Part shown: in pieces, positions 1-64,000 of the stretch
How the letters are laid out: each line of letters opens with the position of its first letter
How positions within the stretch are numbered: the stretch's first letter is position 1
NCBI GenBank assembly: GCA_003339415.1
Contig: PDHQ01000142.1
Coordinates: 1 to 64,000 of the forward strand
Direction of reading: 5' to 3'
DNA: 64,000 nucleotides
Source: Ophiocordyceps camponoti-saundersi (nom. inval.)
Taxonomy: Eukaryota > Ascomycota > Sordariomycetes > Hypocreales > Ophiocordycipitaceae
Notes under the pieces: model-generated
Database searches by the model: none
The model's input: only the letters and a program-made list of their open reading frames with translations
Told to the model about the DNA's origin: nothing
Translations under genes and position numbers: made by a program

Positions 1-3000
1 AAGAAGCTAAAGTTTTAAAGGTTTAAAACTATAGAAAGGGGAAGAAGCGAATAATATAGAAAAACTTTAGAAAGGGGAAAGAAAAAGAAAACTATACCTT
101 ACCTTTCTAAAGCTTTAAAAAGAAAAGTAAGCTATATTATTTCTTCGAAAAAGAAAATCTTATAAAGAAAATTACTTTTAAAGCTATAAGAAGTAATTAA
201 CTATATAAGTACTTATACCCTATATTATTCTTAGTTTTTACTTTAAGTTTTAAAAGTTTAAAATTATAGAAAGGGGAACGTATAATAAATTAGCTATAAG
301 TACTTATATACTTATCTAATTACTAAGCAAACTACTTAGTAAAATCCGCGATAAATTCTTATATAAGTAGAAAATATTACTTATATTAGTAAGCTACTTA
401 AATAAGGTATAAAATACTAATATTTAAATATTTAAGTATTTTATATATATATTTAATAAAAGTATTTTAATTACCTAAGCGGATTTCCTATTTAGGAAAT
501 CTTATATAATATATATTTAATAATACCTTAATATCTTATAAATACTAGGTACTTATATTTATTAAGCTTTAAAGCGTATAAAAAAGTATTAAGATTTTAA
601 AGTAACTTTTCTTAATACTTAAGAAAAATATATAGCTTTAATAAGCGTAGCTAAGCTTAGCTAAGCCTAGCCGAACTACCCTATACCTAACCGGAGATAC
701 CGGAGATACCGGAGTTACCGAAGATACCGGAGATAAGCGGACTTAATAATAAGCGTAATAATCGGGAAGTTATATAGCGATCGAAAGAGAGATAAGTTTT
801 TACGCTTTTATTCGCTACGGAAAAGCGGGGTAAAAGCGGGGTAAATAAGAAAACGGAATTTTACTCGCTATAAGAAGCGGGGTAAAAGTAAGTCTTAGTT
901 TCTAAAAGCTTCTAGTAGTTTCTATAAAATTAATAAGCGAAGAAAGGAAAAGGACTATATAAGGAGGCTTTCCCTCCCTCTTTTTCCTTTCCTTTTTCTT
1001 CTTCTTTCCTTAAGCTTTTAATTCTAGGTCTCCCTTACCTTAGAATTAGTAATTAATAATAAATATTCTTTTAGCTTACTAATTATCTTTTCTTTTATTA
1101 ATTATTAATTATCCTTTCCTTTATTAATAAGCGTAAGAAGTAATACTTAATACTTATTATTCTTATTAATAGAAAAAGCTTCCTATCGCCTTAAAAGAGT
1201 TTAAAGTAAAAACCCCCCTTCTTACTAACCTTAGTACTAACCTTATATAGTAAGGCTTAGCTAGAATTAAGGGCTCTATTTAGTAGTAAGGTTAGGAGGA
1301 AGGAAATCGGACTTTTTATCTTTTTATTACTTATTTACTTATCTTATTTTAGATAAGAAGATAAGAGATAGAAAGAGGTAAGGTTTATAATAATAGTAAT
1401 AGCGGCGTTATACTCTAAAATAGTAACCCTTTCTTTTAATATTAAAATATTAACTAACCCCCCGGAGCCCGAAAGCTTATAAGGGGGGGTAATATTAAAG
1501 ATAGCGTTAATATACTCCCTAGCTAAAATAAATTAGCTTTCCGTATTCTATATAGCGAGATTAGGGATATAAACTATATAATAAAAGGAGTACTACTATA
1601 TATAAGCTTAAGCTTAGCTAATATTATTAAAGCTTAAGCTACTATAATCGCCGCCTAAAGCGCTTTATTAGCTTTTATTATTATTAGCGGATACTTAGTA
1701 TTAGCGGTAATATATTATACTATATAAGCTAAAACTAGGAGCTAAGGGGCTAGCGTATAAGTTCGGTATAAAGGTATATATTCTATATAAGATATACGGG
1801 GTTTTTACTTCCCTATATACCTTAGCGTTATAGCCTAGTCGCGATACTTATATCTTTACTTAATATAGCGAAAATATAGATACTCCCGAAAAGCCCCCTT
1901 ATTACTATTATTATTTTCCTTATCTTTACTTTTATCGTTATCTTCGTTATCGACGGGGCTAGTAGCGGGGGCGGGAGGAGGAGAAGGAGAGGGAGCAGGA
2001 GCGGGGGTAGTAACGGCTATAGCGGCGGGGATAGGAGTCTTAGCCTAGGATATCTTCTTCCGTAAGATAGGCTATAGAAAATATAATATTAGTAAAAAAG
2101 CTACTAGTTAAGTTAGATAAAAACTTATTATAATAAGAGGAGAAGATAGGGAAAGCTAATAAGAGGCTTAAGGCTAAGAGCTTCTTTATATAATAACTTA
2201 AGAAATACCTAATAACGTTAGTAGCGCGTTTCTCTATAACTTAAATATAGGTTCGATAAGTTCTATATAGTAAGCTACTAGTAAGATTAAGGAAAAAGCT
2301 TACCTAAAGAGACGGAGGAGGAGAAGTAAAAGAAGAAAAAGGAGGAGGAGGGGGCTTAGAATAATAACGATCCTCCGGGGCCGACTAATAGCTATAATAG
2401 CTATCGAACTAAGTATTAAAAGCTAGGAAATCCGCCTCTAAACTAAGGCCCCCGTCGTCGCCCTTAATATCGGCGTTATTTTTATTTTTATCGCCGTTTT
2501 TATTACTATTACCGTTATCGCTTTTAACGTTTTCGTTATCTTTATTAGCGATAGCGGTAGTAGTAAAGTTAATAGCGGCGCTAGCGGTAGCGGCGATATC
2601 TTAAAGATAATTATTATACTCGCTAAGCTAAGATATCCTTACTAGTAGGAAAAACGTTAGTATAATTAAACCCGTAAAATAGGTAGCGGATTTCCTTACT
2701 AATAATAATAATAATAATAGTATTAATAATAATAATAATAATAATAATAAGGCTATAAAAGGAAGAAAGGAAGGAATAAAAAGTTTAACGGGCAAGCGCT
2801 ATAAAAGCTATAGAAAAGTAAGGCGGGCTAGCGGAAAATCTTTTACTTAACTTTACTATATATTATATAATAGATCCTATACTTACGGGAGAGGGAAGGG
2901 ACCTTATATTAAGGTCTAGCCCTTATATTATATTTAGGTTATAAACTTAAATATTAGACTTACAGATTAGCCTTACGATTAAACGATAAGGCTGCCGCTA

Positions 3001-5570
3001 TCCGGCTTAGAGGCTTATAGCGGAAAAATTAAATAAAACGGAACGGGAAGAATAGTTAAATAGGAAGGCAAATAGGCTCTAAAGGAAAGAGCGGTATATA
3101 TAGCTATTTAGCACGCTAAAATGCGGCTTCCTTAGAAGCTCTCTATACGTAATTATTATTATATATAGCTTAGCAAATAAGTATCCCTTTAACTAGTCCC
3201 TTAATAATTACTAATAACGCTAACTTATTTATCTTAAGATTTCTTAGTAAAATTAATTAGTTAACTAGTATTAAATATTACTATAATAATACCTTATATT
3301 TATAAATATAAGGAAGCGTAAAGGTAACTAATTAATACCTAAACTAAAAGCTACGGTTTTATATAAATAAATATTAAGATAATTAAAGTACTTTCCTTTC
3401 CGCGTTAGATTTCGCATATAACTCCTCGTAGCACGCTTCGATCGGTATAATACCGCTTATAATCGCTTTTAGTAAAGATATACGGAACCCCCTCTCGGTA
3501 GCTAGTCCCCCGAATCCCTTAATTACCTTAGGCCCGATTATTATAGCCTATAAACTTATCGCTTACGCGTAGGAAGTATAATAGTAAGCTTAAGCCGCTA
3601 CTAAGAAAGCTCGCTATAAGTAAGAAACGTAAGTAAATAGGAAGCGTCGCCTAGCAAACTTTATAATTAGCGATAAAGTATTCCTTAGCCGTAAAGGCTT
3701 CTTTATAACTATACTTATAATACGCTTAAATATATAATAGTTAGGACCTTTTATAGTTATTAAGGAATAAAGCTATAGCTACGTTTTCGACCTATTAGAT
3801 AGCTACCGGATAACGAACTTATTCTATACTAACCGCTTTCGGAAAGCTATTATAGATTTACTATTAAAGTAGGAGATATCTCCTACTAAGCTAGAAAATA
3901 TTAATAATATACTAAAATAAAAAGTTAAGCAGATTTTTTAGTTTCAGGTTACCGGATAGCGTTATTAGTTAGAATATTAAGTCTGCTAGCGTAATTATAA
4001 TCCGGATAAGATATAGTATTTTATTAGGAATTTTCGTTATATACTTATAATCTTTAAAGAATTCTATAACCGTTTCCTAAGTACTACTAGTTTACTTATT
4101 AACTTTTAGCACTAAGTTAAAGCCGCTGCTATAAATTATAAGTATTAAGATAATAACTAAGATAATATAGCTATTTTTATAAGTACTTAGCTATATAATC
4201 GCCGTTACTAATCTTAATAAGTATATTAAAACCTTCGTTAGGAGGTAATATTACGCGCTAAGCACTTATAAGGATTTCCTTTAAAAATTTTATAATAATT
4301 TCTAAAAATCTTTAGCTATAATTATATAACCTCGGAAACCTTATCGTAAAATCTTTAGGAAAACCTTAATAAGAAATTACCTAGAAATAGAGTTAACTTT
4401 TTACTAGGATTTCCCTATACCCTCTCTTATCTCTACTAGTATATACCTTTATATATTTTACTAAGATCTCGCTTACGAGAGTTTTTCCTCTTTTCTTTCC
4501 TTTCTCCTTAGCTTAGAATCTTTATTTATAATGCTAATATTATTATTTAGTTAACGTATTTCACGGCCGTAATACTTTTCCCGTAGTTAAGGCTCTAATT
4601 CTTTATTTAATCTCGCGATATCTTTAGAGGTAAGTAAGTAAAGGTAGAATTAGTAAGAATTCCTAGCTTTAGGGGGTATCTAATAGCAGATAGACTTACT
4701 TTTTAGCTTTTTTCTTCTTAGTAGCAGTCTTAGGCCCCTAGTAATATAAAGGACCCTTATAATTATAGAAAAAACTACTTTAGAATATAAATTTATTTAA
4801 TCCTTTTTATCGCTTATAAATATAAGTTTACGCAAAGCGTTTTATAAGCGTTTGCTATATATAATAGCCTCTTTAGTAATATAGTAATATTATAAATATC
4901 TTATCGGTCTAAATAACCCTTTTCTAATCCTTAAGAGTTTAGTTTATATAAGTAAGGTATTAGTTAAGCTAGTCCTTTATTATTTTCTTTATTAGGCCCG
5001 GTTTCCTTATTAGCTTTATTTTTCGGAAGCTTACCGATCGAAGGACTCGCTATATAGTTATATATAATATAGGAAATCCGTTATTATAAAAAATTCTCGT
5101 AAGATTTATATAATTTAATTCTCTACTATATCGATTTTGCTATATTATCGTTAAAATATTTTCGCGAATACTATTCTATTTCGTCGGGCGCTTAGATTTA
5201 TCGGTATCTTTAAAAAATTCGTTACGAAAGTTAAAAAGGCGTTTTTTAAGCTTAAAGCCTCGCTAAATCGCTTAAGCGTAGGTTTCCTATATTATATAAG
5301 TCGGAATTCCTATAAAAGAGGTAACCTTAGCTATTAAGAAGCCTTACGCCTTAAAGCTAGCGATTAGGGTATAAGTTAAGATATCCCTATTACGGCCTAT
5401 TACTATAGAAAACGGGCTACCGCTATAAAGGGCGCGGAAAATACTAAAAACGGCAAAAAATACCGAAAAAGGGTAGGAATAATAGACCTTATACCCTTAC
5501 GTATACCCTCCCTCACGAGAGGGGGGGGGGGAAAGGGGGGAAAAGGGGTTACGTATTAGCAAAGTACCCC
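1..5570. repeat. AT-rich RIP-degenerated repeat block
   Basis: Seen: CA and TG dinucleotides are almost absent over most of this stretch while TA is very common; CG still occurs. No open frame of useful length exists and stops crowd all frames. Short motifs recur (for example around 25-90 and 250-280, sharing a TATAGAAAGGGGA core). An (AAT)n tract lies near 2700-2752. Known: repeat-induced point mutation in Pezizomycotina converts CpA to TpA, giving exactly this bias, and it acts on duplicated DNA, so the block is probably an old transposon or nested transposons. No coding remnant could be assigned to a transposon class. The right edge is sharp, at a G/C-run junction near 5520-5575, after which CA/TG return to normal. 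Confidence 0.85.
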
Positions 5571-5580
5571 CCCTGCTAAT

Positions 5581-7760
5581 TTGTATACAGTTTTCCTTTT
5601 TCTCTACAGGGGTCTTTATCTAGCGGCGCGGATTCTTTACGGAGCGGAATCCGTAGTATATACGGATATAAGAGTACTGAATAATAACATCTATTCGTTC
5701 ATATCAGGTCCTTGCAATACATACAACTCTAGGTTATTAGATGATGTGCCGAACTCACCACTATTAATGCCGTCCGATAATATATCACATTCGCACCTAC
5801 CTCCGGATACATATCACTATCCGCCACCGGAGGAATACGAACGAGAGGGGGGTAAAGGAGGAGGGATTACGGAAAAGAAACAATTCCGTAGAGGCGCTAT
5901 CCAGCATGTGCATCATACATATGTATGTATGTAAGTGTGTGAGCGAGAGCGAGGGGGAGAGAGAGAGTGTGTGTGTGTGCGTGTGTGCGTGTGTGCGCGT
6001 CTGGTGTGAGTGAGTGCCGTCTGCCGACCACATACATATATACATAAGCTACGAGCCGTTACCAACCTGAATGCACGATCCGGATTCAGGGGGGGTTTGG
6101 TAAGCTAAGAGGCAGCAGAAGCAAGCAGGCAAAGAAAAAGAAATGAGGAAAACGGCTGGTTCGCGCCAGCGCATCCATTGTTTCTCTCTCCTTGTCCGTC
6201 ACCGTCCGTCCGCCCATCCATCCATCCTATATGTACATATCTTCTTCCACACTTGCCCCTTTTTTTAGTCTCTTCGGTAGGTAGCTGCTAGCAGGCATTG
6301 AGTCGTCGTCGGTAGCTACACGTGTACGTAGCTAGCCGCCAAACCACGCTTTCCTCCAGAAAACAAGACAAAGGAGAAACGGGGGAGGGCGGAGGGGAGC
6401 GCTCGAATGTCTCGGTTATCGACGACACATGGGCTTTAAATAGCATTTTGATGCTGCAAGGGGTAAAGAAGTCGTCATTCTCTCGTCCCGCAAACAGCCA
6501 GAGAGAACAGTGCTCCGCACCTAGTAGTCACGAGATATCTTCATGCTACGTTTACCCTGTACGCAATGCATGAGGACCCTGATCCTACCCTACAGCAAAG
6601 AACCCCTTTTCCCTACCCTGGAGTAGAAGAGCAGACCCTGGTGCGTTTTACAGTATGAGCCCCGCGGCAGCACAGTCCTGGTTTGTGGGGTTTTCTCCCA
6701 ATCCCACCCACGTGCGTACCGTGTGCGTTGCAATTATGTATGTCTTGCTTCAACACCATCAGTCAACACCACCAGTCATCACCACCACCACCTACATTCA
6801 CCTAGGTATTCATGTCTTTCTTCAGCCGCCCTTTTCTTCTTCTTCTTCTTCTTCTTCTTTTTCATTCTACGTCTGTACCCATCTCCAAGATTCTTTCTCT
6901 CTATTCTTCCTTCCTTTCAACCATGCCTTTTCATTCCTTCCCATCTTACATTTCTCCTAGGTAGACCTATCCGTACATGCAATTGCAAAGGTCCAACCCC
7001 CGAACACGGCCCGAGCTCCGGACCGTTGCCCGCGTTGATGATCTGCATGTTAAACCAACGATGATGATTGGCTACCCAACCCTGTTACCGTCGCTTCTCC
7101 CTCTCTGATCCTCTTCTCTAATCCAACATGTCCATTCTCTGTTTCCCCTCTCTCGCGTTTCGTGGCCTTACTGTCGTTTTGCTCCCCCTCTTCTTTCTCA
7201 CGATCCTACTCTCTCCTCTTCCTCTCTCTCTCTCTCTTCCCCCCCCCCCCCTCTCTCTCTCTCTTCTCTCGCCGCTCAGCCCACGCCGACACCAAGTGAG
7301 ACAACTTCAATCGAGAGACACCAAGAGGATTTCGACCCCGAAATTTTACTTTTTTCCTTCTTTGGCCTTTGCCCACCCCCTTTTCCGCGCTCCGCGCCTA
7401 GCTTATTGGACTTCCTTATCCCACCCGTTGTCAAAAATTCCGCGGCCACCAAGAATCCATCCTTTGCTGCGACCCCTTGCTTACTAGGTCCCGTGAGAAA
7501 GTAAAGGGAAAAGAATAGGCAGAGACGGGAGATACTTTAACTGTCCCCATCCATTCCGTCTACTTGCCTGTTTTTGACTCTTCCTGACTGTCTCTTTGGC
7601 GCCGCTTTTTCGCCCGCCGCATATCCTCCCTCTATCTGACTCTCTCCCCTTCTCCCCCCTACCTACCTACATACATCCTACATTATACACATAACATACA
7701 CACATATAACTGACCTGCCCACCTGCCTACACATATAAAACATATACCCCTTTTACCTCC
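5581..7760. other. gene-free stretch upstream of the MFS gene
   Basis: No supported gene. The stretch is low in complexity: a GA/GT-rich run near 5940-6000, a (TTC)n tract near 6836-6862, and long pyrimidine tracts near 7130-7270 and 7600-7660. Such CT-rich tracts are common in fungal promoters and 5' untranslated regions. Short open frames here are low-complexity and without family resemblance. Confidence 0.6.
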
Positions 7761-9532
7761 ATGCCCGACCTCGGCATCGAAAAGACCGATCGGGACGTCG
7801 ACGCCGTCCGACCCGTCGGCTCCGCTTGCTCGAGTGAAGCCGCCGTCGGCCCCGATCAGCCCGGCGTCGACGCAGCATGGCGCTTCCTCAACCATAACCG
7901 AGACGTCGAGGGCGTCGACCAGGTTGACCTCGTCGCCCTCCGTCGAACCATTGACTGGCACATCGTGCCTCTCATGTTCTGCTGTTACACTATGCAGTTC
8001 CTCGACAAGGTCATCCTCAATTATGCCGCCGTCATGGGCATCGCAAAGGACCTTCGCCTGCGCGATAACGAGTTCTCCAACATAGCCACTTTTCTCTTCG
8101 TCGGCCTCCTCTGCTTCGAGGTGCCCAACAGTCCGTCCCCCCCCCCTTCTCTCCCCCCTTTCTCTCACCTGCTACGCGTTCGTCCTACCTGCTAACAATC
8201 AAACAAGTTTACTTCCTTCAAAAGGTCCCCGCCGCGAAATGGCTCGGCCTCAACGTCACCCTATGGGGCATCGCCACCGCCTGCGGAGCAGCCTCCCACA
8301 ATTATCAAACTATGCTCGTCTCTCGCGTCTTCCTCGGCATCTTCGAGGCTACCATCGGTCCGTCCCTCATGCTTATAAGCAGCCAGTGGTACACAAAGTC
8401 CGAGCAGGCACCGCGCTTCTCCTTTTGGTATCTCGGCCTCGGCCTCGGCCAGATCGTGGGCGGTGCCGTCTCCTACGCCTTTCAGCACGTCGGTCCCGGA
8501 GCTGCCCTTGCCGGCTGGCGCGTCATGTTCCTCGTTCTCGGCCTCATCACTGTTCTCTTCGGAATCTCTACCTTGGCCTTCCTGCCCGATACCCCGATGC
8601 AGGCTCGTTGGCTTTCGACGACGGAAAAGGTAGCTCTGCTCAAGCATGTCAGCGTCAATCAGACCGGCATCCAAGATCGTCGCTTTCGTCCCAAAGAGGT
8701 TATCGAGGCCCTCCTCGACCCCCAAGTCTGGCTCCTCGTCCTCGCCGTCACGCTTCTCTCCGTCTCTAGTGGCGTCGTCACTACCTACTCGGCTACTCTT
8801 ATCAAGAACCTCGGTTATGCTCCCAAGCGCGCCGCTCTCATGAATATGCCCTCCGGCATCGTCAGCATCTTCTTCATTCTCCTCGTTGGCTTCGGTATCC
8901 GTAAGCAGTCTCATCGTTGGGCCTGGATCATCGTGTGCATCATTCCCGCGTATGTTCACAACCAAAACCTCTCTCCTCTTTCTTCTTTTGGGTTATTCCA
9001 TGACTGACCCTCAATCTGACGCCAGCATCATTGGTGGTGCCCTCATGTCCTTCCTTGATCCCCGCACCAATCGTTCTGGCGTGCTGGCCGGCATCTACCT
9101 CGTGAACGCTGTCGTCGCCCCTCTGACTGTCTTCTACAGTGTGGGTGTTACCTTCCTGTTCTTTTTCACTCCTGACATCCAAGGTGCTAACGGAGTTCCT
9201 CCGACTCGCAGCTGACTGTCGCCAACTGCGCCGGCGGCACCAAACGTGCCTTTGCCGCCGCCCTCGTCAGCGCCTCCTTCTCTCTCGGCAACATCATCGG
9301 ACCCCAGACTTTCCAGGCCCGCGACGCACCAGGGTTCCGGCCTGCCAAACTCGCCGTCATGGGCACCCAGGCCGGCTGCGCCTTTGTCACCGTTCTTCTC
9401 TTCCTATATTACGTCCAGGCTAACCGTCGGCGCAACGATCGCAGCCGTCAGCAGGAGGAGGCCTTCATGTCCCCAGAAGTCTGGGCCACCATGACGGACA
9501 AGGAAAATAAGCAGTTCCGGTACAGTTACTGA
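7761..9532 (+). CDS. MFS transporter, Dal5/allantoate-permease-like
   Basis: Plasma-membrane major facilitator of the anion:cation symporter group (Dal5/Tna1-like), whose members import organic anions such as allantoate, nicotinate or related vitamins; the substrate cannot be read from sequence. Four exons, 7761-8130, 8208-8949, 9026-9140 and 9212-9532, join in frame to 515 residues. Introns 8131-8207, 8950-9025 and 9141-9211 have GT-AG ends and CTAAC/CTGAC branch points. The N-terminal 45 residues are hydrophilic. The family's LDK-x-x-LNYA signature is seen in TM1 (FLDKVILNYAAVMGI), followed by FEVPNIYFLQK and KWLG in TM2. About 12 hydrophobic segments follow, and the protein ends with a short charged cytoplasmic tail (MTDKENKQFRYSY). 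Only the conceptual splicing restores a full-length family member. It converges with the PEP carboxykinase gene. Confidence 0.9.
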
Positions 9533-10268
9533 GATTCTGTACTTGTATGTGTTGTAGATAGTAGCCCAGCACTTCGCACCTACTACCTGACTGTATGTAG
9601 ATACCTACCTAACTACCTATACATGTGACTTGCTCCAAAAAAGATCTTATACCCTTCCGCACTTGAGTAGGTACCTAGGTTATTCCTACGAAGTGCAGCC
9701 TTTGTGTATGACTTCTGTGGCTTTCGGCTGTCGAGGGCGCGGTAGCTGGACAGGTATTATTCTATCACCATTATCAGTGTTCGCGGAATCTTTTTGACAA
9801 TTTGTGTATTTGTCCTGTCTGTATCATTCATTTCCAGTATAATGATTCTTCAAGACTTAATCTATGTTGATATAATGCGAGGTTTTCTCAAACTTGGCCC
9901 AAGTTTCCAACAACCATCATCTGGTGCTGACCCCGTGGTCCAATTTCCCGTCATAATGATGTCGTCTCCCTCTGTCCTTGTCTCAACTCGCCTCTGCCAC
10001 CTTGACTGCCGATATTCCTGTTCCTCATCATACGAGAGATAAGGAAACAGATGGGGAAGGATAAATTCAGGATATGTTGATCGCGCAACGCCAGGGAAAA
10101 ATAAAATGGGCATCCCATAGGTGATCATGGATCAAAATAGGAAAAAAAAACGCGTTGTCATCAGGGGTAGCCCCCACGAAACGTCATGCAAGTCGTGCGT
10201 TAGGGGTTACCACCCCCACTTTCCAGGAGCAGATCTCTCTGGGGGATGGGTGGAGGAGGTCCGGTCGG
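9533..10268. other. convergent intergenic region
   Basis: The 3' flanks of the MFS gene (+) and the PEP carboxykinase gene (-) meet here. No open frame with family resemblance is present; the sequence is moderately AT-rich with short repeats of CTACCTA near 9585-9620. Nothing else was recognised. Confidence 0.6.
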
Positions 10269-11817
10269 TCAAACTGTGGGACCGGCTTTGACGACATCCT
10301 CGGTTGCCTCGCTCTCATATTTCACAAAGTTTTCGCGGAACAGCTTGCCAAGCTTGACGACTTCATTGTGGAAGCTGTCTGCGCCGGCAGTCCAGGCCTT
10401 GCGTGGGTTGAGAAGCTCGGCCGGCACATTGGGACAAGATGTGGGCACCTGCAGGTTGAAGACATCATACGTCTCGTACTGCACCTTGGCCAGCTCGCCC
10501 GAGTGGATGGCGTCGAGAATGGCACGTGTGTACTTGAGAGGGCAGCGCTTGCCGCCCTGCGCGAAGCCCGCACCAACCCAACCAGTGTTGAGCAGCCAGG
10601 CGTTGGCATTATGTTGCTCAATCCTGTCCGCTAGCATCTTGGCATACCGCATCGGGTGCAGGGCCAGAAATGGCTGAGCGAAGCACGACGAAAACGTCGC
10701 CTGCGGCTCCGTCACGCCGTCCTCCGTGCCTGCCATCTTGGAAGTGTATCCCGAAATGAAATGAAACATGGTTTGTGCCCGGTCGAGCTTGGAGATTGGC
10801 GGCAGCACACCGCGGGCGTCGCACGTCAGGAGGATAATGTTGGACGGCATGCTGGGGGACAGACAGGGGATTTTGGCGTTACTGATGTACTCGATGGGAT
10901 AGGCACTGGGGGAGGGGTCAGCCGAAAGAATCAAGGGAGGCATGGAGTGGCAGAGACGCACCAACGCGTATTCTCCGTCAGCGTGGAGTCGTCATAATCG
11001 ACCTCGCGCGTCTCCGGGTCGAAGACAACATTCTCCAATACGGATCCGTAACGGATGGCATTGAAGATATCTGGCTCCTTCTCGGCAGACAGACCGATAC
11101 ACTTGGCGTAGCAGCCACCCTCGATGTTGAAGACACCGCGATCGCTCCAGCAGTGCTCGTCATCGCCGATGAGGGCCCGGTTGGGGTCGGCAGACAGAGT
11201 TGTCTTGCCGGTGCCGGACAGACCGAAGAAGAGGGTGACGTCGCCATTCTTTCCCTCATTCGCCGACGAATGAAGAGTCAGGACGTTATGCTTGATGGGC
11301 ATCTCATAGAAGAGGACGGTAAAGACGCCTTTCTTCATTTCGCCGGCGTATTCGGTGCCTAGGATGACCATCTCCTTGTCGGCGAAGTTAATTGCCACCG
11401 ACGTGACCGACGTCATGCCCTCTGTGTAGCGGTTGGCGGGAAAGGAGCCGGCATTGTAGATGGTATAGTCGGGATGGAAATGCTCGAGCTCCTCGCGCGG
11501 AGGGCGGATGAGCATGTTACGCATGAAAAGGGCATGATATGCGCGGGCGCAGATGACGCGAACACGAATGCGATACTTTTCGTCCCAACCGGCGTATCCA
11601 TCGACGACGTAGATGCGATTGCGCGTATTAAGATAGTCGACGGCGCGTTCTCGGTTGATTTTCCATACCTGCGCTCCTATTTAGCACATGCAGATCGCCG
11701 GGGAGATGGGGATAAGTCGCGTAACCATGACGCAAGAACTTACATCTGGACTCATGGGCTTATTGACGGGACCCCACCTGAGAAGAAGTCAAAAACCCGT
11801 CAGCTACCTGATAATCG

Positions 11818-11853
<36 letters not shown>

Positions 11854-12331
11854 CCGACGGACCACACGTCTTTTTCAGATGACGGCTCCTGCACGACTCG
11901 CTTGTCCATTGGCGATCGACCAGTCTTCTTGCCCGAGTATGCAGTCAGGGCTCCGCTAGAGGTGATGGCCGTGCCTGTCTCGTAAACGAGAGCGTCTTCG
12001 TACAGGGCGGCGACGGAGGGGTTAGGGATCTGCAGATTATCGAGGGTCAGAGTCGGGGAAAAGTAGTAGGGGGGGGAGGAGGGGTGGCTTACGATGGCAA
12101 CGCGGTCATAGTCGATATGGGCAATCTCATGAAGTTCCTCCTCTGCGAGAGGCATCAGCATGAGACCCGAGGGGCAAAATAATAATCGAGAGAAGTACCA
12201 AGGTCTGTATGGTTGCCATGAGGCCTAAAATCGGTCAGCCGAAAAGACGCAGCAATACCGTACTGGCGTGCTTGGGGGACTCACTGAACACCTCCAGGGT
12301 GCAGGGCGGTCTTGTTGACGGTGTTTGTCAT
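10269..12331 (-). CDS. pck1: phosphoenolpyruvate carboxykinase (ATP)
   Basis: Catalyses oxaloacetate + ATP to phosphoenolpyruvate + CO2 + ADP, the committed cytosolic step of gluconeogenesis (acuF in Aspergillus, acu-6 in Neurospora). Seven exons on the minus strand: 12331-12285, 12224-12199, 12142-12093, 12029-11863, 11777-11744, 11668-10962 and 10905-10269. They join to 555 residues, the usual fungal length. The start reads [16 protein letters not shown], matching the family N terminus. The P-loop [11 protein letters not shown], the metal/substrate region DDEHCW, the RYTEGM segment and the adenine-site region ENTRCAYPIEYI are all present once spliced. Exons 1-5 are small (26-167 nt). Intron 4 (11862-11778) carries a GA/CT microsatellite just inside the donor. 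Carbon-source repression is expected from the family; no regulator site was assigned. Confidence 0.96.
11819..11851. repeat. (GA)n microsatellite in PEPCK intron 4
   Basis: An uninterrupted GA dinucleotide run of about 32 nt. On the gene strand it reads as a CT tract close to the 5' splice site of intron 4, well upstream of the CTGAC branch point and the TTCTTCTCAG acceptor. Length variation here would change intron length only. Confidence 0.9.
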
Positions 12332-13502
12332 CACTTATAAGCCATGGTGTCAGCATAAGGCAAGCAACAACGAGGGCTCTCGAGTAAAGCTCACTGTCGG
12401 ACGAGGGACCACTGCAAGCCAGTATTTGCGACTTAGGACCTTTGATAGAAGGATCGGGGTAGGGAGAAACGACACGACGGATGGGGTCCTTCATGGTTAT
12501 GTATGGCCTCTGCTGGCGGGGGTGTGGGACGTGGTATGCACGACGCAGCTCGCGTACGGTGGAGCGGATGGTCGACGCTGACGAGGATATACCGGAACGA
12601 TGCGCGATGGCTGTCAGCCGCGTCGAGGGGGGTGGGCGCAGCGCCAGCGAAGTGGGGAACGGCGGAATGCACAAGTCGTGAAGGGCCGGAAAGGCTCGTG
12701 AGGCTAGCAGTAGCAGCAGTGCTGACGAAGGGGAGGCGGTGGTGGAGGAGCAGGAGGAAGAAGAGGAGGATGAGACGATGGCCATCGGCCGACAGCGAGT
12801 GGCATCGCCTTTCTTTTTGATTCGCGTCGATTTCAGGGGAAGGGGATGAAGAAGCAGACGGAGAAGACGACGAAGCTTCGATGGTCGTTTCGAGGCCCAC
12901 TACTCTCCCTCGTCTGGAGGCCGAGGGCGTCTCTCGAGGAGGAGTCTACTGCAGGGCCAGGGCCGGGCAAAACGTTGTTGGAGCCACAGTGCGCGCTAGT
13001 CTCGGGCAGCGATACGGGCGTAGCGGCTGCGTCCGCACACCGCACAGTCCCAGTCACAGTGCCGGGACGGAATAGCGCGACCCTTCGCCGGGCAATACTG
13101 CGCTGTTCCGACTTCCTCCGACTTGTCAGTCTTCTCCCTGCAGTGCATGTGACGGTCATTGCCCCCTCACGTGCCGCTTAGGCTCGACTGCCGGAAGAGG
13201 TTCCCACTCCCATCCCCCCGCTCGCCCCCTTTCCGGGGTTCGTCTGGGGGCGGGGCGAGCTAAGCCGAGCCTCTGGGTAGCAGGCATCCGATTCTTTTTC
13301 GTCCCCGACTCTTTTTCGCTTCTTCACGATGCGGCCGAAAAGTCCGATAGACTCACCCATCCAATTTCATTCTTCTTTCTCATCAATGGAAGAGAATTGG
13401 GGGCTGTGCAAATGCATGCGAGAACAGGTCCTAGCTTTTCATTTCCGAGTCTCCGTCCCTCCCCTTTCCCACGCGTTTCAAGACATATCGTCATCCTTCT
13501 CC
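12332..13502. other. 5' region of PEPCK / 3' region of SUP35
   Basis: About 1.2 kb between two minus-strand genes, expected to hold the PEPCK promoter and leader. GC-rich with many overlapping short frames on both strands, none with recognisable protein features. No specific regulator site is claimed. Confidence 0.55.
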
Positions 13503-15748
13503 TCAATTCTCCTCTTCCGTGATGAGCTTGGTAATCTTGCCAATCGCAATTGTTTGTCCCTAATATCATCAGTCAGCATCGCTTCCTACTTTGTCGGCCC
13601 TGAAAGGACTCGTACCTGGTCTCGCAACGTGAAGCGGCCCATCTGCGCGTAGTCTTCGAATCTTTCCACGCACACGGAGCCCGCGCCGCCAATCACTTGC
13701 ATCCTCGCAATGATGCTGTCCCCCTTCTTGGCGTGCGTAGGCGGCATCTTGCTCTTCCGGTTGGTTCCCTTTTGCAGCTTGTGCAGTAGAGCCGCAAACG
13801 TCACCTCCTCGATGGCCGAGTGAACGTGTAGGACGCAGTTGAAACCCGACGTCAAGATGCTCTTCAGCTCCAGGATCCGGATCTGCGCCTCGAACTCGGC
13901 CACGCAGTGTACCAGCCTCTTCTGAGAGCATAGCACGAATCCGGGTAGGATGTCCTCCTCCTCGATTCCCTTGAGTCGCATTCGCACCTGGTCTCCGCAC
14001 TGCAGTATTGAAACTTCCTCCTCCTGCTCGCCGTAAATAGCCGCCACTTCCACCGGCTGCTTGCGCGGCATCATCATCAAACTCATGGGCTTCTTGACCA
14101 CGCCCGCCTCAATCTTGCCGTCGACCATCGTGCCCATGTCCCGGTACTTGGCGTTGATGGGCATCATAAACGGCGCGTTGACCTTGCGCTCCAGCGCCTT
14201 CATATCGTCCAGGTACTCGAGCAGCGACGGCCCGTCCCACCATGGAGCCACCCCTTTGGGTAGTCGCTCCTTGATATTGAGCGACTGCTGCGCCGCCACC
14301 GGCATGAAGAAGACGTCAGTCTTGAGGTTGTATCCGGTCGCCTTGAGAAACTGCGAGAGCTTCGTGATGCACTCCTGATACCGCTCGTGGGACCACTCTA
14401 CCGTCGCGTCGTCCATCTTGTTGATCACCACCACCAACTTATTGACTCCTTGAGTCTTGGCCAGCATCGCGTGCTCACGCGTTTGCCCGCCTCGCTCGAA
14501 TCCGGTTTCGTATTCGCCCTTGCGCGCCGAGATGACGAGGATTCCCACATCCGCCTGCGAAGCTCCTCCAATCATGCTTGGCACATACGTCTTGTGCCCG
14601 GGCGCGTCCAGGATGCTATATCTGCGCTTTTCCGTGTCGAAGAAGCCTCTGCCGACCTCGACTGTTTTTCCCTTGGACCGCTCTTCCTTGGTCAGATCCA
14701 TGACCCACGACAAGTACCACGACTCGCGACCCATGTCCTTGGCCTCCTTCTTGTACTTATCCATGGTCCTCTCGTCCACCATGCCGGTGCTCCAGAGAAT
14801 GGAGCCGCCGAGGGTGGACTTCCCCGCGTCGACGTGGCCGATGAATATGATGTTGACATGCTCTTTGCCGTAAATCTCCTTGAGCGTTTCCTCGTCTACA
14901 TCGGCGGCCTGCTCTTTACTGACGGCATCTGCATCTCGCTGCGCCTTCTTCTCGCCCGGACCAGATGGACTGGAGCGGCCGGAAGAGGGAGTCGGCGACG
15001 TCTTTCCCGACGTCTTGGAGGACCCCGCGGCAGCCTTTCCGGCCTTCTCACCGGTCTTCCCGATGGCCTTGACTGCCGTTGCTTTCTGCCCGGCCTCGGG
15101 CTCATCTGAGGGCTCCATCTTGCTTTCAGTTTTCGTTTCTTCCTTCTCCTTGGCAGTTCCTCCGATTGACAGAACCTTGGCTTTGGGCTTTGAAGTAGAC
15201 GATTCGCCGCCAATGCTCAGCACCTTTGTACCACCTTCTTTCGTCATCGCGAGCTTGGGGCTCGATGAGGGCGGGGCGGGGCCGTCTTGCTTCGGAGTGG
15301 CCTGGACAGCCTGCTGTGATTGGGGGGCTTGCTGTGGTTGTTGACCGAAGTGAGGAAATCCCGTCCCGCCTGGTAAACAAGTCAGACTCCATGGCAGATT
15401 AGGGAGACGCGTGGAGGGCGACAAACCGTAAGGTTGACCGTAACCTTGACTATACCCTCCGCCGTATGGCTGATTGTACTGGGCGAAGCCTTGCGCCTGG
15501 CCGTATTGAGGATAGAAGCCTTGCTGGTAGTATTGCTGCTGTTGAAATTGTGGCATGAAGTTTCCGCCGTATGCCTGCCCTGGCTGGAAGGACTGGGCGG
15601 TGGGGTGAAAAGAGGCGACAGCGGGCCGAAATCCGGCTTGAGGCGGAGCGGGATTTTGAGCATTCACGTTGAGTTGCTGCGCGGCATGTCTCGAAAGTTC
15701 CTCATCCTGAGCAGCAGGGTCATCTTCCCAAGAATTGAGATCTGCCAT
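13503..15748 (-). CDS. SUP35: translation release factor eRF3 (Sup35)
   Basis: GTPase that works with eRF1 to terminate translation in the cytosol. Three exons, 15748-15427, 15369-13616 and 13559-13503, give 710 residues. Residues about 50-120 form a Q/Y/G-rich prion-like N domain with repeated YGQ and QPYGGGYSQGYGQPYG-type units. The M region to about 270 is rich in Lys, Glu, Ser and Pro. The EF-1alpha-like part starts near 275: G1 GHVDAGKST (about 285), G3 DAPGH (about 361), G4 NKMD (about 422). The last exon is only 57 nt and supplies the conserved end GQTIAIGKITKLIT, which an unspliced reading loses. Intron 1 (15426-15370, 57 nt) lies inside the prion-like domain and keeps the frame open when retained. 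Hbs1 was considered, but the QY-rich N domain and the GRESWYLSWVMD segment fit eRF3. Confidence 0.95.
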
Positions 15749-16334
15749 GGTCGGCTCGGATTTGGATGATGACGATCGGTGTTGTTCGGATATGGTACGA
15801 CTTTCGGCCTCGACCAACGAGCTGAGTAGAAGGATAGGTGAGAAGGCTGTAAAAAGGAAAAAAAAGGGCTCAGCGGCCGGCCAGAAGCGTAGAGAACTTA
15901 GCCGTCTTGCCCCAGCCTGACCGTCGCGTGGCTTCGGACTCGGAGAATGAGGTTGATAAATTTCAGACCCCACTATCATAACCCTGGGAGGGGGGTTTGA
16001 TGGCCCCATAGTGCGGATATTAGCTACGCATACTGTGTATTTCATACTCAGTATACGCACGTAGGCTGTGCGCGCAAAATTCTCACTACTGGCACCGATT
16101 ACATACTACTACATGTGTGCATTGTATGCACGTACATATGTATGTGCGGATTCCGCCCCAAAATCTTGCGCATTTCTTCCAGCAAACGAAGCTGCTCAAC
16201 AGTCAACACTGCCACGCACAGTAACGTCATCGCTTAATCGGTGCCTTTACGCACTGCAAAGGCCTCGTTCGGGTGAAGCGAGCTTGTTTGCACTATGTGG
16301 CGTGCCTTCTCGTCCAGCCGAAGACTGTCACGTC
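15749..16334. promoter_or_regulatory. divergent promoter region SUP35 / Ran-binding gene
   Basis: This stretch separates the start codons of two divergent housekeeping genes, so both promoters should lie here. No TATA box or named factor site is claimed. A short ATGTATGTATG-like repeat lies near 16108-16146. Confidence 0.55.
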
Positions 16335-18255
16335 ATGGATGAGTTTCTGGCGGCCGTTGGCGTACAGGCCATGAAATACGCCATCAGGTCCGGCATAGCC
16401 TTGACATCGACCTACGCTCTCGGTCAGTGCTCGCGCCTTCTCAAGTCAGTCGACGACAAGAAACTCTATCGAGATTTATCGAGGCTTCAGAGGCTGCTGG
16501 ACGGCAAGATGAGGGTAAAGGATGGCATGCCAATCTGACCTGTGACTTGCGGCTGACCAAAGTCGCTCGAGCAAAGGTTATCACGCCTGCCCTCGACCTA
16601 ATCGAATTCAAGTCGGTCGACGTTAGCTCGTCAATGTTGGAGGCTGGTCCTGACGAAGCGGTAGATCTGGTCGCGGCAACGTCTTCCTCGAGTCCGCGGT
16701 GCCCCTAACGAAATCCCTCCTCCAAGATATCAACTCCCTTGGTCGAAGGATCGCCTCAGCCGCGGCCATGGACGAGCGTCTTTCAGTTGCGGCTGTTGGA
16801 ACGCCGGAGCAGCGGGGCGCAAGGTACAAAAACCTATGCGACATAATAGCCGACATTAGAGGCTTGTTGGATCGCATAGACCGCGAGATTCCTCTGTTGC
16901 AACTCGCAATCACAGCATCAGGCGAGTCTCTGTCGACGTCCCTACCGCCCGCCATCTCGCCATCGAGGCTACTCCAAGCGAGCACTTTGGTCATTTTAGG
17001 TGATACTCAGTATGCGCGGGATCCGACAAGCTCTGTTCAGATCGGTCCAGCCTTCAACTTATCCATTTACATGCTCTTCTCTGGCCACGCGTCGCAAGTG
17101 ACCGGAACCGCGGGTCCCGATCAAGCCAGTCCTCCTGTGTATGGCCTGAGCAAGGGCGAGAGAAAACCGCTGTGGCAGGAGGTCATCCACAAAGCCCAGG
17201 TCCGACTTTACCGATCGGCCCAGAAGAGGAGATCCGATGATGGCCTTGCCGCAGACGCCGTCAACCAATCAGAAGACTCTGGCGAAAGCCTCGAGTTCTC
17301 CTACCATGTGGAAATCTTGGAAGATTTCGACGATGGAAGAGTGCACGACGACTGCGAGTTTGGGTCTCCGGACCGCCGTACATCAAGCCTGGGTATTCGG
17401 GAAATAATTCCAGTCTACCAACTATCCAAGATCTTTTACACTGATAGCGGCAAAATACTTAACATTGGAAGAGGAGAAGACGGGGAGAATAGTCCGGTTC
17501 TCTTGCTCAAACGGGACACGAGGGCCACCCGACCGCTTCGAACACACCACGGCGCGCAAGATTTGGAAAGTGTTGCGCGGCAGGGCCTCGACGCATCTGC
17601 GTGTGAAGATGGCAGTCAATCAGAGGTGGAGCGACAGCTGCGAGTGGAAAGCGCTCAAGCAGAGGTCTCATCTAGGCACTCAATTGGAGGCACAGTGCCC
17701 GACTCTTCTCGACTACCTAACCATTTCGATCCTGAGTGGATAGCTCTCGAGGTTTACGAAGACGACGAGGCGGAAATGGACGGGAGCGAGACGGAAGATG
17801 GGTCGGAAAGCGAGGGCGAAGACGTGCATGGCGGGGACAGAGCGAGGAGACCTAAGGCAGCCGCACAAGGGGCTATGCTAGATGTGAAGTTGGCGGCTCA
17901 GGTGCGAAACCTCGCCCTGTCGTCAGGCCCGGTCGCCAGCGAACCTCGCGACGACAGTCCACCGCCTGTCGCGCAGGGTTCAGAGGAGGGTCAGGCAGTG
18001 GGCGCCGATTTTGTGGCAAGGTCGCCATTCAATGCCATCACGTCATCCCTGTCTCTTATAGAGATGTTGATCCGTTTGGCAGGCCTTCAGGAGTTTCAAC
18101 AGGCCAACCATCTGTCCATTCCCGATCACGTACTGACTTTCTTCCTGGAGGAAACGTCAACCACTGGTCTAGTCGGGGAAGCCAGGAAAACGGCAAGGAG
18201 GGAGGCGAAGCGGCGCGTGGGCTTTGATCCTTATACAGATACCCCAGCAAACTAG
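16335..18255 (+). CDS. RanGTP-binding protein (PF05508 family, Yrb30-like)
   Basis: Fungal RanGTP-binding protein family related to yeast Yrb30, thought to modulate the Ran GTPase cycle of nucleocytoplasmic transport. Exons 16335-16514, 16577-16611 (only 35 nt) and 16665-18255 give 601 residues. The N terminus MDEFLAAVGVQAMKYAIRSG and the following SRLLKSVDDKKLY are typical of the family. Splicing both introns restores ALDLIEFKSGRGNVFLESAV, which no single frame contains. The IDREIPLLQLAITASGESL segment at about residue 155 and the SPSRLLQASTLV segment are also characteristic. An acidic stretch follows near 470-500, and the C terminus is a basic tail. Intron donors are GTAAAG and GTCGGT. Assignment rests on recalled family sequence. 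Confidence 0.88.
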
Positions 18256-19089
18256 AAGATACTAAGAACCCAAGCATGGGCAGATGCTCGCCACCGCACT
18301 CAGATCGGACGGCTCGCATCTACACATTCACGTCCTCGAATAACATGTACAGAGTAGTTACTTGTAACTTCCACTCACAGCTGTTGATACCTACGTGCTG
18401 CCCTGTCAGTTAGGTCCGTAGGTAGGTCCGTAGGTAGCAGGTAGGTATCACGGACGCAGCTCGGACACTCAATAGTGGAGGCACCTCCCGAGAAATGCTC
18501 AGATAGAAGCCTACCTCACCTAACTTACAAGGCACTACGCGTGACTTGTACAACAGTAGAGGTAGGTGGTAGGTGGAGGTTCTCGACACTCCAGTCGTTG
18601 TGGTCGTGTGGCAGTAGAGGGGAGTTGGACGTTTCGAGGGCAAACATCGGAGATCGGCGAAACCAAGAAGCCGAGCAGCCGGTCAGAAAAGAACCCTCGC
18701 TCGAGTATTCCAGCACATCGCCGGCCATCGACAATCGTTGCAGAATTAAGATACATCAGCGGCCCTTCAAGTTTTCTTTACTCTCTACTCTCCTTCGCCT
18801 GTCTCTCCCTTCTGTCCCGCGATCAGCTGACGACGGCTCGCCACCGAAACGGAGGATAACAAGGGAAGAAGAAGAAGAAGAAGAAGAAGAAGAAGAAGAA
18901 GAAGAAGAAGAAAAACCATCAAGGGCGGGGCGAAACCAGCACTGGGAAAATCATAACGTGATCGACGTCAACAGATACATACATACCACCTACCTACCTC
19001 TATCGACATACATACATATATAAACTTACGCGCTGTCCCTCCTCCCCAACGGAGTGAAGGCATCGAGGCTATCTGCCGTCGCCGACACC
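18256..19089. other. intergenic region with (GAA)n tract
   Basis: Lies between two plus-strand genes. It holds GTAGGTAG-type repeats near 18416-18450 and 18560-18580, an (AAG)n microsatellite at about 18866-18912, and CATACATA repeats near 18975-19020 just upstream of the next start. It probably includes the promoter and 5' leader of the CK2 beta gene. The acidic-repeat frame over the AAG tract is not considered a gene. Confidence 0.6.
18866..18912. repeat. (AAG)n microsatellite
   Basis: A trinucleotide tract of about 47 nt, pure purine on the plus strand, roughly 180 nt upstream of the CK2 beta start codon. Confidence 0.9.
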
Positions 19090-20227
19090 ATGTCAACATC
19101 CTCCGGTGTTGCCGATTCCTGGATCTCAAGCTTTTGCGCCCTTCTGGGACACGAGTATTTTGCCGAGGTGTCGGAGGAGTTCATCGAGGACGACTTTAAC
19201 CTCACTGGCTTGCAGACTCAGGTTGCCTTGTACAAGGAGGCTCTCGAGGTTGGTAGTGTCCGCCAAGGTTCGCGCGCTCTGGGCACAGACCCAGCGCTGA
19301 TTCCTCTCTCTGCAGATGATCCTCGATGTCGAGCCTGAGGACGACGATGACGACGACGACGACATCGAGGACATGGACGAAGAAAACGAGTCGGGATTGC
19401 CAGAAGACCAGGACCGCGCCACAGGGCGCCAGCGGAGACACAGTAACCCCCTCAGCGAGCTGTCTGTGGTCGAATCCTCGGCCGAGATGCTGTACGGCCT
19501 CATACACCAGCGCTTCATATGCTCTCGCGCCGGCATTCAACAGATGAGCGAGAAGTATGAACTCGGACACTTTGGCTGCTGCCCGCGCTTCAAATGCGAA
19601 ATGGCCAGAACCCTGCCCGTTGGCCTCTCCGACATACCGGGTGAGGACACCGTAAAGCTCTTTTGCCCGTCCTGTCTGGACGTCTACGTTCCACCCAACA
19701 GCCGGTTCCAGACTGTAGATGGAGCATTCTTCGGCCGCACCTTTGGAGCACTCTTTCTCCTCACCTTTCCTGAATACGATCTCACCAAGCGCGGTGCCGA
19801 CGTGCTGACGCCCGGGACGTCGAGGCTATCCGCCGACGAGCCCATACTCAACGGCATCTTCTCTAAAAACATCGGCCCTGGCCTTGGTCTCGGCAACATA
19901 TACGAACCCAAAATCTACGGCTTTCGCGTATCGGAGCGTTCCCGCTCCGGTCCGCGCATGCAGTGGCTGCGCGACCGACCCGACAATATCGACCTGCTCG
20001 ACGAGGCTCGTAATTACGCCGAGCAGTTTGGCGACGATTCCGACGACGACGACGACGATGACGAAGAGGAGGAAGAGGAAGAAGACGAGGGGAACACCAA
20101 TAGTAACATCAACGGCCGCGTCATGGTGCGTCGGCGACCGCCCGGCAACGCCCGTCCGAACCGACGTCAGAACCAAAACGGCAGCCCCATGCAGATGTCG
20201 ACTAACGGTGCCGAGTCTGAGCTCTAG
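19090..20227 (+). CDS. ckb1: casein kinase II regulatory subunit beta
   Basis: Regulatory beta subunit of protein kinase CK2; it forms the dimeric core that binds and tunes two catalytic alpha subunits in nucleus and cytosol. Exons 19090-19248 and 19316-20227 (intron 67 nt) encode 356 residues. The N terminus WISSFCALLGHEYFAEVSEE FI, the acidic loop DDDDDDDDIEDMDEEN after the intron (the Ckb1-type insert), and the zinc-binding dimerisation module are seen. That module has CPRFKC with the paired LFCPSC, giving the four Cys ligands. The C-terminal part has a second acidic run (about 310-328) and a long Asn/Arg/Gln-rich tail, as in other filamentous fungi. The intron begins directly after codon 53 (phase 0). 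Confidence 0.95.
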
Positions 20228-22015
20228 TACCAGCGGGCCAACAACGGATGTGAAAGTTCGCATCGGAAAAGCAACAAATAAGCCCTATTCGATATAATCA
20301 AGGCCATCCATCCCGCTCTGCCTCGATATTGCCGCTTGGTTTCGGGTTCGGGGAAGGGAAGGGACAAGACGGGGGATGCGAAACAGGTTAGGGGGGGGGG
20401 GGAGGGCAAAGGGAATTTTGACTCGTCTACGCGGCGGCTGAACATGTCGACAAGATCACGCCGCTGGAAGGGAGAAGGGGGGAAGAAGGGAAGAAGGAAG
20501 GGGGTTGGTTTTTGCAAGAACCGGAACTGAGAAACAACAGCATATATCAAGTTTTGCCGACCCCCCCCCTTTTCCTTCCCCTTATTCGCCCCCGAAATTG
20601 CTCCCGGCCTTTCGATCAAGTCCGTCTGGCCTCCGGGAGTTGGGGGAAGAGAAAGCGGAGAAGGTGCGGATGGAGGAGGTTAAACGGTTCCATCAGCGGC
20701 AACAGACGCGTGTGAATCGTTGGAGGGCCAAAGAGGGAGTGTTGAGAGGAAGATAATTCCGGTTAAGGATGAGGAAACACTTGAGCGGATGGCAGACGAG
20801 AGAAGCGGCATGCATAGATGAGAGCTTGCGGGATGCGAATTTGATTTGGACCAACGTTTGAGCTGGAAGCAGAGGTTGTTTGGCAGGGACGTTTGTGTCT
20901 TGTTGAGGGTGTCATGGTAAGCCAGTGTAGCAACCGGCAAGGCATATGTATGTATATAGAAGCACCAGGTAGAATGGTATGTATGTATAATGTTACCCGG
21001 CTTCGCGATAGAGGCCGCAATAGTTCCAATAGTAATGCTCTCTTGTTGAGACCCGGCGCGGGAAGCCGGGTGGCTGCCTTGGTCCAGAGCATGACTTGGC
21101 TCACGGCTTCAACGAGATCCGCATGTAGCGATCATCGAGCCTCTCTATCCCGTACCGGTGCATGTATGGTATGTATGTGAGCACGTATGTATGTATGTAG
21201 TATGTAGTAACAAAGATGAGCGACGGAACAAGCCGTCGGTTTGATGACTGACTCCAGAACCTTCCAGCCATTGTGTGAGTTCGTATTTGGTGTTTACACA
21301 CATACATACATACATATGTAAGTGTATACATACAACGCCACGAATAGGTAGGCATTTCCGTGTCGCATTTCACTCTGTTGAGACATGCGACATACATAGG
21401 ATGGGAGCCGATGGCGAGGGCTACCCTGTCTTTGCACAGGAAAGCAACAATCAAGTCTCATGAGCAGCACATACATACATACAGTATGTACACACACAAG
21501 TTCTATTGATGCAAGGGATCTTGTCCTATGTATGTACATATGTATGTATGGATAGATGTACGGAGTATCCGTAGACCGGTTGATAAAGAAAAGAAGACCC
21601 TTTCATACTACGCAAGACGAGCGAGCAATGTGGATGGCATGCTAAACCCGTCCAACCTCATGCACTTGTCAACTTACCTACCTACATATGTACATATGTA
21701 GATACCTATCTATCCTGTCCCTTGTTGTATGTATGTTTTCATGTCTTTCCCGTCTTTCAGCTTGAATACGACGCCAGTGTTCTCAGCCAAAGAATGTCAA
21801 CAGCAAGGGATGTGACACAATACAACGCACTTGGAGAGGGCGATCATCTGGTTGCATTCCTCACCCTACCGTTTCCCTACATACATACATACATACATAC
21901 ATATACTGGCTCTCCTCCCCTCCTTGTGATTCGTGAGTTAAAAGCCTTATCGCCGGCCTTCGCTTCCGCATACCGAACCTACCGTCTAGAAGACTATACC
22001 GCCTCGAATCTGACC
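20228..22015. other. gene-free stretch before the micro-exon gene
   Basis: Downstream of the CK2 beta gene and upstream of the micro-exon gene. Contains a poly-G run near 20391-20402 and repeated GTAT/CATA tetranucleotides at about 20943-20990, 21170-21205, 21296-21320, 21465-21485, 21525-21560 and 21878-21905. Short frames are fragmentary. The last 100 nt before the ATG at 22016 should hold the core promoter, but no clear TATA box is claimed. Confidence 0.55.
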
Positions 22016-23868
22016 ATGAAGATTTCCATCGCCCTCTTCTCCGTGCTGGCCGGACTGGCAGCAGCATATCCGTGTGAAAAGCACCCGACAGACGTAGGTA
22101 CCTACTAGCCGGTAGTAGGTGGTTTTGATGGCTGATATGACTCGCAGCCTGTATGAGCCCTTCAAAGACTTGATATCGAGTTGACAAAAGCGTGCTGAAA
22201 TCAATGGGAAAATCCCTTTAGGGAGTACGTGTGAATGACGCCGTGAAATGACCGAGACAATGCTAATACTCGTTGCGATGCAGTGCGTACGTTCATGTTC
22301 AGCTTCACGATTTGTTCAGTGACAGAGTCACAGGATCTGACGCTGCAGGAATCACCAGAGAGTAAGAAGAATCCCTCGAATTGGGCAAGCGTATGACTGG
22401 TGACAGCTGGATTGCTAACGTCACTGGAAAACGATAGTGGGTGAGTTCAACCATGTTCTGTTCTCTTGGGACTTGAATGACCGGACGCTGAATGTGTGTC
22501 TTACAGGAAGTGAGTTGAGCCCCCCCCAAACCCTAACGGCCATGAACAAGCATTATGATGCTGACAACCTGGGCAACACTTAGCCCGTACGTTGAACCTT
22601 ACCACGATTCTATGCTATGACTGATGATAAACCCGGTATTAATTGAACAATACTAGAATGTGAGTTTGGCCTTACGGGAGCGCCTGTGTGTCTGTAAAGA
22701 TGTTATCTGCTAACGTTGTTTATGACGAAGATCGTAAGCAGAAGTCCATGGCCTCCGTGGCGGGTGAACGTTGCTAATGAAGCTATGCCATGAACGATAG
22801 TTTGTGAGTTTGCAGCCCAGCATGGATCATAACATGGGCTTCTCGTTCAAGAAGACGACGCTGACAGAGATCACAGAATGCAAGTCTTTCACCCATCTGC
22901 CATAACACCTTTTAAACTGGCAGGGTTCTGACATTTCGAGCAGCCTGTGAGTACGGCCAGAGGGCTTTCACGGTACTAATGCTTGATAAGACGCTAAAGC
23001 AATACATCGGCAGGGTGTAAGTGCCCCGAAACGTGCAGTTGACAAGATGCTAATACAATGCTATTAGGGCGTAAGTCTCATCCCACGACTTCGTCCAGCG
23101 CGGTTAACATCAAGCTGAAAATCGTTAACAATGACCTACAGCCTGTGAGTTTCACCTCGTCACTTGATGATTTGCTGGGCATAGTTTCAGACCGTACTGA
23201 CCTCGCGGGCACCGCCAGGATGTGAGTCCATCCCCATACTTGATATGACTTGTTCGATGACGGAATACTAACGTCGCGGCGAATCCCAGGTCGTGAGTTT
23301 ACACCCGAAGTTGGTATCGCAGTTGACAACTCCAACTGACCCTACCCGGCTGTCCAGTGTGTAAGTTCAAGCGAATTCCCCCGTGAAGCTGCAGAGTATG
23401 TACTGACATGGCTGGAAACACTAGATTGTGAGTCCGCCCCTCGATATGGAGACGAGCTGGTTAACGTCAGTCCTAACACGATGGACGAATAGCCTGTAAG
23501 TTGAATTGCTATTCCTACCCAAGAATCACATGACAGATGATTTGAAACTAATACGACTAAAAATTCTAGTATGTAAGTTATATTCCACGGCCTTTGTATA
23601 AAGGGCCGATGCTGATGCTTCTGGCGATACCAGGGCGTAAGTCTAACCCCGTCACGTCACGTTGCACGATTGACGAAAGTTTGACAACGAACAAAAAAAA
23701 AACCTCTAGGCGGTAAGTTCTAAATACAGCTTACCCATGACTCATTGACGATGGTATGCTGATGATGTTGGACTTACTAGGTCGTAAGTGCAAGCCCGTG
23801 AAGAGCACCCGACATACATATGTGCATCAGAGGAGCTGGCTAATATGTCCGTCGATTACCAGCAATAA
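22016..23868 (+). CDS. secreted micro-exon peptide gene: 24 single-codon exons
   Basis: Not recognised as any known family. Exon 1 (22016-22093, 26 codons) encodes signal peptide MKISIALFSVLAGLAAA, then YPCEKHPTD. Then come 24 exons of exactly 3 nt, starting at 22148, 22222, 22284, 22359, 22438, 22507, 22584, 22657, 22731, 22801, 22877, 22944, 23014, 23068, 23142, 23219, 23290, 23358, 23425, 23493, 23570, 23634, 23710 and 23781. Exons 2-13 add PGCRWEPNIFNP. Exons 14-25 add GGPDVCIPYGAV. Exon 26 (23863-23868) is Gln plus TAA. The 25 introns are 51-79 nt, all phase 0: 24 GT-AG and one GC-AG (intron 12, 22880-22943). Nearly all have a CTAAY or CTGAY branch-like motif upstream of the acceptor. 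The product is 51 residues, about 34 mature, with three Cys. The coding fraction is 156 of 1,853 nt. The splicing is inferred; function is unknown, possibly an effector or signalling peptide. Confidence 0.82.
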
Positions 23869-24536
23869 ATTTCAAGCTGGATCGGTATCGAGAGACGAGT
23901 TATCCGAGGCGACGAGTCGATGGTTGGCTTGGGTTTCGGTTGATGGGCGGAGCTGCAAAGGGGGGTTTCGACGATGGGAAAGGCAGGGAAAATGTGTCGA
24001 GAGTAGGAATCAGAGAGGAAATGACAAGGTTCGACGAACACTACAGAGACATGCTTCGCAGTATCAGCGCCGTTCGCTAGCTGTGCTCGGGACGTTGCAT
24101 TTTGTATCTGCGAGGTCTGACCGGATTGTCGCCCGTTGGTGATGTTGAAAAGCTCCCTCCCTCTCAGGAAACAAGTGATGATGTCATCTCCTCCAGTCGA
24201 GATGTATGTGGTATGTAGGTATACAGTATTGGTGACATAACATGCCTAATGAACAGATGATGACTTCCTTCATAAACTGAGGTGCATGAACCACCGCGAT
24301 GCGATGAGGTGACACAGACAAATTACAATATATCCGAGGCTTGCACAAGTTGGATGAGTGCTTTCTTAGTCAACTACCACCTTGTGTACAGGCCATGCAT
24401 GCGGGGATCCGAGCCCTGCTCCATCTCAACTCCTCCTCCTCCTCCATCAACAGTTTAGGCCCGAAGAAGCCGAAAGCATAAACTCAAGATATCCCTTTCC
24501 AACCACCACCATCCATCCATCCAGCCAACAGCTGCC
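23869..24536. other. intergenic region
   Basis: 3' flank of the micro-exon gene and 5' flank of the EthD gene. A 128-codon open frame overlaps the last intron but shows no family features. A CCATCCATCCATCC-type run lies just upstream of the EthD start. Confidence 0.55.
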
Positions 24537-24848
24537 ATGTCCGCCGTCATCATCTTCTCCTATCCTCGCACCGCCGACGTCAAGTTCGACCACGACTATT
24601 ACACAGCGAGACACATGCCCTTCGTCGCCCGGACATGGGCCAAGCGCGGCATGCGCTCTTGGGAAGCCTTTCGCATGGCCGACGACGAATCAAGCGTGGC
24701 CGAGTGCGCCCTTCGCTGGGACAGCATCGAGGCTTTCGAAACGGCCATGAAGGAAGAGGCGACCGAGGTTCTCGCAGACGTCAAGAATTATTCCAACGTC
24801 TCCCCAATCATCCGCAAGGGAACCGTTGAAGGGCAGGGGTCAGCATGA
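24537..24848 (+). CDS. EthD-domain protein (dimeric alpha-beta barrel)
   Basis: Small intronless protein of 103 residues, the usual size of stand-alone EthD proteins, which fold as ferredoxin-like dimeric barrels. Seen: opening strand SAVIIFSYPRT, the family's DYYTARHMPFV segment (Tyr/His/Met-Pro near residues 24-30), and the pattern of strand, helix AFETAMKEEATEVLADV and a last strand before a short polar tail. EthD proteins were first linked to ethyl-tert-butyl-ether degradation in bacteria; in fungi most have no assigned substrate. The start is preceded by GCC and is the first ATG of the frame. It lies alone between the micro-exon gene and the convergent BTB gene. Confidence 0.85.
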   Translation: MSAVIIFSYPRTADVKFDHDYYTARHMPFVARTWAKRGMRSWEAFRMADDESSVAECALRWDSIEAFETAMKEEATEVLADVKNYSNVSPIIRKGTVEGQGSA

Positions 24849-25271
24849 GTGGATGGCTTCGCCGGGGGAAGGTCAAGTTGATGCTTAGTTAGGTAGGGTA
24901 ACAAGACAGAAGAGAAGCGGAAACATGTGCCCTCTTCCTCCGACGACTATGAAGCACGTGTAAACAGCGTCTTCTCTCATAGACACGGAGTTGACGCTTC
25001 TCATGACGCATATTACAGAACCCCGGCGCTATCTAGAGATTCCAGCCCTACATTCACTCACGCAGTGAAGGCCATCGCCTGCCCCTTCCTATAACCTCGG
25101 ATGATGTACATGTCCTCTGGCCTCTCTTGGTTTGATATCATGCACACATGCCAGCATGCCATTTCGAACGTATAATCATAACGCAAGAAAGCAGGGAAAC
25201 AATAACACAGAATTAGAGAGGCGAGAGTAAAAGGGACAAAACAACAACAAAAACAACAACGAGAAGCGCCG
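24849..25271. other. convergent intergenic region
   Basis: 3' flanks of the EthD gene (+) and the ankyrin/RCC1/BTB gene (-). AT-richer, with CAACAAC repeats near 25240-25262. No gene seen. Confidence 0.6.
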
Positions 25272-28200
25272 TCACTCTCTATCACCCTTGACGCACTTCC
25301 CTTTACCCTTCCCCTTCCCCCTTCCCTGTCCCTTACCTTGCCGTGAAGATTCCCCCCCGGCAGTACGAGTAGCCTCGTTCGCCCTAGCGTTACCTCGCCT
25401 CCCCGGCCTATGCGTACTTCCAGTGCCCGGATCCTGCAGTTTGGTCTGTCGCTTGGCCTCTTCCTCCTGTGCTCGTCGGCTCTCTAGATCCCACCACTCC
25501 TGAAAGGCCTGCTCCTGTTGAATTTCCTGCAGCGAGCGCTTGGCCACGGCCTCTTTCGCTAGCTCCTGCTCACGTTTCTGTTGTCCGATGATGTCTGCCA
25601 TGCTCGCCCCCAGCGACGGGCCCGCCTTGGGTGCTGCCGTAATGTAGGATCTGGAATGGGGTACCAACGGCTCCTTCTTACTGGGGCCGGCAGCTCCCGG
25701 CACCACCGCCGCCGCCGAGCCGCTCATCCGTCCCTGTCCCGAAAATCTCGTGTCGGGAGAGCCTGTCCGCCTCGGGTTCAAATATGGCCGTGTTTGGGGG
25801 GAAACAGCTGATGGCTTCTTGACCTCCGCTGCGGCCCGTTCCGCCGGCAGGGTGGTGTCAAACGATGTCTTCGAAGTCGCTCCGACCACCTTCCACGGCT
25901 GTGGTCGGCTGCCTGCCGTGATTTCAGGATTCCCAGAGGCCTGCAGCGGAGACTTTTCGACTTGCGTGGCCGCCTCCGCCTGCATCTGCAGATGTTTCTT
26001 GCGCTCCTTCTGTGACATCTTGACTGGTGCTCTGCTGGAAGACGGACTCCTGCTGGCCTGCGCCGCCAGGCCTGAAGTGAGCGTCGATTTGGAGGATGCT
26101 TCAGACATGATGTCTCGGAGGTCAACTCTCGACCCGCACAAGGCCGGAGATGCCCAGGGCCCACTCGCCTTTCTCAAAGGCACATTGGCTTCCAGAGGGG
26201 CCTCTCCGCCGACTCGCTCGGTGCCGTGGGTCCAACCTGGGCTGAGAGGTGATATTGTTTCCTCATCTGCTGGCTTCTTTCCTGTGCCGCTTCGCCACGC
26301 ATCCGGCAGTTGCTGCAAGTTCTCCAGACCAAAGTGCGGACTTGATCCCGAGACACCTGGCATAGACGAGAGCGGACTGGCGGCCTCGAATGTGACTTCA
26401 TCGTCCATACTGAAAATCAGATCCCCTTGAGATTGCTTGGAGCGCAGAGTCGGGCTGGCTTGTTCGCTTCGGCTTGCTTTGGGAGTCGTGCGATTTCTTT
26501 CGACTGGCGGTGTGACGGTAGAAACCTCGTCCAGACTCCCGACACGTGCCTTGTACAGAGAAGGAATCCTTCTCTCCTCGTCCTTATGCGTGAGCTTGAA
26601 AGCCATCTCTCTCACTCGACGCCGACGCTCTTCATCAATATCCGCCACGAGGTCTGGGTAGTTTTGATGCAAGAAGAGCTCGAACCTGCCGCTTCGAGTT
26701 ATGGGGTATCTCGCCAATTGGTTACGACGGACCACTTGGTCCAGATCTTGAAGGAGCTCTTCATCAAGAGAGTCGAGCAGGTGGTTCTCCAGCATACACT
26801 CCAAGTGTAAGGCCATGAACTCCAGTCCGGCATCCTTGAACTCGGTCACTGAGCAGGGGCTGATCTCATTTAGGAGATTGCAGATATTTCGCGTCGTGAC
26901 AAACCTTCCAATCACGGACTGGCAGATCTGAGATAGGCGATCGAGCATGAGTTCGTTCGCAGCGCCCATGACGTTGAGGACAATCTCCGAGAAATCGTCG
27001 ACAGTAGGCATCGCTACCTCGTGAAACATTTCCTCGCCAACATCGGCATAGAGATATTTGAGGACATAGCGGAACGTGTCAAGGCTGATGTGTTTCAGGT
27101 CGATGCTCACGAGCTTTGAGGCGGGAGACTCGCTGCGTCGCTGGAACAGCCATTGTCCCCGCGACCTTCCCTGGAACATACCCTCGAAGAACGGGCACCT
27201 CTGGCACATGAGCTGGCTGTGCACAACGACATCCCCACCGTGCAGCTGGAGAAGGACGTCGCCGTCGTCGAAAAATGCGGGATCGGAGATGGCTTCCATC
27301 ATGTCCGCGTTCAGGGAGCGTTTAACCCCGGTTTGCAGCCGCGCGGCCGCCTCAAGTTGTGGCATGTGAAGCTTCGTTGCCAGCTTCATGACCTCAGACC
27401 GAACTTGGCGAAAGCGGTTCCGGGAACTGCACGCGTGTCGCCAGCCCGACACGATCGCGTCTTGATATGCAAACAACACCACATTTAAGATGGTGTGGAC
27501 GTCAACACCCGCAAAGGTAATCACGACTTTGCCATTGTCGAACTCGAGACAAAAAGTGTCCGAGTACGAGGTGCTCATTGTCCCCCGACGAAATGCGGAA
27601 AAGGCCTCTCGCAAGACGCGACTTCGCGCGGCGAGAACAAAGCCGTGAACTGGAACCGTTATATTGGGAGCAGCGGTAGTTCGGATTCCGACATCCAGAC
27701 CCGCGTGTTGAAAACAGCAAGGGGCTAAGTCCCGTTCCACGTCTAGAGACCGTAGTATCTCATAAGGCACCGGGGTGAGCTTGTCTTTCAATGCAGCCTG
27801 CTCCCAAGAACTATTCGACTCATTAATGTCACTGAATGGCTCGGAAGGCTTGAAGTCTCGCAGGCAACACAAACGAGCTGTGTCTGCCCAAAGCGACTGC
27901 TCTGCGATCTTGATGCTATCGGACATGATGCTCTTGTCTCTTCTCACGGCAGCGAATGCTCCGAAGACAGAGCTCCGAACGTTGACACAGTCGGTAATGT
28001 ACGGCACTCTCTCAAACTTGAAGTCCTTCTTGATACTCGACGACGGGAAGCCCGTGACCTGGACGTTTGGACGTTCGACTCGCTTCCATACGGCCCCGGA
28101 TTTCGTACACAGAATGACCGAGCCATTTTCACCGACGCTGACTGAGGAGACACCGTCCTTTTTCGAGTTCCAAATGCGCTTGGGCTGCGTCACAGCGCTT

Positions 28201-29987
28201 TTCATCTTGACTGGATTGGTGGTCGAGCCGGCGGGCTGGCTGGTATCTCCCTGGTGGTTGATCTGCATGGTAAACAAATCGCCGCGAGACGTAACGGCCG
28301 CAATCGTTTCGCCGCCCGACGTGATGTATCGAATCTCTCTCCAGCTGTAGTCGAGGCTGCGGGAGAAGGACTTTCCCACTAAATAATTATTGCCCAGGAT
28401 GTCGGGAACAGGAAACTTGACCAGATTATAGCCGTAATTAGTGAAGACCCAGACGGTGAAGTTGGAGAGCAAGCAACTCGTGGCCTTATCAATGGCAGAG
28501 ACCATCTCGATAGGCGACGACAGGAGCGATGCCGCAACTCTTCGAGGCGTCTGTTGCACATCGAGGGATCGAGAGTCCGAGTCGACGACGGCAAGCTGAC
28601 CAGCGTTGCGTCCCCAACAATACAAGGATGAGCTCGTATGTGCAACCGAGTGGATGGCGGAGGCGGCAACTCCTATGATAAGTTCTTTCTTCAGAGCGCC
28701 GAAGACCTGGCGCGGCGTCAAGCTCATTGGCTCTTCGTCGGCCCTAGCTGGCGGGGGAAGAGCGTAGCCGAGTTGTGCATCTGAGTTGAGTCCGCACGTC
28801 CAGAGCTCGCCATTGTCCGTAACGAACATGGTGTGGTTTTGTCCGAGAGCGACAGCTTGTATTTTGCGGTCTGCGAAGGGGCCCTGCACGGGTAGAAACT
28901 TGAACTGGGTGTTCTCGTGGCCTAGTCCGAGTCTCCCACCTCTTCCAACTCCACACATGTAAATATTTGACACTGGGTCAGTCGTCAAGACTGCGCTGTG
29001 GAGTTTCGACATGACGACTTCTTGAATGACGATCGGTTTGTCCCGTATCAGATTGGGGATGTTCTCGATTTCTGGCGGCGATGAGGGGCAGTCCGTATCC
29101 CGCCCTTGTGTAGGCGACATGTGAAGGCGACGAAGCAACCCATCCGGCCGCTGAAGCGAAATGCGCTTTGGGACTTTGTAGTCGTCATCTAATAGCCCGA
29201 GCGACACGTTCTTATTGCTGCCGAAGACATAGAGCTCGCCGCCTTCAAACGAGGGGCTCCTGCCATGCGATGGGTTCATACCGCTGGGACTAGGTCAGCT
29301 GGCGTTCCAGTCGGGTAGGAGAGGGTATACCGACACTTGGGTCGCTTCATCGCTGCTATCACTGTCTTCGGATCCATCTTTCAAGCGCCGTGACTCTAGA
29401 TCCTCCGTACACGCAGTTGTGGACATCATCAAGTTGTAGAGGTCAAAGGGGCTGTTTCCTTCATGATCTTTCATCTTGAAGAGCTGGCCAACCTTGACAA
29501 GGGAGTGCGGCGCACAATTCACCGGGGCGCTTCGCTCGGCAGCTAGCAGCAGGCGCGCGATAGAGATATTACCCGAGTACAGAGCTCGGTGGAGTGCATT
29601 CCAACCAGACTCGGGATCTTGCACGTACAGATCGATGGAGGGATGCTCGGCGAGGGTTTGGACAAACTGTATTGCACGAGTGTCAGTCGAGGAGGCAGCG
29701 CGCAGCAAAAGCGTCAGCCCAACGTAATCACGGCTGTTGACCTCGCTTCTGCCCAGGCTCGTGCCGCCATCTCTGGACCTCGAAGTGGCCGAGGAGAAAG
29801 CTGAAGGCCTGCGGTTCTTGTAGGCATTGCGCGGCGATGTGCCCAGGCCGCCGGGACTCGATCCGCCGGATCCTACCGCCGTGCTTTTGGCAGCGCTGGC
29901 GTGCGAGGTGAAGCCGCCAGGAGCCAACAGACGCCGAAACCGGTCGACATCGTTTTCCCAGTAGTATTTCCACAGCAGATGACTCAT
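25272..29987 (-). CDS. ankyrin/RCC1/BTB protein, Btb3/IBtk-like
   Basis: Likely Cullin-3 ubiquitin-ligase substrate adaptor, related to fission yeast Btb3 and to metazoan inhibitor of Bruton tyrosine kinase (function by family). Exons 29987-29335 and 29283-25272 with one 51-nt intron (donor GTCGGT) give 1,554 residues. Order: ankyrin repeats about 86-180 (including GWNALHRALYSGNISIARLLL); RCC1-type beta-propeller repeats about 225-640 (GELYVFGSNKNVSLGL, LWTCGLNSDAQLGY, LYCWGRNAGQLAV); a first, degenerate BTB about 745-890; a second BTB about 895-1010 (DVLLQLHGGDVVVHSQLMCQ); then a long disordered, Ser/Pro-rich C-terminal third. This third has a KEAVAKRSLQEIQQEQAF helix and a basic GKGQGRGKGKGKGK tail. 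The intron choice is the only one found that joins both frames; the junction is less certain than the domains. Confidence 0.88.
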
Positions 29988-32032
29988 GGGCCGAAAGCGA
30001 CGAGGGAGCTCTGCTTGGCGCTCGAAGCGACACCTCGCTGTGACTCTCAGTGACGGATCACGGCTTGTTTAAAGGTGCAGCTTGCGGCGCCAAGGTGCTT
30101 CGAGAAACAAACAGGAATCGACGGTCAGTTGAATCGTCCGAGGGGGGTCTGCGACGGGAGGATACGGAGTTGAGGAGGCTTCCGAGATGAGTCCGAGATG
30201 GCTGGGGGTGAGGAACGGAGTTGTGTTGAGATGGCGCAAATGAATTGTGGTTACCTAGCTTTCGTGCGTACCTTAGAGGCTTAGTCCCCTACAGGCTGGC
30301 TACCAGGCAGTCTGGAGCTTTAGAGGTGGGCACCTAGGTTCTCGAGAGTCTAGAGTGCGAGTCACGTGTCCTTATGCACATGAGTGTACGTATAGTATCC
30401 GAAGATCCGGCTAGATGCACCCTTGCGCATTCCCTTTTGCTCCAGTAGTGTTTACCCTAACCCTGAGGACGACGTGCCTCAGCAGCTCACCCTAATCTTT
30501 CTGGCTGTTGCTCTAACCCGGCTGTCTCTTCTTTTTATTTTCTTGGCTACCCGTGTCAATCCTTACTTTACCCCGGAGCCAAGTTTCCATCGGTATTGAA
30601 AGACTTGGAAAAAGGCTTTCAACTTCCCCTTCTAATGTGTCTCCATTCCAAGCCCACATACATACATGCAACATATGTGTGGCAAAACCTCACAGTTTCC
30701 TCGACTGCATACATATGTATCCTGGTTCTGTGCTAGGATCCGAAGAAAACCACCCACGTACCTATCTAGGTAATCAATCTGATATCTCGTGGTTTGATTG
30801 CATAGACAAATTTTCCGGTCCTGACTACCTACATGAAGTTCCATATAACGAAGAGCTCCTTCACACTTTAACGCGATTGTAGGGAGCATAATCGAGAGTA
30901 CGGTCTAAGCAAAGATGATAAAGTGAAAGCTTCTCCTACCGAGCACGCCGTGGCCGAAAGTACGTGTATCGACAGTCTCCGTTCGTTGAGTTCGGTTTGG
31001 ACAAATAAGCAAACAAGCTCGTCGTCTGATGTTTATTAGATCTTTGCCCCCCCCCGTGTTAGCACCGGGCTCGCAATCTGCACAGCCTCCCTATGTATGT
31101 ATGTATGTATGCATGTATGTATGTAAGTAATTCTTCTTCTTCTGAATAGCTCTTGTCCTTGACTCATCGTCTGTCTTGTGGGCGTTTCAAATGTCATATC
31201 ACGAGGTTTCATGCTTCCGACTGATATGACTACGTCAGTATTCGTGGCCGACGGCTAAGGCTCTAGTGTCCCCGTCTTGTCGTCCCTGCCATGAACGGTC
31301 AACCCCCTCCCGTCCCGTATCGAGTCTGAGGATTCAGAAGCATATCCCCTCTCTGCTCCCGAAACTCGAGCATGGATGAGAAGGAGGGACACCATCTATG
31401 CTTATTGCCTAAGCTTTGAAGGGTGCTCTGCAACGCTCATTTCGCATTGTCTCAGGCAACCTGCGAGAGAGTTAGGTATCCCTGGCATAGCTTTGATCCC
31501 CAACGATTACGACTTAACAAGTGTCCTGCACGTTAGTCAGTTGCGGGCAGGCACATGTGCCGAAGAATTCTTCACGAGGGACGGATGTCGTGACTAAAAC
31601 GGACGAGATCAACCTTTCTGCCCCTGATTCTGAACCTATCTACCTACTAGAAGCATGAGGTGAGCTTTTCAAGGACACGACTCGCTCGTCTGAGGCACTG
31701 GACTGAAACTAAACCGTCCCAAGTCATGGAGCACCAAAGGAATCCGTTCCCCGGAGTAGTGTATGTCGTCGCGACGGCCGCCGCCATACCGGCGGCCGCG
31801 GTAGTCTCATCGTAACTTGCAGACTAGCGAGAATTCACCTGTCCTTTCCTTCGGACGAGCCCGGCTTCTCCTTACTCGAGCCATCGTAAAATGTTTCGAG
31901 AGGCCGTGAACTAACCCGCCATGTTTCTTTACAAGACGTATTAGTCTTGCTTATTTATATGCGTCGACTCTCTGCTTTTCAGTTTTCTCTCAACTACTTT
32001 CATCAGTCAATAAATTTCAGTTCATCGCCAAC
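29988..32032. other. divergent gene-free stretch
   Basis: 2 kb between the BTB gene (-) and the carboxypeptidase gene (+). Holds GTAT repeats at about 31090-31130, a short CTTCTTCTTC run near 31132-31143, and scattered short frames without family features. Nothing is supported as a gene. Confidence 0.55.
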
Positions 32033-33887
32033 ATGCATTTTACACATCTTCTCGGTATTTCTGTGCTGGCCGCATTGCCGAAATGTTTTGGACAAGAAGA
32101 TAATAAAACCGCTCCGAGTTTGACAGTCAGAGAGATACCAGTAAGACCCGAAAGCGATACCATATCTTCATCTGCCTTGCATTCGTCTGACAATTGCCTG
32201 CTCATAGGCTGAGATATGCGGGAACAAAAATTCTTTCGCAGGTTTCGTCAAGTTCCCGCCCAAAACAATGATAACGATCCCACAACCCAACCAGATGAAC
32301 TACTTCTACTGGTATTTCCCTGCTCAAGAGAAACCCGAAGAGTCACCTGTCGTTGTATGGCTGAACGGTGGGCCTGGAGCAACGGGTATGACCGGGGTCT
32401 TCACAGAAAATGGTCCCTGCAGAATCGATAAAGACCTGAAACAGAAGCCGAATCCCGACTCATGGAATAAGAAATATAACATGTTGTATATCGATCAGCC
32501 AATCCATGTCGGCTATAGTCATGATGTCCCTACTAAGGGTATCGTGGATTTGGTTGATGGCGATATTCTTCCCAACGCGACACCTGAAAAACTTGGACTG
32601 GAAGACGAATTATCGTTCCTTCCAGGAACCTTTAGTTCTCAAGATCCGGCATCTACTGCCAACACTACGCTAACTGCGGCTCGACACTTTTGGAATTTTA
32701 TGCAGGTATTTTCTAAAGATTTTCTCAAAGATCACCCTTCAGATGGCACTTTAAGTATCTGGGCGGAGTCTATTGGGGGTCACTACAGCCCCGTCTTTGC
32801 CCGATTTATTCAGGACCAGAATATCCGGATCTCGAAGGGTAAACTACCCGACTCGAAACCCATCAAGCTGTCCACTGTCGGCATCATGAATGGTTGCGTC
32901 GACACGGAGACAGAAGGTCTCTCAAAAGCAGACTTTGCCTTCAACACAAACACTTACGGCATTCAACAAATCTCCGAGGCCGAACGAGATAAGGCCCATG
33001 CCTTGTTCGAAGAGAAGGATGGGTGCCGAGACCTACTACGCCAATGCGAAGCACTAGGGGCTGCTCAAGACATTGCATATGAGGGGAAGAACAAAGAAGT
33101 GAACAAAGCCTGCTCAAAGGCGGAGAAAGTCTGCTTCGAGTCAACTTGGGGCGCATATTTCAACCAAACGATTCAGAGATCGACGTTCGACATCACACAA
33201 TGTGGTTTCGGCGGAGACCCTTTCAGCGAGCCCTTCCAGGAGTATTTGAACCAAACCAAGATAATCGAGGCCTTGCAAGTTCCCGTCAGCTTGACTGCCT
33301 TCTCAAATGCCTGCTTCAAGGGGTTTCAAAAGACCGGTGACGGTGCTCGAGGACATATGCGTGCGATTGCTTCTCTTCTAGACATCGGCATTCCTGTAGC
33401 CATGGTTTACGGGGACCGAGACTGGATTTGCAACTGGAAGGGCGGCGAACAAATCAGCAAGGCCATCAATCATACCCAAGCCGATCTCTTCAGCCAATCT
33501 GGATACACCAATGTGGAGGACGACGGCAAAACCGTCGGCCAAGTCCGCCAACAGGGCCTGCTTTCATACACGCGGGTCTTTCAAGCCTCCCATTTTGTCT
33601 CCTATACTCAGCCCAAAGCTTCCTTCACCATCTTTGACCGTGCCATGCAGGGAAAAGACATCGCCACGGGAAAGATTACAATCGACGGTGACTTCACTTC
33701 CCAGGGCTCGGCTGAATCCACGGCTTCCTCTGAAAAGCCTGCAGTCACCCCCCCGGTCTGCCATCTTCTGGCTTTGCGTGCGACTTGCTCAGAGGGGCAG
33801 ATTAAAGCTGTGGAGGATAATTCGGCAAAGATTGAGAATGGCATCATCACAAGCCCGGGTATCGAGTCGGGAGCGTGCCCGGCATAA
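32033..33887 (+). CDS. secreted serine carboxypeptidase (S10)
   Basis: Releases C-terminal residues from peptides at acid pH; secreted or vacuolar. Exon 1 (32033-32140) gives the signal peptide MHFTHLLGISVLAALPKCFG. After a 67-nt intron, exon 2 (32208-33887) carries the enzyme; 595 residues in all. The substrate-binding region QMNYFYWYFPA and VVVWLNGGPGATG are typical. The catalytic triad is visible: Ser at about 223 in WAESIGGHY, Asp at about 439 in GDRDWICNWKGG, His at about 496 in ASHFVSYTQP. The usual GESYGGHY box is changed to AESIGGHY, as seen in part of the fungal S1-type subgroup (by memory). Several N-x-S/T sites are present. It converges with a small Cys-rich secreted protein gene. 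Confidence 0.93.
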
Positions 33888-34162
33888 GTAGCCCGCGATA
33901 AAGTCAACAAACCGTTTAGTTGAGAAGATACATAGGCAGTTGAAAACACTAGTTCCTACAACATCATTCACTGAGCTGTTCAAAGAAATTGACTTGATTG
34001 AAGTTTGAGAACAACAGGCAGATTCCGTACTAGCAGTTCAAAAGAAACCTGGGACCAGGACCCCAGATGTTCAATACAAGAGTCATGGCAATGAGTTATG
34101 GAATACCCAGTCAAGGCCTCGTATGACACGCGGTATATGACAACCCGTCCCAAGTTTCCTCT

Positions 34163-34414
34163 TCATTTGCAACCCCATGAGCAGGAGCAGTCACTTTGAG
34201 CTCCTAGGTAGGTGCAGCATTGCCAGAAAGCAGATAGATTGTCCGAGATGGTTCCGGATGGGCAGCCCTTTTCCTGACCTCGATATTCCCCGCCAGCCTT
34301 TTCGCAACAGGTTTCCGTATATCTGTCATGCACCGTTTCGTTTTTCCAGCATTTGCAGGCGAGTGTAGCAGATAAGAGAGACATGGAATAAGTTATTGTG
34401 AGGCCGTACTTCAT
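34163..34414 (-). CDS. small secreted cysteine-rich protein
   Basis: Intronless, 83 residues from the ATG at 34414; an upstream in-frame start at 34453 would put 13 polar residues before the signal peptide and is less likely. Signal segment MKYGLTITYSMSLLSATLA is followed by a Cys-rich domain with ten Cys arranged as C-x-C, CC, C, CC, C-x-C, C (CKCWKN, TCCEKAGG, KGCPSG, WQCC, DCSCSWGC). This resembles, from memory, a group of uncharacterised small secreted proteins of plant- and insect-associated fungi that share the CC and GG spacing. Function unknown. It lies 275 nt downstream of the convergent carboxypeptidase gene. Confidence 0.75.
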   Translation of the reverse strand: MKYGLTITYSMSLLSATLACKCWKNETVHDRYTETCCEKAGGEYRGQEKGCPSGTISDNLSAFWQCCTYLGAQSDCSCSWGCK

Positions 34415-35847
34415 GTTGGCGATTCTTGATGAGGCGTTTTGAGAGTAGAGCACAGCAACGTTGAAGACCTATGAAAGATTGGAACGTTGAACCGCGGCGC
34501 AGTGCTCGTCCTCCTCCTCCTCCTCCTTATTAATGCTTTTCTTCGATGGCTCTGTAAATAGGATTTTGCTATCGAACACAACCTTGAACCCATTTCGGGC
34601 AGTTAGCTTTCAAAACGAGCAAACGATTGAAGTTAAGTGCATCATCTCCTCCATCTTACAGTTGATTTCCGTTTAAAACTCAATTCCCAATGCCAATCCA
34701 TAGGTACTGATAGATCATCTTGCAAGTACCAAACCAAAGGAAGTATTTGTCGTTTGCAGGCGAAAAGGCATCGAGATCCCAAGATAAATCCCGTCGGAAG
34801 CTTCTCGTCATGTACTTAGCAGGCTTCTCATATGAACTCGTAAACCAATGTGACTTACATATTTCTTCCCGAGTATTTTGAATACGATAGTACGACTCGG
34901 GACAGGTTTAAAATAAAGGCAAACTCCAGGAGTACGCACTACGGCGGCGATTTCATGCTCGTCGATGTCACACAGGCTGGGTACATGTAGTGAAAGCCCT
35001 CCATCACGTATTTCCAATTTGCCGCCTTATAACCATTCAGACTGCGGGAGTGAGTGAGGCTAATTGGGACTTGTGATTTGCAATACACATCTTGAAGGTC
35101 GCAGCGCGACATGGAAAAACCGGAGATTCTCAAGCTAACACATCGTAATATAAACTTCGCTAGAGCTCTGGAGACAACATATATCCCTAAAGTTTTGCTC
35201 GTCGACGCCTGCGGTACGAAGTAGACTGATTCGATATATGCTACTGTACCGACTGATGCAATGCTCTTCACCCCTGGCCGCGCGTTTCCAGACGCTTGTT
35301 TGATGCCACGCCGCTCGTAGTAAACTCGAGGTCACGAATACAGTATGTTGAAACCTTTTGGTCTGTTGGTAGAGATATTGCGTACGAAGGAGAACAATTT
35401 CTTCAGATACGTATGAATGCGACATACATGCATACATTCGTCCGCGGTTGCGACCCAAGATGAGCAGAAGCGTAAGCAGAAGCGTATGGCGAAAGCACAA
35501 ATGCACCTCTTCATGTATGTGTGCTTGTCTTTTATGGCAACTCACTGACAGACATGCTGTTGAGCCGGTCATCAGAAGCTATTGGTCTCGCATATCACGA
35601 CATAACTATGTAGCATTCCCCAGGGTTTGCTTCGAAGGGAGAGTCTACTAGAGCTTATCCGTCTTCCAGCGAGTGACGTCAAATCGGTAAGGCAACATAT
35701 TTAGGCATATCACGACAATGCGTCCTGTATGTTCTTTCGTTGTAAGAACTTGCAGCCAAGTAAATTGTCTATGCAAGCTACATATACGAAGCATGAACCA
35801 AGGAACAACTAGACTTGGTTAGCCAGAGCAATGAATCATGGCAAGAG
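34415..35847. other. gene-free stretch
   Basis: AT-richer than the gene blocks, with a CCTCCTCCTCCTCC run near 34511-34526. Open frames are short and lack family features. It holds the promoter of the small Cys-rich gene and the 3' flank of the CFA synthase gene. Confidence 0.55.
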
Positions 35848-37378
35848 TTAAGCGGAAACCATCCGTTTACAGTTCTTCGGCGAGAATGGACGAACGGCTG
35901 AAATTATGTAGTTACCAAGCGTCCGGGTGCAGAAGCCAGCTTCGCAATAGGTAAAGTAATACTGCGCAATGTCAAAGTTGGGAAGAGTCCGAGCTTCATA
36001 AAAAGGAGGCACTCACTACCCATCTCCGCCTGTAGGCCTCGATCTCCGTCTCCGTTGCGTTCGGCTTCGCCTTGACGAAGATGGCTTTCGTCTCAGGCCA
36101 GGTACGCTGGAACTTTTCGCGCCAGCACTGCAATGTCCGGACGTAATGCGGCCCGATATTCTCCACAGTCTCAACTTCCAGGGCGCCGTCAGATCCATCG
36201 TGAATTGCCATGAGAAGATCATGGCTCGAATGAAGATAACCCCCAGGGAAGAAGTAACGTCTCATGAAAGTCTCCATGTTTGGCGAGGACTTTCTGGCCA
36301 GCACCTTTAGCTTCCTCGTTCACAGCATCAGACGAAATTTGAGAGTTGAAATGCACACTTACTGATTAGTTGTGGTTCCTGAAGCTACCATGATGCCGGT
36401 TTCGGGGTTCAGGAGAGTAGAAATCTCCTCAAAGAATCGGTTAATGAAATTGCTTCCAACGTGTTCTAGCATCTCGATGGAAATGACTTGGTCGTATCCT
36501 CCCTCGATCTTTGGCGCCTCTCGATAGTCGCAGAGTACGATGTCAATCTTGTCTTGCAAACCTGCAGCCAAAATTCTCTTCTCAGCAAACTGTTTCTGTT
36601 CTTCAGAGAGCGTCACGCCCGTGACTCTGCACCCCGTCTGCTTGGCGGCCTCGATGGCCAGGTGGCCCCATCCACATCCAATTTCAAGCACATGGTGGGA
36701 GGATGAGATCTTGGCTCTGCTGATGATCCGGTGAACTTTGCGCAACTGCGCTGATTCGAGGGACTCGTCTACCTTGCCGGACCATATTGCCGAAGAGTAG
36801 TTCATGTCTTTCGATAGAAAATTGCTGAAGATCTCGTTTGATTCATCGTAGTGAAAAGCGACATTCAATTTCGACTTTGCTGGGATATTGCCCGGATCGA
36901 GATAACGGGCAGCCAGCGGGAGCAGTTGGAAGAAGGTGATGTCGGTAGAATGGCCGAGAGTATCTAGGTTTAATATATGAAGCTAATCACAACGTCAATG
37001 CAACTCTCTTCCCGTGTTTTGGGAATACTCTCACGCAAAATAGGCCTAAAAGATCGTGGCACTGAACCTCTTGCATCATATAGGCCTCTGCAAATCCCTA
37101 AAGACACCGAATCCGGTCAGGTTCCCCTTGATCTGAGTTTCTAACAGCACAAGACGTACTAAATCCATCGACTGGAACATTCTCACCCAGGCATGGGCGT
37201 TTTCAATTATCACGGCCACAGCATGGTCCGACCCGTCGGCAAAAGGCAGTCCCAATACGATATCAGGCTCGTCATTGCCGAGATAGCTTAGCTTTAGGCG
37301 CAGCTGTCCATGGCTTATGCGACTCAAAGCTCGGCAGATAAGCGATCGAGCGAGCGACTGAGACCAGCTCTCAGCCAT
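35848..37378 (-). CDS. cyclopropane-fatty-acyl-phospholipid synthase
   Basis: S-adenosylmethionine-dependent enzyme that adds a methylene bridge to unsaturated phospholipid acyl chains. Five exons, 37378-37160, 37097-37035 (63 nt), 36982-36363, 36293-36020 and 35961-35848, join to 429 residues. Splicing gives QSMDLGFAEAYMMQEVQC, typical of the family N domain. The methyltransferase domain starts near residue 115 (FHYDESNEIFSNFL), with SAM loop VLEIGCGWGHLAIEA at about 155, DYREAP, ISIEMLEHVG, then FFPGGYLHS and ENIGPHYVRTL CWREKF. The last exon supplies YYFTYCEAGF as in complete homologues. The N domain is shorter than in many fungal members (about 450-500 residues). Intron 2's acceptor was chosen at 36983 because the alternative at 36963 breaks the frame. 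Confidence 0.9.
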
Positions 37379-38384
37379 GGCTCTCCGAGGTAGAAGACCG
37401 GGATTGAAGTGTGGGAGACGTAGAAGGAGAAAGACGTAGAGAGTACTAAAGAGTACCCAGGTGAGGTCGACGAGGAACTGGGAAAACTGTCATTATATGA
37501 ACCTACCTATGTGTATATACTATCCTGGCTTATCGGCATTTTGGCATCAAGCAAGCCGACATACGGTTTCTTTCGTGTGTCATTGACTCATTGTAAATGA
37601 TGAAAGCATTAAGCCGAATGTGAGCCTGAACCACTCCAGATAAACTCATGATTACCTTTCCGAGCGGTCTGCAGTATTATATGTATGCATATGTCACCCT
37701 TCCAAAGGAACAGGGAGGGCAATCCCGTGGACAAGCTTGGCCAGGTACTGCTCGATTGAATGGGACGGTTTGAACACGCCTCCCTCCTACCCTTGCTCAG
37801 ACGCCCATTCTCGTCTCGTAACTGGTCAGGATCCTACGTACCAGGTCATATCTGGTAATCGGATTAAAATCGGCCGTCCAATCGATGGACCTTGCAGTCC
37901 AAAAAGAAAATAAAAAGGGGCGAGGCGTGTCATGCGTAACAAGACGATCCAATAGGATGGCCGAGATAACGGACAACATGAGTAACAGACTCGAGTTCAT
38001 CGGATCACAGGGGGAGCGACACGGAAGGGCTCGAGGGTTATGTGGGTTCGTGAGGCCGTGATTCAATGGGTCGTTGCCGCACATCTTTCACATACTCTTG
38101 CTAGAATACTTCAAACATCTGCTCGCCGACATGTTGTAACCAACTCGTCGTAACCCACTCGCCAAGGAAGCGTAGGAAGAACCGATAACGCACTTGATAA
38201 TGAGCTTTGCAAACGGCGGCAAAAGGTGAAGAGAGAGTTCTGTCAATTTGGTTGCCTGCTGATGGGTCACTATATCTGTCTGCATGTAACAACGGGCCTC
38301 GCCTCTCAGTTCCATGACTTGGACTACTTCTCTCCCGACATCGAATGCCGCCCCCATCGCTCTTCCGTGCAGGATCAGTTTCCC
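37379..38384. other. intergenic region
   Basis: Between two minus-strand genes: promoter of the CFA synthase gene and 3' flank of the Cys-repeat gene. No gene recognised. Confidence 0.55.
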
Positions 38385-40907
38385 TCAACTACGTCCAGCG
38401 GCACGCTCAGAGAGGTCTTGAGCCGATCCTCGAGCGGGCCAGTCAAGCGGGTCTCTTTCATCCTTACGAACTCCGGCGCCCTGCGGCGGAGGGTTACGCA
38501 CTTGCTGCTGATTTGAGGCGTTAGGAATGTTATTCGCTGTATCTTGTTGCTTCTTCTGGGCTGAGGGGCCGTGCAGGGAATTTGCTCGAGCGGCAACGTC
38601 TTCAGCGGATCCTCGCTTGTGCCAGTCATCGTCGTCAACAGGCTTCGGCTTAGACACTTGCTCCTCTCGAGGGGGGATCTTGTCAGTCGGACCTTGCGCG
38701 CCTTGGTTGCCGCCTTTGGTTCGCTGGGAGATGTCCTCAGAAGAGCCCCGCTGCGGCCAATCAGTGTCCGGCTGCTCGCCTTTATGAAGAGAGTCGTCAT
38801 GAGTCTTGTCGCCATCTGCCTTTCCGGGAAGTTCGCAGTGGATGCCCTCAGAATCGACCCAGCATCGCTGCCCGCCAACCTTGGAAGGGCAGTATTGGAA
38901 TTCGAAACAGTCGTCGGCAGCCAGGACGCAGCTCTGTCCGTTGTAGACCTCGCCATCAGGGCAGTGCGGCCTTGTCTCTGAGACGCAATCCTTCAGGTTC
39001 TTGTCAAAAGTTGTTCCCTTGGGGCACTCTGGCCCAGTAACTGCCACACAGCTCTTCGCCTTGCTATCGAACTTGAAACCGTCGGGGCAGACAGGAGCAA
39101 TATGAGAAGTGCATTCTTCGCCGTCGAGAAACGTTCCGTCGGGGCATCTTGGGCCTTCAGCTATGCAGACGGAGCCGGTGTAGATGAACCCCGGCTTGCA
39201 CTTCGGCACTGACCTCGAGATGCACTGGCCGGCCTTCAGCACATATCCCTCCGGGCATTGCTGCTCCTGTTCTTTGGCCACGCAGACGCCGTTGATGAGT
39301 TTGTGGTCTGGGGGGCATCCGGGCCCATCGATAGACTCGCACCCGGCCTCTCCAACGACAAAGCCCGGCGGACACTTGGCGCCCCTCACCATGCAGGCGC
39401 CGCTGCGGAGGCTGAAGGGCGGAGGACATGATGGCGGGACGCTCACAAGGCAGTCCCCGTCCCTGTTCAGCACCGATCCGGTAGGGCAGTTCGGCACCAA
39501 GTCTCTCCCAACACAGCGCTCCCCATCGAAGTAAGAACCATCGTGACAGATGGCCTTGGTGCCCTTGATGCAGTCGTTCATGTCGAGGAAGCCTTCTGGG
39601 CAGCTTGGCTCCCCATGAAGAGACACGCATTTCTGTCCGCTCCACATGAACGAGTCCGGACAGATGGGCTCAACCATGATGACACACCTTCCCTGCTGCG
39701 TGACGGAGCCAGGTGGACAGATAGGTCGGTTGAGCTGGACGCATTCTCCTCCGCGAATGAAGGCTCCTTCTGGACAGGTCGGTCTCTGCGTGGTGCTGCA
39801 AGTGTCGCCATCTCGGTGAAAGTCCTTGGGACACTCGGGAGGTGAGCGACGGACACAGCGAGACTGATCCAGTCGGTAGCCCGTGGGACAGACAGGGACA
39901 GGAGTCGCGTGCCTCACGCAGCGACCTCTGACGGGGGGCTTGCCATCAGGACACTTGCCATCCACGGCCGTCATGCCACATGTCTCTCCGTCCCAAGTCA
40001 TACTCTCCGGGCAGCAGCGGCTGCTCTGACCCGTCTCGTCGACCGAGAGCTTCATGCCTTTGAGACACGTGGGGCTGTCGATGAGAACACAGGTCTTGCC
40101 CACGAGCTGAGTTTCGGGAGGACACTGAGGCTTCTCAACGGCGTTGCAAGTCGATGACTCTGGGTTGAAGGTGGTATCGCCCGGACAGCCAGGTTTCTGA
40201 CCATGGACGCAGTATCCGTCCTGCAGCAGGGTACCCGGCGGACAGGAGGGCTCGTCACGGGCGATGCAGCGACCGCTGGCCTCGTCGAACCGGGCGCCCT
40301 CGACAGTGCATTTGGGCAGCTCCCTGCTGACGCAGACGCCTTGTTCGGGCTTGGATCCGTCCGGGCACACGGGACCCTTGACCGAGGCGCAGACCCGGCC
40401 GTTGAATTGTTCTCCGGACGGACAAGTGGGCGGCTTCTCGGAGATGCACACATTGCCCTTGGGCTTGAATCCAGGGCCGCAAGTCGCCCCCCCTGGCTTG
40501 ATGCAGTATCCTCCCTTGACTATGGTCCCGGCCGGACAGACGGCATCTTCGTGGGAAACGCAGACCCCATCCTTGAAGTACGAGTTGCCCTGGCAGACCG
40601 GCTTGACGTGCTGCACGCACTTGTCGTTGACCTTGACGGTGCCTTCGGGACATGAGGGCCCGTGACCGATAAGGACGCACTGAGAACCGTCGAATTCGGT
40701 TCCCAGAGGACAACATTTGATCTTGCCTGAAGCCTGGTCGCGGCTGGGGATGATCTGATTTAAAGGGAGTTTGAACGGTTGCTGGTTGGGAGAGCTCATG
40801 ACCTTTTGGTTCACGTTCGGCAAGTCTGCCGCAGCAGGGAGAGCCCAGAGAAAAATTGCTATGAGGAACATTATCTTGCCTCGATCAAAGATGGAAAATG
40901 GAGGCAT
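38385..40907 (-). CDS. secreted protein with about 30 Cys-Pro repeats
   Basis: Intronless, 840 residues. N-terminal signal anchor (FLIAIFLWALPAAA, residues about 14-27; a second Met at codon 13 is an alternative start). Residues about 62-690 are tandem units of 20-24 residues with pattern C-P-x-G-x(4-8)-G-x-C-V, two Cys per unit, roughly 30 units. The layout recalls apicomplexan oocyst-wall-type Cys repeats and other disulfide-rich matrix proteins, a resemblance from memory, not an assignment. After a divergent Cys cluster (about 675-695), the last 140 residues are Cys-free and polar. They carry three copies of a D-W-x-x-R-G-S-x-x-D motif (DWPQRGSSED, DWHKRGSAED, DWPARGSAQD) spaced about 40-50 residues apart. 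Likely a cell-wall or extracellular structural protein; function unproven. Confidence 0.8.
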   Translation of the reverse strand: MPPFSIFDRGKIMFLIAIFLWALPAAADLPNVNQKVMSSPNQQPFKLPLNQIIPSRDQASGKIKCCPLGTEFDGSQCVLIGHGPSCPEGTVKVNDKCVQHVKPVCQGNSYFKDGVCVSHEDAVCPAGTIVKGGYCIKPGGATCGPGFKPKGNVCISEKPPTCPSGEQFNGRVCASVKGPVCPDGSKPEQGVCVSRELPKCTVEGARFDEASGRCIARDEPSCPPGTLLQDGYCVHGQKPGCPGDTTFNPESSTCNAVEKPQCPPETQLVGKTCVLIDSPTCLKGMKLSVDETGQSSRCCPESMTWDGETCGMTAVDGKCPDGKPPVRGRCVRHATPVPVCPTGYRLDQSRCVRRSPPECPKDFHRDGDTCSTTQRPTCPEGAFIRGGECVQLNRPICPPGSVTQQGRCVIMVEPICPDSFMWSGQKCVSLHGEPSCPEGFLDMNDCIKGTKAICHDGSYFDGERCVGRDLVPNCPTGSVLNRDGDCLVSVPPSCPPPFSLRSGACMVRGAKCPPGFVVGEAGCESIDGPGCPPDHKLINGVCVAKEQEQQCPEGYVLKAGQCISRSVPKCKPGFIYTGSVCIAEGPRCPDGTFLDGEECTSHIAPVCPDGFKFDSKAKSCVAVTGPECPKGTTFDKNLKDCVSETRPHCPDGEVYNGQSCVLAADDCFEFQYCPSKVGGQRCWVDSEGIHCELPGKADGDKTHDDSLHKGEQPDTDWPQRGSSEDISQRTKGGNQGAQGPTDKIPPREEQVSKPKPVDDDDWHKRGSAEDVAARANSLHGPSAQKKQQDTANNIPNASNQQQVRNPPPQGAGVRKDERDPLDWPARGSAQDLSERAAGRS

Positions 40908-42111
40908 GGTGATAGAGAAAGATAGAGTTGATGTGTTCGAGGGGAAGCCAAATGTGGTTGATAAAAGTTGACGAGGTGACTAGCCTAGAGTTACGACACA
41001 AGCTGCCGCTGCCAACAGAATATCGTTCTTTATATAGACATGATTTCCGTTAATTCTCATATCTGTGTCATTATGCAGACGGTCGTCTTAAGTCGCAGCA
41101 TGAAACCCCAGCCTCTGTCCTGAAAGGGAAACCCTGGAGTTTGTCTTCCACCTTTCAGCCATCCGCCTCCTCGACACATAATCTCCGAGTGCTTGAGAGA
41201 CAACTCCAAGCGCGGTAATTACTATTGGCGAACAGTCCTCGTCTCGGAGACACGAGCTGCGGCAGGATTCGCGAGACACGAGCTGCGAGAGGAAGATAAT
41301 CAGGCTGAAAAGCAACACTTCGCTGCAATCCATCGAGTCTATCGAGCCCGTCGCCACGACGAGAAACGTCCGGCTAATTTGCTCAATCAGGCCATTCATG
41401 GATTGGTTGTGGCACAGGCTACAGCTACTACAATGAGTGGAACTTGATCGACGCGAGTGGCTTTTCTGGTTGGAGATCACCAGTCTTGGGAAGCAGTTGA
41501 TGCCTGGATGGCGGTGAAAGTTGTAAGATGGACTGGCTTGAACTCTACACCCCATGGGAGTGTGCATTGAGGACACCATGAGACAGCCAATTACACATCT
41601 TCCGTGAGTGATGGATGGTTCCCGTGCCCGGCTTCAGCTCTACGGCAATTGCGAGCCACTTTCGTCAGATTGTCTCAAGCCTCCTCGTATTTACTCACAA
41701 TATGATAGCTGCAGCTGCAGATTGTCGTGAAGTCGTGTGGCTGCAGACAGCGTTGAACTCGTGTGGTTGCAGATCGTCGTGACTTCGTGCTAAGACAACA
41801 CCTGAGGAGTTTCGGGGCAGGGATTGGAAGACTCAGAGGAGCTGGAGCAGCCCCGATTAGGACAGTGCACCGCCCTGTTGACTGGTGTAAGCCGCGACCT
41901 CAAATCCTCCCATGTCTCTACGGAGGAACCGAACATGCATGTACATACAGTTGAACAACAAAGGCAATATGAGGGCTTACGTGTAAGTATCTAGGTCGGC
42001 AGAAGTTCATGGAGGACGGTATATATATACGGCATGGTTCTGCTCCCCGGTATAAGCTATCGTCACTCCAATTACTCCCATCATCCCTATCATTATTACT
42101 TTACGTTCGTC
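40908..42111. other. divergent gene-free stretch
   Basis: Between the Cys-repeat gene (-) and a small secreted gene (+), both predicted secreted. Contains a locally repeated element near 41707-41785, where GCAGATTGTCGTGA and a close variant recur about 58 nt apart, each with GTGTGG nearby. No gene is supported. Confidence 0.55.
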
Positions 42112-42657
42112 ATGAAGCTCAGCTCCGTCGTCGTCGTCGCCTTTTCGGCGGCAGCCAAGGCTTATCAGAAGATTTCTCCAGTGGAGCTTCAAGACTGGCG
42201 AACTTGCATCTACAATGCCTTGGACAACTTTGATCACGGAAATGATGGTTCCGACATTGCATGCAAAACCTACGAGTGTATCCAGAACACGGGCGAGAAA
42301 TGGAGTCGCGGTGGCCTTCTCAACAAGGGCGGGAAATTCCTAGTCCTCGGCTGCCAGCTTCTTCCCTTTGTGAGTTTCATCCAGTTGGGCGTGTCTGCTT
42401 ATCTCGAATCGACAGAGCTGACAGGATGACGAAACTAGCAATCATATCATCAGGGCCATAAAGTCACGCCGGAAGAGGAGCAGGAGTGGAAAACCTGTCT
42501 CAATAACCTACTTCATGAGTACGAGCTTGGGCGTGATGATCGCCACAGCTCCTGTCAGTTCTGGCGCTGCCTGCAGCATAAGTCGGAAACGTTCCATCGC
42601 GGAGGCGTTGCCACGAGCTTGTCTCATCTTGTTGACGGTGTTTGCTTCCTTGCTTAG
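42112..42657 (+). CDS. small secreted protein with two Cys repeats
   Basis: Exons 42112-42369 and 42454-42657, joined by an 84-nt intron (GTGAGT...TCAG, phase 0), give 153 residues. Signal peptide MKLSSVVVVAFSAAAKA. Each exon encodes one copy of the same domain. Copy 1 has DWRTC, C-x3-C (CKTYEC), SRGG and a late Cys (LGCQLLPF). Copy 2 has EWKTC, C-x3-C (CQFWRC), HRGG and a late Cys (GVCFLA). The same four-Cys order and W-[RK]-T-C opening show an internal duplication, with the intron at the repeat border. No known family was recognised. The ORF is otherwise cut at the retained intron. Confidence 0.78.
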
Positions 42658-43075
42658 TGGACATGTTATGCGAGCACCTTAGTAGCGCTGTGATGTCGAG
42701 GGATTTGCGAGGGTTCATAGCACTCGGCTCAGCAAGTTCAGGTGACTGTTTACCTAGTAGGTAGCTACAACTCGACGAAACGTGATATTCTCGAGAAAGC
42801 CTCCCTACTAATGAATCTATTGAATCCATGATTGGGCGGGTACAACCATCTAGGTCGGTATGGGTGCATGCTGAAGCAGTATCCCTAGTAAAGAGTCGAT
42901 AGAGTATACTTCCTACGTAGTTGCAAGACTGAATTGGCCATCTACCGAGATGTTTCTATCAAATAAATATTAATATTGAAGTAGTTCTGCGTTGAGAAGT
43001 CATATTGACATATCATATTATTGGTATCATCACCACGCACAGCCGTATCGCTGTGTCGTTGTGAGCGGCCAGAAA

Positions 43076-43138
<63 letters not shown>
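43076..43138. repeat. poly-G homopolymer (63 nt)
   Basis: An uninterrupted run of 63 G. Its true length is doubtful because homopolymers this long are rarely read correctly. Confidence 0.9.
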
Positions 43139-43139
<1 letters not shown>

Positions 43140-43204
43140 TATGGGAAAGTCACCTGGGGCTGCGAGAGTGTCTTTTAATTTCTTAACAGGAAAAAAGGAA
43201 GGGG

Positions 43205-43266
43205 TGATGTTGAGGGTTGAGGGTTGAGGGTGAGGTTGAGGGTGCGGGTGAGTTGAGGGTGAGGTG
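43205..43266 (+). repeat. TTGAGGG-type G-rich repeat
   Basis: At least six G-triplets separated by 4-7 nt, built on GGGTTGA and GGGTGAG units. This could form G-quadruplexes. It differs from the fungal telomere unit TTAGGG. Confidence 0.75.
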
Positions 43267-44835
43267 GCATACAGATAGGCTGCTTCATATCACAAGACGT
43301 CAAGCTCGAAATCGGGTGTCCTGAAAGATGACTGAAGGTGTTGAGGGGAGGATGTGGATGTTTGGATGGTTGTCATGGGAAGATGCAGAGCCGTAGTCTC
43401 CATCGATACCTACCTAGGTATCATGATGTCGAGCAATTTCCAGAAACAGGCTGCCTTTACATTGACATGTGCAACTGAAGAGGAAGGGGGAAAGGTTCTT
43501 ACATACAAGAGGTTTCGCTGCTTGGTACGAAGTAGGTAAGCGGTAAGCTGGTTGGTGATGGGTGAGAAAGCAGAGTCGGATGATTGCGAGGGGTGCCCGT
43601 GCTTTTTTCTTTGATGGCTGAGGAGAGAGGAGAGAGGTGCGTTGGAAGTTGGAAGTTGGGTAGGTTGGTCTGCAGGAACGGGGATCACGAGATGATGTTG
43701 TAGCGGTTCAATCTCTTCTGTTGCTTGTCTTGGGGATGGACTTTGTCTTTGCAGCGGGAAGCACAAGGACGTGTGGTGTGAGGCTATATAAACGGATATA
43801 TACGGATATATGTATGTACATAAACTGCCTTGATTCGTTGACGTGTGGACTTGTGACTTTGTGTCACTGCATTGTGCGTGTCGTTGACGGGGCGAAGTGA
43901 TTGGTGGCTTTCTCGCGAATGCGAAGCAGGCTTTCACGGTAAGATTCTTCCCTAGGTGTATCCTCACATAGTGCATACATATAGTACATATGTGTATGCA
44001 TGCTTTACCTGCATAGTACATGTATTATGACGGATAGAAACTCAGCTTATGAAGTTTCTTTCCATGGCACTGTTTATATACTTACCTAGGTGAGAGTAAG
44101 GTTGAGACAGAATGCCATTGATGACGAGACACACTTTCTTCTACACTGCTTCTTTTACCCCTACATTCCTGCAGTAGTGAACATGTACGTGTGTATGTAT
44201 GTATGTAGGTTATGAGAATAGGAGCGTGTGATGACGATGACGATGAGCTTTCCTCCCCTTTGTTTTGGGTGGCCTCCTCAACTGCCCCCGCGTACATATG
44301 TATGTATGTATGTAAATCCCCTCCATGTTCGCCCGGAGAGCTGGGAGACGCTAAGTCAAGCTAAGGATAAGTTGGCAGTGCCGGAGTAGGGATGGCTCTT
44401 CTTTTTCTTTTGTTTCCTTTGCTATGGCTGCAAGATGGTGCAAGCTTTAGTGTACATATGTAGTGTGAGTGTTGGACGCCATGTCCTTGCTATATACCTA
44501 GTGTCGTTGTTGGGGGGAAAGAGGAGGAGAAGATGAGTTCAAATCAACAAAGCTGGTCATCTCGAAGAGGCTTAGACTGGTTGTTAGATGGGTAGAAAGA
44601 TGGAGAGAGAGAGAGGGACAAGAGAGTGAGAGAGAGAGAAGGATGGGGATGGATAGTATGTATGTATGTAGAGGTAGGTAGGGTAGCATCCGAGCCCCCT
44701 GCTGATCTCCCTACCTCTCTCTCTCTCTCTGTCTTAAAGTTAAATGCTTATTTCGAGAATCACGGGGGGGGAAAAAAACAGTAGGATTCCATTACATCCG
44801 TTCGTTCTTTTTCTTTTCCCCCTTTTCTGTGGACC

Positions 44836-45869
44836 ATGTATTTCGCCGCCGCCACGGCTGTTCTCTTGCTTGCAGCCTACAACACGCGAGCGGCCATCTC
44901 ACAGGTTCAACTGGGCAGCGACAATGGAGGCAAATGCATCTCCAAGAGCAGGGCGAATCCCATCTCGTCTCAATGGCCGGCTCGAGTGACGGGCAACCTA
45001 AACGGCACGACCATCATCGTGCCCATCCCCTTCGAGCTGGCGAGGAAAGTGATACCCTCGGAATACGAGATCCTCAGCAGGGCCTATCAATCTTTACTGC
45101 CTAGCCTGCCTAGGGACAGGTATCCGATGATGGTCAGCGCCCTTTACGATCATGATGTTATGCTCAAGGATGCGAACCTATCGCTGGCCGACTTTAGTGT
45201 GAGTTTTTTTTCCTTCTTCTTCTTCTTCTTCTTTGTTTCTGTGGTGAAGCTCGGATCGGAAGACGTGATGGATGGGGGGAAAGATTTGACTGATATATGT
45301 ATGTCCAGCGCGCCGCTTTCGAATTCCCCTTTGTCGATCGCTTGCACGATGGATACTCTTCCTTTCGCTGGACGGGTACCATGTTGATCACCGCAGGCAG
45401 CGAGGCCATCAAAGGCTCCGAGGGTTACGGAATCAGGGTTCACCCAGCCACGTTCGACCCCGAATGCGACGCCTACAAAGGACAGGGCAAAGGTCTCACC
45501 ACGTTCGCGGCCAAGGCTTCCAAAGGCGAGAGGTTCCTGTCTCTCTCTTCGCGGCCGGATTACGACTACGTGCCCTATCCGCTCGACTTCATCCGCAACA
45601 TCACGAACCAGCCTGCGTTTGCGACGTCGGATCATCAATGCGACAACTACATCCGCCTGTTCAACACGTCGCTCAGCGAGGCGCCTTTCAAGCCGACGCC
45701 TGTACGGGCCGATGTCAGCGCCAGGTTGGATCCGCTGGCTTCGGGGGGCGGGGAGCATAGATGGTATGATGTTTACGGTTGGAGGCTCAGTACGGCTTTT
45801 GTCGAGCCGCCTCTTCCGGTGGCTTGCGAGTCGCTCAAGGGTTACTCTGGAACGGGACCTGGAGACTGA
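44836..45869 (+). CDS. secreted acetoacetate-decarboxylase-like protein
   Basis: Exons 44836-45198 and 45309-45869 (intron 110 nt with a long T/TTC tract after the donor) encode 307 residues. Signal peptide MYFAAATAVLLLAAYNTRAA. The segment NGTTIIVPIPFELARKVIPSEYEIL and the later FRWTGTMLITAGSEA region resemble the acetoacetate decarboxylase-like fold found in many fungal proteins; the catalytic Lys of bacterial enzymes was not located with certainty, so activity is not claimed. Several N-x-S/T sites and four Cys (including CISK, ECDAY and QCDNY) fit a secreted glycoprotein. Family assignment is from memory and moderate. Confidence 0.7.
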
Positions 45870-47403
45870 ATGGGTTTTGATCTTTCTTTTCTTGCTGTTT
45901 TGATGTTGGAGAAGAAGAAGCGAGAAGCGAGAAGCAGCGTAGCGTTCGAGGTCAAAGGAGGTGAGGAGGGAAATATGATGAGATATGACATTTTGGGGGG
46001 GGAGGGATTCGTCACGATTTTGACGGCCTACATAGCTCTGACCCGTATCCGTTGACACTGAAGGGTAATCTTTTGTTTCTGTATGTATGTATGCACATAT
46101 GTATGTGTATTTTGTGAGTTAGTATGCTAATGTGTATGAATATGATGCTGGCAAAAGGTTCGAGGCATATCTAAACATTTGAGCACACACGCACAGAGGT
46201 ATGTACACACTCGCACGCACGCACGCAAATGCACACGCGCGTGAGCGGCGCAAGACATGGACATGTTAGTGTTTAGTAAACCCAGCTTGACATGAGGTTT
46301 TTTTTTTTTTTTTGGTAAAGATAGCAAAGCGAAGCCAAGAGCAGGCGAGTCAAAACCTTGTTATGACAAAAAAGAAACAGGTCTGATGCTAATGATGACC
46401 AGAAGCGGATTCATGTGAGAGAGAGAGAGAGACGGAAGCATGAGTCTGTACATACATACATCCAGTGGGTGTCCGTGTATGTAGATAGCCGTAGGGCCGT
46501 AGGGACTAGGAGCCAGGTGGTAGTCTCCGCTGGCTCTCTCGCCTCTACCCAAGACAAGGCCGGATGCGGCGGCGTAACAGCAAGGCGTATGGTGATGTGA
46601 GTGGCGGATGTGCGCAAGACAAGACAAATCAACTTACCCTATAGTCCAGCCCGTCCTCTTGGAGTGGGAATTTTTATTTGACAAACGGGGAGAGTCTGTG
46701 ACTCGGGCCAACCACAGATGGTGAAAGCATCACCCCGCCTTTTCTCCATCTCACGACTTTTTTTTTTTTGGTTACGGCGTCGAATCGAAAGCCATCATCC
46801 CATATCTCTGATCTGAGCCGAGGGGGGTGGAGAGAAGGGACCCGCTAAAGAGACAGCAACACTAAGGAGAAGAAGAGGAAGAAGAACAAACAGCAAGAAA
46901 CAGAAACAGAAACAGAAACAACAAAGATCAAGATCAAGATCGAGTAAAACAAAAAAAAAAAGTCGGTGCGGGCCCTCCCTTGCCTTGACTCTTTACTCTC
47001 ACCTCTTCCTCTCTCTCTCTCTCTCTGTCGCTTTCTCTCTCTCTCTCTCCACATCAGTTCATACCACCTGACCAACCTACCATTTATATTGTGTGTATGT
47101 AAGTACATACATACAGCCGAATCGCATGCCCATTATAGTCGGCTCAGCAGCGTCTGAGCCGCAAAAGCCGTCGTCTCCGTCACCACCGTCGCCGCGCTCG
47201 CCGTCGAGTTGGATAAGGAGGAGGAAGAGGAAGAAGAAGAAGAAGAAGAGGAAAAAGGAGAACGAGACGGAGAAGAAGAGGACCAAGAGCTGTAGGAAGC
47301 GGCGGTTAGGTCCTGTCTTTGCCGCTTTCGTTCGCCGCTTGCTACTAGAAAGTCGTCAAACTCTTTCTGTCTCTCCCTTCTCTCTCTCTCCTCTTCTCTG
47401 TCC

Positions 47404-47440
<37 letters not shown>

Positions 47441-47737
47441 TCCCTCCCTCTCTCATATAGGGCGCGGACCGCTTCCGAACAAGAGGGTCTCTGCAAACAC
47501 GCGCTACGCATCATATCCTGCCGCACATACCTTACCTTCTACCAATCCGTCGTCGTCGTCAATCCCGCAGTTACCGCTACACCCTACTTTGGAAACCCCC
47601 CTCCCCCCCCACGCCTCCTCCACCCTCCTCTCCTCTCTCTCTCCCGCCGGTCCCGGCCCGAGTCGTCATTCTTTTTCCTTCAATCACACCCCCCCCACCA
47701 CACACACCCCCCCTCTTTTCCCCTTCTTCCCGACCAA
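45870..47737. other. upstream region of the PKA gene
   Basis: No separate gene supported. Contains GTAT repeats near 46081-46106, an A/T homopolymer near 46297-46315, a purine-rich stretch at 46840-46960, CT tracts at about 47007-47050 and 47365-47455, and a GAAGAAG stretch near 47215-47280. An open frame runs from 47093 into the PKA coding sequence, but it is low-complexity and is better read as leader. Confidence 0.6.
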
Positions 47738-49477
<1,740 letters not shown>

Positions 49478-49716
49478 AGGCCATTGGACGACGGATGGAG
49501 GGAAAGGAAGGGAGGAGGAGAATTGGGCCGGGAGGGGGGGTTTTTGGACATGGGAAGGGGGGGGGGGGGGGGGGGGGGCGGGGAAGGGGGGGGGCGGGGG
49601 GGGGGGCCTCAACGCAGGAAATCCCCAGCGACGCTCCTTTTAAAGAGGGGTTTGTTTCTGTCTTGCCCCNNNNNNNNNNTTTTGTTGTTTTGTGTGGGGG
49701 GGGGGGGGGGGGGGGT

Positions 49717-49784
<68 letters not shown>

Positions 49785-50410
49785 TGGACGGTACACTGTG
49801 ATGGCGGCGGCGGCGGCTTCAACCTAGGAAATCCACAGCGACGTTCCTTTTAAGTAGTTGTTTGTTTCTTTCTTGTCCCTTTTTTTTTATTCTCCATCGT
49901 TGTCTTTGTTCCTCTTCCTCTTCTCCTTCTTCTTCTTCTCTTGTCTTTTTTCTTATTCTAAAACTAGGTATTGTTTTCGACTACAGTGAAATACAGAACA
50001 GTGCCGTAGGGGCTCACCTACATACAGTTGTATCTCAGACAGACCAGACAGACATGCAGAGAGACGGACGGAGAGCGAGAGATAGCGAGAGACAGAGCGA
50101 GAGAGAGTGAGCTAATAAAGGCAAGGCTGCAGGCGGGCTTGGCTTGGCTGAGACGCTGACAACTAACTACCTGCAGGACGAGACGCTGACACTTCTCCGT
50201 TACTACCTACCGACTGACCTGCAGGCTCAGCACGTTGTAAGAGCCGAGAAGAGGAGGCGGTAAGAGGCACAAAAAAAATAGAAGAGGCTGGATCGAGGGT
50301 CTTTTTTTTCCCCCCCTCCCTCCTTGTAACCTCCTTCTGTCCTTTTCGCCAGTCTCTCGTCCTCTCTTTATCCCGTACATACATACACACTTGGTCTTGA
50401 TTCATACATA
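49478..50410. other. intergenic region with assembly gap
   Basis: Between the PKA gene and the CorA-like gene. Contains poly-G runs (49557-49606 with interruptions, 49696-49783), a 10-N gap at 49670-49679, and two related copies of a 63-nt segment either side (49607-49669 and 49817-49879). It also has a GCGGCGGCGG run near 49802-49816 and GAGAGACA repeats near 50055-50108. No gene is seen. Confidence 0.75.
49670..49679. other. assembly gap (10 N)
   Basis: Ten N bases lie between an imperfect copy of the downstream sequence and a poly-G run. The true gap size is unknown. Confidence 0.99.
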
Positions 50411-51858
50411 ATGGACGACTACATGTTTCGGCATTACGTGGGCGAGTGTCGGGTGGTGGAGGAGACGACGAGCTATCTCGAGCTGCTAAATTATTCGGTC
50501 AGTTTTGTTTCCTTTGTCTCTCTCTCTCTCTCTCTGTGTGTGTGTGGCGATATTTGGGGGCTGACGGGGATGGAAAATTGGGAGGGGATGACTTTAGGAT
50601 CCTTCGTTTAATTCGTGCGAGGAGCATTTGCTTACGAGTGATGAGTTTGAAAACTTTTTGCGACGTCGAGTTCGTTCTTCTTCTCCTTCTTCGCTGTTTT
50701 GCTTGGAGATGGAGAGGGAGAGGAAGAGATAATGCAGATGGTGGGATAATGAGAGAGGAGAAAGAGACACAGGCTGAGAGTCAGGTTCTTTTTTTCCTTT
50801 TCTTTCTTCGAATAGGGAGCTTTCGAGCCGGTCAAGTTACGCGATGGGGTGAAGCTGCTGAGCGGCATCCGACTGGTGTGAGCCTTGTTCCCCCTTCCCC
50901 TCCCCCTTTCTCCCAAGGAATTTTCACCGGATGATCTTGAAGCAAGGAAGGAAAAAAAAAAGAAGAAGAACTGACTTCTGTGTCTATAACACGTGAGGAA
51001 AAAAAAAGGGTACAGAAAAACGCAAAGGACAAGGACACGTTCGCGCCTAGAGTCATCTCCTTGCCGAAAGAGGCGTACGAGAAGATGGTGAGGCTACTTC
51101 GGTTGCCGTTTCGAGGGATCGAGACGTCTGCTGTTGTTGGACCGTTTTTTTGGAGTTCGTTTGATCAGGAGGAGGAGGATGGTGGTCATCTTCGTGAGGA
51201 CATTTCCCCCTTTCCCCCCCTTTTCCCCCTTTTCCCGTCTCTCTCTCTCTTCTGTGACCCCCCTTGGATGAGAAGGAAAGGGTGTGGCTCTCAAGAGGAG
51301 AGAAAAGCTAAAGACAGTCGACGATTAGAAATCATCCATCGAAAATCCGACGTCCGCAAAAAAGGAAAGACACGCGGATGGGAGATCCTCCTCTCCCACA
51401 GCTTCAGCACCAACCTGACGACGGGCTTCGTAAAGGGGACCTCAAGCTCGGACGTCACCTCTGCACTCCAGCACGTGAAATCCTGCTGCGGCCAACACGC
51501 GGCGGCAACGGGCCACGCGCTCTTGCTACCGACCATCATGCTATCGCTCGACCTGTCGCCTGCCAACGATCAGAAGCAGAGGGATGCTAGGGATTGGTTG
51601 CGCCATCTGGAGAATGCGGTGAGTCTGAGGGATGAGGTCGAGCCGCATGAGAGGTATGCGCCGGACGGGCTGTTGGAGATTGATGGGCTTAGTCGCGATC
51701 TTGTCGAGTGTCATGGTCATGTTATGTGGAAGAGGCCGCAGGCTTATCGGGCTCTTGTTAAGGAGATGGAGGTGGCGATGGGGAGGTTTCGGGAGGGGTT
51801 GGTTAAAGGGGGGAGTGGTTGTCGTCGTCGTTGTCGTGACCGTGGCCGTCGTCGTGGC

Positions 51859-51893
<35 letters not shown>

Positions 51894-52761
51894 CTGTGGT
51901 GGTGGTGATGGTGATGGTGATGGTGGTGATGATGACGAAGATGATGATGGTGATGATGTTGTTGTCGAGGAGCAGAGGATCAAGGATCTTCTCCGCATGC
52001 ACGCAAGCATCATGGCAAGACTCGAATTCTACCGCGTCAAACTCACCGGTCTAGAAAACTACGTCCACATCACACTGGCACGACTCAAGGTCCAGCGCGA
52101 AGCCGTACGTGTTTCCCCCCCCCTTCCCCCCCTTTCCTTTTCCATCTACACCCCCTTTTTAAATCCTCAGGAAAATGAAGCTGACGATATGACACGGGAA
52201 AAAAACATGCGGGGAAAAAAAAAAAAGCTCTACAACATCATGTCCCAGCGAGAAGCAAGACTCAACCTCGAAATCGCCGGCGAGCAAAGACGAATCGCCC
52301 ACGCCAGCAAACGAGACAGCACAGCCATGAAGACAATCTCCCTCATGGGCGCCCTCTTCCTTCCAGGGACCTACCTAGCATCCGTCTTTTCCACCTCGTT
52401 TTTCGACTTTAAGCCGAGTGCGTTGTTCTCCTTCTTCCCCCTTATCTTCATCTTCATCTTCAACCCCCTCCTTTCCTACATCTCTACCAACTAACAAAGA
52501 CGATTAAAAAAAAAAGCAGCTTCTTCTCGTGTAGCATCAGACCTATGGATCTACTTCATCGTCACCATCCCCCTTACAGCTGCCATCGTCGGCTCCTGGT
52601 GGTGGTGGGATAAACGTCGAGAGGAGCAGTTCGCTCGTGATGATGCGGATCTGGAGAAGAACATTGATAAGATGGAGAGGGATATCATGTTTCATCTGAG
52701 GAAGAGGACGATGAGTAAGGCTCATACTTGGAACTCTGTCAGTGCGCAGCCTAGGCCGTAG
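50411..52761 (+). CDS. CorA-like (MIT superfamily) membrane protein
   Basis: Fungal protein with a CorA-type C-terminal two-helix membrane part; metal transport is possible but unproven. Probable exons: 50411-50497, 50816-50877, 51009-51181, 51329-52104, 52228-52417, 52517-52761 (about 510 residues). The exon 2/3 junction is the least certain (alternative 50875/51016). Seen: FAPRVISLPKEAYEKMVR, KSDVRKKGKTRGWEILLS, a long alpha-helical region with QKQRDARDWLRHLE, and RREARL-type coiled helices. The end has two membrane segments, TISLMGALFLPGTYLASVF and LWIYFIVTIPLTAAIVGSWW. The canonical G-M-N motif of CorA is not present between them, as is common in fungal relatives. An in-frame (CAT)n/(GAT)n stretch at about 51855-51955 encodes poly-His then Asp/Gly. 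Introns of 99-318 nt are long for this window. Confidence 0.75.
51855..51955 (+). repeat. (CAT)n/(GGT,GAT)n trinucleotide repeats in coding frame
   Basis: CAT units at about 51858-51890, followed by GGT/GAT units. If translated they give about 11 His, then a Gly/Asp run, inserted in the cytosolic helical region of the CorA-like protein. The frame stays open through the repeat; a cryptic intron around it is not excluded. Confidence 0.75.
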
Positions 52762-52987
52762 CTTCGGACGGATCTTGCTGTGCTGTCTACCGTCACCATC
52801 TAGCATCTACACACCATCAACATCGCCATCTACATACACATCATCTTCGACCCTTGTTATACAGAGACAGAAAGAAAGAACTGACCGCCCCCGTCTATTG
52901 TATGCACTTGCAGTCGCCGTAATCATATCCTAGACGCCAGCCGGTTTACAGAACAGACACGGCCAAGTAGACGCTCATGCCTCTCTC

Positions 52988-55101
52988 TCAAAGACGAATC
53001 CGGCCTTCTCCCGCTCCTCTCGCTCCTCCCGCTCCTCCTCCTCCTCCTCCTCCTCCAAACCATCTCCGAAAGTCCACATCTCCCCTTCCATCCGTCGGAA
53101 ACAGCTCCCCATCCTCTCCCATCCACTTGGTGTTCTTGATACCCTGTCCAATCTCCTGCAGCCACCGCGGCGTCTCCATCGTATCAATCGTATTCTTCAT
53201 TCGGTGCCCGAGAATCTGCAGTATATTATCGTCCTCCGGCTCCGTGGTCGAAAACTGCCCGCGCGGAGGCAACCTCGGCCTGGGTGAAGTAACGACCGGA
53301 CGCAACGACGAGTCCCTTGCGGCCGGAACAGACACGGCCGGCCTGTTGCCCGCCACGGCAGAGAGCCCCGTCGCCGTGTCTTGGCGCCGGCGGAATGCCG
53401 CGTCTCCGTCCGCATCCTGCTCCAGCAGTCGTTGACCCTCGCGCCGGCCGTAGCTCGTCGGATTGTCATCGTCCCTCTCTTCGTCCCCGTCGTCGTTGAC
53501 CATGCCAATGCCGAACAAGAGCCGCTTGACTCTTCCGTAGAGCCCGAACAGCGTGGCCAGGACCGGGAAAAGGAGGATGATAGGAAACAGATCGTCGAAC
53601 CAGCGGCCCGGCGCCGTAGACTCAATCTGCTCACCCAGGAAGCGATAAAACGTCGTCTTCTGATACACCTCGGGCGTGAGAAAGGTCACGTAATTGTATG
53701 AGAGAGGGATGCAGAGCTTGGCCACCTGCGACGAGTACCAAAATGCCGATTCGTACGCCGTGTTCCGCTTCACCAGAGCACGACCGCGCCACGCCTTGAC
53801 CTCCGTTACCGACACCAGCGCGGCCGCACACATGTAGCAAATGTATAGACAGGATATCGTCTGGCCCGCGAACCCGACTTGCGCCTTGCCGCCCACCCAA
53901 TGGTGGATCACGCTGAGACGGATGATGGATAGCTTCGGAAATGCGAACCTGATCAGCTCCGACCAAAGGATGCAGATGGAAGCGACCGCTAGTAGTCCGC
54001 CCAGGGCTAGGTGCATGCAGGGTGCCACTTGGTAGTGGTAGAGGTATCGCGTGTAGGGCGTGAGGATGCTCGACGCTCCGCTGCCAAAGTCGAGGCTCTG
54101 TGTAGCCGCCGAGTTTAATATCGCTTGAGTTTCCGTCGCCTCGCGCTTCAGACAAGTCCACTCGTCCACGTATCGGCTTCTCGCGTGACGCGCGCGCGTG
54201 AATCTTCTCGTCAGGTCGGCAAGATACTTTTGCGTGATGACGACGGGAACCGAGCTGTGGGGGTTTCTCTCATCAACCATCGCCGGTGTTCGGTTGGGCG
54301 TGAGGCTGGCCAGCTCTTCTATCCAGTCTTGGAATTCCACGCAGCTCCCGACCTTGCGCCGCCGCACCTCAAGAACCTCCTCCTCAACCTCTTCGAGCAC
54401 GACGAGCGAATCTTCCATCTGCTCGTGCACCTTGACAGCCCGACCCTGAAGCCGTCGCAAGTTCCCACTGATGCTGGCGCCACGGATCAGACGCCTTGGT
54501 ATAGACACGAGTCCGTGACCCATGAGGTAAATGGCAAAGACCAGACCCCAACAGTACGACGCGGCCATTACGAATGCCTTGAGTGATGCGAAGTCGAGAC
54601 TGTAGACGACTGCGGTGTAGACAAATCCGGCAAGCCCGGCAAGGGCAAAGACGGCGTAGAACTGGGCATTCTGTCGCAACGAGTATCTGAGCTTGTCGTC
54701 GGGATCACGGTAGCCGGCGTCGGAGTACTCGGCAAGGATGGGAAGAATGAACCTGAGCTCCTATTAGAGAATGGAAAGACGACCTCTCGGAGAGGACAGT
54801 ACCAAGTCAGGGCAAACGTCAGCCAATATGTGATCCTCCACGATACCAAGATGGCCCGTTGAGGAAGCCATATGCCCCTTGTTGCCTCGTCATCGGTTGC
54901 TGCGCTCGAGGCGAGGTCTACAGGGACGAGAATGACGGCAATGGACGGAAGCCAGAGAGCGAAGAAGATGGGGACGAGATAGAAGGCTGGCGTCGTGCGA
55001 AGAGGAAGGTAGTGACGCAGTATCAGCAGCACGCCGAGCGAGATGACGAGCAGCGCCAGGAGGCAGAAGACGGTCGATCCGGCGCTGGAGGCGTGCGGCA
55101 T
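52988..55101 (-). CDS. LMBR1-family multi-pass membrane protein
   Basis: Relative of LMBD2-type proteins, nine-pass membrane proteins with a central coiled region; molecular function in fungi is not established. Exons 55101-54803 and 54752-52988 (50-nt intron) encode 687 residues. Splicing joins TYWLTFALTW to FILPILAEYSDAGY, the conserved third membrane segment and loop. Transmembrane segments lie in the first 220 residues, followed by a cytosolic coiled segment (HEQMEDSLVVLEEVEEEVLEV), then further membrane segments to about residue 530, including WVGGKAQVGFAGQTISCLYICYMC. The C-terminal 150 residues are polar and disordered, ending in a Gly-rich GGGGGGGGAGG run and basic tail. Converges with the CorA-like gene and diverges from HAT1. 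Confidence 0.88.
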
Positions 55102-55546
55102 GGTGAGGAGTAGACGACCGAGGCCATGAGATACTGATTATGTCGGGGGCAGAAGAGAAGAGAAGACCGATGAAGTATGAGTCCGGGCCCTGAGTCCGGT
55201 CGTTCCAGGGTCAAGGCTTAAATACCTACCTAGCTAGGGGGTTTGTTAACGATTTGTGAGGAGCGGCCACATGTGACGCAACTCGTTGAGGAATGGGAGG
55301 AATGGATGCCACACTGTTGGCCCATACATATGTACATCATGCATGTGCTTATATAAGAAGCTGCTATTCGCACAGCCCACTCAACACGGGCGCGTCTCTG
55401 TACCTCCGGATAGGTACCTACCACGCGCGTGCGTGAATGCCCGTATTAAGGTCGGTAGATTATCATCGTAGTATGTATGTAATCACAATTTCGAGCTTCC
55501 CCTCCAAATTCGCCAACTTCAACCTCTTCCACGCTGCATCGGCATC
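55102..55546. promoter_or_regulatory. divergent promoter region LMBR1-family gene / HAT1
   Basis: Shared upstream region of two divergent genes. CATACATATGTACAT-type palindromic sequence near 55323-55338 and a GTATGTATGTA run near 55470-55482 are seen; no factor site is claimed. Confidence 0.55.
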
Positions 55547-57135
55547 ATGGCTTCGCTGTCCGAGAACGAAGACTGTCAGTGTCTCCCCTTTAAGCAACCC
55601 TCGCTGAATCATGGCGCTAACTCGTCGAGACAGGGCTCACGAGCTCCAACGATGCCATCTCCATCTCTCTCGTGTCGCCCACGGCAAATGGCCTCCGCCA
55701 GGTCGCCAAGTTTCATCCCAAATTCACCTACTCGATATTTGGCGAGGACGAGAAAATCTTTGGCTACGAAGGCCTCAAAATAAGTCTTCGATTCCGTGCC
55801 AACGACATGCGACCTCATCTGCAAGTTCACCACGATAAGAAGCTCAAGCCTCTAGCCGGCCAGAGAGAGCCTGTCGATGTGACCGCCGTCTTTCGCGACG
55901 GAAACCATCTGCCACAGGGTCATTTCCCCCTTCTTCATCCACTATGCGCGTCATCTCGAGCCTTATTTACTGACTCGAATCCAGTCGCCTTCGCCAAAGC
56001 GTCCGACTTCGAAGCTGGCTCCAAGCAGCTTCCTGACGACTGGACGCCCCCGGGCACTCTGCACGCCACTGTCGATGCCGCAGACGGTCAATACGAAGTC
56101 TGGAAGGGCAGCTTGGCCGATCTCTCCGTCCAGCAGCTCAACAACCGCATCCAGATCCTCGTCCCTCTCCTCATTGAAGGGGGCACCTACATTGGACAGT
56201 CTGCTGACCCGGACAACGCCGAGCCTGATCTCTCCGATGCAGATCGTTGGACTGTTTTTCTCCTTTACAAGAAAGAAAAACTCCCAGACAATGACTCCAA
56301 GATGTCTTACGTCTTTGTCGGCTTCGCAACCGTCTATCGCTTCTTCTACTTCCAGCCTCCCGAGCCGGCAGCATCTCACCCAAACGACTGGGAATTACCC
56401 AAGGAGCAGATTAACCTAGCTGATCTGCCGTGCCGAACGAGGATCTCGCACTTTGTTATTTTACCGCCCTTCCAAGCCAAGGGCAACGGCAACCGCCTGT
56501 ACAAGACAATCTTCGAGTACTACCATCAGCACCCGCAGACGCACGAGCTCACCGTGGAGAACCCGAGTGAGGCTTTCGACGATCTCCGAGACATCTGCGA
56601 CCTAGCCTTCCTCCGCACCTTGCCCGAGTTCGAAGCGCTCAGTCTAGACGCCTCGGCCAAGGTGCCCGAGTCTGGCCTCATGCCGCCTCTAGTCGTTGGC
56701 AACGACAAGCTCGAAAGCATACGGAAAAGGGCCAAGATTGCCCCGCGCCAATTTTCGCGAGTCCTGGAAATGCATCTCATGTCGAAGCTGCCGGTCTCGG
56801 TGCGGCCGACTTTGGACCTCGACGCGGAAATCCCGTCGCCCACCGAGGGAGACAAGCATCTCGAGAAAATCTGGCAGCTATTTGTCAAGCAGAGACTCTA
56901 TCATCACAATCGAGATGCGCTGTCGCAAATCGAGCTGCGGGAGCGTATCGACAAACTGCGTGAGACCTTGGCCAGCGTCGAGCTGGATTACGCCCGCGTG
57001 ACGGCGGCTTATGAGCGGGCCATGAAGCACTCAAAGGCGCAGCCGCAACTACAGTCCAACGGAAAGCGTAAGCTTGACGAGCTGGAGGCGGAAACTGACG
57101 CAGTCAACAAAAAGGCGAGAGTCGAGAGCACATGA
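55547..57135 (+). CDS. HAT1: histone acetyltransferase type B catalytic subunit
   Basis: Acetylates newly made histone H4 (Lys5/Lys12) before chromatin assembly, with Hat2 as partner. Exons 55547-55574 (28 nt), 55634-55918 and 55985-57135 give 487 residues. Splicing forms MASLSENEDW joined to LTSSNDAISISLV, matching the family start. The N domain has KFHPKFTYSIFGEDEKIFGYEGL; the acetyltransferase core has RISHFVILPPFQAKGNGNRLY, in which Q-x-x-G-x-G is the acetyl-CoA loop, and YVFVGFATVYRFFYFQPPE. ENPSEAFDDLRDICDL follows, as in yeast Hat1. The C terminus carries a coiled segment and a basic NGKRKLDELEAE tail. Intron 2 (66 nt) is frame-neutral, so a reading without splicing stays open but inserts 22 unrelated residues. 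Confidence 0.95.
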
Positions 57136-57414
57136 GTGTGACGAGGACCATCACTTTGATTTTGGTAAAACGGATCAATTGCGTATTTAGGCAAATATTG
57201 GCCTATGCGGGCGTTGAGGCTCTCTATGACAAGGGCTCTCTACGACAAGGGCCGCGCAGGCAGATGCCTACTGTGTCTATACCACCAAACCTTCTAGAGC
57301 AAGGACAAAAAAAAATGAAAACCATCTCGTCGTGTACAGACGGAGAGACGATGGGGTATCGAACGTGACCCGTATTGCACTTGACCGGATGAGTGAGTTG
57401 TTGCGGGCGACCAC

Positions 57415-58433
57415 TCAATCTTTCAGGGGGGGTCTGGTCCCGTTGACCCCCTGGACGCCTTTGCCAAGCTGGCTGGCGACACATGTGGTTTCCCGTATGG
57501 CACGAGAGACGGCGCCTCGAACACCGCCTTCCTCGAGGACGAGAAGCCCGCCGATTGTGCAGCCACCGGGCGTGGAGACCTTTTCCCTAAGTACAGTCGG
57601 GTGCTCTCCGGCCTGGATGAGGCCGGTGGTGCCGCGCATAGCCTGCGTGGCCATTCGCTGCGCGTCGACGCGGGTGAGTCCCATGGCGACAGCGCCGTCG
57701 ACGGCGGCCTCGAGCATCAGGGAGAACATGGCAGGCGCGGATCCGACCAGAGCGGTGGTGACGTCCATGGCGCTGTCGGGTAGATGGATGACGTCGCCGA
57801 CGCGTTTGAAGATCCAGGTGACGAGAGTCTTGTCTTTTGGGGGGAGCGGAGGGTCGCTGATGCCTATCACGGTCATGGACTCGCGGATCAGGGCGGCGGT
57901 GTTGCACATGGCACGAACGAAGATGGTGCTTTCGTCGGGCACATGAATGCTATCATCTTGCAGCGCTCTTCTCAAATGCTGGACGGAGATGCCGGCGCAG
58001 ATACTGATGATGAGTTTCCCCCGTAGCGCATCCCTCAAGCCGGGCTCGCCCAGCACCTTATCGACCATGTAGGGCTTGCAGGCGAGGAGGATGACGTCCG
58101 CCTGCTCCGCGGCCTTGACGTTGTCGTTCCGCACCACGCTCACGACTGAAGAGTGTGCTTTCAGTGCGGCGGCTACTCTTTCGGCGCTCTGGGCGCTGCG
58201 GACGCAGGCGATAAAGCGAGATGGTAGGACTTGTGGTAGCTCCTCTGCGGGACTCGAATCGCCTGATGGCGAGGGTGTCGGTAGCGGCTTGGGCTCGTGG
58301 AGGGATGTGAGGACGCCGTTTAGGATGGCTATGCCCATTGTTCCTGTGATGCGTGAGTATGGCGGAGATTCAATTCTTGTCTCTCTCACGTACCGCAGCC
58401 CAAGACGGCCATTGTGAGGTTGGACGAGGCCAT
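57415..58433 (-). CDS. pyrroline-5-carboxylate reductase
   Basis: Last step of proline synthesis: pyrroline-5-carboxylate + NAD(P)H to proline (yeast PRO3 equivalent). Exons 58433-58394 and 58343-57415 (50-nt intron) encode 322 residues. The intron splits the Rossmann GxGxMG loop: MAVLGCG joins TMGIAILNG. The family's LLACKPYMV, KLIISICAGI, IFVRAMCNTAALI and the signature MATQAMRGTTGLI with ALVGSAPAMFSLMLEAAVDGA are all seen. The conserved HPTVLREKVSTPGGCTIGGL region is present near the C terminus. It converges with HAT1 and lies divergent to the Ctk3 gene. Confidence 0.95.
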
Positions 58434-59168
58434 GGTGAAGCGAATTTGACGATCTGAGCCCTTGTTCTTCTCTGAGCGGGGAGAGTGTGAAGTAGGCAGA
58501 ACGGATAAAGTTAGTTCTCAATTGTAGGAGAGTTCAGGCTTTCGGGTTGTACAGAAAGTTGAACCAACGGCCGAATGCCTATCGTGTCGCGGCTCCGATG
58601 ACCGGAGCATTGCCGTCACCCTGGCAATCTTTTTTCCTTCACCGAACCGCTCACCGACGTCGGCTTTCATCCGTACGTAATCAAGTCTCGGCGTGCTGGT
58701 AAAGCGGATTAACTGACGGACCGCAGAATCGCATCGCATCGCGAGAGATGCCTTTTTTCCATGCGACTTCTCAACAATCTGATGGCTTTGCCCCAGGAAT
58801 TTCCGGCTCTACGACTGAATCCAAAGCTTGCCAGGTCTTTGAATCCTGGCGCGTGATGGAAAAGCTCGACGTCTGCACGAGGTAGACCCTTTGGGCTCCT
58901 AAGGGGCTTACAAAGGCACTTTCACCCTCCTCTTTCGGAAGAGAACGCGGCTCGTTCTCACTTCAACCGATTTCAGCTTTTGGCACTGGTTGTCCACGAT
59001 CCCACTACTTTGCGTGGTAGGAGCTCTTCCAAGCGAACACACTGAACAGACAATTTGTCAGTGTCGACTGATGCTACGCCCAATACTAACAGGTGACTAC
59101 CTTCCTAGTCATTCAAAGTCTCCTCTTGAGCCTCGCAACCTTCTCTCCTGCACACCAAAGCCCTAGAC
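58434..59168. promoter_or_regulatory. divergent promoter region P5C reductase / Ctk3 gene
   Basis: 735 nt between the two start codons. No gene and no named site recognised. Confidence 0.5.
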
Positions 59169-60075
59169 ATGGCCGACCCCTTCGAGGTTCGCATGCGCTT
59201 CAGCTCGCAGCTTCAGCATCTCAATGCTTCTGTCAACTCGTCCCAAAAGGCGGCTCAATATGCGCTCAAGTACAAGGACATGGACGAGGACCTGCACTCG
59301 TGCATTCTCGAGCAAGTCGAGCGGGTACGTCCACTGACATCTCGAAAGACGAAAGACGAAGAAGACCAAGGACCACTGAGCCATGCCGCAGAACAACATG
59401 AATACGCGAGCCAACATCATGTACTTTATTGAACATTTTCTCGACCTGGCTAAGGAGGGACATGCCGACTACGTTCGAATGATGTCACGCGACATCATCC
59501 GTGTCGTAGATGCTGTTGCCCCGGACGACGGTTCTGGCGCTGCAAACGTTAAGGTTGTTCGTAAGGTGAAGCGGTACCGCCTTGATGACGCCGACTGCCG
59601 CTAGCTGACGCGCTGAGCTTCTGCACAGGTCCTACAAGGCCTCCGGGATAAGGGCCATCTCGAGTCCCAGGTTGTCAGCCAAATCGAGGACGTGCTGCGG
59701 GAGCGGGAAATGAACGACGATGACCTCGGTCTCGTCTCTTCGCCTCCCACTGGCGATGTAAATATGGTGGACGGCCCGCCATCGCAGACCACTCCCAGGC
59801 CGGCTGCAAAACGGCCGGCACCCCCGCCGCTCGACAAGCGACAGATCGAGCAGCGCATTGAGGAGGATCGGGAAAGGCACAAGCGTGCGAGGGAAAGCAT
59901 CTGGGCTACACCCAAGGGAGAAGATGCCGAGATGAACAAGCTCTGGGAAGAGACGAGCGACTTTGGCGACGACGATGATCGTTTATTGGCCGAAGAGGCC
60001 GAAGAGTTCACCAAGGAGATGGCTATGCAGCTGTGTCCGCACAAACGGGCTGCTGCCAATGGAGAGCACTCTTGA
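59169..60075 (+). CDS. CTD kinase subunit gamma (Ctk3)
   Basis: Third subunit of the CTDK-I kinase complex that phosphorylates RNA polymerase II CTD Ser2; its N domain is CTD-interaction-domain-like. Exons 59169-59324, 59392-59565 and 59629-60075 give 258 residues (introns 67 and 63 nt, both phase 0). Seen: MADPFEVRMRFSSQLQHLNA, DMDEDLHSCILEQVER joined to NNMNTRANIMYFIEHFLDL, and VDAVAPDDGSGAANVKVVRK joined to VLQGLRDK, all typical of fungal Ctk3. The C half has a proline-rich linker, then a charged helical segment (EQRIEEDRERHKRARE) and IWATPKGEDAEMNKLWEETSD near the end. It converges with the mitochondrial L12 gene. Confidence 0.93.
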
Positions 60076-60330
60076 TGCGGCGGAGGACTGGCGTATGGGG
60101 GGCAGAGGGAAGCATAATATTTTGTGTAAAACGTCGTGTCAACATCGCGATGAACTTGGACGGCATGGCTATCTTGTTAGAAAAGCGGCTGGCTAGGTAC
60201 TCTATATACCCGGTTTCGACTCAGAGCTCGACGTCTCATGAGACTCCGCTTGGTGATTTTGTACACACACACAAGATTGTTTGAACATGCACACTTGCCG
60301 TTAACCGTCCTGTCCGGCGGATGGCTCCCA

Positions 60331-60960
60331 TCACTCCATGACAACCACAGCGCCCAGCTCTTTCATCTTGGTGACGATACCTTCTCCCTCCTCCTTCGAT
60401 ACGTTTTCTTTCATCATCTTGGGTGCGCTCTCGACGAACTTCTTGCTCTCCACTAGACTCAAGCCCAGCAAGGCCTTGACCTCCTTGATAATCTTTGCCT
60501 TGGCCGCCGCATCAAAGGATTGCAACTTGAGCGTAAACAACGTCTTCTCGACCACGGGCGCAGCCTCCTCCTCGGCCTCTGGAGCGGCAGCGGCAGCAGG
60601 GGCAGCAGCAGCAGCGAAGCCGCCGACGGGCATGTCTGGAATATTGAGCTTGCTCTGTACGTAGTTGACGAGTTAGTTGCTTCAAGGCGCCGATTGAATC
60701 TTCTTCTCCCTTTCTCTGACTCTCGATTAACTTGCCTTTAGACTAGACACGAGATCTGCCGTCTCCAGAAGTGTCAGCTGGCTGATTTGCTCGACCAGCT
60801 GTGCTATCTTGGGGCTTGCCGGCGCGGCGGCCTCGGTCGAGTTGAAGCGTCTTGTCGTTGATGTTACCCGCCATGTCTGTGAGCAACGACTCGCGACTCC
60901 GCCGAGGGACCGTATCTGACGGGAGCAGCTCCTCGCTGCGCATTGACAGGGTATCATCAT
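60331..60960 (-). CDS. mitochondrial ribosomal protein bL12m
   Basis: Stalk protein of the mitochondrial large ribosomal subunit that recruits translational GTPases (yeast Mnp1 equivalent). Exons 60960-60736 and 60654-60331 give 182 residues. The N terminus (about 1-45) is basic, Arg/Ser-rich and without acids, fitting a mitochondrial presequence ending near RRFNST. The dimerisation domain follows (IAQLVEQISQLTLLETADLV), then an Ala/Pro/Glu hinge and the C domain FTLKLQSFDAAAKAKIIKEV with KALLGLSLVESKKFVESAP. The 81-nt intron has a GC donor (GCAAGT at 60735) and CAG acceptor; no GT alternative keeps the frame. A second Met follows the first directly; either may start. Confidence 0.93.
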
Positions 60961-61203
60961 GTTCTGCAGCGGGAGCGAAGCAGTAATATCTCGTGTAGAT
61001 GCGATGTGATGGCCCGTTCTTTTGGAGTTGAAGTAAAAGCTCTCTCTATCTTACGTAATCAGAAAATTGATATCGCCAAAAAGGAAAAAACCCTGCTCTC
61101 TGTGTGGCTCACACATAAAAACTGGAGCGACAGTGAGAGAGAGAGAGAGACAGAGACGGAGAGTGAGAGAGAGAAACATGTTTTCACCTACAAAAACGCC
61201 ATC
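60961..61203. promoter_or_regulatory. short divergent promoter bL12m / midasin
   Basis: Only 243 nt separate the start codons of two ribosome-related genes, so they probably share a bidirectional promoter. A GA-rich tract (about 61132-61176) lies close to the midasin start. Confidence 0.6.
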
Positions 61204-64000
61204 ATGACTTCCTTTGATCTCTCACGGCAGACGAGGTCGCTCCTGGAGGACGCGACTGCTTTGCATCATCTGCCGCCGGATTTACTCGATATTATACGGC
61301 AACATTCACCGACGACGCTCCTGGACGCTGTCGCAGAGGCGGCACTGAATCCTTCACTTACAGACAGAATATTCGTTCATTATGAAGATGTCTTTCCTGA
61401 TATTTGCGCAAGATGGATCCTCACCGCAAACTCTGAGAAGCAAAGGTTGATTGTTGCCGCCGCCTTGGCCAGAATTTTACCCTTTGCCCCTTATCTGGCC
61501 GAGTTCATCAGATGTTCTCATCATTCGAGCCAGGATCGACCGTCTCTTCACCTGGATTTGATCAAAGTCGATGAGAATCTTCCGTGGCTGCTGGACTCGG
61601 ACGAGCTGCTGTTGGCTCTCATCACGCAATGGAGGCTGTTGAGTTTCGACCTACGCTTGTTTAGACCTGTTGTGTCGCCGCTCTTCATCCAGTCCTTGTT
61701 CCGGCGCGGAAGCAGAGCTGTACGATATGTTGCCATTCGCATCTATTGTCAGCTGCTTCGTGCATCGGACAAGAAGCTTGAGACTCTCATTCTTGAGCAT
61801 TGTGGTCGCGAGAGCGCCATCGTCGCCGATTTTGACGGGATGCCGGTGGATTTCGGCTTTTTATCAGTGCATGAGCATCGGCGTGCTCAGCGGATCATCG
61901 CACTGAGAGACCATGTGAAACGACACAGTCATGTTCCTGGTGAAAGTCCTCTTCTTCAGACCCTGACCTCCTATGTTGTGCCGTACGGAAATGTCGTCCT
62001 TCCACGGCCTTCGGGATCTGTCGGAGAGCCGTCAATCCTGGTAATGACGGAAACGACTACGAAGAATCTCCAAGACCTGGCTTCGGTGCTACGAGAGACG
62101 GATCCAATTCTTCTCCGTGGCCCACCGGGTGCGGGAAAGACTGCCTTGGTTCATGAGCTCGCGAGACAGCTCGGCACATATGCCAACATGGTCACTTTGC
62201 ACCTGAATGAGCAGACCGACGCAAAGATGCTCATTGGCCTTTATTCGACCAACTCGAAGCCCGGTAGCTTCCAATGGCGTCCTGGTGTGCTAACCACGGC
62301 CATCAAAGAAGGGAGATGGGTGCTCATCGAGGACCTGGGCCGGGCGCCGACAGAGGTTCTGAGTATTCTGCTTCCTTTAATAGAGCGAAATGAGCTGCTC
62401 ATACCATCTCGCGGAGAGACTATCCGCGCTGCCAAAAGTTTTCGTCTTTTCGCTACCATTCGTACGGCACCGAGCTTGGACGACAGGAAGAATCTGCCCA
62501 ACCTGGTCGGGATACGTCTTTGGCAATCCCTCTTCATCGAGCCCCTGGCCTCGGCTGAGTTGGAAGACGTCATCGTGCAAACATATCCGATTCTGCGAAA
62601 ATTCGTCACTGGCATACTAGCAGTTCATCAGCGACTTTCCCGGCTGACGGGCAGCCCGGCTTTCATGGCCCGTGGACGGAGCGTCATGGATCGTCAAATA
62701 AGCCTCAGAGACCTTCTCAAATGGTGTCGCCGGCTCAGGGAGTGTCTTCTATCGGCGGGGTCAGTCTCGGGCGATGAGCCCATCAGTGAAAACACGCGAG
62801 ATTGTATGTTCATGGAAGCGCTGGACTGTTTCGCGGGGAACTGCCCTGATCCTGCGCTCAGTAAAGAGCTTGCGTTTGCTATTGCCGAGGAAATGCATAT
62901 ATCCAGAGACAGAGCAGAACATTACATTTCCGCCAATATACCTGTTTTGGAGGACGGCGATCTGATGCTTGGCATCGGAAGGGCTCAGCTTCGGAAGAAG
63001 AAGAGAAGTTTAACGGGTCGGATGCAGAGATCGAGACAGCCTTTCGCCAGCACCACCCATGCAAAGAGGCTGCTGGAGCAAATCGCCGTGGCGGTCAAGC
63101 TGCAAGAACCCATCCTTCTCGTCGGCGAGACGGGGATCGGTAAAACCACCGTGGTTCAGCAGCTTGCAGAGTCTCTGGGACACAAGCTCATTGCCGTCAA
63201 TCTCTCACAACAGAGTGAGGCAGGGGATTTGCTCGGCGGCTTCAAGCCAGTCAACGTTCGAAGCCTAGCCGTCCCGCTGAAGGAGGAGTTTGAAGATCTG
63301 TTCGCAGCCACTGGCATATCCGCCTCGAAGAACCACCGATATCTGGAACAAATTGGCAAGTCCTTTGCCAAAGGACAATGGTCCAAGGTGTCGAAGCTAT
63401 GGAAGGAGGCGCCGCGGATGTTCATCAAGATTGTCGCCGAACTCGAACGCATCCAGTCGGAAACTCGTGACGATGCTGCACAGCCGGCAAAGCGCCGTAA
63501 GACGCAGTCCAAATTGCAGACTCTGTCAGAATTGCGGCCGCGGTGGGACTCTTTCGCTCGCAAACTCGAGCAGTTCGACGTTCAGTTGTCGGGCGAGACC
63601 GGAAGCTTCGCGTTTTCTTTCATCGAGGGCAACATTGTCAAGGCTGTTCGAAATGGCGACTGGGTGCTCTTGGATGAGATTAACCTCGCTTCGCCGGACA
63701 CGCTGGAGACCATTGCCGATCTCCTGACCGGGCCGGACGAGCGGCCTTCCATCCTGCTCGCGGAAACGGGCGAGCTTGAGAAAGTCGTCGCTCATCCGAA
63801 TTTCCGCATCTTCGGCGCCATGAATCCTGCAACGGATATCGGTAAAAAAGATCTGCCTGTCGGCATCAGGTCAAGGTTCACGGAACTCTACGTTCGAAGC
63901 CCCGATGGGGATCACAAAGATCTGCTCACCATCGTCAAGGCGTATCTGGGGAGCAGCAGCGCCAAGAATGACCAGGCAGCCGACGACATCACACGATTGT
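61204..64000 (+). CDS. MDN1: midasin (Rea1/Mdn1), N-terminal part, cut by window end
   Basis: Giant dynein-related AAA ATPase that strips assembly factors from pre-60S ribosomal particles in the nucleolus and nucleoplasm. The frame from the ATG at 61204 stays open to the window end, 932 codons; the family is about 4,900 residues, so roughly the first fifth is seen. Start MTSFDLSRQTRSLLEDATAL. Residues about 1-270 form the N domain. AAA1 has a Walker A LRGPPGAGKTAL at about 305 and IEDLGRAPTEVL as Walker B region. AAA2 has LLVGETGIGKTTVV at about 641, DLLGGFKPVN, Walker B WVLLDEINLASPDTLE at about 820 and the sensor segment FGAMNPATDIGKKDLP. No intron is needed in the visible part. Confidence 0.96.
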   Translation, partial: MTSFDLSRQTRSLLEDATALHHLPPDLLDIIRQHSPTTLLDAVAEAALNPSLTDRIFVHYEDVFPDICARWILTANSEKQRLIVAAALARILPFAPYLAEFIRCSHHSSQDRPSLHLDLIKVDENLPWLLDSDELLLALITQWRLLSFDLRLFRPVVSPLFIQSLFRRGSRAVRYVAIRIYCQLLRASDKKLETLILEHCGRESAIVADFDGMPVDFGFLSVHEHRRAQRIIALRDHVKRHSHVPGESPLLQTLTSYVVPYGNVVLPRPSGSVGEPSILVMTETTTKNLQDLASVLRETDPILLRGPPGAGKTALVHELARQLGTYANMVTLHLNEQTDAKMLIGLYSTNSKPGSFQWRPGVLTTAIKEGRWVLIEDLGRAPTEVLSILLPLIERNELLIPSRGETIRAAKSFRLFATIRTAPSLDDRKNLPNLVGIRLWQSLFIEPLASAELEDVIVQTYPILRKFVTGILAVHQRLSRLTGSPAFMARGRSVMDRQISLRDLLKWCRRLRECLLSAGSVSGDEPISENTRDCMFMEALDCFAGNCPDPALSKELAFAIAEEMHISRDRAEHYISANIPVLEDGDLMLGIGRAQLRKKKRSLTGRMQRSRQPFASTTHAKRLLEQIAVAVKLQEPILLVGETGIGKTTVVQQLAESLGHKLIAVNLSQQSEAGDLLGGFKPVNVRSLAVPLKEEFEDLFAATGISASKNHRYLEQIGKSFAKGQWSKVSKLWKEAPRMFIKIVAELERIQSETRDDAAQPAKRRKTQSKLQTLSELRPRWDSFARKLEQFDVQLSGETGSFAFSFIEGNIVKAVRNGDWVLLDEINLASPDTLETIADLLTGPDERPSILLAETGELEKVVAHPNFRIFGAMNPATDIGKKDLPVGIRSRFTELYVRSPDGDHKDLLTIVKAYLGSSSAKNDQAADDITRL

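Follow-up and report, generated by a model that had tools for sequence, protein, structure and literature searches.

This analysis revealed that positions 22016-23868 on the plus strand can be read as a gene of 26 exons and 25 introns, in which each of the 24 internal exons consists of a single codon. The architecture, the quality of the splice signals and the reading frame are plain in the DNA itself. This is probably a real and intact micro-exon gene that codes for a protein; its introns would be spliced one by one, and its product would be a small, probably secreted peptide. If RNA confirms this reading, the locus would represent an extreme of split-gene architecture in a zombie-ant fungus, with 25 introns for 51 amino acids. 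The window, which is the whole stretch of DNA that was analyzed, comprises 64,000 nt. A neighboring serine carboxypeptidase matches CP533_5642 of Ophiocordyceps camponoti-saundersi with 100% identity and 98% coverage; this species belongs to the Hypocreales among the ascomycetes and is placed in the O. unilateralis complex by PMC11057048.

Architecture and splice signals

Exon 1 (22016-22093, 78 nt) encodes a predicted signal peptide and the first nine predicted mature residues, and is followed by the donor GTAGGT. The intron array (22094-23862) comprises 25 introns of 51-79 nt (mean 67.9 nt), all in phase 0, which hold the 24 internal exons, each exactly 3 nt long. In order, these micro-exons are CCT (P, 22148-22150), GGA (G, 22222-22224), TGC (C, 22284-22286), AGA (R, 22359-22361), TGG (W, 22438-22440), GAA (E, 22507-22509), CCC (P, 22584-22586), AAT (N, 22657-22659), ATC (I, 22731-22733), TTT (F, 22801-22803), AAT (N, 22877-22879), CCT (P, 22944-22946), GGT (G, 23014-23016), GGC (G, 23068-23070), CCT (P, 23142-23144), GAT (D, 23219-23221), GTC (V, 23290-23292), TGT (C, 23358-23360), ATT (I, 23425-23427), CCT (P, 23493-23495), TAT (Y, 23570-23572), GGC (G, 23634-23636), GCG (A, 23710-23712) and GTC (V, 23781-23783). 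The final acceptor, CAG, is followed by the last exon, CAA TAA (Q and stop, 23863-23868). At the second micro-exon, an overlapping alternative is present, with an AG at 22224, then TAC (22226-22228), then GTGTGA. Exon length is constant across the array, whereas intron length varies; the steps from unit to unit measure 54-79 nt, and the step to the final acceptor 82 nt. The spliced coding sequence of 156 nt encodes 51 amino acids without an internal stop, which corresponds to 160 introns per kb of coding sequence. The 78-nt first exon, the 24 internal exons of 3 nt, the phase-0 introns, the 156-nt coding product without an internal stop and the terminal CAA TAA had been proposed in the sequence-only reading, and they were re-derived here, with the 82-nt step to the last acceptor added to the 54-79 nt steps given there.

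Without splicing, the frame that opens at the ATG of exon 1 ends after 30 codons. The four introns whose length is divisible by three all contain an in-frame stop, so that retention of any single intron would give no full product. Skipping of any micro-exon, on the other hand, stays in frame, because each is one phase-0 codon. The ATG of exon 1 lies inside a longer in-frame ORF (21794-22108, plus strand) with an upstream ATG at 21794, and a longer N-terminus is therefore possible from the sequence. No frame of at least 150 codons, counted from stop to stop, was found inside the array on either strand. Shorter ATG frames overlap the array, the longest being two on the plus strand: one of 128 amino acids (23756-24142), which covers the last units and extends beyond the stop of the array, and one of 55 amino acids (23058-23225). 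Neither had a Pfam match. The 128-residue frame is probably due to chance, but it may still be a gene.

With regard to the splice sites, all 25 introns end in AG. The sequence-only reading had described the donors as GT(R)AG(T) throughout; GT was indeed present at 24 of the 25, but intron 12 starts with GC (22880, GCAAGT), and the longer consensus was found less often, with GTRAG in 19/25 and GTRAGT in 17/25. A branch-like motif had also been noted, and this held for every unit: CTRA or TTRAY starting 16-29 nt before the intron end occurs in 25/25 introns, compared with 361 of 2787 control HAG sites elsewhere on the plus strand of the window (13%), and the stricter CTRAY in 19/25 compared with 103/2787. 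Between the branch point and the acceptor, AG is depleted: five were counted in 340 dinucleotides (in introns 4, 10, 11 and 12), as against 33 in 772 positions upstream of the branch motif in the same introns and a rate of 6.6% in the window.

The donors are also stronger than in a rough reference set. GTRAGT was found in 17/25 introns of the locus, compared with 5/55 candidate introns from elsewhere in the genome (Fisher p 1.5e-7). These candidates are uncurated, were required to have an open frame on either side, had loosely pre-filtered donors and surely include false ones. These reference introns were collected at three stringencies (17, 55 and 124), and a narrower filter gave 10. Strong donors make sense given that the exon side of each junction would be only 3 nt. 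The motif TGAC, present in 20/25 introns where shuffles predict 5, was set aside as an array-specific signal because it is common in reference introns as well (11/17 and 29/55); TGACA is more skewed (11/25, compared with 1/17 and 7/55). The intron lengths of the locus fit the median introns of 60-71 nt given for five ant-infecting Ophiocordyceps in PMC5624889.

A chance origin of the pattern was rejected. When chains were defined as AG-N3-G[TC]RNG sites 50-85 nt apart, the longest chain was 24 sites in the locus, one in the rest of the window on the plus strand and two on the minus strand. Among 100 windows of 64 kb simulated with a first-order Markov model, the longest chain was one site in 12, two in 84 and three in 4; a further 171 kb of the genome (18 other stretches, read on both strands) had none longer than three. 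A strict AG-N3-GTRAGT run reached 13 (22942-23779), compared with 0 or 1 in the Markov simulations. The bare AG-N3-GT run also reached only 13, because the GC donor interrupts the chain, compared with 2-5 in simulations and at most 4 in the 18 other stretches. When whole introns (donor, branch motif and acceptor) were chained through 3-nt exons, 25 were linked in the locus and at most two elsewhere (235 kb, both strands); when the exons were allowed to measure 1-6 or 3-12 nt, the figures were 25 and at most three. The script for this search accepts any donor-like site, and the first intron of its chain accordingly uses 22072. The 235 kb examined represent about 0.5% of the 45.7-Mb genome, in which other such genes may exist.

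Chains of three or four sites in three of the other stretches (L019, L005 and L004) were judged by eye to be chance; their surroundings were repeat-like DNA, a stretch of simple repeats and what seems to be coding DNA, and a regular pattern of branch motif and donor was missing. The repeat-like part of L019 (6000-7200) has a TpA/ApT ratio of 1.79, with 190 TA, 83 CG and a G+C content of 0.41, an index by which it might fit repeat-induced point mutation. A tandem repeat or satellite was likewise rejected, since Tandem Repeats Finder placed none of its 46 rows in 22016-23868.

The predicted peptide and its possible mode of splicing

Exon 1 is signal-peptide-like. Residues 3-17 are hydrophobic, with a mean Kyte-Doolittle value of 2.29 compared with -0.69 for residues 18-51, and a cut placed by eye after AAA would leave a predicted mature peptide of 34 amino acids with three cysteines. 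This prediction agrees with the signal peptide and the three mature cysteines of the sequence-only reading. The product would be a 51-residue precursor whose mature part is probably secreted, and by analogy its role is perhaps in host interaction, maybe on the ant.

Each short intron would be recognized by intron definition, through its own donor, its own branch point and the nearest acceptor. Since a 3-nt exon is too small for its two splice sites to be used simultaneously, splicing would probably proceed stepwise. The removal of each intron would append one codon to the preceding exon, and the next donor would thereby gain a normal exon context, so that the process would be recursive in effect. 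If the locus is spliced in this way, it would offer a natural test of the spliceosome on exons below its own footprint, and it would be the densest intron run in coding sequence known to us.

Given that the omission of any subset of the one-codon phase-0 exons would still yield an in-frame peptide, the gene could also act as a generator of variants, from which a set of secreted peptides with residue-by-residue differences would arise. We regard this extension as doubtful; if it is true, other fungi that infect ants may have related genes that are just as hidden.

The evidence for coding in the micro-exons themselves is mixed. The absence of stops among the 24 triplets is weak evidence, since 26% of random sets reach it. 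None of 20,000 random sets combined at least nine prolines and glycines with two cysteines and no stop, in a test that was chosen after the peptide had been seen. Of the third bases of the micro-exons, 12 are T, 7 are C, 3 are A and 2 are G, compared with 18.7% T, 34.4% C, 17.1% A and 29.8% G in six ORFs of the window, which were taken uncurated from stop to stop. This excess of T is unlike the neighboring genes, and ordinary codon choice is not visible. It is also unlike the composition of the introns. Pyrimidines occupy 19 of the 24 third positions (p 0.007 against one half, 0.013 against the window ORFs), which is notable because no stop codon ends in a pyrimidine. For the sequence-only reading as a secreted micro-exon gene, the architecture, the branch-motif control and the donor strength all argue in its favor, and the half share of T at the third base is the part that does not agree with plain coding.

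The same third-base usage, unlike the codons of neighboring genes, counts in favor of a rival reading, in which the array is a ladder of recursive splicing and its transcript is non-coding or coding in name only. Selection would then act on the removal of introns in series, for its timing or for the RNA that the introns provide, and the 3-nt pieces would be a by-product with no function as a peptide. The splice signals kept in every unit agree with such a ladder, and a mechanical constraint could set the 3-nt spacing. Nevertheless, we consider it unlikely. Against a ladder of this kind stand a signal-peptide-like exon 1 in frame with 24 stop-free triplets and with an immediate stop in the last exon, and exon lengths that are fixed while intron lengths vary. 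No Rfam family matched at its gathering score anywhere in the window on either strand, which counts against the ladder and by which a host gene for structured or intronic small RNAs was rejected as well. Introns of this size are too short for the usual box C/D RNAs, and this too speaks against the ladder.

It is also conceivable that splicing proceeds mainly by skipping, through removal of a single 1769-nt intron (22094-23862) or of a few long ones, that the product is a short peptide lacking most micro-exons, and that the AG-N3-GT sites serve as decoys or ratchet points. The frame would always be kept, and the acceptors and donors resemble one another, so that competition between them is possible. 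However, the skipping of even one exon would create introns well over 100 nt, which is out of line with the medians of 60-71 nt in the genus (PMC5624889), whereas the nearest-site pairs all lie at 51-79 nt and each has its own branch point. We therefore hold this explanation to be very improbable, and the intron-by-intron removal described above is preferred.

Origin of the array and genomic surroundings

The introns of the array are barely alike in their interiors. Upstream of the branch point, their similarity is near chance, with 5 of 200 dinucleotide shuffles reaching the observed mean. A slight excess of identity was found beside the donors (reached by 0/1000 shuffles) and before the acceptors (1/1000), and some pairs of units align at 61-75% over 41-44 nt. 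Simple shuffles gave a larger excess (mean 12.99 compared with 11.78; when masked, 10.62 compared with 9.10, reached by 0/100), but our conclusions rest on the dinucleotide shuffles. A unit-pair model, for which 20 of the 23 pairs were used and three left out, gave 16 matches in the window at E up to 10, all of which lie in the locus by construction. Neighboring units (mean score 10.3) resemble each other no more than distant ones do (10.6), and recent copying from neighbor to neighbor is therefore not seen.

Another probable trace of duplication lies in intron 25, a 26-nt segment (23798-23823, plus strand) that is identical at 22 of 26 positions (85%) to 22074-22099, that is, to the end of exon 1 and its donor. 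Its local score of 32 exceeds the maxima of 28 and 24 obtained in 300 + 300 shuffles. Together with the weak similarity of the units, this exon-1 relic suggests tandem duplication, although part of that similarity could come from splicing preferences common to the units. Most likely, the array grew long ago by duplication of a unit consisting of an intron plus one codon, and this duplication would have included the end of exon 1 at least once. Such a unit would explain why the internal exons are exactly 3 nt long. For coding, a length of 6 or 9 nt would do equally well, and the uniform size of 3 nt needs either duplication or a mechanical cause. If the gene is real, the origin of such arrays becomes testable.

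Introner-like elements are near-identical copies of introns at several places in a genome. A recent burst of such elements was rejected here, since the interiors are near shuffle similarity and the locus matches only itself. Interiors with near-chance similarity, next to splice signals that every unit has kept intact, are as expected if the splicing of every unit is selected. A neutral or decaying tandem array of intron-like repeats without a functional transcript, for which the relic in intron 25 could be counted as a sign of rearrangement and the failure to find a homologue in the protein database, within the lengths searched, as a further point, is scarcely credible, because units almost unrecognizable as copies retain 25/25 donors and acceptors and 24/24 exon lengths, many of which neutral decay would have destroyed.

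Similarity searches gave no relatives. Among 5.8 billion proteins, searched in two length ranges, none contained three 5-residue words of the peptide. BLAST of the DNA and of the peptide against the genome at E up to 10 returned self-matches and no second copy; the 5' flank matched itself and eight pieces of 24-40 nt in CATA/TATG-like repeats. Pfam gave no match for the peptide, and two PDB rows at E 1.2 and 3.7 were taken as chance. If it is true as read, the locus would be a peptide gene that escapes annotation based on ORFs and homology.

The array is flanked by a casein kinase II beta gene (PF01214, 19301-20227) upstream and by an EthD-like ORF (24537-24845) downstream, the latter a weak match of 16.6 bits against a Pfam cut-off of 22. 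Elsewhere in the window, a frame of 864 amino acids from stop to stop (38385-40979, minus strand) shows, by eye, a hydrophobic start and regular cysteine-rich repeats. It contains 67 cysteines and 26 Cys-Pro pairs, and nothing matched it in Pfam (E up to 1) or in the PDB (E up to 0.01). Runs of 63, 22, 20 and 67 G at 43076-43138 and 49557-49783 are either real low complexity or an assembly artefact.

Relation to known micro-exon systems

Known ratchet points are a feature of long introns, and the exon they leave is either none or one that is skipped. At this locus, each step would leave one codon, and the introns are short. The resemblance to recursive splicing lies in an acceptor placed directly beside a donor and in stepwise removal (PMC6224609, PMC8605326).

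Isolated exons of this size have been described. Drosophila homothorax has one of 3 bp, RPS24 has microexons (PMC7392893, PMC12686416, PMC11162997), and CYP621A of Fusarium, a filamentous ascomycete, has a single 1-nt exon with read support (PMC12940212). These cases show that the splicing of exons no longer than 3 nt is possible, as would be required here, but they occur once per gene, or three times in RPS24, and not 24 times. A paper from 2024 states that functional microexons had not previously been described in filamentous fungi (PMC11121469).

Under the working definition in PMC7653826, a micro-exon gene has at least seven exons, at least half of them micro-exons, with a run of at least four. 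The present locus, with 26 exons, 24 of 3 nt and a run of 24, falls within these values, though the definition takes exons from annotation or transcripts and those of the locus are read from the sequence. The micro-exon genes of schistosomes and tapeworms are similar in that they encode secreted proteins with a signal peptide, have small exons mostly divisible by three, allow in-frame skipping and are hard for gene finders (PMC10526429, PMC7653826). Their exons range from 3 or 6 to 81 bp and mostly measure 15 (PMC10526429, PMC7653826), whereas all internal exons of the locus are 3 nt; schistosome genes of this type have 10-20 short exons and introns of 0.1-5 kb (PMC10526429), compared with 51-79 nt here. 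The flatworm genes are animal and the locus is fungal, and no sequence relation was seen with a 51-residue query, which is an insensitive one.

The bicycle genes of aphids likewise encode putative secreted effectors from many unusually small internal exons of one phase. They have about 17 exons on average, almost all in phase 2 (PMC9168663), whereas all 25 introns of the locus are in phase 0 and each internal exon is one codon. In aphid megacycle, over 100 microexons encode about 2000 residues (PMC9168663), and therefore far more than one codon per exon. Given this gene, the number of micro-exons at the locus is no record, and it is their uniform size of one codon that stands out.

Among the matches listed in searches of open-licence PubMed Central papers, no uninterrupted series of one-codon exons was found, in agreement with the sequence-only reading, which knew of no such gene. 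Nevertheless, the architecture falls within the known concept of the micro-exon gene, and the uniform run of single codons appears to be its new part. If the gene is real, a gene architecture of animal parasites would extend to insect-manipulating fungi.
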